DNA of 25,453 nucleotides from positions 1 through 25,453 of IMG/VR virus record IMGVR_UViG_3300024433_001888; one strand, 5' to 3'. The stretch is from a virus. A program made the translations under genes and the position numbers. Below the pieces are notes generated by a model. That model ran no database searches and was not told the DNA's origin. It saw only the letters and a list, made by a program, of their open reading frames with translations. Below, in pieces: positions 1-25,453 of this stretch (within the stretch, counting starts at the first letter, position 1; the number at the start of each line of letters is the position of its first letter).

Positions 1-2
1 AT

Positions 3-443
3 GTGGTGATTGCATCCATCATCGATGCGGGTGAACACTTCCCTTCTTATGATTCTTCACCTGCCACAGATACCCGATATATCTGCGCCTTCCGGAATCA
101 CCTGGTGATCCGTGTCTCGGTCGATGAGATCAATCCCCGCACGCTTGCAACTTTTTATGACACCGTGAATACTCCTGTGCCCGGAGGCTATCAGATGGCT
201 TGGCAAATTGTGCAGCGGCGGGCGGTGTATCGGGTGACGCTGGTGCACGCGTTCCCCTGCCATGACGCCACAATCACGGTTGTGCTGCATCGCGCGAGCG
301 TGGCGCAGCCGGTCGAACTGCCGTGGAGCATTGATGCCGCTACAGCGGGCGAGATTGAATTCCATGCCATGTATTGCCCGAATGAGATACAGCCGTTCGG
401 GTACCTCTCGGCGGTAGGAGATTTCACTGTCGGAGATATCTGA
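3..443 (+). CDS. Phage structural-module protein, probably 5'-truncated
   Basis: The reading frame is open to the left edge. The GTG at 3 is only the first possible start seen, so the true N-terminus is probably outside the window. The visible 146 residues are rich in beta-branched and aromatic residues, with no membrane segment, cysteine cluster or catalytic motif that I recognise. Its TGA overlaps the ATG of the tail-hub-like gene at 443, which indicates translational coupling and a place in the virion structural operon. From position it could be a distal-tail or tail-assembly component; no family was recognised. Confidence 0.7.
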   Translation: MVIASIIDAGEHFPSYDSSPATDTRYICAFRNHLVIRVSVDEINPRTLATFYDTVNTPVPGGYQMAWQIVQRRAVYRVTLVHAFPCHDATITVVLHRASVAQPVELPWSIDAATAGEIEFHAMYCPNEIQPFGYLSAVGDFTVGDI

Positions 444-3091
444 TGTCAACCTTCTGGTGTAACAATGTGATCGGCGACGATGTTACCGGCGATGGATCTC
501 AACTGTTGCCTTGGGCGTCAATGAAGGGCAGCGTTGCCAACATTTCGGGATTGCCGGATCCTATCGGACACGTTCTCAAGGTTGTCAACACCGGCACCCC
601 TTATTCCGGCGTGAATAATTACGGAATCCCAATCGGCACCGCCTTCCAGGGTGACGATTACGATGTCCGCCCAGGGCTGATTATTGAAGGCTATCCCAAC
701 ACGTCCTGGCCGATTCTGCAGCTCAACATCCCAGCCGGGAATGCTGGCTTTGTGATCCAAGCGAATGCTGACTATATATCGATTCGCAACCTGCGGATTA
801 CCGTTGGCAATGCCGCCGGTCAGAATCCAGTCCCATTTGCGATCCAGGAAACCGCGAGGCACATCCGCATCGAATGCATCGATGCCGGATCCCTGCCAAA
901 CTATTCTCAGGATATTATCACGGTTAGCGGCGTCGGCACTATCACACTCGACCTCGAGGTGCGGTGCTGTTATGCGCGGCAGGCGCAGGGCTTCATAACG
1001 GGGGACAAAAGATTCATTCAACTTCACCAATGCAAAACCGCGAGCATACAGCACTGCGTCATGCGAGATACCGAGGCGCCACTCTACTTCGCCTCTACTG
1101 CTGCGATCGGGACAATTGACATCGAAAACTGCACATTCATGAATTTCAAGTATGGCGTCTCGATCAACAATTTCGGTGGCACCTCGACTTTCACGGTGAA
1201 AAACAACATTTTCTACTCTGGCACCTATGCCTATTACTGTGGCATCGTGATGGGCGGCACGCTCACCAGTCATAACAATTGCTATTTCGGGCTGAGCCAG
1301 CTCTGCAACCGCGTGACATGCGCTACCTGCGATAACGTTGGCCTGGGCGCTGGCGATCTGTGGGCAGTCGATCCTGAATTCACGGGCGGGCCTGCCTGGG
1401 AGTGGTTGTATGGGCTGATCCTGCCTAGCAATTATGAGCCGGAAAATCATCTCGTGCTTTGGGGCAGCGACCAGAACCTCTGCATGGGCGCGTGTAAGCC
1501 TTATGAAGAAGAACCATGTCTCTGCACGAAACCGGTGCCGCCGCCGCCGTGTGATCCGTGTGATGTTGTCTCGTGTGATTACAATTCATTCTCCGGCGTC
1601 TACCCTGCCGATTGGCAAGCCTTGCTGGCAAAGCCGCGCGTCCCCGGAGTGCTTGTCGTTGTCTGTTATGACCCCGGGGGGCGGAACCTACAGCTGACAC
1701 CCTTTGTGCAAAACATGCGACCAGTCAAGCAGGCGCGCGACATCCAATTCGCTGAATACCGAGGGTCTGATACCGACATTGAATTTGTGGATCCAACCGG
1801 GCGGTTTGATCCCCACATCCCTACGAGCGATATCTATCAGGACAATTGGTTCGGCAAGCATGTCGATATCGGCGTGTGGATCGTGGGCACCAGCTCTGTC
1901 TTGAAAATCGGGCGATATTTCCTGGCCGATGCGAAACCTCTCCCCGGGGGCAAAACCCGCTGGCGCCTCGAAGATATCTTTATATGGCTACTGCGCGGTG
2001 AAACAAGGGCGAATTCTCTCGGGAAGTTTGTGGCCTCGACATCCAATACGGGCACAATAAATGAGACTCAGGCATCATGTGATTCCGCTTACTGCCGGCA
2101 GCAGACCTGGACAATTACTTTCACCACAGCAACCGATTATACAATCGATGGGTCAAAGATTGGGCTGGACGGCGGCGGCAACACTGGCGCTGGATTCACA
2201 TCAATTTCTGGATCTGTCTCTATCCCCGCTGCCTTCTGGAATGGTGTATGGGACATCGGTGATACCGTAACATTTAATAGCGGCATCCGCTATACCGCCA
2301 CGAATGTAATTTCCGCTGCCCGGGACATGCTCACAGTGCTATCGGACATCCCCGAAGCATGGTTGGATCTGGCTGCCTGGGCAGACATTGAAGCCAAGAG
2401 CGCCGCTTATAAAATCACATATTGGTCTGACAATGTCCTCGATTCCTTGCGGCTGCTGCGGACTTTCATGCGGCATCGGATTGCAACTGCGTTCCCGACA
2501 CATGAAGCGAAGATTTCAGTCATGACCTTTGAGCCGGATCCCTCGCAATGGGTTACGCGCTGTATCGGTAAGCGCTATAACCTAGTCGACCTACAGGTTG
2601 AGCATCTCGATATCTACAACGTGTTGAGCGCAGAGACCGGATATGGCGATGGAGGCAGCCCCACGAGCGGAGTACAGTACCCGGCGCCTGGCGCTGCGAA
2701 TGACAGCGTGACGCGATACCGCATGGAATATCCTTACACCTTCACGCTCCGGGGTTATGTCTCGGCAGACTACAGCACCGTCCGGGGGCTGCTGCAGGGG
2801 TTTTATTTCACGCGCGCAGGGTTACCCTATAATCCTCGACAGGTTTTCAACTTGCGATCGAAGATCGATGAATTAAATATGTACCTTGGCGAAGTGGTAT
2901 ATATTGATAGCGCGCGTCCGGTGCGTCAAGGATATGGGTTGGTGGTCGACGTCGAGAAAGATCCGTCTGGCCGTGCGGTCACGGCGAAATTAATGGATGT
3001 TTCGGATGTAATAGAACCGGCTTCGGGATGCGGTTATGGTTTCTGCGGCGGCGTTGGTACCACAGATGATTGCTGGGTCTATGGAGTATAA
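443..3091 (+). CDS. Large tail protein: N-terminal parallel beta-helix joined to a tail-hub-like C-terminus
   Basis: 882 residues. Residues about 30-310 look like a right-handed parallel beta-helix: short strands with recurring turns such as IENCTFMNF and VKNNIFYSG, as in pectate-lyase-like or tailspike folds. A cysteine- and proline-rich hinge follows at about 345-380, with a PVPPPPCDPCD stretch at roughly 364-374. Residues about 385-880 resemble siphovirus tail-hub or minor tail proteins, with alternating beta segments and phrases such as DIEFVDPTGRFDP. The probable role is in the baseplate/tail tip with a carbohydrate-binding or depolymerase domain. ATG at 443 overlaps the upstream stop. 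The domain calls rest on sequence texture, not an alignment; the beta-helix part is the more secure. No catalytic residues were identified. Confidence 0.7.
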   Translation: MSTFWCNNVIGDDVTGDGSQLLPWASMKGSVANISGLPDPIGHVLKVVNTGTPYSGVNNYGIPIGTAFQGDDYDVRPGLIIEGYPNTSWPILQLNIPAGNAGFVIQANADYISIRNLRITVGNAAGQNPVPFAIQETARHIRIECIDAGSLPNYSQDIITVSGVGTITLDLEVRCCYARQAQGFITGDKRFIQLHQCKTASIQHCVMRDTEAPLYFASTAAIGTIDIENCTFMNFKYGVSINNFGGTSTFTVKNNIFYSGTYAYYCGIVMGGTLTSHNNCYFGLSQLCNRVTCATCDNVGLGAGDLWAVDPEFTGGPAWEWLYGLILPSNYEPENHLVLWGSDQNLCMGACKPYEEEPCLCTKPVPPPPCDPCDVVSCDYNSFSGVYPADWQALLAKPRVPGVLVVVCYDPGGRNLQLTPFVQNMRPVKQARDIQFAEYRGSDTDIEFVDPTGRFDPHIPTSDIYQDNWFGKHVDIGVWIVGTSSVLKIGRYFLADAKPLPGGKTRWRLEDIFIWLLRGETRANSLGKFVASTSNTGTINETQASCDSAYCRQQTWTITFTTATDYTIDGSKIGLDGGGNTGAGFTSISGSVSIPAAFWNGVWDIGDTVTFNSGIRYTATNVISAARDMLTVLSDIPEAWLDLAAWADIEAKSAAYKITYWSDNVLDSLRLLRTFMRHRIATAFPTHEAKISVMTFEPDPSQWVTRCIGKRYNLVDLQVEHLDIYNVLSAETGYGDGGSPTSGVQYPAPGAANDSVTRYRMEYPYTFTLRGYVSADYSTVRGLLQGFYFTRAGLPYNPRQVFNLRSKIDELNMYLGEVVYIDSARPVRQGYGLVVDVEKDPSGRAVTAKLMDVSDVIEPASGCGYGFCGGVGTTDDCWVYGV

Positions 3092-3093
3092 AC

Positions 3094-3606
3094 ATGCCTA
3101 TCGGTGATTGGGACGACAATCGTAACGTGGCGAACTATCAACAGGTTATTGAGCACGAAGAGTTCGATGAACTCGCTGCGGATCAGAATCGGCTGCTTCT
3201 TGGTTATGACCGCATGACGGCTGCTATCGCCGGAGATGGCTCAGATACCATTAGTTTCAACCTGGCCGCATGGACAGAAGCATCCTGGTACACGGGCCTC
3301 TATATCCGCAGTGGGCAGGCGTGGGATGGTATCGGTGCGTGGATCTATATCAGCGCGAACTCGGGAACTAATTATATCCGCCTCGAGGTGCGGGACGAGA
3401 ACGACAATGCTATCGCCACAATCCCAAATGCCACCGGCGCGACCGTTAATGGAATCGGATGGGTGCAAATTGCTAAGCACCATAGTGCTGGTCTCGCAGA
3501 ATCCGATGGGATCCTTTATAGCGTCGCGGTGCTGGGGCGCTGTCCATCCGGGAGTTTTAGCGCCAAATACTTACAGGTCTATCTGACCTCATCTCTGGAG
3601 CCATAA
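3094..3606 (+). CDS. Tail-associated small protein, paralogue 1 (MxIGxW N-terminus)
   Basis: 170 residues from the ATG at 3094, two bases after the tail-hub stop. An in-frame TTG at 3070 is rejected because it lies inside the previous gene. The protein opens with MPIGDWDD, matching the starts of the next two genes (MAIGKWAD, MTIGDWSD), then a short helical stretch, then a beta-rich body. Family resemblance and position right after the tail-hub-like gene suggest a tail-fibre or receptor-binding accessory whose conserved N-terminus docks to the virion. Function is inferred; no database family was recognised. Confidence 0.75.
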   Translation: MPIGDWDDNRNVANYQQVIEHEEFDELAADQNRLLLGYDRMTAAIAGDGSDTISFNLAAWTEASWYTGLYIRSGQAWDGIGAWIYISANSGTNYIRLEVRDENDNAIATIPNATGATVNGIGWVQIAKHHSAGLAESDGILYSVAVLGRCPSGSFSAKYLQVYLTSSLEP

Positions 3607-4173
3607 ATGGCAATCGGCAAATGGGCAGACCCGACTTCGGACTGGTTTGATAAAACCCCGTTTCTCACGGCATGCACCAAGTTAGATAATCTTACGCAGA
3701 ATTCTCATGCGCTGGTCGAGCAGGAAACCTTTGTCAATTGGGGCCGCGACCAGATCGATGGATTCTTCACGGTAGGCGCCTGGACGAATCGTGCTCTGTG
3801 GGGGCTCACGTTAGACGGCACCGAACCTTATGATCAGATAGTTTACATGTTCCATCTAGCTGTAACCGAAGAGGGGGCGCCGCTGTTGGCGCCATTGGAT
3901 TGTTGGATGCGGATTTATTGCCCCGAACGCGCAGCGTATTATCCCGACGCTACCGGCTATCAGCCGATTTCATTACCGATTTGGCTCTTGGGGAATCCTT
4001 TTCCTGGATATTTGTATCAGTCGATCAAGATCACGGTTGACCTCACGCCGCCATCGGGGGCATGGGTTGCTGGCAGCCATGAATTCCAATTGCAGGAAAA
4101 GTCCAATGCGCCGATCCAAAGATATTCAAGGCTGCGGAGCATGGTGGGCGTCCTGACGCGAGAGGCAACATGA
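3607..4173 (+). CDS. Tail-associated small protein, paralogue 2 (MxIGxW N-terminus)
   Basis: 188 residues; the ATG directly follows the previous TAA with no gap. It begins MAIGKWADPTSDWF, then a helical segment ending near NLTQNSHAL, then a beta-rich body with many aromatic residues. The N-terminal motif matches its neighbours on both sides, while the bodies have diverged, as expected for duplicated virion decoration or receptor-binding subunits. Its stop overlaps the next start as ATGA at 4170-4173, so the three genes form one translationally coupled set. No enzymatic motif is visible. Confidence 0.75.
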   Translation: MAIGKWADPTSDWFDKTPFLTACTKLDNLTQNSHALVEQETFVNWGRDQIDGFFTVGAWTNRALWGLTLDGTEPYDQIVYMFHLAVTEEGAPLLAPLDCWMRIYCPERAAYYPDATGYQPISLPIWLLGNPFPGYLYQSIKITVDLTPPSGAWVAGSHEFQLQEKSNAPIQRYSRLRSMVGVLTREAT

Positions 4174-4676
4174 CCATAGGCGATTGGTCGGACACCACAG
4201 ATTTCTGGACGAGCACGCCGCCACTGCTGATCTCGGCGATCAAATGTAACACGATGTTTCTAAATAATTGGCGCCTCTACAAAGGGATGGAACGGTTACA
4301 TGAAGCACAGCTCCATGATTATTACGAATACACGAGTATCGTTAACCCATCCTGGTTTTACTCGGTGCGCATTACAGATGCTTGCCCATGGGATCGACTG
4401 ACGATTATGGAGAAAATCAACGTTCCCCACGTCGGCACCGGGAATCTACAGCTGACGGTTGACCACCTCGGCGCTGAAAACATGCGGACATCGACACTCG
4501 ATTGTGTAGACTATTCCGGCTGGGTCTGGTTTGCAGTTATCGATGCCTATGACATCACCGGGTGGGCCGCGGGGAATCATATTATCGAGGTGCATTGGTT
4601 CCCCACGGGCGGCACCTCTTGTGACGATATGCTGGTTAAGTGTCGCCACGCAATGCTGGAAACGAGCCTGACATGA
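4170..4676 (+). CDS. Tail-associated small protein, paralogue 3 (MxIGxW N-terminus)
   Basis: 168 residues. It starts MTIGDWSDTTDFWTS and, like paralogue 2, continues with a helical stretch (SAIKCNTMFLNNW) before a beta-rich domain. It overlaps the upstream gene by four bases and the downstream peptidase gene by four bases (ATGA at both ends). The W-bearing N-terminal motif and the order of elements support common descent with the two preceding genes. It is probably a virion-surface or tail-tip component; the precise role is unknown. Confidence 0.75.
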   Translation: MTIGDWSDTTDFWTSTPPLLISAIKCNTMFLNNWRLYKGMERLHEAQLHDYYEYTSIVNPSWFYSVRITDACPWDRLTIMEKINVPHVGTGNLQLTVDHLGAENMRTSTLDCVDYSGWVWFAVIDAYDITGWAAGNHIIEVHWFPTGGTSCDDMLVKCRHAMLETSLT

Positions 4677-5164
4677 TCGCGCGAATCTTCCAGGGATATT
4701 ACCTTACAACCGATGGCCGCATCACTCATTTCACGCGTTCCGAGCTGTCCTGCCGCGATTCCTGTGGACGAGCCGACATGCAAGAGCCTGCTATCGATGC
4801 GCTCGAAAATGCACGCCTCGAGGCTGGCCAGCCTTTATTCCCGACATCCGGCGTCCGCTGCAGCGCCTGGAATGACCGAAAAGGTGGATCCGCGAATAGT
4901 CCGCATCTTCGCGGCGAGGCGGTGGATCTCTCCTGGGGCCAGGACACATTCGCCCTCTGGCTGCTTCTGCGGAAGCACTTCCGCCGCGTTTGTATGTATA
5001 GCCGTTCTAAGGGCGGGCATTGCCATGCGGATATGTGGATCACCGATCGGGCGATTTGGGATGTGGTTACCAAGGATGGGAATTTTCTAATTGCGGATTT
5101 TTTAGAACGCTATAAGATCGCAATGATTGGTGATGCGATAAACGAAATCTTGGGGGCTACCTGA
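4673..5164 (+). CDS. M15-type metallopeptidase, probable endolysin
   Basis: 163 residues. The ATG at 4673 overlaps the previous stop, so I prefer it over an upstream in-frame ATG at 4640. The zinc signature of the M15 D,D-peptidase / L-Ala-D-Glu peptidase fold is clear: SPHLRGEAVD at residues 76-85 fits SxHxxGxAxD (H78, D85), and GHCHADMW at 115-122 supplies the second histidine group with D120. Known members cleave peptide crosslinks in peptidoglycan. Its length is typical for a single-domain enzyme with no separate wall-binding domain. Small membrane proteins follow at once, as in a phage lysis cassette. A virion-associated peptidase that helps entry is an alternative. Confidence 0.85.
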   Translation: MIARIFQGYYLTTDGRITHFTRSELSCRDSCGRADMQEPAIDALENARLEAGQPLFPTSGVRCSAWNDRKGGSANSPHLRGEAVDLSWGQDTFALWLLLRKHFRRVCMYSRSKGGHCHADMWITDRAIWDVVTKDGNFLIADFLERYKIAMIGDAINEILGAT

Positions 5165-5442
5165 TGGCACAGAAGATCTACACTTGGCACAATCAACCCG
5201 GAGGGACAAATTGCTATCAAGGCGCGTTGAACCATGCGCGTGCGCTGGCGGCCAGGATGGGCAAGGCGATCCTGGTGATCTACCACGGGCAACAGACAAA
5301 GCATCCACGGAACAAAACCGCAGATATGCGGCGCGTTTCGTTCTTCGTCAAACCAGATGGTGACCTGAATTTTGCAAAGATCAATGAAGGCAACTTTGAA
5401 TGGTTTGTAGAGCCGGAAGGGACACGAGGCATCACATGGTAG
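5164..5442 (+). CDS. Hypothetical phage protein
   Basis: 92 residues; the ATG overlaps the peptidase stop (TGATG). The protein is soluble-looking and basic in the middle, with alternating strand and helix character (ILVIYHGQQ, RRVSFFVKPDG) and two cysteines or fewer. I do not recognise a family. It lies between a probable endolysin and a probable holin-like membrane protein, so it may belong to the lysis cassette or be a lysis regulator, but nothing in the sequence proves that. Confidence 0.65.
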   Translation: MAQKIYTWHNQPGGTNCYQGALNHARALAARMGKAILVIYHGQQTKHPRNKTADMRRVSFFVKPDGDLNFAKINEGNFEWFVEPEGTRGITW

Positions 5443-5600
5443 AGGGGCTGGAAATTGAGAAGTTGATGGGATTCGGATTCGCTGGCCTGGTCGCGCTCAT
5501 CTTATTGCGATGGCTCTTAAATACTCTCACCCGGAAAGTCGATTGCATCAAAGAGGGGGTTATCAAAATCCTCACGATTTTAGAACGGCGGGAGGACTGA
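5436..5600 (+). CDS. Small single-span membrane protein, holin/spanin candidate
   Basis: 54 residues from the ATG at 5436, which overlaps the end of the preceding gene by seven bases. Acidic residues (EGLEIEKLM) precede one strong hydrophobic segment of about 18 residues (FAGLVALILLRWLL), followed by a charged tail (KVDCIKEG, LERRED). Single-span proteins of this size next to an endolysin are commonly holins, antiholins or inner-membrane spanins. Position and topology are the only evidence. An in-frame upstream start at 5400 is rejected because it would add residues from within the previous gene. Confidence 0.65.
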   Translation: MVEGLEIEKLMGFGFAGLVALILLRWLLNTLTRKVDCIKEGVIKILTILERRED

Positions 5601-5601
5601 C

Positions 5602-5745
5602 ATGGGGTTTGATTTCTGCGCGGGGCTTGCCGGAATTGTTATCGTGAGCTTGGGCGTTGCTGCGGCCGTGTTGTCTTGGCGCGAGAGGCGCGATAGCAAA
5701 AATGGGAACGGGATCGAACACCTGAAGAGGCTTATAGAGAAATAG
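5602..5745 (+). CDS. Very small membrane protein in the lysis region
   Basis: 47 residues. GGAGG at 5591-5595 sits seven bases before the ATG at 5602, and the gene starts one base after the previous stop. The N-terminal half is a membrane segment (LAGIVIVSLGVAAAVLSW), followed by a basic, polar tail (RERRDSKNGNG) and a short amphipathic end. Tandem with the preceding single-span protein, it could form a holin/antiholin or two-component membrane pair next to the M15 peptidase. The good ribosome site and tight spacing argue that it is real. Confidence 0.6.
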   Translation: MGFDFCAGLAGIVIVSLGVAAAVLSWRERRDSKNGNGIEHLKRLIEK

Positions 5746-5754
5746 AGGTAAGTC

Positions 5755-6744
5755 ATGCGCGTCGCAATCCACCGGCAGGGATTTGGCTTCGGGAAACCCG
5801 CCGGATTCGGCGGGATGGAAACCCAGCAGGCTGAGACGATCAAATGGCTTGAGCGATTAGGCGTCGAAATTGTCTATGACTGGACAAAGGCCAAGGTAGT
5901 TCACTTTTTCGGTGTGTATGGGAAGACCCCGATGCGGATGGCCGAGGCTCGTAGCCTCGGCAAAAAGATCGTGCTCTCCACGGTTTACTGGACTTACAAG
6001 GAGATGCATCACCCGCAAAGGCGAATGGCACATCACCTGCGGCAGTTCCATTGGGCTTACCATGAAGCCGATCTATTACTCCCGAATAGTCATGCTGAGG
6101 CGGCGCTTATCTCCGGAGAGTTCCAGGTGCCGAAATCCAAGATGCGGGTCGTGGTGAACGCTGTCCCCCCCGATATTAATGAGCAGGCAAATGGGGTTGG
6201 GCTTGAGGATTGGGAAATCTGCGACATGCGAGACTACATCCTGATCGTTGGGCGTAATGAAGGCCGGAAAAATCAATTCCGATTTCTCAGTGCCATGCGC
6301 GATGTCGATGTGCCGATTTTGATGGTAGGCGACTGTCACTATGAGCACGATTATTATTGGGCCTGCTGGGAGATGGCACAGAAGAGACATGCGCGGACAG
6401 AGTTTTTTATGGGGATCCCGCCCCCGAGAATCTATCACTATATGAAAGGCGCCAGGCTTGTCGCGCAGCCATCCATCTATGAAACCCCGGGCCTGGCCGT
6501 TCTGGAAGCCGCCGCGCTGGGGGTGCCGGTCGCACCGACTAACCGAGGATCTGCCCGCGAGTACTTTGGGAATGCAGTCTATTATATCGATCCATTCACG
6601 CCGGAAAGTATGCAGGGGTGTCTGAAGGCGACCGCGACGGATACAGCGCAGATCCAGATGCGGATGCTTCAGAATTATACCTGGGAAATCGCAGGGCGAC
6701 AGACAATGAATGCATACAAGGAGGTGCTGGGCCGATGGCTATAA
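5755..6744 (+). CDS. GT4-type glycosyltransferase (Glycos_transf_1)
   Basis: 329 residues; ATG after a GAGGTAAG ribosome site. It has the GT-B plan of family 4 retaining glycosyltransferases: an N-terminal Rossmann half with a glycine-rich start (GFGGME, residues 17-22), an LLPNSH segment at 108-113 where such enzymes cross between domains, then a nucleotide-sugar half with VGRNEGRKN at 165-173 (basic residues R167 and K172) and the EX7E motif as E243 and E251 in YETPGLAVLEAAALG. It transfers a sugar from a nucleotide donor to an unknown acceptor. It is first of a three-gene cassette with a methyltransferase and a nucleotidyltransferase, pointing to glycan decoration of phage or host surface. 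Confidence 0.88.
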   Translation: MRVAIHRQGFGFGKPAGFGGMETQQAETIKWLERLGVEIVYDWTKAKVVHFFGVYGKTPMRMAEARSLGKKIVLSTVYWTYKEMHHPQRRMAHHLRQFHWAYHEADLLLPNSHAEAALISGEFQVPKSKMRVVVNAVPPDINEQANGVGLEDWEICDMRDYILIVGRNEGRKNQFRFLSAMRDVDVPILMVGDCHYEHDYYWACWEMAQKRHARTEFFMGIPPPRIYHYMKGARLVAQPSIYETPGLAVLEAAALGVPVAPTNRGSAREYFGNAVYYIDPFTPESMQGCLKATATDTAQIQMRMLQNYTWEIAGRQTMNAYKEVLGRWL

Positions 6745-7421
6745 ACCCCCGCATTGAATTGCTGAATGGACAGAACAAATATGGCGACTTTTGGTCACAC
6801 GGGCCATCGCCGCTACACATAAGTTTCACCAACCGGAATTCCTGGTTCAAAGACCTCTCTTACGAAGCGCCGATCGTGGGGATCTTGGAGTCAGAACGAT
6901 ACGGGTTTTTCCTTGATGTCGGCGCGGGCTGGGGTTACCACACAATAATTGCCGCACATCACTGCCGATCGGTTGTCGCCTTAGAGGCCAACGCTCTGCG
7001 ATTCGGGCTATTGTGTTGGAACACACAAATGCTCCCGAACGTCTGCCGGCACCTATGCTTTGCCGGTCGCGAGGGGCAGAAGGCAAAGCGTAGCCGAGCG
7101 CCATGGAATCCGGTCGAAGCCAGAGATCCCGAGGTGGAATTATCTGCGGTTACGCTCGATGGCATATTACGTCAGCATGCGGATTATCCCTTGGTCGGGG
7201 AGCCGGGCCTGGTGAAGATCGATGTGGAGGGAAGTGAGCTGGATGTGTTGGCGGGCGCCAAAGGGCTCCTTGCTGATGACAGATTCGATTGGATCGTTGA
7301 AATTCACACGCGGATGGGCGTTACGTTTGATGCGGTCGACCTGGCAATGGGCAACAGGATCCGCGAGAACCTTTCGGCGAAACATGCATATTATCGAACG
7401 GGGGCCGAGTCCGATGAATGA
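6735..7421 (+). CDS. FkbM-type SAM-dependent methyltransferase
   Basis: 228 residues from the ATG at 6735, ten bases inside the end of the glycosyltransferase gene. An upstream in-frame start at 6618 lies deep inside that gene and is rejected. The class I SAM-binding loop is FLDVGAGWGYHT (DVGAG at 61-65). The acidic end of strand 2 is ALEAN at 82-86. The family hallmark KIDVEGSE at 161-168 and a later VEIH at 188-191 match FkbM methyltransferases, which O-methylate sugars and similar hydroxyls. It overlaps both neighbours, so it is translated with them. The likely substrate is a sugar added by the upstream enzyme. Confidence 0.88.
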   Translation: MAINPRIELLNGQNKYGDFWSHGPSPLHISFTNRNSWFKDLSYEAPIVGILESERYGFFLDVGAGWGYHTIIAAHHCRSVVALEANALRFGLLCWNTQMLPNVCRHLCFAGREGQKAKRSRAPWNPVEARDPEVELSAVTLDGILRQHADYPLVGEPGLVKIDVEGSELDVLAGAKGLLADDRFDWIVEIHTRMGVTFDAVDLAMGNRIRENLSAKHAYYRTGAESDE

Positions 7422-8250
7422 TCCAGTTGTGGCGGTTATCCTTTGCGCCGGGCAGGCCACGCGTTTCGGTGGCGTTGTCAAGCAATTGCTCGAGATCGAC
7501 GGCGCGCCACTCGTCCAGCGCATGCTGAATCAATGTGCTGCACGCGGGATCCCCGCCTGGTTGATTACCCATCAGCCCGGGGTATATGAAGGAGCCGGGA
7601 TCCGCACCAGGTTTTTTGAGCCACGCGGGCATCGCTGGACATGCGAAACCCTATATTCTACGCGTGATCTGTGGGGGACAGAACAGACCATTGTCCTCTT
7701 AGGTGATGTCTACTATTCAGATTTTTGCATGGATCTACTGGTGAAGGGCGAGACGATGTTTTATACCGGCGAAGCCGAGATATGGGGGATGGCCATCCGG
7801 CGCCAGTATTACGACCGAGCGGGGAAGACACTCCGGCGTGTATTGGATCTCGCGGCGAAGCGGCAAGATGCAGGGGAACATCACTGCGGACAGCTCTGGC
7901 GATATTATCGGGTTTGGTATGGCCTGGCCTATATCGGCGATTGGAAGATCACGCCGGGGTTGGCGTTTCAAAGAGCCGGAACTACGCGCGTGGTTTTCGA
8001 TGAGACGGTGGATTTCGATGTGCCCGTAACCTATGAACGCTGGCAGGCCGGGCTGCGTGGTCGGCAGGTATGGTGGAATGCTTTTCGCCCGGGGACGAGT
8101 CCGGGATTGCCGCTCTGGTGCGAATGGCTAAAAGGCCTGCGTTGGGAAGGCGAGAAATGGCGCTGCCCGAAAGACGGAGAATTACACAGTGGATTCAAGG
8201 GATGTGCTCCCGCAACCTGCAAGTATTATGATATCACGAAAGGAGGCTAA
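7414..8250 (+). CDS. MobA/GlmU-like nucleotidyltransferase with cysteine-bearing tail
   Basis: 278 residues from the ATG at 7414, overlapping the methyltransferase by eight bases. The N-terminus carries the nucleotide-binding signature of sugar-phosphate nucleotidyltransferases, LCAGQATRFGG (10-20) with a lysine at 23 (VVKQLLEIDG), and a metal aspartate at about 98 in VLLGDVYYSD. Such enzymes make NDP-sugars or similar activated donors. Here it probably supplies or modifies the donor for the adjacent glycosyltransferase. The last 30 residues contain three cysteines (about 251, 264 and 269) in a short extension after the enzyme core, possibly a metal-binding tail; I do not know this extension from the family. 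Confidence 0.78.
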   Translation: MNDPVVAVILCAGQATRFGGVVKQLLEIDGAPLVQRMLNQCAARGIPAWLITHQPGVYEGAGIRTRFFEPRGHRWTCETLYSTRDLWGTEQTIVLLGDVYYSDFCMDLLVKGETMFYTGEAEIWGMAIRRQYYDRAGKTLRRVLDLAAKRQDAGEHHCGQLWRYYRVWYGLAYIGDWKITPGLAFQRAGTTRVVFDETVDFDVPVTYERWQAGLRGRQVWWNAFRPGTSPGLPLWCEWLKGLRWEGEKWRCPKDGELHSGFKGCAPATCKYYDITKGG

Positions 8251-8253
8251 CCC

Positions 8254-8487
8254 GTGTCGGACAGAACATTCATGCCTGGCAAGAAGAAATTCACCCTGGC
8301 GCTGATCGCAACCGGCGTCACGGTGGCCCTGACTGTTTACCTTACTCAAACCGGCACTCCCGCGCGGGATGCTGTTACCATTGCCCTCGTGGCCGTAGCC
8401 AGCCTGTGGGGGTTTATCGGCATCGAAGGCGGGCGAGATATTGTGCGGGAGAGAAAAGACTCCCAGGAAGGCTCTGATCGCCCTTGA
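8254..8487 (+). CDS. Two-span small membrane protein, holin-like
   Basis: 77 residues with a GTG start; AAAGGAGG at 8240-8247 sits six bases upstream, which decides the start. Two hydrophobic segments (about residues 13-30 and 40-58: FTLALIATGVTVALTVYL and AVTIALVAVASLWGFIG) are joined by a short polar loop, and the C-terminus is highly charged (RDIVRERKDSQEG). This topology and size fit small two-span holins. It is the last gene before a strong terminator hairpin, so it closes the late/lysis transcription block. The function is inferred from topology and place. Confidence 0.65.
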   Translation: MSDRTFMPGKKKFTLALIATGVTVALTVYLTQTGTPARDAVTIALVAVASLWGFIGIEGGRDIVRERKDSQEGSDRP

Positions 8488-8509
8488 GTAAAAGGTAAGT
8501 GCCCCCCTG

Positions 8510-8564
8510 CCCATTGCAGATGGCCAGGAATTTCGCACCGTTCCTGGCCATTTGCAACGGGTTT
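8510..8564 (+). terminator. Strong hairpin terminator at the end of the structural/lysis block
   Basis: An 11-bp perfect stem (8520-8530 with 8541-8551) extends outward to about 21 pairs with one mismatch and one G-U pair, around a ten-base loop. The downstream strand runs straight into TTT and a GGGTTT. It follows the last late-type gene and precedes the first early-type promoter. The U-tract is short, so part of the effect may be RNA processing or 3'-end protection. Confidence 0.65.
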
Positions 8565-8642
8565 AGCCACCACCCCGCACCCCATGCACATTGTAACTCC
8601 TAACCCCTTGTGTTTTCAAAGACTTATAAGCATCGAATTATC

Positions 8643-8671
8643 TTGACTGTGGCACGCTTCTCGCATATACT
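8643..8671 (+). promoter_or_regulatory. Sigma70-type promoter, early module copy 1
   Basis: TTGACT at 8643-8648, a 17-base spacer and TATACT at 8666-8671: one mismatch from consensus in each box, with ideal spacing. The flanks, from TCGAATT (8633) to the ribosome site AAGGAGGG before the ATG at 8702, are repeated almost unchanged at 10088-10164. It probably drives the early gene run beginning at 8702. Confidence 0.8.
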
Positions 8672-8701
8672 CGTGAGTGAACTTGAGAGAAGGAGGGCAG
8701 G

Positions 8702-8989
8702 ATGGAAAAGCAGACGACGGCGGCAAAGGGAACGAAGAGGGCGGCGAGAACCTCCAGGATCCGCATCGGGAACCTGATTGAGTATCACCTGCCTGGGCGG
8801 CACAGCGAACGCTTGGTAGGCGCGATTGAAGAGATCGAGATCGCATACCCGGTAAAGGGCGGCGAGGGCTACGGCCACAAAAAGGTACACAGCACCACGC
8901 AGCGGATACACGATGTATTGATCACGGTTAAGACCGGCGGCGAGAGCCTCTGGATTTCGCCTCGCCACATTGTCAAGGTCATAGGATAG
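8702..8989 (+). CDS. Hypothetical early protein with basic N-terminus
   Basis: 95 residues; AAGGAGGG ends about seven bases before the ATG. The first 20 residues are lysine/arginine/threonine rich (TAAKGTKRAARTSRIR), suggesting nucleic-acid contact or disorder. The rest is predicted beta-rich (IEEIEIAYPVKGG, VLITVKTGGESLWIS, IVKVIG), like a small SH3-like or Tudor-like barrel. It is the first gene after the 8643 promoter, so probably among the first expressed. No family was recognised. Confidence 0.7.
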   Translation: MEKQTTAAKGTKRAARTSRIRIGNLIEYHLPGRHSERLVGAIEEIEIAYPVKGGEGYGHKKVHSTTQRIHDVLITVKTGGESLWISPRHIVKVIG

Positions 8990-8998
8990 GGGGACGCG

Positions 8999-9271
8999 AT
9001 GCGTTGCAAGGTATGCAAGGGAACGGGCAAACAGACGATCGAGGTCTGCGGAGCAGAGACCGGCAAGTTCGAGATGGATTGTTTCTGGTGCGAAGGGACT
9101 GGCGAAATGACCCCGCGCCAAAAGCGCACCTGGGACTTCGCGCGTAACTCATGGTGCAGATGCGGCAACCCTTCCGGCGAGAGCAAGTTTTATGATGACG
9201 GAAAGCACCCGACGACTAAGACGCACCATTATCGGTGTGTTGATTGCGGCAAAATAACACAGATAGGATAG
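8999..9271 (+). CDS. Zinc-finger protein with DnaJ-type CxxCxGxG repeats
   Basis: 90 residues. Two CxxCxGxG elements, CKVCKGTG near the N-terminus and CFWCEGTG at about residue 31, form one DnaJ-like zinc-binding site. A second ribbon follows: CRCG near residue 53 and CVDCG near 83, with a histidine-rich turn (TKTHHYRC) between. The protein is probably a compact two-zinc nucleic-acid or protein-binding factor. It sits ten bases after the preceding gene in the same early run, with GGGGGACG just before its ATG. No specific phage family was recognised. Confidence 0.75.
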   Translation: MRCKVCKGTGKQTIEVCGAETGKFEMDCFWCEGTGEMTPRQKRTWDFARNSWCRCGNPSGESKFYDDGKHPTTKTHHYRCVDCGKITQIG

Positions 9272-9283
9272 GCGGCAAATGAG

Positions 9284-9565
9284 ATGACGACCTATCAGAA
9301 ACCACGCACGCCAGAGGAGGAGAGGATCAAGAAAGAGATCCTCGCCTACCTGGTAGAGACGAATCGCTGGTGCAGCATCATTGAAATCACTGGCGAGTGG
9401 GGACGGCCATGGAATAGGAAGCGCTACAACACGGACGAGCAACCGATGACAAAGGATTGGTGCAACGACCTGCTCGGCGACCTGATGGCCGACCACCTGG
9501 TCGAGGCCAGTGACATCAGCGGCGAGTGGGATCGATTCAAAGCGGCGCCAGGGAGTACAAAATGA
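9284..9565 (+). CDS. Hypothetical early protein, possible winged-helix
   Basis: 93 residues. The start is charged and helical (PEEERIKKEILAYLVETN), followed by a short turn and helices (TKDWCNDLLGDLMADHLVEA) ending in a possible wing (SDISGEWDRFKAAPG). The order resembles a small winged-helix domain in which a C-terminal helix reads DNA, but similarity is weak. Its stop overlaps the next gene as ATGA (9562-9565). The candidate ribosome site AGGCGG lies about eight bases before the ATG at 9284. Confidence 0.65.
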   Translation: MTTYQKPRTPEEERIKKEILAYLVETNRWCSIIEITGEWGRPWNRKRYNTDEQPMTKDWCNDLLGDLMADHLVEASDISGEWDRFKAAPGSTK

Positions 9566-9720
9566 AGATGCAGAAGACAAGGGCCGCGATGCTGCGGTGC
9601 GCCCATTGCGGCAAGTACGATACCAGCACCCGGGATGCGAAGGGGCAACCGCAATGTGGAGTCTGTAAGGCGCGAGCCGGACGAGAGCGAGCGGCGAATC
9701 GGTGGAAGGCGGGAGCATGA
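9562..9720 (+). CDS. Small zinc-ribbon protein
   Basis: 52 residues from the ATG at 9562, which overlaps the previous stop; an in-frame upstream start at 9526 lies within that gene. CAHCGKYD and CGVCKARAG supply a four-cysteine treble-clef or ribbon site (cysteines about 13, 16, 44 and 47 counted from the preferred start). A strongly basic C-terminus (RAGRERAANRWKAG) suggests nucleic-acid binding. Arginine-rich single-ribbon proteins like this are common in phage early regions; the function is unknown. Confidence 0.65.
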   Translation: MKMQKTRAAMLRCAHCGKYDTSTRDAKGQPQCGVCKARAGRERAANRWKAGA

Positions 9721-10142
9721 AATCCCCATTTGCCGCCAGTGCCGTGGCCGCAATGGCCTGGGCCTATGACCCTCGGGGGCTATCGATCGCGCGACACGAG
9801 GGCTGTGTGCCCCTCGGATTCCGGCGAACCCACGCCAATGGCGGGATCCCCGGGCCTTGCAGGTTGCATAAAGCCACGGGGCGAGCCTTAGATGTCTCTA
9901 TGAATCAAAGGGTTACGGGGCTGCGCGGGCTGCCTGTTCTAAGTGCCAAAGGAATCAAAGGGTTACGGCGTTGCGATCTGCCGGCGAATCGGGCAATCTG
10001 CGCTGCCCGAATTGCCCCGGGATTCGGGCGCTGGGGATCCTCGTTAGAAGTGCCGATAAATCAAAGCCTTAGGCCGGAAAATAAATGTCGAATTGTCTTG
10101 ACTGCTGGCATGGTACCTGCTACACTGGTGGGTAGAACTTGA
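9717..10142 (+). CDS. Doubtful open frame (141 codons), possibly non-coding
   Basis: The ATG at 9717 overlaps the previous stop as ATGA, the arrangement used by true genes here, and the frame runs 141 codons. Against it: the protein is arginine/glycine/alanine/proline rich with no fold-like pattern. A 17-base direct repeat with a 50-base period falls in two different frames within it. A near-consensus promoter (10098-10126) lies inside its 3' end. I read the region mainly as regulatory DNA with repeats; a decayed or very small gene at its 5' end is possible. Confidence 0.25.
   Translation: MKSPFAASAVAAMAWAYDPRGLSIARHEGCVPLGFRRTHANGGIPGPCRLHKATGRALDVSMNQRVTGLRGLPVLSAKGIKGLRRCDLPANRAICAARIAPGFGRWGSSLEVPINQSLRPENKCRIVLTAGMVPATLVGRT
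9902..10071. repeat. Direct repeats with TCAAAGNNTTA core upstream of an early promoter
   Basis: The 17-base unit GAATCAAAGGGTTACGG occurs at 9902-9918 and exactly 50 bases later at 9952-9968. A diverged third unit, ATCAAAGCCTTAGG, begins at 10060. The shared core TCAAAGNNTTA also occurs at 8616-8626, just upstream of the other early promoter. An AAGTGCC element precedes the second and third units. The spacing relative to both promoters suggests operator or activator sites for a phage regulator. Confidence 0.55.
10098..10126 (+). promoter_or_regulatory. Sigma70-type promoter, early module copy 2
   Basis: TTGACT at 10098-10103, a 17-base spacer and TACACT at 10121-10126. The promoter, its upstream TCGAATT and the downstream GAACTTGAGA plus AAGGAGGG leader match the copy at 8633-8704, with differences mostly in the spacer. 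It reads into the gene at 10162 and the long non-coding stretch beyond it. Confidence 0.78.
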
Positions 10143-10161
10143 GACAAAGGAGGGACGCAGG

Positions 10162-10413
10162 ATGAAGACCAGAACCGAACACACGAGCCGAGAAGAGAAG
10201 AGGGCGGAGAACCTGGCCAAGGCGCAGGCGGCTTATAAAGAGAAGCGCGCCGCGATCACCGACCGGATTCTTCGGATCCAGAGATTGGTAGCAAAGCATG
10301 GGCCGACCGATGATGACCAGCTGTTTTGGGGATTCGTGGGCGACCTCGAGCACGTAGATGGGCGGCTTAAGGATATCGAAGATTTCCTGAGCGGATACCC
10401 TGACGAAAAATAA
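10162..10413 (+). CDS. Small helical/coiled-coil early protein
   Basis: 83 residues; AAGGAGGG at 10147-10154 lies upstream of the ATG. The first 60 residues are nearly all helix-forming and highly charged (SREEKRAENLAKAQAAYKEK, ITDRILRIQRLVAKH), and the remainder is a second amphipathic helix (DLEHVDGRLKDIEDFLSG). It looks like a helical hairpin or coiled-coil adaptor, as seen in small phage host-takeover proteins. It is the first gene after the second early promoter. No family was recognised. Confidence 0.7.
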   Translation: MKTRTEHTSREEKRAENLAKAQAAYKEKRAAITDRILRIQRLVAKHGPTDDDQLFWGFVGDLEHVDGRLKDIEDFLSGYPDEK

Positions 10414-10855
10414 ACGGAACCCTTACAACCGAATAGCCTGAAAGGATGTAGCACACACGGACAGAGGCCGATCGGCAAGACCTCGCGGAGCAAAAGGCGG
10501 CTCCACAACGGCATAGCAGGCGAGGGGAAGCCCAGCCGGATAAACTGCGGAGCCGATCGGGGAAGACAATAAGAGCAGGTAGAAGCGAACCTGGATCCGA
10601 AACCAGACCGGAGAGAGCGCCTGGTAGAAGATAGGACTGACAACCCGAATGAATCGCTAAGAAGGGGTACGAAGATCGCCTCGCGCGGCGCCTCATAACC
10701 CGGGATCGAAAGCCCGGGAAGCCCAGCAGCGCCTGCTCGGTGTTAAATCACGGGAGCGGCCAGCGGTGGGAATAGAACATTCGATGTTGTATAGCAAACA
10801 GGATTTGAACCACGAAGGAGGATCCACAGAATTTCAACCAGTAACTGGAGGATAG
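10414..10855 (+). ncRNA. Candidate large structured RNA in a 440-base gene-free stretch
   Basis: No plus-strand gene is visible here, and the minus-strand frames run against every other gene. Nested helices are visible: 10468-10476 with 10552-10560 (9 bp), enclosing 10481-10486 with 10520-10525 (6 bp), enclosing 10487-10491 with 10500-10504 (5 bp). Separate hairpins follow at 10699-10718 (6 bp CCCGGG arms), 10725-10737 (5 bp, 3-base loop) and 10776-10788 (5 bp, TCG loop). The 12-mer GGGAAGCCCAGC occurs twice (10525, 10716). It lies downstream of promoter copy 2. Size and setting recall the large ornate phage RNAs (ROOL, GOLLD), but I see no sequence match to them. Confidence 0.45.
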
Positions 10856-10859
10856 GCAA

Positions 10860-11225
10860 ATGGCAGAGACAAACTGCACAAAGTGCAACCGACCGATTGC
10901 CGGATTCACAGTTTACGATGACCACATGAATCCTTATCATCCCGCCTGTACGCCTGCGGAGTTCAAAGCCCAGGCGAAGGCTGAGCGTAAAGAGTTCAAG
11001 GATAGCCACATCGGCGTCCGGAAGCAGCGGAAGATCGATGCACTCTGGAATCGCCGGGCACGCCTGGTCAAGAAGCGGCTTGCGCTTCTCCGCGATATGG
11101 AAGGCGTGATGGAGCAGGTCGGGAAGGTCGAAGCCGACCTGAAGACGACCGATCCCGATTGGGAGGCCAAACTGGCTGATCTGCAGACCGTAGGGAGCGA
11201 GCCGGAAGAGGAGGCCGCGGAATAA
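10860..11225 (+). CDS. Zinc-knuckle plus coiled-coil protein
   Basis: 121 residues; GGAGGAT lies about eight bases before the ATG. The N-terminus has a LIM-like half-site, CTKCNRPI (about 6-9), with HPAC at about 27-30 as the likely remaining ligands. Residues 35-100 are a long charged helix or coiled coil (EFKAQAKAERKEFKD, RLVKKRLALLRDMEGVMEQ), and the tail is acidic (SEPEEEAAE). It may be an adaptor that binds a host factor. It immediately follows the structured stretch 10414-10855, so its translation may be controlled by that RNA. No family was recognised. Confidence 0.7.
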   Translation: MAETNCTKCNRPIAGFTVYDDHMNPYHPACTPAEFKAQAKAERKEFKDSHIGVRKQRKIDALWNRRARLVKKRLALLRDMEGVMEQVGKVEADLKTTDPDWEAKLADLQTVGSEPEEEAAE

Positions 11226-11243
11226 TAACGAGGCCGAGCGGTG

Positions 11244-11287
11244 GGGGCGGCGCCGGGGGATCGTGGACTAGGCACTGGCGCCGCCTC
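11244..11287 (+). other. Long GC-rich inverted repeat in the gap 11226-11323
   Basis: A perfect 9-bp inverted repeat (11246-11254 with 11277-11285) is extended to 11 pairs by one G-U and one G-C pair, around a 22-base loop. It sits alone between two early genes and is followed by no U-tract, so a processing site or local RNA structure is more likely than a terminator. Confidence 0.5.
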
Positions 11288-11323
11288 GCCGGTTGATTAG
11301 AAGCCGAACAAAACGAGGTGGAA

Positions 11324-11608
11324 ATGATGGGCAAGAGAGCGACTTTCAAAGATGCACAGATACTAAGGCAGGCGCGGCGGGAGCGCCGTTCGGAAAAGCT
11401 ATTAACTTGCAGCACCTGCGGTGGCCGGGAATTTGAAGTAATTGTTCATACGAGGCTGTTTGTTTATCCCATCCCGCCTAGCGGGACGCGGGCGAAGGAA
11501 ATTTATGGCGAGAAGGAACAAGAGCGAGTGTTCAGCGCAGCCCTCTGCGCGGACTGTGGCACCTATCTCAGCCCAGGCGAGCTGACGATACTAATCGGAA
11601 AGATCTGA
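11324..11608 (+). CDS. Zinc-ribbon early protein
   Basis: 94 residues from the ATG at 11324; the ATG at 11327 is an equal alternative because both follow GAGGTGG, and the GTG at 11318 lies within that ribosome site. An arginine-rich basic N-terminus (RQARRERRSEK) is followed by CSTCGGREF at about 28-36 and CADCGTYLSP at about 76-85, giving a four-cysteine zinc ribbon with about 45 residues between knuckles, and a hydrophobic C-terminus (ELTILIGKI). This resembles a small transcription-factor-like ribbon; the function is unknown. Confidence 0.7.
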   Translation: MMGKRATFKDAQILRQARRERRSEKLLTCSTCGGREFEVIVHTRLFVYPIPPSGTRAKEIYGEKEQERVFSAALCADCGTYLSPGELTILIGKI

Positions 11609-11621
11609 AGGGGTGGGCGCC

Positions 11622-12176
11622 ATGATCAAACTCTATAACAACTCACACTTCGAAGACGCCACGCTAAAGATGATTTTGACCTGCGCGGCCAAAGCGGTTA
11701 GGTGCCGGATTGCCCGGGGCGTTGTTGTGAAGGTTACGCGTGGCGGACGGGGTTGGCGCTTAGTTTCACAGGCTTATGGCTGCCGATCCGTCCGGCGCTA
11801 TCTCCTGGTGCGCAATGGCGGTAAGCGTTGGATCGAAACCGACGGTGGGTTTGTGATCATCCGACCACGGCACCCACGGCCAAATGACGATTTTCTTATG
11901 GCAGCGAAGCGATTCTACAGAACGTGCTGTCATGAGCTTGGACACGTTAGAGACTGGCAGCGCAAAGAACCATTCGATCACAAACGGATGCTGTGGGAAT
12001 CGCGGATCCAGGAAATCCGCGCTGAAGAATATGCCGATATAGCGATGGAGATCCTGAATGATCAGGATGCGCCGCCCGAACTCGAGGACGCGCTTCTTGA
12101 GTTGGCGATCCAATGGGACGCCTATTATATCAGGCGAGGCTGGCACCGTTTCCAAACGACAAAAAGGGAGCCATAA
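11622..12176 (+). CDS. HExxH zinc metallopeptidase-like protein
   Basis: 184 residues from the ATG at 11622; a GTG nine bases upstream is possible. The zinc-binding helix is CCHELGHVRDW, with HELGH at 104-108. About 30 residues later, EEYADIAME (135-143) offers the third ligand glutamate, as in gluzincins and ImmA/IrrE-type proteases, where a downstream E-x-x-A helix closes the site. The N-terminal 100 residues are beta-rich. ImmA-like proteases cleave repressors; other phage zincins act on host proteins. The substrate here is unknown. The early-region location among regulatory-size genes favours a host- or repressor-directed role over lysis. Confidence 0.7.
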   Translation: MIKLYNNSHFEDATLKMILTCAAKAVRCRIARGVVVKVTRGGRGWRLVSQAYGCRSVRRYLLVRNGGKRWIETDGGFVIIRPRHPRPNDDFLMAAKRFYRTCCHELGHVRDWQRKEPFDHKRMLWESRIQEIRAEEYADIAMEILNDQDAPPELEDALLELAIQWDAYYIRRGWHRFQTTKREP

Positions 12177-12179
12177 CCA

Positions 12180-12476
12180 ATGGCAACACCACAGAGATGG
12201 ATCGCGCTGTCCTATGATCCTAAGAGAAACACGCAGCCGGATGTCCGTGAATACACGCTCTATGGCGGCGGCGAGGGAGATCCCAGCAACGAGGGTGAGG
12301 TCACGTTTTGGATCCAGGATGGCGTGATCCCGCCGCTGGGGAGCGTCAGGATGACGAGGGAGCAAGAGGCGATCTGGTTCCGGCAGCTGGGCCTGGCCGA
12401 CTTCAATAGTGATGCTGGCCGCGAGGAAATGCTCGGGCGGGATGCCTTTGTGAACATTTTTTGGCTGACCGATTGA
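12180..12476 (+). CDS. Hypothetical early protein
   Basis: 98 residues starting three bases after the metallopeptidase stop, with AAGGGAG about ten bases upstream. It begins MATPQRWIALSYDP, continues with a glycine-rich loop and beta strands (EVTFWIQDG), and ends in an acidic helical part (TREQEAIWFRQLGLADFN) and INIF-like hydrophobic end. No cysteine ligands or catalytic motif are visible and no family was recognised. Close spacing to the metallopeptidase suggests co-transcription and possibly shared function. Confidence 0.65.
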   Translation: MATPQRWIALSYDPKRNTQPDVREYTLYGGGEGDPSNEGEVTFWIQDGVIPPLGSVRMTREQEAIWFRQLGLADFNSDAGREEMLGRDAFVNIFWLTD

Positions 12477-12486
12477 GGAGGTAGCC

Positions 12487-12690
12487 ATGCGAGAGAGGCT
12501 GGAAGAGGATATGCATGACGGTTGGATCTCATTTGAGATTTGGGCAGATGAGAATGGGATCGGAGAGCACCGCGAGGATTGGCAATCTTGGTGGGCGTGC
12601 TGGCGCGCTGGCTATGACACCGCTTATGAAGAGGCGGAGACCGAAGCGCGAGAACGGGAAGAGCGTGAGGGCATCCTCGAGAATCCATAG
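12487..12690 (+). CDS. Small acidic tryptophan-rich protein
   Basis: 67 residues with a strong GAGGAGGTAG site just before the ATG. It is strikingly acidic and tryptophan-rich (five tryptophans, including EDWQSWWACWRAGYDTAYEE) and ends in a charged helix (EAETEAREREEREGILENP). The tryptophan/tyrosine spacing in the middle suggests an amphipathic helix that packs on a partner. Very acidic small phage proteins often act as DNA mimics or host-enzyme inhibitors, but that is only a possibility here. Confidence 0.65.
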   Translation: MRERLEEDMHDGWISFEIWADENGIGEHREDWQSWWACWRAGYDTAYEEAETEAREREEREGILENP

Positions 12691-12704
12691 AAGACGAACA
12701 GATG

Positions 12705-12820
12705 GGGCTGGGCCAGTGGCCGTAGATCCTGGCGCGGGCGAATGCTCTCCGTCCGATGCTGTTCGGCCTGCGGTGCGATGAGTGGCCAGGAACAGAATTC
12801 GTGAATCCCTGGCCCGGCCT
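12705..12820 (+). other. Nested inverted repeats in the gap 12691-12846
   Basis: An outer stem of 11-12 pairs joins 12705-12716 to 12809-12820, with two G-U pairs. A second perfect 7-bp stem joins 12727-12733 to 12785-12791 inside it. The outer strand runs directly into CTTTACTTCTT, so a terminator or attenuator is possible; the 50-base inner loop has further weak pairing. No gene is visible in this gap. Confidence 0.5.
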
Positions 12821-12846
12821 TTACTTCTTGAACGAGGGAGAGGAAA

Positions 12847-12945
12847 ATGTTAGCGGAGATCCTACTTACACGGTTTGAACTTTTCTGCGGCGCCTGCGTG
12901 GTCGGGGCGAGCCTGATCTGCTGGCTGCTGCTGAGGGAGTGGTGA
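12847..12945 (+). CDS. Very small single-span membrane peptide
   Basis: 32 residues with GAGAGG just upstream of the ATG. After a short amphipathic start (MLAEILLTRFELF), residues 14-29 form a hydrophobic, cysteine-containing span (CGACVVGASLICWLLL) ending in a charged REW. It stops three bases before the ATG of the next gene, the tight spacing typical of this genome. Candidates include a superinfection-exclusion or envelope-targeting peptide. Its length makes the call tentative. Confidence 0.4.
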   Translation: MLAEILLTRFELFCGACVVGASLICWLLLREW

Positions 12946-12947
12946 CC

Positions 12948-13205
12948 ATGAGCGCACAAAACGAATACTGCTTAAGCGATGATGCGCGCGGGCTGCTCCG
13001 GCGCCTGCTCAATTTACACCTGAGCACGCTGCGCGGGGAGAAACGCACGCGGACATTCGGCAAGCCCATCCTGCTCGAGACCGCCGAGGACGAAGATGCC
13101 CTGGCGTGTCAGCTGATCGAGTACCTGCTGGATCCGAAAGCGGAGGGCGGGGACACGCACGCGATCTTGATTGCGGGCGGGCTTCGCATGAGGAGGCGAG
13201 GATAA
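12948..13205 (+). CDS. Hypothetical early protein
   Basis: 85 residues from the ATG at 12948; a GTG nine bases upstream overlaps the preceding short gene. The N-terminal half is helical with a leucine/arginine pattern (DDARGLLRRLLNLHLSTLRG), the middle has a strand and acidic loop (TAEDEDALACQLIEYLLD), and the C-terminus is basic (GLRMRRRG). Its stop overlaps the start of the following zinc-ribbon gene as TAATG. No family was recognised; two copies of an LLRRLL-like amphipathic helix suggest an oligomerising or DNA-contacting protein. Confidence 0.65.
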   Translation: MSAQNEYCLSDDARGLLRRLLNLHLSTLRGEKRTRTFGKPILLETAEDEDALACQLIEYLLDPKAEGGDTHAILIAGGLRMRRRG

Positions 13206-13363
13206 TGTTTCCAGTACACTGTGCTTGGTGCGGGAAGGTGATCGGCGAGTGCGCGGTTGAACACTCGGACGGGATCTGCCCTGGGTGCAAGGAGACGCTG
13301 TTGGCTGAGGCAGGCGTGAGCAAGGAGGCCGAACAGAGAGAGCCGATGGAGGTAACCTCATGA
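13205..13363 (+). CDS. Small zinc-ribbon protein
   Basis: 52 residues; the ATG overlaps the previous stop, and an upstream in-frame start at 13106 lies within that gene. CAWCGKVIGEC near the N-terminus and CPGCKETLL at about residues 26-34 form a compact four-cysteine ribbon with a short loop, like the rubredoxin-type knuckles of RNA-polymerase or ribosomal zinc proteins. The C-terminus is acidic and disordered. It belongs to the set of tiny zinc proteins in this early region. Confidence 0.65.
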   Translation: MFPVHCAWCGKVIGECAVEHSDGICPGCKETLLAEAGVSKEAEQREPMEVTS

Positions 13364-13578
13364 GCATGTCTGGAGACTTAGCACGATCGCGCGGCGCATC
13401 GAGCGCGCCGGAGTGCTTGTTCATTTACGCGAAGGTCGCGCGAGCCGAACGCAGGCTCGCAGTCCTACAGGCGAAACTCAACGAGAGGGTCGCGGTGCTT
13501 CCGGCAGACGAGATGCCTGAGTACGTTACGGGCAGTCAGAAGATTGAGGCCGAAGCCGAGGCGCAGCTGGAAGGATAA
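13360..13578 (+). CDS. Small helical protein
   Basis: 72 residues; the ATG overlaps the previous stop as ATGA and is preceded by GGAGGTAACC. A polar serine/arginine start is followed by one long amphipathic helix (VARAERRLAVLQAKLNERVA) and a second acidic helix (GSQKIEAEAEAQLEG), so it probably forms a coiled coil. It is the last gene before a 400-base stretch with no credible gene. No family was recognised. Confidence 0.6.
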   Translation: MSMSGDLARSRGASSAPECLFIYAKVARAERRLAVLQAKLNERVAVLPADEMPEYVTGSQKIEAEAEAQLEG

Positions 13579-13676
13579 TAAGCGCTGGCCGGACGCGCAG
13601 GATGGTCGACACGGAAATCCCAGCCCGTGTCCCCGCGTTCGGTCGCGCCAAGATAGGATTGGGCCATCAGGGATGG

Positions 13677-13772
13677 GCTGTGGCGGGCGACCTCTGCAGG
13701 CTGGGAGTACCCAGCCAGGGCGGTAAATGCCCGCCACAGCGACAACCAGGCGGGATCCTGTGGGATCCTGCC
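13677..13772 (+). ncRNA. Candidate structured RNA: perfect 12-bp closing stem with inner and adjacent hairpins
   Basis: In the gap 13579-13986 a perfect 12-bp stem pairs 13677-13688 with 13729-13740. Inside it is a perfect 7-bp hairpin, 13699-13705 with 13710-13716, loop AGTA. Nine bases downstream a second hairpin of ten pairs (one G-U) joins 13749-13758 to 13763-13772 with loop TGTG. Weaker pairs continue to about 13900. No U-tract follows, so this is not a simple terminator. It lies upstream of the Sak4-like gene and may be a leader or independent small RNA. No riboswitch or ribozyme consensus that I know was recognised. Confidence 0.5.
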
Positions 13773-13986
13773 CCAAACGAGGGCCACAGAGCGCGCGTGT
13801 GCGACTTTTATTCAGATCGAGGGGTCAAGCCCCAAGCCGAAGTCGATCGCGGCGCCCTGGGCACGCCAGCGAGAACCTGGGCCATCTGAGCGCAGAGAGG
13901 AGGTGCCATTTGCGGCGCGCAGGGTTTGACCTGGGATCCCGACAGGTGACAAGAACACTTACCTTTTGCTGAATTGGAGGATGAGA

Positions 13987-14931
13987 ATGGCAGAGAAGAA
14001 GGACAAGAAGGACGAGGCCACAACCGGGCTGCCGCCAACCGCGAAGCCGAGCCGGAGGAAGTACGTTGAGGCCAGCGAGAAGTTTCTCGAGGAGGCCTTG
14101 ATGGGGATGGAGCTGACCGAGGTCGAGCCGACCATCTCGATGGCGCTCTACGGTCGCGCGGGCGTAGGCAAGACCGTGTTTGGATCCACACTGCCCGCGC
14201 CGCTGATCCTGGCAGCCGAGTCCGGAGCGCTATCGATCCGCGACAAGATCGCCGATCCCGAGTGGCCGGGCAAGGTGATCGACATTAAGACCTACGATGA
14301 CGTTCTGCTGGCGCTGGAGTTCTGCCGCAAGGATACCAAGCGCAGGTTTAAGAGCGTGGTGATCGATTCGATTTCGGAATTGCAGCGCAAGTACATGGAT
14401 TACCTGATGGACACCAACCAGACGAACACGATGTCGCTGGACATGTACGGGCAATGCACCACCGAAATGCGGCGCCTGGTTCGCGAGTTCGTAGAACTCA
14501 AAATGCACGTCCTGGTCATCTGCGGCGTCCGCGATGACAAGGACGAGGAGCAGGGTGGCATCGTTCACAAGTGCGGGATGGTCGGGCGGATGTCTGACGA
14601 GCTGCCGCACCACGTTGACGTGGTTGGCTACATGGCGGTGCGCGCGCCGGGGGCGAAGGAAGAAGACCAGACGGTCAAGCGCTTCATCGTGACCCAGCCC
14701 ATGCCGAAATACGATGGCAAGGATCGCTCCGGCAAACTCGACCGGATCATGCGACCGGACTTCGCGTACTTCACCGAGAAGATCTTCGGGGAGCCCGCGC
14801 CGGAAGCACCCACTGCGGAGGCCGAGAAGGGAACGCCCGAGGCCGAGCCAGGCGATGATGCCAAGACAAGTTCCGCGCCGGAGACAGCGGCGCCAGATGC
14901 TGAGACCGATGGTGGAGGTGAGCAGGATTGA
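13987..14931 (+). CDS. Sak4-like RecA-fold ATPase (AAA_24 type)
   Basis: 314 residues from the ATG at 13987; TTGGAGG at 13974-13980 favours it over the ATG at 13981. Walker A is GRAGVGKT at 56-63 and Walker B is SVVIDSISEL at 123-132, in a RecA-like core of about 220 residues. The pattern matches phage Sak4/AAA_24 proteins, ATPases that promote single-strand annealing with a partner SSB during phage recombination. The last 50 residues form a low-complexity acidic Ala/Glu/Pro tail ending GGGEQD, plausibly a partner-binding tail. It overlaps the DUF669-type gene downstream, consistent with a recombination pair. Confidence 0.85.
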   Translation: MAEKKDKKDEATTGLPPTAKPSRRKYVEASEKFLEEALMGMELTEVEPTISMALYGRAGVGKTVFGSTLPAPLILAAESGALSIRDKIADPEWPGKVIDIKTYDDVLLALEFCRKDTKRRFKSVVIDSISELQRKYMDYLMDTNQTNTMSLDMYGQCTTEMRRLVREFVELKMHVLVICGVRDDKDEEQGGIVHKCGMVGRMSDELPHHVDVVGYMAVRAPGAKEEDQTVKRFIVTQPMPKYDGKDRSGKLDRIMRPDFAYFTEKIFGEPAPEAPTAEAEKGTPEAEPGDDAKTSSAPETAAPDAETDGGGEQD

Positions 14932-15329
14932 CCAGGATCACGTTCCCCGAAGATGATGGGCCGCAGTTTGAGCTCCTGCCAGAGGGGATATACCGGGCCC
15001 AGATATGGGCCATCGATGAACGTCTCGGCGAACAATCGCAGCAACCATACATGGCCTTCGATTTCAGGATCGAGCAGAGTCCGCGTCACCTTTTTGACAA
15101 TTTCAGCCTACAGCCCCAGGCGCTCTGGAGGTTAAAGCGCCTCTTCGAAACCCTTGGTTTACCGAGCAAGGGCACGCTGGACATTGATTGGGACAACGAG
15201 GTGGTAGGCTTAAGGGTGCAGTTGGTGGTTGAGCACAAAGAGAGCCGCGGGAAAATGCGGGAGGCCATTGTGGAATACCGCAACCCCTCACAAACGGGGC
15301 TCGATGAATTCGGGGAGGTGCCATTCTAA
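14928..15329 (+). CDS. DUF669-type protein, probable ssDNA-binding partner
   Basis: 133 residues with a TTG start at 14928 that overlaps the ATPase stop; GGTGGAGGTG lies upstream and decides this start. The beta-rich body with GIYRAQIWAIDER near residue 20, the RHLFDNFSLQPQALWRLK segment at about 53-70 and FETLGLPSKG next to it follow the DUF669 pattern, usually found beside phage recombination ATPases and replication initiators. Such proteins are thought to bind single-stranded DNA or aid recombination. The family assignment is from memory of motif order, without an alignment. Confidence 0.75.
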   Translation: MTRITFPEDDGPQFELLPEGIYRAQIWAIDERLGEQSQQPYMAFDFRIEQSPRHLFDNFSLQPQALWRLKRLFETLGLPSKGTLDIDWDNEVVGLRVQLVVEHKESRGKMREAIVEYRNPSQTGLDEFGEVPF

Positions 15330-15348
15330 CGACGGGAAGGAGCCATCG

Positions 15349-16440
15349 ATGCCGGACAAAATAGGGATCCGGTTTGACCGGCCACGCGCGCAGCGTGGGT
15401 TTGTGATGATAGATTACGTCATCGTCACAGACACAGATCTGTCGGATGGAGCCTTCCGCACCTATGCGGTGCTGAGAAAATTCGCATGGGATCACGAAGC
15501 GTCATTGACTGAAGATGGTGACCCCTTTTGTTACCCGGGCTTGACGCGCATTGCCGAAGAAAGGGGGCAAAGCGAACGGAATGTGATTAGACACATTCAA
15601 GAAATCGTCAAGCGAGGGTATCTCACGAAGGAGCGGCGCGGGCAGGGCCAGACGAATCTGTACATAATCGTGACCAGCCTGCTCGCTTTTGAACTCAGAA
15701 GTGACAATATTGTCATATCTAGAAGTGACACCGGTGTCACCCGAAGTATACTCAGTAAAGACTCCGCTGATAATGCCGCCGCCAAGGGCGGCGAGCCTGC
15801 GCTTAAAGCGCAGGCGTATACACGTGAGAAGCTTATGGGGGCCATCAATGCGTTCCGCGATCTGCATTTGCGGAAAAAACAGCGCAAATATTTGGTCAAT
15901 TGGTCACGAGATACCGCAGCGCTGAAGCCGGTATTGGAGACGTACCCGCTCGATACGGTGCAGCAGATGATAGCCATTTATATCACGATGCCACGCCGAA
16001 GATATACCGTCGCCGCATTCGCCACGGCGGTGCCAGACCTGATTGTGTTACTGGATGAATGGCAGACGCGGCAGGCGCGCAAACAGAAGATACAGGGAGA
16101 GCTAACGGCGCTCGAGAGGTTGAGCCGGGGATTTGAAGAGGAAGTGATAAACGCAGGGGCGATGCTCAAGACGCTCGATGAAAGATTGACCGCATTGATT
16201 AAGCCCGGGATCATTCCGGACGCAGCCACACGCGATGCGATCGCGCGGGTCAATGAAGACAGTGCCGTGGTGATGTCGGGGATCTTTGAGCGCGCCTGCC
16301 AATCTGCCGGGGTACCAACCGGACTGGCCGGAGAGGTTCTCAAAGAGATCGATGGCCAATGGGATGATGTGCGAGGGGCAATTAAGAAATGTACACAACG
16401 GCGGATTCCAAAAGAGGGAGGTGATAAACCTGCCGGATAA
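15349..16440 (+). CDS. Winged-helix replication initiator (lambda O-like organisation)
   Basis: 363 residues from the ATG at 15349, preceded by GGGAAGGAGCC; the open frame extends upstream to 15229 inside the previous gene. Residues 31-107 form a winged-helix domain of the HTH_36/replication-protein type (LSDGAFRTYAVLRKF, YPGLTRIAEERGQSERNVIRHI, then GYLTKERRGQGQTNLYII as the wing). A serine/aspartate/alanine-rich linker at about 115-158 follows, then a helical C-terminus with a probable coiled coil. The DNA encoding the linker carries repeated palindromes and hairpins, the arrangement of lambda O with its origin. It probably melts the origin and recruits a helicase. Confidence 0.78.
   Translation: MPDKIGIRFDRPRAQRGFVMIDYVIVTDTDLSDGAFRTYAVLRKFAWDHEASLTEDGDPFCYPGLTRIAEERGQSERNVIRHIQEIVKRGYLTKERRGQGQTNLYIIVTSLLAFELRSDNIVISRSDTGVTRSILSKDSADNAAAKGGEPALKAQAYTREKLMGAINAFRDLHLRKKQRKYLVNWSRDTAALKPVLETYPLDTVQQMIAIYITMPRRRYTVAAFATAVPDLIVLLDEWQTRQARKQKIQGELTALERLSRGFEEEVINAGAMLKTLDERLTALIKPGIIPDAATRDAIARVNEDSAVVMSGIFERACQSAGVPTGLAGEVLKEIDGQWDDVRGAIKKCTQRRIPKEGGDKPAG
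15697..15815. other. Probable replication origin inside the initiator gene
   Basis: AGAAGTGACA occurs at 15697-15706 and again 24 bases later at 15721-15730. Each copy opens a perfect palindrome: TGACAATATTGTCA (15702-15715) and GTGACACCGGTGTCAC (15725-15740), separated by an AT-rich stretch. Further on, GCCGCC pairs with GGCGGC around 15777-15792, and GCCTGCGCTT pairs with AAGCGCAGGC at 15795-15815 across one central base. Together they resemble iterons plus stem-loops, placed between the DNA-binding and C-terminal domains of the initiator. Confidence 0.6.
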
Positions 16441-16855
16441 ACCATTCATATTCCTTGTCCAAGGAGGGGATTCCCCCGAGGTAGTTCCTAAAGCCGAAGT
16501 GGTACCTATTCAGGCCATGGCCGAAGCGTCGCGGCGAGCACATGCCGGGATGCACAATACGCGCGCTTTTTATAAGCGTGTTATGACAGAGATGGCTGAA
16601 GCACAGGTAGATGATCCGGCTCTTCAGGGACTCACGCAACGCCAGGCATTTGTGATTCTGTTGCAGAAATATCTGCAGGTTGACAGCACGATCGCCCCTC
16701 AGATCACGGAATTCGCGGCCAAGGTTATTACGCTACTGCGCTGCGTTGGGATGCCTGGTTCGCCGCACGCACGTGCAAATAGTGAGTCGCTGAAAATGGC
16801 TGCACAAATTGCCTGGGCATTTGCCGAACACATGAAGGGAGAGCATACGCCATGA
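16430..16855 (+). CDS. Hypothetical replication-module protein with a likely CTG start
   Basis: 141 residues if translation begins at CTG 16430. A near-perfect ribosome site, GGGAGGTGAT (16416-16425), lies five bases upstream. The GTG at 16421 is buried in that site, and the first ATG (16517) has none. The CTG overlaps the end of the initiator gene. The protein is helical in its second half (RQAFVILLQKYLQ, ITEFAAKVITLLRC, LKMAAQIAWAFAEHM) with no recognised motif. It lies between the initiator and the DUF932 gene, so it may be a replication accessory such as a helicase loader; it lacks a visible P-loop. Confidence 0.65.
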   Translation: MPDKPFIFLVQGGDSPEVVPKAEVVPIQAMAEASRRAHAGMHNTRAFYKRVMTEMAEAQVDDPALQGLTQRQAFVILLQKYLQVDSTIAPQITEFAAKVITLLRCVGMPGSPHARANSESLKMAAQIAWAFAEHMKGEHTP

Positions 16856-17901
16856 GAATTATCCCGAAATATCGGCATGACTTCGAATCGATCGCCGATG
16901 CTCGCGCGTTCATGGTGAATCGCGAGGTGCATGATTTTGATGTCGTCGCAGGCGATAGCGGCTTTGGATTCGCTGGCGACATGGTACGGATCGGGGCACG
17001 TGCGTACCCGATCTCAGAATCTTTCCTGCAGGCATTTGCGGGATTTGTCAGCCCGAAGATCCCGATCCGCTTTGCCCGGGATGTACCTGCGGATCTATTC
17101 GAGACCATAGGGACTCGCCTGTTGCGCACCGAGAAGGTGAAGGGCACGCATTTCCAAGTCCGGGTTGAGGCCTGGCGGGATCCGCAGACACAGATGCAAA
17201 CCCGGATCGTTGCGCAAGCAATTGTGAGCGATAGGTATCGCTGGCTCAATCACGAACGGGTTCTCGATGAAGCCCTGGCCGTAACCGATAAAGGCCAGGT
17301 TACGCTGACCGATCTGATGCTGCGGGTGCGAGCACAGACTGAGCAATTCATGGTGCAGCCCTGGGACAACATGGCCAACGTTTCAACGGACGATTTGCAT
17401 TCTGTCGGCTTTGAGATCTTGAACAGTGAAACCCGCAACTTAGCAATCAGCGTTGCGCCCTATGTGTTACGGCTGGTCTGTACCAACGGGCTGGTTGTTG
17501 CCGAGAAGAATCTCGCACAGATCTGGAAACAGAAACACATGGTCGATCCCGATTCGGCGCTCCGGACTGTCCGGGAAATTATTAATGACCCTGAACGTTG
17601 GGAAGAAGTCGCGGAGATCTACGCAGACAATGCGGAGGCGATGTCCAGGATGTTGCTGCGCGATGCTCAAGGCCAGACCGATATCCGTGATGTCGCCTTA
17701 GATCTGGAAGCGCAGATCGGGCGGAAACGCTGGCTTGTGATATGGGAAGATCTACAGTCGCAGAAACCCAGGGTCGCGCTCACGCGTTGGGATCTACTGA
17801 ATGCGATTACCCGATATGCACAAGATCAGGCGCCGGATATGCGGCGCGGTCTTGAGGCTTATGCTGGCATTTATATGGCAGCCAGTTTACAGGAGGCGTG
17901 A
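16852..17901 (+). CDS. DUF932-type phage/plasmid protein
   Basis: 349 residues; the ATG overlaps the previous stop. It follows the DUF932 pattern: a beta-rich N-terminus with repeated aromatic turns, the region QAIVSDRYRWLNHERVLDE at about 123-141, and the family-like segment SVAPYVLRLVCTNGLVV at about 199-215. DUF932 proteins are frequent on phages and plasmids near recombination genes; their biochemical role is poorly defined, with proposed links to DNA recombination or anti-defence. Placement beside the initiator and upstream of the nuclease fits that pattern. The downstream start lies on its stop codon. Confidence 0.75.
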   Translation: MRIIPKYRHDFESIADARAFMVNREVHDFDVVAGDSGFGFAGDMVRIGARAYPISESFLQAFAGFVSPKIPIRFARDVPADLFETIGTRLLRTEKVKGTHFQVRVEAWRDPQTQMQTRIVAQAIVSDRYRWLNHERVLDEALAVTDKGQVTLTDLMLRVRAQTEQFMVQPWDNMANVSTDDLHSVGFEILNSETRNLAISVAPYVLRLVCTNGLVVAEKNLAQIWKQKHMVDPDSALRTVREIINDPERWEEVAEIYADNAEAMSRMLLRDAQGQTDIRDVALDLEAQIGRKRWLVIWEDLQSQKPRVALTRWDLLNAITRYAQDQAPDMRRGLEAYAGIYMAASLQEA

Positions 17902-18185
17902 TGGCAGCGAAGATGTTTTTTATGAAGGTGCCGGCAGATGCATCAGAGGAAGATCTTTCGAGGTTGCGCCATGCGCTCAGCGATCTGGCAGACCGAACAG
18001 AACAGAAAGGCGAGCGCTGGGGCTTTGCCATCATCCCCCAGGAGTGGGATCCGATGGCACATGTGGAGGTGTTGGAATTTCTGCGGCAGCTCTTAAAAGT
18101 TGTCGTAGACATAACGACGAAAGAGAAACTGCTGGCTGTTATTGAGCGGGCCTTTGAACCCATGGAGGATCCGCCCAAAGCGTAA
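17901..18185 (+). CDS. Hypothetical replication-module protein
   Basis: 94 residues from the ATG at 17901; AGGAGG at 17891-17896 lies four bases upstream, and a GTG at 17898 is too close to it. The protein is largely helical with an acidic N-terminal helix (ASEEDLSRLRHALSDLADR), a strand (GFAIIPQEW) and a long helix near the C-terminus (VLEFLRQLLKVVVDITTKEK). No family was recognised. It overlaps the DUF932 gene by one base and is followed directly by the large hairpin structure at 18190-18325. Confidence 0.6.
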   Translation: MAAKMFFMKVPADASEEDLSRLRHALSDLADRTEQKGERWGFAIIPQEWDPMAHVEVLEFLRQLLKVVVDITTKEKLLAVIERAFEPMEDPPKA

Positions 18186-18189
18186 TATT

Positions 18190-18325
18190 ATGGCCGAACC
18201 GAGCGCAGCGCATCAAGTCGCCACGTTCTTGTGGCGCGGAACTCGCAGCTCTGCTGGTGCGGATGGCCGCTGTCATGGATGGTAGTGCCGCACCGGAACC
18301 TTATGCCTGCGCTCGGGGAGGCCAT
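18190..18325 (+). ncRNA. Candidate multi-branched structured RNA
   Basis: A 16-pair closing stem has two perfect parts: ATGGCC (18190-18195) with GGCCAT (18320-18325), and CCGAGCGCAG (18199-18208) with CTGCGCTCGG (18307-18316), separated by a symmetric GAA/GGA internal loop. Inside are a perfect 6-bp hairpin (18219-18236), a 4-bp hairpin (18246-18256) and a perfect 7-bp stem (18256-18262 with 18288-18294). Nothing coding fits the 156-base gap. The structure ends six bases before the AAAGGAG ribosome site of the gene at 18342, so a cis-regulatory leader or riboswitch-like role is possible. No known riboswitch family was recognised. Confidence 0.55.
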
Positions 18326-18341
18326 CTGAAAGGAGATAGGC

Positions 18342-18542
18342 ATGCCGTATTACGTCCCGCGAGGGTCACAGGGGGTTATCGAAACATACAAGACCGAGAA
18401 GTGTCGGATGTGTGGCCAGCATTCATTTACGTGTCCGATACGAGGGTTCCTCTTCGAAAACCGGAAGCTCAAGGTGAAGGTTTTAATCTGTCCCGCCTGG
18501 ACAGAGCGTGCGAAAAACCGCGAGGAGAGGGTGGAAATATGA
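18342..18542 (+). CDS. Small zinc-binding protein downstream of a structured leader
   Basis: 66 residues; AAAGGAG lies about eight bases before the ATG. CRMCGQHSFTC and a later ICPAW supply four cysteines that could form one zinc site. The rest is strongly basic (RGFLFENRKLKVKV, TERAKNREERVE). Its stop overlaps the next gene's ATG at 18539. The strongly folded element at 18190-18325 immediately precedes it, so its translation is the most likely target of any control exerted there. No family was recognised. Confidence 0.6.
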   Translation: MPYYVPRGSQGVIETYKTEKCRMCGQHSFTCPIRGFLFENRKLKVKVLICPAWTERAKNREERVEI

Positions 18543-18871
18543 GGGATGATGACCGGCGCCTTTTCAGGGCGCGATACCGGCGCGGCTTTGATGGCAAATG
18601 GATCCCCTGTGCGGATGCTGAGATATTGCACCCTGGAGACACATTCGTGACAGTCAAGGCGGGGGTATGGGTCGTCTCCGCGCGCGACAGCGGTGTTGGA
18701 ATCGAGGTGCGCGCCATGAAGGGAATTACTGTTAAGCGAGGGATAGGGACGCTCTACCGCAACGTGGTCGCCTTCCGACACCTCTATGGCGAGGAAGCGC
18801 AGGAGGTGCTCGCCGATTACGATGCAAGAGTCGGGGGATTACTCGACGGAATGGAGAAAGGCGATGGCTAA
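18539..18871 (+). CDS. Hypothetical basic protein
   Basis: 110 residues from the ATG at 18539, overlapping the previous stop as ATGA; a longer upstream frame from 18257 would run through the previous gene and the structured element and is rejected. The N-terminus is very basic (RRLFRARYRRGFDGKW), the middle is beta-rich (GDTFVTVKAGVWVVSARDSGVG, VKRGIGTLYRNVV), and an acidic helix closes it. It may be a small OB- or SH3-like nucleic-acid binder; this is not established. It is coupled to the nuclease gene that follows by an eight-base overlap. Confidence 0.6.
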   Translation: MRDDDRRLFRARYRRGFDGKWIPCADAEILHPGDTFVTVKAGVWVVSARDSGVGIEVRAMKGITVKRGIGTLYRNVVAFRHLYGEEAQEVLADYDARVGGLLDGMEKGDG

Positions 18872-19655
18872 AGAGTGGTTTAAATTCATCTCAATTTCTC
18901 AAGAGGGGAGTTTCCGTGATTGCCCCTATCGGTATTATCTGGAACGCATCCTGAAGATCCCGCGCGTAACAACGGTGCAGCAATTGTTCGGATCGGCGAT
19001 GCATGCCGCGCTTGCGCTTTTCAACCGGGGGTTGCGCAGCGGGACGGTTCTGCCATTTGATCTTCTCGTGTGGGAATGGCAGAAGGCCTTCGGGGCGCCG
19101 AATGATTATTGGGAGTATCGCGCGCGCCGGATCCTCGCGCATTATATCGCAGATGTCGCGCCGCACTTGGGCAAGCCGCTGTTGGTGGAAGAGCAGTTCT
19201 ATATCGACATTACCGATCGGCTGCCGTATAAGAGTCGGGTGCGATATATCCTAACCGGCATCATCGATCTTCTCACCGAGGACATGGCTCTCGCGGACTA
19301 TAAGGTCGTTAAGAAGATCCGAACGATCCAGGATGTTATGCAAGAGGTTTGTTATCTGGAAGGCGTCCGGCGGATGCTGAAAATAGCACCGGATACGGCT
19401 TGCCGGATCCATATCATTCGGGAAAGCGATCCGGTGGAGGTTGTGCGCGATTGGATGCAGGTTCAACAGAAAGACATTGACGAATTTTGGGATCGGATGA
19501 TAGGCTTCGTGGGGCATTTGAGGAGGCGCGTCTTTATGAAAAACACTCAATCAAGATGGTGCCATCCGCGTTGGTGCCCTCACTACGGCACTGTCTGTCA
19601 CCCCGAATCCATTGAGGAGGTGGCACCTACATGTCACGCAGGCGCATCTGTTTGA
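18864..19655 (+). CDS. Cas4/RecB-like PD-(D/E)XK nuclease with Fe-S cysteines
   Basis: 263 residues from the ATG at 18864. Motifs appear in the expected order: C20 in SFRDCPYRYYLERI, a GSAMHAAL helix at 43-50 with H47, VEEQF at 108-112, GIIDLL at 132-137 with D135, LADYKVVKK at 143-151 (D145, K147), QEVCYL at about 160-165, and a terminal cluster of C233, C238 and C245. The early lone cysteine plus three late ones is the 4Fe-4S arrangement of Cas4/AddB nucleases. It probably resects DNA ends for recombination together with the Sak4-type module. No cas1/cas2 or CRISPR array is nearby, so it is a phage recombination nuclease. Confidence 0.83.
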   Translation: MAKEWFKFISISQEGSFRDCPYRYYLERILKIPRVTTVQQLFGSAMHAALALFNRGLRSGTVLPFDLLVWEWQKAFGAPNDYWEYRARRILAHYIADVAPHLGKPLLVEEQFYIDITDRLPYKSRVRYILTGIIDLLTEDMALADYKVVKKIRTIQDVMQEVCYLEGVRRMLKIAPDTACRIHIIRESDPVEVVRDWMQVQQKDIDEFWDRMIGFVGHLRRRVFMKNTQSRWCHPRWCPHYGTVCHPESIEEVAPTCHAGASV

Positions 19656-20209
19656 TCGTATCGATCCTGCTGCTTGTGCTCCTGGGGACTGCTGAGGCGC
19701 GCAAGTTCGAATATCTGTTCGAAGTACCTCTCGAGGACGGTGCGCGGTTGTGTTGCGTTGGAGGGGTGAATCAATATAGCCTCTGGCCGACGCTTTTCAA
19801 GTGGTGGGAACGAAGGCTGCAGGATAAGGGTTGCCTACAAATCCACCAATACATGATCGCGCATCCAGCCGATTGGACGATGTGGCATCTCTACGTGCCC
19901 GATAGCGCGGAGGTGTCTTTCGATGTACTGTCGCAGGTGGTTCTGCGGTTTGCGAATGGTCGCGATCTGCATAGCCATGAAATTCTCGCGACAGAATCGC
20001 CACGCATGTGTGAGGTCTTTTCAACCGGCACGCAGATTTTGAGGTTCTGCGATGGCGCTTGGTATAGCCGATCATCGTGCGGGGCATTTGTGATCTGGAT
20101 TGCCTTCGATGAAGGTTCTCTTGACCTCGACCACGACGATAGAGATCTGGACAAGGCCGAGTTCGTTCCGCCAGCGGAGGTGATTCTTGAGAGGAGGGAT
20201 GTCCGATGA
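19631..20209 (+). CDS. Secreted protein with signal peptide, function unknown
   Basis: 192 residues; GAGGAGGTGG before the ATG, with a 25-base overlap into the nuclease gene. Residues 1-23 are a textbook Sec signal: SRRR, then IVSILLLVLLG and an AEA-R cleavage site. The mature part has six cysteines, possibly disulfide-bonded (LCCVGG, KGCLQ, PRMCE, RFCDG, SSCGAF), and a very acidic stretch (LDLDHDDRDLDK) near the end. It would act outside the cytoplasm of an infected or lysogenised cell. Superinfection exclusion or surface modification is possible. No family was recognised. Confidence 0.7.
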   Translation: MSRRRICLIVSILLLVLLGTAEARKFEYLFEVPLEDGARLCCVGGVNQYSLWPTLFKWWERRLQDKGCLQIHQYMIAHPADWTMWHLYVPDSAEVSFDVLSQVVLRFANGRDLHSHEILATESPRMCEVFSTGTQILRFCDGAWYSRSSCGAFVIWIAFDEGSLDLDHDDRDLDKAEFVPPAEVILERRDVR

Positions 20210-20358
20210 AGCGGCTCCATCTCATGATTCTAACCTTGGCGGTGCTCGCTACCCCACTGTTCCCCGCCATCGTTTCGGCTTCTGAGGAGAGGACGGAGTG
20301 GTGGTGGTATGTAATCGAATGGCTTATGGAACAGGGGGGCAGCTGGAACTTGTGGTAA
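20206..20358 (+). CDS. Small secreted or anchored peptide, tryptophan-rich
   Basis: 50 residues; the ATG overlaps the end of the previous gene and GAGGAGGG lies upstream. Residues 1-25 form a signal or anchor (KRLHLMILTLAVLATPLFPA) with a possible VSA-S cleavage site; the mature part (EERTEWWWYVIEWLMEQ) has five tryptophans and ends GSWNLW. The unusual tryptophan content suggests membrane-interface insertion. It is tightly linked to another secreted gene. The function is unknown. Confidence 0.5.
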   Translation: MKRLHLMILTLAVLATPLFPAIVSASEERTEWWWYVIEWLMEQGGSWNLW

Positions 20359-20372
20359 CAGGGAGGTGACTT

Positions 20373-20639
20373 TTGGAACGGCGAACGGTTGCTCTGCGCG
20401 ATGAGGATTGGCGGGTGATATATGAAACCGCCGTCTGGTTGACCATGCAGCAGGGCCGACACGTCTCGCTGGCCAAGGCCATGAAGGTAGTGCTTGGTGA
20501 GCTCAAGCGGCAGGATTGGTTTCGGAAGAATTCGCAGGCTCTGCTCAAGGCATTGGCAGCCTTGGGCGAAACGAAGGAGGTGCCGGATGCGAAAAATCTT
20601 AGCGGTAGTGGTGATCGTGCTACTCGCGATGGCGGCTAG
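20373..20639 (+). CDS. Small helical protein, possible ribbon-helix-helix regulator
   Basis: 88 residues with a TTG start at 20373 immediately after GGGAGGTGACTT, a near-perfect ribosome site. The N-terminal RTVALRDEDWRVIYETAVWL and the following SLAKAMKVVLGELKRQDW could form strand-helix-helix, as in ribbon-helix-helix DNA-binding proteins, though the match is weak. The C-terminal third is polar. It overlaps the next gene by 53 bases, which is large but both reading frames have good ribosome sites. It may regulate the surrounding secreted genes; that is speculative. Confidence 0.5.
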   Translation: MERRTVALRDEDWRVIYETAVWLTMQQGRHVSLAKAMKVVLGELKRQDWFRKNSQALLKALAALGETKEVPDAKNLSGSGDRATRDGG

Positions 20640-21183
20640 TACGTTTGCCGAAGATCAGGGCGGTGGTGCAATCAAGCCCGGCATAGGCTATCGATTCACC
20701 ATCGCGGAGAACCCCGAGGTGGAGATTCAAACCTCGACCATCATCGAAATCGCCGGGCACTACTTGGTACCACTTACGGCCAATGGTGAGTGGAACCTAC
20801 AGGTAGTGGGCGGCAGCGGTATTGCCAACGACCTTACAAATGCAATCGTGGGCATTGGCGGGACATATGCACCCGAAGAGGTGCAGAACGTGATGGTCGG
20901 CATGGCGATGTTTTTTGATGTGACCTTCCCGACCGATGCGTTTCGGGATGCAGCCACGCTTACGGCCGAAGAGATAGATGCGGGGCTGAAGGTCACCGAC
21001 GATGAGGCTTGGCTGTCAATGGGGATCGAAGCGCAAATTGACTTCAAGGCAGCGGGCCTGCCGGGTTCACTCGTATTGGGATGGGGTCGTGGATTCCGGG
21101 GTAAGCCGGATCAGGCATACTTCGCATTCCAGATTCCGATGTCGACTGAGAGTACAGAGGATCGCGTCAAGCGATCGCCGTAA
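20587..21183 (+). CDS. Secreted beta-rich protein with signal peptide
   Basis: 198 residues from the ATG at 20587, after GAAGGAGGTG. Residues 1-22 are a Sec signal (MRKILAVVVIVLLAMAAST, cleavage after TFA). The mature protein has glycine-rich strands with alternating residues (GYRFTIAENPEVEIQ, GHYLVPL, GSLVLGWGRGF, YFAFQIPM), suggesting an eight-strand-like barrel or periplasmic beta protein of the sort seen in outer-membrane proteins. No cysteines are evident. The stop overlaps the resolvase start as TAATG. It may alter the host envelope; the role is unproven. Confidence 0.65.
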   Translation: MRKILAVVVIVLLAMAASTFAEDQGGGAIKPGIGYRFTIAENPEVEIQTSTIIEIAGHYLVPLTANGEWNLQVVGGSGIANDLTNAIVGIGGTYAPEEVQNVMVGMAMFFDVTFPTDAFRDAATLTAEEIDAGLKVTDDEAWLSMGIEAQIDFKAAGLPGSLVLGWGRGFRGKPDQAYFAFQIPMSTESTEDRVKRSP

Positions 21184-21644
21184 TGGGGCACGTAATAACC
21201 CTGGTCATACCAGGCAAGCCCATCAGCAAGGACAACAGGCGCTCCCCGAGTTATCGGCGGGGAGCGCTTGCGATTATGATTCCGCAGGCTTATCAAGACT
21301 ATGAGAAGCACGTGGCGGTTTGGGCGCTACGGCAGATCCTTCGGCATAAAAATCGCCAACGGCTTCCCATCCGGCGACCGGAACAATTGGTTGCGCACCT
21401 GATGTTTTTCTATCCCACCGAGCCGACCGCGAATGATATTTTTAATTCACCGAAGAGCGTATGCGATGCGCTCGAGAAGTTCGCCTATGAGAATGACAAC
21501 CAGCTGGTTATCGGGAGCGTTGCCAAGGCGAAGGACGCTGAAAATCCGCGCGTGGAAATCATCATTTTGGACAACCCGCCGGATCCAACAATCCGTTGGG
21601 AGAGATTAAAGGCCGCAATAGAAGCCGGGCAGGAAATCCTTTGA
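21183..21644 (+). CDS. rusA: RusA-like Holliday-junction resolvase
   Basis: 153 residues; the ATG overlaps the previous stop as TAATG. It begins with the RusA-type strand and loop GHVITLVIPGKPISKDNRR. The catalytic block is PTANDIFNSPKSVCDALEKF at 81-100 (D85, N88, K91, D95) followed by ENDNQLV at 103-109 (D105), matching the D-x-x-N-x-x-K-x-x-x-D pattern and the downstream aspartate of RusA. The enzyme cuts four-way junctions during phage recombination and before packaging. Length is normal. It complements the Sak4-type and Cas4-like genes upstream. A structured element follows directly after its stop. Confidence 0.85.
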   Translation: MGHVITLVIPGKPISKDNRRSPSYRRGALAIMIPQAYQDYEKHVAVWALRQILRHKNRQRLPIRRPEQLVAHLMFFYPTEPTANDIFNSPKSVCDALEKFAYENDNQLVIGSVAKAKDAENPRVEIIILDNPPDPTIRWERLKAAIEAGQEIL

Positions 21645-21645
21645 G

Positions 21646-21733
21646 GCGCGTGGCGCTGTTACAACTGAATATGTTAAAGGAGATTTGCTCACCCCGAGAG
21701 GGGTTGTTGGAAACCCAGCACAGCGCCGCGCGC
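21646..21733 (+). other. Long-stem RNA structure after the resolvase gene
   Basis: A 13-pair stem (21646-21658 with 21721-21733, one G-U) encloses a CCCC/GGGG hairpin with GAGA loop (21692-21703) and a 6-pair hairpin (TGTTGG with CCAGCA, ending at 21720). It starts two bases after the resolvase stop and is followed by CTCTCTTT, so it could terminate transcription, protect the 3' end, or act as a leader for the genes downstream. Confidence 0.5.
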
Positions 21734-21757
21734 TCTCTTTGAAGGGAGGTGGAACCC

Positions 21758-21817
21758 GTGGATTTATTCGTCTGGTTATTTCTGTGGGCTTTCGGCGATC
21801 CCGATTGGCCTGCATAG
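21758..21817 (+). CDS. Possible 19-residue hydrophobic peptide or leader
   Basis: A GTG at 21758 follows GGGAGGTGG with seven-base spacing and opens a 19-residue frame rich in hydrophobic residues (DLFVWLFLWAFG) ending DPDWPA. It sits between the structured element at 21646-21733 and the next gene. It could be a leader peptide or a chance frame behind a good ribosome site. Its size prevents any family call. Confidence 0.25.
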   Translation: MDLFVWLFLWAFGDPDWPA

Positions 21818-21853
21818 CAGGAGGCATCACGATGGAATGGGAGGAGGACACGG

Positions 21854-22285
21854 ATGACAACAGCGGGAGAGCGCCGGATCCGCATATTACATGTCACCCC
21901 GGAATTTCTGGAGGAGGCGATATTGAGGGTTGCCATCGAGGATCCGCCGGCAGATCTTATGATGATCGGCGCGGCTTATGATTCTCTCCGAGCACGCTTC
22001 GTATTGATAATGCAATCCCCCGATTTCGCACCAGTCCCGGAGGGAACGGTGCCGCCCTTTTGGGATGTAATATGTTACTCGCCTCTCGTAACGGACGAGG
22101 CGATTGCTGAACTCAAGGCGGGGATTGATCTATTGCATCTATTGCAGGACTCGGCGCCGACTCACGCAGAGAGTGTCGGGTTGGCAGACGAGACCCTCGG
22201 GCACCTGGGGAAGGCGCTTACTCTTTTTGCCAACGCAAAACCCTGTGGCGACGATGCTGGGTTACCTCGGGGGGCAGGCTTATGA
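21854..22285 (+). CDS. Hypothetical accessory protein
   Basis: 143 residues; GGGAGGAGGACACGG precedes the ATG at 21854. The body alternates helices and strands (IRILHVTPEFLEEAILRVAIE, DEAIAELKAGIDLLHLLQD) and ends in a glycine/cysteine-bearing tail. A shorter frame opening at 21832 overlaps it and has a weaker case. Its stop overlaps the next gene's ATG (22282), so it is co-translated with the B12-binding-like gene. No family or catalytic motif was recognised. Confidence 0.6.
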   Translation: MTTAGERRIRILHVTPEFLEEAILRVAIEDPPADLMMIGAAYDSLRARFVLIMQSPDFAPVPEGTVPPFWDVICYSPLVTDEAIAELKAGIDLLHLLQDSAPTHAESVGLADETLGHLGKALTLFANAKPCGDDAGLPRGAGL

Positions 22286-23469
22286 CAACCCGGGCACCAC
22301 TTTCCATGGCCATCGTGCGGTTGGGGAAGCCGGAAAGCGATCGCTTCCGGCTTCTGCCGCCGTCGCGCCTGCTCTACCACCTCGCCTGGCTTCGGCAGTG
22401 TCGGCTGCTGGGCCAGGCGCAGGTGTTCGACCAACGGGTTGATGCGGATGCGATCTTTGAATTCGATCCCAAGCCCTGGGATTTGATCCTGGTTGCGCTC
22501 GAGCCTGCGACTTTCCGCGCCGCGTCAGCATTCGCAAAGATGTGCAAAGCCGAGAGCGCCAACACGCTGACCGTGGGCCTGGGCCAGGCGATTGGCCTTG
22601 ACAGGGCCACAGGTGGCGACGGTTGGGATCTTCTTATTCATGGCCACGGATATGCCTACCTCGAGGCGATCGCCCGGGGGGAGCGGCCACGTGGCCTTGT
22701 GGGGCCGAACCCGTATCCCGCGCCGGTCGTATTACCCGAGGAGGCATTTGCCTATCGCTATGGAGCGGTGCGCGGATCCTGGGGGACGATCGATCGGACA
22801 AACTGGCGGGAGCGGAAAGGGGACTTTGCGCATCTGGAATTCAGGCGCGTGGCACATATATGGGCTGAGATACAGAGGGCCGCGGCCAGCTCAGAGGTTG
22901 AGTATTATCATTTTGTCGACGCCGCCTTTGTCGGCCATCCAGACTTCGACGCTATAATTGAAAATGTGGCCGGGAAACCCTGGGGCGTTACGTTGGATGG
23001 CCGGAGGCGGCGCGGCATTGTGAGTCGACTAACGCAAGCGCAGACTTGTGGATTGCGTATCGTGCGGATGGATCTTGCCAGCCTGGACGGGGCGGTGCTA
23101 TCACAGGCCGGGAAAGCATATCGCTATGAACAGACCCATTCGTTCTGGCGCTATACATCTCGGCTGCGCGCTGACGGGTTGACGATGGTCGCTGAGTTGC
23201 GATATGGGTTGCCGCAACAGACGACGGCGTCGGTTGAGAACGATGAAGAGACTTGTGAGCGATTTGGTATCATCCCTCTATTCCGGCATGCGCGACTCGA
23301 TATCGGGTCTTACTTTTGGCAGCACCGAGACCGGCTCCGGATTGAGGCCGACGCATGCGGTAAGGTCATAAGCACCGCGCACATGTCTGCGCAGGAGATT
23401 GAGGAATTGACCGTGAGTCTTGGAGCCAAGAATGCAAAAAGGTTGGACACGATCGCGGGGCGGCGTTAG
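22282..23469 (+). CDS. Radical-SAM/B12-binding-like protein without cluster cysteines
   Basis: 395 residues; the ATG overlaps the previous stop. Residues about 35-135 read like a cobalamin-binding Rossmann domain as in B12-radical-SAM proteins (WDLILVALEPATFRAASAF, NTLTVGLGQAIG, GWDLLIHGHGYAYLEAI). Residues about 180-300 follow the radical-SAM barrel order (FRRVAHIWAEIQ, YYHFVDAAFVG, GLRIVRMDLASLDGAVL). Where CxxxCxxC is expected (about 160-175) the sequence is VRGSWGTIDR. The whole protein has only a few isolated cysteines (40, 88, 256 and two later). If the fold call is right, it is a cluster-less homologue. A distant glycosyltransferase-like or other Rossmann protein is the alternative. 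Confidence 0.45.
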   Translation: MTTRAPLSMAIVRLGKPESDRFRLLPPSRLLYHLAWLRQCRLLGQAQVFDQRVDADAIFEFDPKPWDLILVALEPATFRAASAFAKMCKAESANTLTVGLGQAIGLDRATGGDGWDLLIHGHGYAYLEAIARGERPRGLVGPNPYPAPVVLPEEAFAYRYGAVRGSWGTIDRTNWRERKGDFAHLEFRRVAHIWAEIQRAAASSEVEYYHFVDAAFVGHPDFDAIIENVAGKPWGVTLDGRRRRGIVSRLTQAQTCGLRIVRMDLASLDGAVLSQAGKAYRYEQTHSFWRYTSRLRADGLTMVAELRYGLPQQTTASVENDEETCERFGIIPLFRHARLDIGSYFWQHRDRLRIEADACGKVISTAHMSAQEIEELTVSLGAKNAKRLDTIAGRR

Positions 23470-23610
23470 GATTCGGGCGTGGACATGGTTCTCGCTGTCT
23501 CCTGGTTATTATCGCGCGCGATATCAGCCAGCCGGGATTGCCAAGGACGGCTGCCAAGGAGGGCACGCGGGGCAGCGAACCATGTCCCTCGTGTTAATAG
23601 ACAACTTTGT

Positions 23611-23698
23611 GCTGGCTCCCTGAGACCCCGCGAGAAGCTCGCCATGCGCGCCCGCGCAGGTCTCTCCTGAATCTCAAGTTCCGGGGGGGCCAGCCTTT
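23611..23698 (+). ncRNA. Branched RNA structure with terminator-like tail
   Basis: A ten-pair closing stem (23611-23620 with 23685-23694, one G-U) encloses a 6-pair stem (23622-23627 with 23659-23664), which holds two hairpins: 23630-23642 (5 bp, AAG loop) and 23646-23657 (4 bp, GCCC loop). CCTTTTCT follows the outer stem, so it can serve as a terminator. The rest of the gap 23470-23728 contains no credible gene, a 14-base palindrome (23510-23523) and a 6-bp hairpin (23550-23576). A leader role for the dockerin gene is possible. Confidence 0.5.
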
Positions 23699-23728
23699 TC
23701 TATATCACAAAGGGAGGAGGTGAGAACA

Positions 23729-24382
23729 ATGAGACGATGGTTACTTTTGATGTTGGGGATACTGATCGCCAGTACGTGCTTTGCTGGGGATCCGCATCAG
23801 CCGAACTGCTATCTCGAATGCGTGATCGGCTACAACACCCTGTATTGTCTGTGCGGCGATACTGGCGACGAGCAATGCGGCATCACCGTGTATGTCCGCG
23901 ACGAGGCGGGCAGCCCGTGTGAAGGCGTACAGGTTGAGGTGTCCCCGATGAAGATGTATCCGTACAACCCGTCTGAACAGGTCTATACGATGTGTGAGTT
24001 TGAAACCGGCGCGAACATCGGTTACACCAATGCCGATGGGGTGTGGGAATTCGCGCCGACACATATCGGGGGATCTGAGGTGGGGAACATGGCATGGCGC
24101 TGCTGGGTCGGCAGCCCATGGCAATTCTATATCGATGGCGGGGGGAATGCGATTAAAAGCGTGGACTTAGTTATTACCCCGAACACGCTGCCCCGTGACC
24201 AGGCCGTTGACCTGGCGGATTTCGGATACTTCGCGCAGTACTATTTGGGCGGGCCGGAGCCGCCTTATGTCTACAACCCGCTTTGTGATTTCAATTCGGA
24301 CATGGAGGTAGACTTGTCCGACTTTGGGATCTTCGCCAGCCATTATTTCCATGGATGTACGGGGGCTGGGATCGGGCGATGA
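23729..24382 (+). CDS. Secreted protein with beta domain and C-terminal type I dockerin
   Basis: 217 residues from the ATG at 23729, after GGGAGGAGGTGAG. Residues 1-19 are a Sec signal (WLLLMLGILIAS, cleavage near CFA-G). A cysteine-rich part and a CnaB/immunoglobulin-like beta domain follow (ITVYVRDEAGSPCEGVQVEV at 52-71, NADGVWEF at 101-108). Residues 159-206 hold two dockerin-type calcium motifs: DLADFGYFAQYYLG and DFNSDMEVDLSDFGIFASHY, with the Asp/Asn spacing of EF-hand-like loops. Dockerins bind cohesins on surface or extracellular complexes. In a phage the gene is probably accessory (host-surface or anti-competitor). Confidence 0.72.
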   Translation: MRRWLLLMLGILIASTCFAGDPHQPNCYLECVIGYNTLYCLCGDTGDEQCGITVYVRDEAGSPCEGVQVEVSPMKMYPYNPSEQVYTMCEFETGANIGYTNADGVWEFAPTHIGGSEVGNMAWRCWVGSPWQFYIDGGGNAIKSVDLVITPNTLPRDQAVDLADFGYFAQYYLGGPEPPYVYNPLCDFNSDMEVDLSDFGIFASHYFHGCTGAGIGR

Positions 24383-24457
24383 ACCCAGGAGGTGGCGCTG
24401 CTGCGTTTCACGGGAAGGGGGCGTGGTGGCGCCGCCCACGGTTTTGAGGGGGGCCGA

Positions 24458-24634
24458 ATGCATAAGATGCAATTCATAATCGTGTGGTGCCTGCTGAGCC
24501 TCGGGGCGCTGCTCGGTATAGTGCTCTCATATACCGGCATTGCACTGGCGCGCGTCAGTCGTCTATTTCAGGCGGGGATCCATTGTTATCTCAATGGGCT
24601 TTGCCGGATGGACAAATGGAATCGGAAGCGCTGA
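24458..24634 (+). CDS. Small single-span membrane protein
   Basis: 58 residues from the ATG at 24458, preceded by GAGGGGGGCC; a GTG at 24392 extends the frame but lies in a hairpin-bearing gap. One hydrophobic segment at about residues 5-28 (QFIIVWCLLSLGALLGIVLS) is followed by a basic tail with three cysteines (HCYLNGLCRMDKWNRKR). The C-terminus overlaps the next start (TGATG). It may be an envelope or superinfection-exclusion factor next to the secreted dockerin protein; that is inference only. Confidence 0.5.
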   Translation: MHKMQFIIVWCLLSLGALLGIVLSYTGIALARVSRLFQAGIHCYLNGLCRMDKWNRKR

Positions 24635-25017
24635 TGGCTACCAGGCGCGCTCTCGCTTTTACTGGATGCCGAACGCGGCGAGGACAGAATGGAGAGCAGA
24701 TTACAACCCGGCTCACGCTGGCCGAGCAGGTTGGTGAACGAACGAAGTATAAGGTGATCCCATTCGTTACCAGGCATGGTGCGCAGGGCTTTGATTGGGG
24801 GGAGCCGAACGCAGGGGCTGCGGATCTAGCTTATGCGATTCTTTTAGAGACGCTTGGCGAACAATATCGCAGCATAGTCGAGAGCATTTATATGGACTTC
24901 CGCGACCGCGTGCTGGTCGAGTTTCATATCGATAAGTTCTATCTATTCGGCAATCAAATCCGGCGAGTGGCGCGAGAAATATATGAGGAGAAAAGGGATG
25001 GGCAAGCCAAAACCTGA
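24634..25017 (+). CDS. DUF6166-like phage protein
   Basis: 127 residues from the ATG at 24634, overlapping the previous stop; an in-frame start at 24484 is rejected because it lies inside that gene. The segment GAQGFDWGEPNAGAADLAYAI at about residues 50-70 resembles the hydrophobic-glycine core of DUF6166 proteins, small domains of unknown function common on phages and other mobile elements. The following RSIVESIYMDFRDRVLVEF helix-strand fits too. The call rests on motif memory only. It overlaps the next gene by 20 bases. Confidence 0.5.
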   Translation: MATRRALAFTGCRTRRGQNGEQITTRLTLAEQVGERTKYKVIPFVTRHGAQGFDWGEPNAGAADLAYAILLETLGEQYRSIVESIYMDFRDRVLVEFHIDKFYLFGNQIRRVAREIYEEKRDGQAKT

Positions 25018-25453
25018 CTTACAATTCATGGCCAAGGTTGAAGAGGCGCTCCAGGCGTCTGCGTGGTTCAAGGGGAATGTGCTCGAGCGATTCCCCAGCG
25101 ATGCCACCGGCCAGGTTGTCGATCGGCTGGCACAGCAGCTCGAGAGCCTGCGGATTCAGGTCGCGCGGCTCGGCGGCGAAATCACGGATACCTGTACCTG
25201 CTGCCGGACAAAGGATACGATCGTACATCCGATGCGAGTATTCCGCCAAGCAGGGGGCCAGCAATATCCTGGGTACATATGGATTTGCGGCTCTTGTCTG
25301 TCCGATGCGACATCGGTAGCGGCGCATCTGAAGCGGCTACAAACCGAACGGGAGGCCGTTCATTATGTCGTATCGCAGAGCGAGAAGGCAACCATCAATA
25401 ACCAGCGGGCGACCATGGGCCTTGGGCCTTTAGACGATGCCGAATGGAATCCG
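24998..25453 (+). CDS. Zinc-ribbon protein, 3'-truncated by the window end
   Basis: At least 152 residues; the frame is open at the right edge. GAGGAGAAAAGGG precedes the ATG at 24998. A helical N-terminal part (KVEEALQASAWFK, VVDRLAQQLESLRIQVARLG) is followed by CTCCRT at about 67-72 and CGSC at about 99-102, a four-cysteine ribbon with a 25-residue loop containing an HPMRVFRQ strand, then more helix (VAAHLKRLQTEREAVHYV). It may bind nucleic acid or a polymerase. No family was recognised. Confidence 0.6.
   Translation, partial: MGKPKPDLQFMAKVEEALQASAWFKGNVLERFPSDATGQVVDRLAQQLESLRIQVARLGGEITDTCTCCRTKDTIVHPMRVFRQAGGQQYPGYIWICGSCLSDATSVAAHLKRLQTEREAVHYVVSQSEKATINNQRATMGLGPLDDAEWNP

Follow-up and report, generated by a model that had tools for sequence, protein, structure and literature searches.

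A 446-base non-coding gap in a virus genome with hints of conserved RNA hairpins

Does a long stretch between two small genes of a virus, free of genes on the plus strand, hold a structured RNA, and if so, of what kind? The preliminary description of this locus had raised the possibility of a large ornate phage RNA at 10414–10855. The window, i.e., the whole stretch of DNA that was analysed (25,453 nt; IMG/VR record IMGVR_UViG_3300024433_001888), was surveyed via its list of open reading frames (ORFs), according to which the upstream plus-strand ORF stops at 10413, the downstream one begins at 10860, and the interval 10414–10859 is free of plus-strand ORFs of at least 40 codons. The gap of 446 bases and its flanking ORFs are as follows:

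10414–10859, plus strand: candidate structured RNA, an intercistronic non-coding stretch with no plus ORF, the lowest codon scores and one homologue
10162–10413, plus strand: 83-codon ORF upstream of the gap, a weak relative of phrog_14596 (a PHROG of unknown function)
10860–11225, plus strand: 121-codon ORF downstream of the gap, with one CxxC motif near its start and no family

A codon model trained on the clear genes of the window gave the gap scores of −0.16 to −0.28, negative in all six frames, vs +0.14 and +0.18 for the two neighbouring ORFs in frame. When the whole window was scanned, the gap was the longest run without coding signal and had the lowest coding signal in every frame, and its six-frame translations had no PHROG matches. 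The ORF list, codon scores, and window scan thus bear out that the plus strand is free of genes here; a conserved protein frame, which had been named as evidence against an RNA, was absent according to codon scores and PHROG matches, and the lack of a coding frame is a generic trait of structured RNAs. A frameshifted coding sequence and a recently decayed gene were ruled out on the basis of the negative codon scores and the missing PHROG matches. As the coding signal is lowest in every frame and no protein-family remnant is left, the gap is not a recent gene ruin. The same evidence argues against an unconstrained, functionless spacer or relic left behind by an ancient deletion or the decay of a gene, as does the general experience that 446 bases without use are rarely retained in phage genomes. 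The gap is purine-rich (A 32%, T 12%), and T is as low as this in only 0.3% of 446-nt windows.

A near-consensus promoter had also been described upstream:

10098–10126, plus strand: sigma-70-like promoter TTGACT-17-TACACT, 9/12 in the consensus scan, with TG before the −10 element and kept in the relative

The site exists but is not the gap's own promoter. It is followed by a ribosome-site leader that contains AAAGGAGG, after which the 83-codon ORF opens with ATG at 10162; the promoter itself is located about 290 bases ahead of the gap. Since the promoter stands before the 83-codon ORF, the gap is probably intercistronic and not separately promoted. No promoter-like site was found immediately before the gap in the consensus scan, nor was a plus-strand terminator of the gap found. 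A ribosome site (GGAGG) is present shortly upstream of the 121-codon ORF, which has a 92% identical copy in the relative. A sister promoter (TTGACT-17-TATACT) is located at 8643–8671 and has a similar leader, both leaders following the pattern GAACTTGAGA..AAGGAGGG..CAGGATG; the two are probably early-type phage promoters.

Read from this arrangement, the gap would most simply be transcribed as the second part of an operon. Our preferred, if tentative, explanation is that it represents a structured, cis-acting intercistronic RNA of an early-type phage operon, which we favour over an idle spacer and, in third place, over a free-standing RNA. A polycistronic phage mRNA would start at the promoter at 10098–10126, cross the 83-codon ORF, and extend through the gap to the 121-codon ORF and the genes that follow. 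The gap would then be an untranslated, locally structured segment of this mRNA, whose hairpins would most likely act in cis on the operon, with mRNA processing or stability, polymerase passage, and translation control of the 121-codon gene as possible roles.

The helices listed in the preliminary description, by which the stretch was said to be packed, do exist; however, the density of folding does not exceed chance. The minimum free energy (MFE) of the plus strand was −135.5 kcal/mol vs −131.2 on average for shuffles (z −0.9), and 19 of 100 shuffles folded as well as the gap. Local windows of 120 nt had a mean z of −0.61 in the gap vs −0.31 over the whole window. The generic expectation that an RNA has an energy below that of shuffled controls is hence not borne out, and this ordinary energy counts for a spacer and against the preferred cis-acting RNA. 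The predicted pairings include competing long-range helices. Among predicted unpaired positions, A made up 52% in the gap vs 53% in shuffles; richness in unpaired A is not evidence because shuffles give the same level, and A-rich loops were dropped. The repeated and paired elements of the 5′ half and the repeat partner further downstream are:

10468–10476, plus strand: 5′ arm of a 9-bp helix, inverted repeat, invariant in both copies
10552–10560, plus strand: 3′ arm of the 9-bp helix, inverted repeat, invariant in both copies
10525–10536, plus strand: 12-mer GGGAAGCCCAGC, copy 1 of a repeat, kept in the relative
10716–10727, plus strand: 12-mer GGGAAGCCCAGC, copy 2, overlapping the 3′ arm of hairpin b (see below), kept in the relative
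10577–10592, plus strand: small hairpin AGGT-AGAAGCGA-ACCT, in both MFE folds, with four invariant pairs

Of the three-level nested helix that had been proposed (9, 6, and 5 bp), the 9-bp inverted repeat is present but lacks comparative support, both copies having the same sequence there. Its pairing probability is only 0.58 in the window and, in the relative, 0.16, and it is one among several competing pairings. The 12-base repeat was found as described, with a spacing of 191 bases between its copies at 10525 and 10716. About 0.02 pairs of this length are expected by chance, as estimated from base composition, for which the repeat is mildly unusual.

Searches against Rfam at gathering scores returned no match in the whole window and none across the relative's contig, and at E ≤ 10 neither the gap nor the relative's copy matched ROOL, GOLLD, OLE, or any other relevant family. 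As no Rfam match was obtained even at this threshold, the gap cannot be recognised as a ROOL, GOLLD, or OLE RNA, and the comparison with covariance models of phage RNA families suggested earlier came back empty. ROOL and GOLLD are ornate RNAs of phages and prophages, often located near tRNA islands, and many GOLLD members exceed 800 nt (PMC12286853). The gap resembles them in being long, non-coding, located in a phage genome, and without assigned function; it differs in its length of 446 nt and in having no Rfam match, no tRNA gene in the window, and no deep covariation. A type III toxin-antitoxin RNA was ruled out, as there are no tandem repeats and no toxin-like neighbour.

A new class of phage RNA that stands alone and acts in trans, released by processing of the operon transcript or started at a phage promoter that went unrecognised, and folded into a compact multi-helix form, would fit the purine-rich, non-coding 446 nt, the competing long-range helices, the 12-mer repeat kept in both copies, and the three hairpins described below. 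We nevertheless consider it unlikely, given the ordinary energy, the shuffle-like level of unpaired A, the lack of an own promoter or plus-strand terminator, and the absence of Rfam matches and window tRNAs. With only one close homologue in addition, a large ornate RNA finds no support.

The sole homologue found is located on IMGVR_UViG_3300031566_000037, a virus contig of 56,758 bases, whose gene set includes portal, terminase, and head protein; the relative is therefore a tailed phage. Its copy of the gap is 95% identical and of equal length, with 28 differences and no indel, and lies at the same position between the same flanking ORFs. Blastn of the gap against phages and plasmids produced only short matches covering less than 10% of the query. 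In exact-pattern scans of viral contigs, all matches besides the known relative were in coding frames, and a pattern scan of genome contigs gave four matches, none of them gap-like beyond the pattern. When 392 Planctomycetota genomes were searched by DNA, the eight best matches were all inside long open frames. Searches with the neighbouring proteins led to the same relative, to near-identical fragments not covering the gap, or to distant phages.

The first 185 bases of the gap (10414–10598) are identical in the relative. This was rejected as proof of constraint, because comparable runs of identity (270 and 176) occur elsewhere, and the identical start may reflect patchy divergence. The substitution rate of the gap was 4.2% up to 10818, well under the 12.2% at which four-fold sites differed over all genes; in the three nearest genes, four-fold sites differed at 5.5% (7/127). 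As the rate of the gap about equals the local four-fold rate, purifying selection on it is not demonstrated, which weakens the preferred cis-acting RNA. It also fits the functionless spacer, for which the patchy divergence and the restriction of the known homologue to one close relative likewise speak, so that this explanation ranks second and is quite possible.

A consensus structure is not derivable from a single close homologue. Three hairpins in the 3′ half of the gap nevertheless keep their pairing through substitutions:

10602–10625 (arms 10602–10606 and 10621–10625), plus strand: hairpin a, changed from A-U to G-C at 10602/10625
10699–10718, plus strand: hairpin b, CCCGGG-AUCGAAAG-CCCGGG, with two one-sided changes, pairing being kept as U-G and G-U
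10772–10792, plus strand: hairpin c, AUAgAACAU-UCG-AUGUUgUAU, changed from A-U to G-C at 10779/10785

Hairpin a is extended to an 8-bp helix in the relative by gained pairs, as read from the sequence; its pair probability is 1.0 in the relative and 0.07 in the window, the latter counting against the cis-acting RNA. Hairpin b retains its six pairs via C-G to U-G and G-C to G-U (pair probability 0.998 in the window and 0.51 in the relative), and the corresponding values of hairpin c are 0.74 and 0.81. None of the three is the nested 9/6/5-bp helix of the preliminary description; the check for compensatory changes proposed there thus leaned partly towards an RNA, through pairing-preserving changes in one homologue, while the 9-bp level of the nested helix is invariant.

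A test based on random placement of the compensatory changes (P about 0.001 or less) was too generous because substitutions cluster, and was discarded in favour of an estimate from the genome background. For this, hairpins were counted that had at least 5 pairs, a loop of at most 14, all pairs kept, and one pair changed on both sides. Applied to all 18.7 kb of aligned sequence, the rule was matched by six plus-strand sites outside the gap (about 18.3 kb), so that about 0.15 sites were expected in the gap and two were seen; the Poisson P of about 0.01 is suggestive only, because the rule was chosen after the hairpins were seen. A column-shuffle control gave 139/500, which, with only two sequences, is not decisive and is a point against the cis-acting RNA.

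The gap is hence non-coding, has kept its place and length in one relative, and carries three hairpins with pairing-preserving changes. The two full compensations (10602/10625 and 10779/10785) and the two wobble changes argue against an idle spacer and, together with the missing coding signal, the same position, length, and flanks in the relative, and the lack of an own promoter, for the cis-acting RNA. The comparison with the sole relative hints that some of the hairpins are kept by selection, and the sequences are suggestive of RNA structure in the 3′ half of a real non-coding gap. A large structured RNA of about 400–450 nt that belongs to a new class, made by an uncultured group of tailed phages from an early operon and with its first covarying hairpins in the 3′ half, is improbable; a new phage RNA of small size is possible.

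Strand preference differed among the hairpins. On the minus strand, hairpin a keeps seven pairs, i.e., at least as well as on the plus strand, and thus slightly prefers minus; hairpin b would acquire two A-C mismatches and prefers plus; hairpin c is neutral. An RNA or gene on the minus strand would be in line with hairpin a, with two minus-strand ORFs (109 and 136 aa) that overlap the gap, and with one minus 120-nt window of z −3.67. We regard it as very unlikely, since the minus frames are negative in codon scores and without family match, the flanking genes run on the plus strand, hairpin b would carry the two mismatches, and the minus-strand fold of the whole gap has a z of only −1.15.

Put-like antitermination RNAs lower termination in an operon by acting on the polymerase, and put RNA, at about 70 nt, is much shorter than the gap. 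The put RNA of HK022 is a cis-acting phage antitermination RNA (PMC9378689). A structured cis RNA of an early phage transcript is what the gap would share with it, as a lead on how it may work only, since the gap is far longer and no sequence or structural match to put was found. Ordinary intercistronic mRNA hairpins are similar in that the gap likewise has small hairpins between genes predicted to be co-transcribed, whereas its 446 nt are unusually long for this gene-dense genome. If real, the element would join the unassigned structured RNAs of phage operons, few of which are understood, and its exact hairpins are given here. If it is mere spacer, it calls for caution, since the eye-catching helices were not beyond chance and the only signal for structure came from comparison with the relative.

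Further features were observed around the locus. Behind the 121-codon ORF, the following intercistronic gap contains a GC-rich hairpin (GGCGGCGCC..GGCGCCGCC, 11236–11290). Upstream of the second promoter (10098–10126), AATCAAAGSSTTASG boxes are repeated at 9903, 9953, and 10059, and a degenerate TTTTCAAAGACTTATAAG is located at 8615, ahead of the first promoter (8643–8671); these boxes are possible operator or activator sites. Just ahead of the first promoter, a long inverted repeat (TGGCCAGGAA..TTCCTGGCCA, 8508–8562; z about −4.7) is possibly an insulating terminator. A 1.3-kb block with several small ORFs (window 8646–9969) is missing from the relative, whose junction at this point falls within promoter-region sequences. 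On the relative's contig, a sulfatase-like gene (PF00884, E 1.5e-18; 3878–4894) adjoins the terminase gene. The protein encoded at 23720–24382 of the window weakly resembles a GC-type dockerin at its C-terminus (22.2 bits; cut-off 29), which may serve as a lead towards a Planctomycetota host.

Follow-up and report, generated by a model that had tools for sequence, protein, structure and literature searches.

A very likely lambda-type replication origin in the linker-coding DNA of a phage initiator gene

The stretch of DNA analysed here, 25,453 bases of an IMG/VR virus record, is referred to as the window. Its initiator gene sits among replication and recombination genes recognized with PHROG and Pfam profiles (Table 1). 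The encoded protein matches PHROG 270 (replication initiation, 3e-9) along with the O-like PHROG 678 (5e-7) and PHROG 391 (2e-6), and the latter two matches cover its N-terminal part only. A Pfam scan places HTH_36 (PF13730) at aa 30-92 with 29.5 bits against a cut-off of 25; the initiator is thus an HTH_36 protein above the curated cut-off, sited in a phage replication module. Based on the PHROG 678/391 matches and an AlphaFold model, the N-terminal domain is predicted to be the winged helix of an O-like initiator. In the same model, the winged helix (about aa 20-115) is confident and is joined to a helical C-terminal domain by a linker, residues 116-155, with pLDDT <50. Compared with the PDB, the model matches best to 5kbj, 4pql, and 4pt7 (E ~1e-3 over the winged-helix part), whose titles refer to a Rep-DNA complex, the N-terminal domain of a DNA binding protein, and an initiator, respectively. 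The 144-aa gene downstream of the initiator has no PHROG or Pfam match, and a search of the window and of a 56.8-kb relative turned up no DnaB-type helicase and no DnaC/IstB-type loader.

Table 1. Coordinates of the features at the locus (positions in the window).
Feature	Position	Strand	Basis or property
Sak4-like ATPase	13966-14931		PHROG/Pfam
DUF669 gene	14928-15329		PHROG/Pfam
Initiator gene	15349-16440	+	363 aa; PHROG and Pfam profile matches
Winged-helix DNA-binding domain	15400-15693, about aa 18-115	+	HTH_36; AlphaFold pLDDT mostly >90
Iteron 1, TGACAATATTGTCA	15702-15715		perfect palindrome, 14 bp
Iteron 2, GTGACACCGGTGTCAC	15725-15740		perfect palindrome, 16 bp
AT-richer spacer, candidate unwinding region	15741-15776		GC content; putative function
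Hairpin 1, CGCCGCC-AAG-GGCGGCG	15777-15793	+	7 bp, loop 3
Hairpin 2, GCCTGCGCTTAAAGCGCAGGC	15795-15815	+	8-10 bp
Helical C-terminal domain, candidate helicase/primase recruiter	15814-16437, about aa 156-363	+	AlphaFold; putative role
144-aa gene overlapping initiator 3' end, position of lambda P	16421-16855	+	ORF
DUF932 gene	16852-17901		PHROG/Pfam
PDDEXK exonuclease	18786-19655		PHROG/Pfam
RusA resolvase	21183-21644		PHROG/Pfam

Elsewhere in the window, genes for a GT4-type glycosyltransferase, an FkbM-type methyltransferase, and a MobA-like nucleotidyltransferase are clustered at 5755-8250, possibly for surface-sugar or virion modification. A predicted secreted protein at 23720-24382, for which there is no Pfam match, has a signal-like start, and its C-terminal double motif (VDLADFGYFAQYY / VDLSDFGIFASHYF) is dockerin-like by eye and may hint at the host group.

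The initiator gene contains inverted-repeat iterons within its coding sequence, between the DNA for two protein domains and with a spacing in the range of about 20-24 bp. Copies of AGAAGTGACA begin at 15697 and 15721, 24 bp apart, and the two palindromic iterons also lie 24 bp apart from centre to centre. The original prediction was correct about the repeats, their distance, and the palindromes of 14 and 16 bp, and inexact in that each repeat was said to begin a palindrome; the copies overlap the palindrome starts. TGACA-N4-TGTCA occurs nowhere else in the 25,453 bases, and shuffles lead one to expect 0 sites. A sequence-blind search for arrays of N4-spaced palindromes repeating every 18-27 bp gave a score of 6 at the iterons; no score above 4 came from 1000 shuffled versions of the segment or from the window's 206 other 360-nt tiles. 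The iterons are followed by a spacer of 44% GC, near the 6th percentile for 36-nt windows and lower than the initiator gene (54%), and then by two strong stem-loops, mapped shortly after the palindromes as anticipated, with about -32 kcal/mol for the pair. Together these elements make up the densest inverted-repeat cluster of the window, with four perfect ones in 140 nt against 1-3 in 30 shuffles. The whole block codes for aa 117-156, the disordered linker, and the AlphaFold model bears out the earlier placement between the DNA-binding and C-terminal domains. Cumulative GC skew, which had been suggested as a check, rises steadily through 15.7 kb without a turning point, and therefore adds nothing on the site of the origin.

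Protein-based homologue searches yielded only three relatives, L002, L003, and L005. L002 and L003 carry little information because they are at least 97% identical (97-100%); L003 has 35 substitutions in the initiator gene, none of them in the block. L005 has a 52%-identical initiator preceded, as in the window, by the Sak4-like and DUF669 genes. In the homologue alignment, set beforehand as the refuting test of the predicted origin, L005 keeps the palindrome arms, their spacing, and both hairpins better than the linker residues, several of which differ. The iteron arms are retained in the form of TGACAAGATTGTCA for iteron 1 and TGACACCGATGTCA for iteron 2, with centres again 24 bp apart. Codon choice was compared at residues that are identical in the two proteins and have degenerate codons; the same codon is used at 20 of 23 such residues in aa 117-156 versus 60 of 154 elsewhere (Fisher p = 1.3e-5), in a test made on one informative sequence pair with block limits drawn from the feature itself. 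Taken separately, the iterons give 9/11 (p = 0.007) and the hairpins 9/10 (p = 0.002). In hairpin 1 of L005 the arms are identical and the loop is changed. In hairpin 2 a 3'-arm change from Ala to Glu (GCG to GAG) is paired with a synonymous 5'-arm change from GCG to GCT, and a second base pair is likewise altered on both sides, which makes two compensatory changes in total. In the lineage of the window, the hairpins are constrained at the nucleic-acid level.

The earlier comparison with lambda, whose O gene was said to hold its origin in the same place, was verified on the lambda record. Both O and the window initiator are of the winged-helix type, and both genes contain inverted-repeat iterons followed by a spacer and then a hairpin. 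The iterons start at codon 117 in lambda O and codon 118 in the window, and are spaced by 20, 24, and 23 bp in lambda and by 24 bp in the window. In lambda, an imperfect hairpin of 12 bp lies 44 nt after the last iteron; in the window, hairpin 1 starts 37 nt after it. There are also differences. Lambda has four iterons and the window two, of unrelated sequence; the lambda spacer has only 23% GC against 44%; the window has a GC-rich double hairpin; and no P is recognisable in the window by PHROG or Pfam profiles, the gene in the P position being the one without a match. The iterons of lambda are stated to bind O dimers, and iteron mutations that are silent at the amino-acid level abolish transformation by plasmids depending on a lambdoid origin (PMC5043065, PMC7466680). 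By analogy of layout, the window origin most likely belongs with the lambda O-type in-gene origins and works like them.

The motif also recurs in initiators of other phages. When 2.9 million viral contigs were scanned, on DNA alone, for a TGACA-N4-TGTCA pair with a spacing of exactly 24 bp, 61 contigs were found, some of them near-duplicates, whereas a scrambled version of the palindrome, with all gaps of 0 to 30 allowed, was found in 78 contigs, with 3 at 24 bp. With the gap left free, the true motif peaks at 22, 23, and 24 bp (14, 23, and 18 loci, from at least 108 loci among the matches listed). Distinct reading frames spanning the motif number 95, and 50 further loci have no frame of at least 90 aa across it. 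Alignment was made of 79 proteins, namely 78 of the 95 frames and the window; the other 17 were duplicates, relatives of the window itself, or oddly short or long frames. PHROG 270 is matched by 60 of the 79, and HTH_36 likewise by 60 of 79. The exact sites occupy two of the reading frames, one with 137 sites and the other with 68, the third being one that would contain TGA, and arrays spaced by 22 or 23 bp alternate frames within one gene. Because the motif is used in two frames, selection acts on the DNA, and the shared element is DNA rather than peptide. Just downstream of the viral arrays there is a dip in GC content, 0.43 against 0.51 for the genes. Among 56 initiators picked by PHROG 270 from phylum-wide genome samples regardless of motif (L411-L498, our own count), 14 have palindromic arrays of the same geometry with varied half-sites, compared with 1 of 340 shuffles. 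The known Lactobacillus phages phiPYB5 and phi jlb1 and Arthrobacter phage KellEzio likewise have winged-helix (HTH_36) initiators whose linkers contain palindromic repeats at a spacing of 23-24 bp; the half-sites are unlike those of the window in phiPYB5 (TGAAG) and phi jlb1 (TAACA), and KellEzio has degenerate TGACA-like sites in place of exact ones. TGACA-type iterons were absent from the TP901-1 rep gene.

Hairpins were considered as a general feature of such origins and rejected, being present downstream of 21 of 87 viral arrays versus upstream of 17 of 87. The hairpin 2 sequence was likewise dismissed as a mobile repeat; it has 60 viral matches, none of them behind iterons outside the lineage of the window. 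As far as these comparisons reach, the hairpins are confined to that lineage.

In bacterial genomes, 98 stretches carry the exact motif pair, and initiator-like frames were found at 16 of the 80 loci examined; since the other 64 lie outside such frames, the motif there probably serves as an operator for a regulator. Pairs of this kind with 24-bp spacing occur in the chromosomes of Dyella, Chryseobacterium, Sphingobium, Roseateles, and Myroides (L243, L249, L250, L259, L261, L263, and similar loci). The palindromes of the window could by the same token be operators, through which the winged-helix protein or another regulator controls an internal promoter or represses its own gene, with replication starting elsewhere. 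A promoter-like GTGACA-16-TATACT (10/12 match) at 15725-15752 does overlap iteron 2. Yet TGACA on its own resembles a -35 hexamer, L005 preserves the -10-like hexamer poorly, and the promoter as a whole is not clearly kept there. Moreover, the sites lie deep within the gene and are absent from the rest of the window, the viral motif sits in initiator linkers, and the layout of the lambda origin is reproduced. We regard operators as an improbable explanation.

It is also conceivable that the conserved structures act in the mRNA rather than the DNA, with hairpins that affect translation, an internal start, or mRNA stability. The strength of the hairpins and their compensatory changes would suit such a role, as would an internal ATG after them at about 15834. 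No such start is evident in L005, however, the hairpins have no Rfam match and no terminator-like T run, and the palindromic iterons phased at 24 bp would be left unexplained, which makes this reading very improbable. That the palindromes and hairpins arose by chance from the codons used in a low-complexity, dispensable linker is hardly credible: two of the three homologues are indeed too similar to speak on this point, but the array score was reached in none of the 1000 shuffles, and the codon constraint relative to L005, the recurrence of the motif in unrelated initiators found by the viral scan, and its use of two frames already contradict it.

We therefore consider it very likely that the repeats and stem-loops at 15702-15815 constitute a lambda-type in-gene replication origin, located in the linker of its own initiator. 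The original prediction of an origin is upheld by the anatomy of the block, its conservation at the DNA level in L005, the presence of the same motif in the linkers of winged-helix initiators from independent phages, and a layout equivalent to that of lambda. Set against it are the presence of two iterons only, the modest AT-richness of the spacer, the GC skew without a turning point, the failure to find a DnaB-type helicase or DnaC/IstB-type loader in the two records, the reliance on a single informative homologue, and the bacterial motif pairs, most of which fall outside initiator-like frames. Binding, melting, recruitment, and the role of the hairpins we infer as follows. Dimers of the initiator very probably bind the palindromes, with the N-terminal winged-helix domain predicted to place one dimer on each TGACA-N4-TGTCA. 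Two dimers 24 bp apart, a little over two helical turns, would form a nucleoprotein complex in which the DNA is wrapped or bent. Such a complex would strain the adjacent AT-richer spacer and cause it to open, and the helical C-terminal domain would then recruit a helicase or primase of the host. The hairpins may delimit the opened zone on its far side or, once single-stranded, aid helicase or primase loading, though they could instead act in the mRNA; the lambda palindrome in the same place may, by analogy, act in this manner.

A similar organization is found in plasmids. In pSK41, the origin lies in the linker-coding DNA of rep, and in pPR9 an HTH_36 domain and its origin have replaced the pSK41-type block in a plasmid that still replicates autonomously (PMC5703833). 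As in the window, the origin of pSK41/pPR9 Rep is situated between a DNA-binding N-terminal domain and a recruiting C-terminal domain, and the N-terminal domain of pPR9 Rep is HTH_36, as in the window initiator. In contrast to the phage initiator of the window, pSK41 Rep is a plasmid protein of the RepA_N type (PF06970) with another iteron sequence, and the Pfam scan of the window initiator gave HTH_36 only, with no RepA_N N-terminal domain. The modelled fold resemblance to RepA_N structures (E ~1e-3) may accordingly reflect similar working rather than membership.

An in-gene origin is a known arrangement, as in lambda. A recognition sequence shared with this spacing by many unrelated phages appears to be previously undescribed; a literature search for TGACA/TGTCA and phage replication found no report, with most subscription papers beyond reach, so that novelty is unproven. 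The recurring half-site and 22-24-bp spacing across phage initiators are the more interesting by-product of the analysis: one iteron geometry, and even one half-site, recurs in initiator genes of phages from many hosts. The replication origin of an uncultured phage can be located from sequence alone, and a simple DNA pattern finds origins and cognate initiators together, which makes initiator specificity and origin swapping testable. More tentatively, and with some doubt on our part, the 22-24-bp TGACA-N4-TGTCA iterons might represent a widespread, unnamed class of self-contained phage initiator-origin cassettes, whose linker DNA may be in either of two frames and to which the lineage of the window has added a covarying double hairpin as a helicase/primase-loading element.

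Residues 75-82 of the window protein, its recognition helix, were compared with the proteins of phi jlb1 (L398) and phiPYB5 (L397) in relation to their linkers. At the R77 position phi jlb1 has Gln, with TAACA half-sites; at the R81 position phiPYB5 has Ala, with TGAAG half-sites; and initiators with TGACA sites nearly always keep both arginines. A base-recognition code in this helix is possible from such sequence comparisons. The specific version considered, with R77 reading G2 and R81 reading C4 of the half-site, is not claimed because a wider sample shows only a loose trend. Finally, one locus (L111:10123-10989) contains fourteen TGACA-N4-TGTCA-like units in a single frame with a strict 33-bp period, unlike the 22-24-bp iterons.
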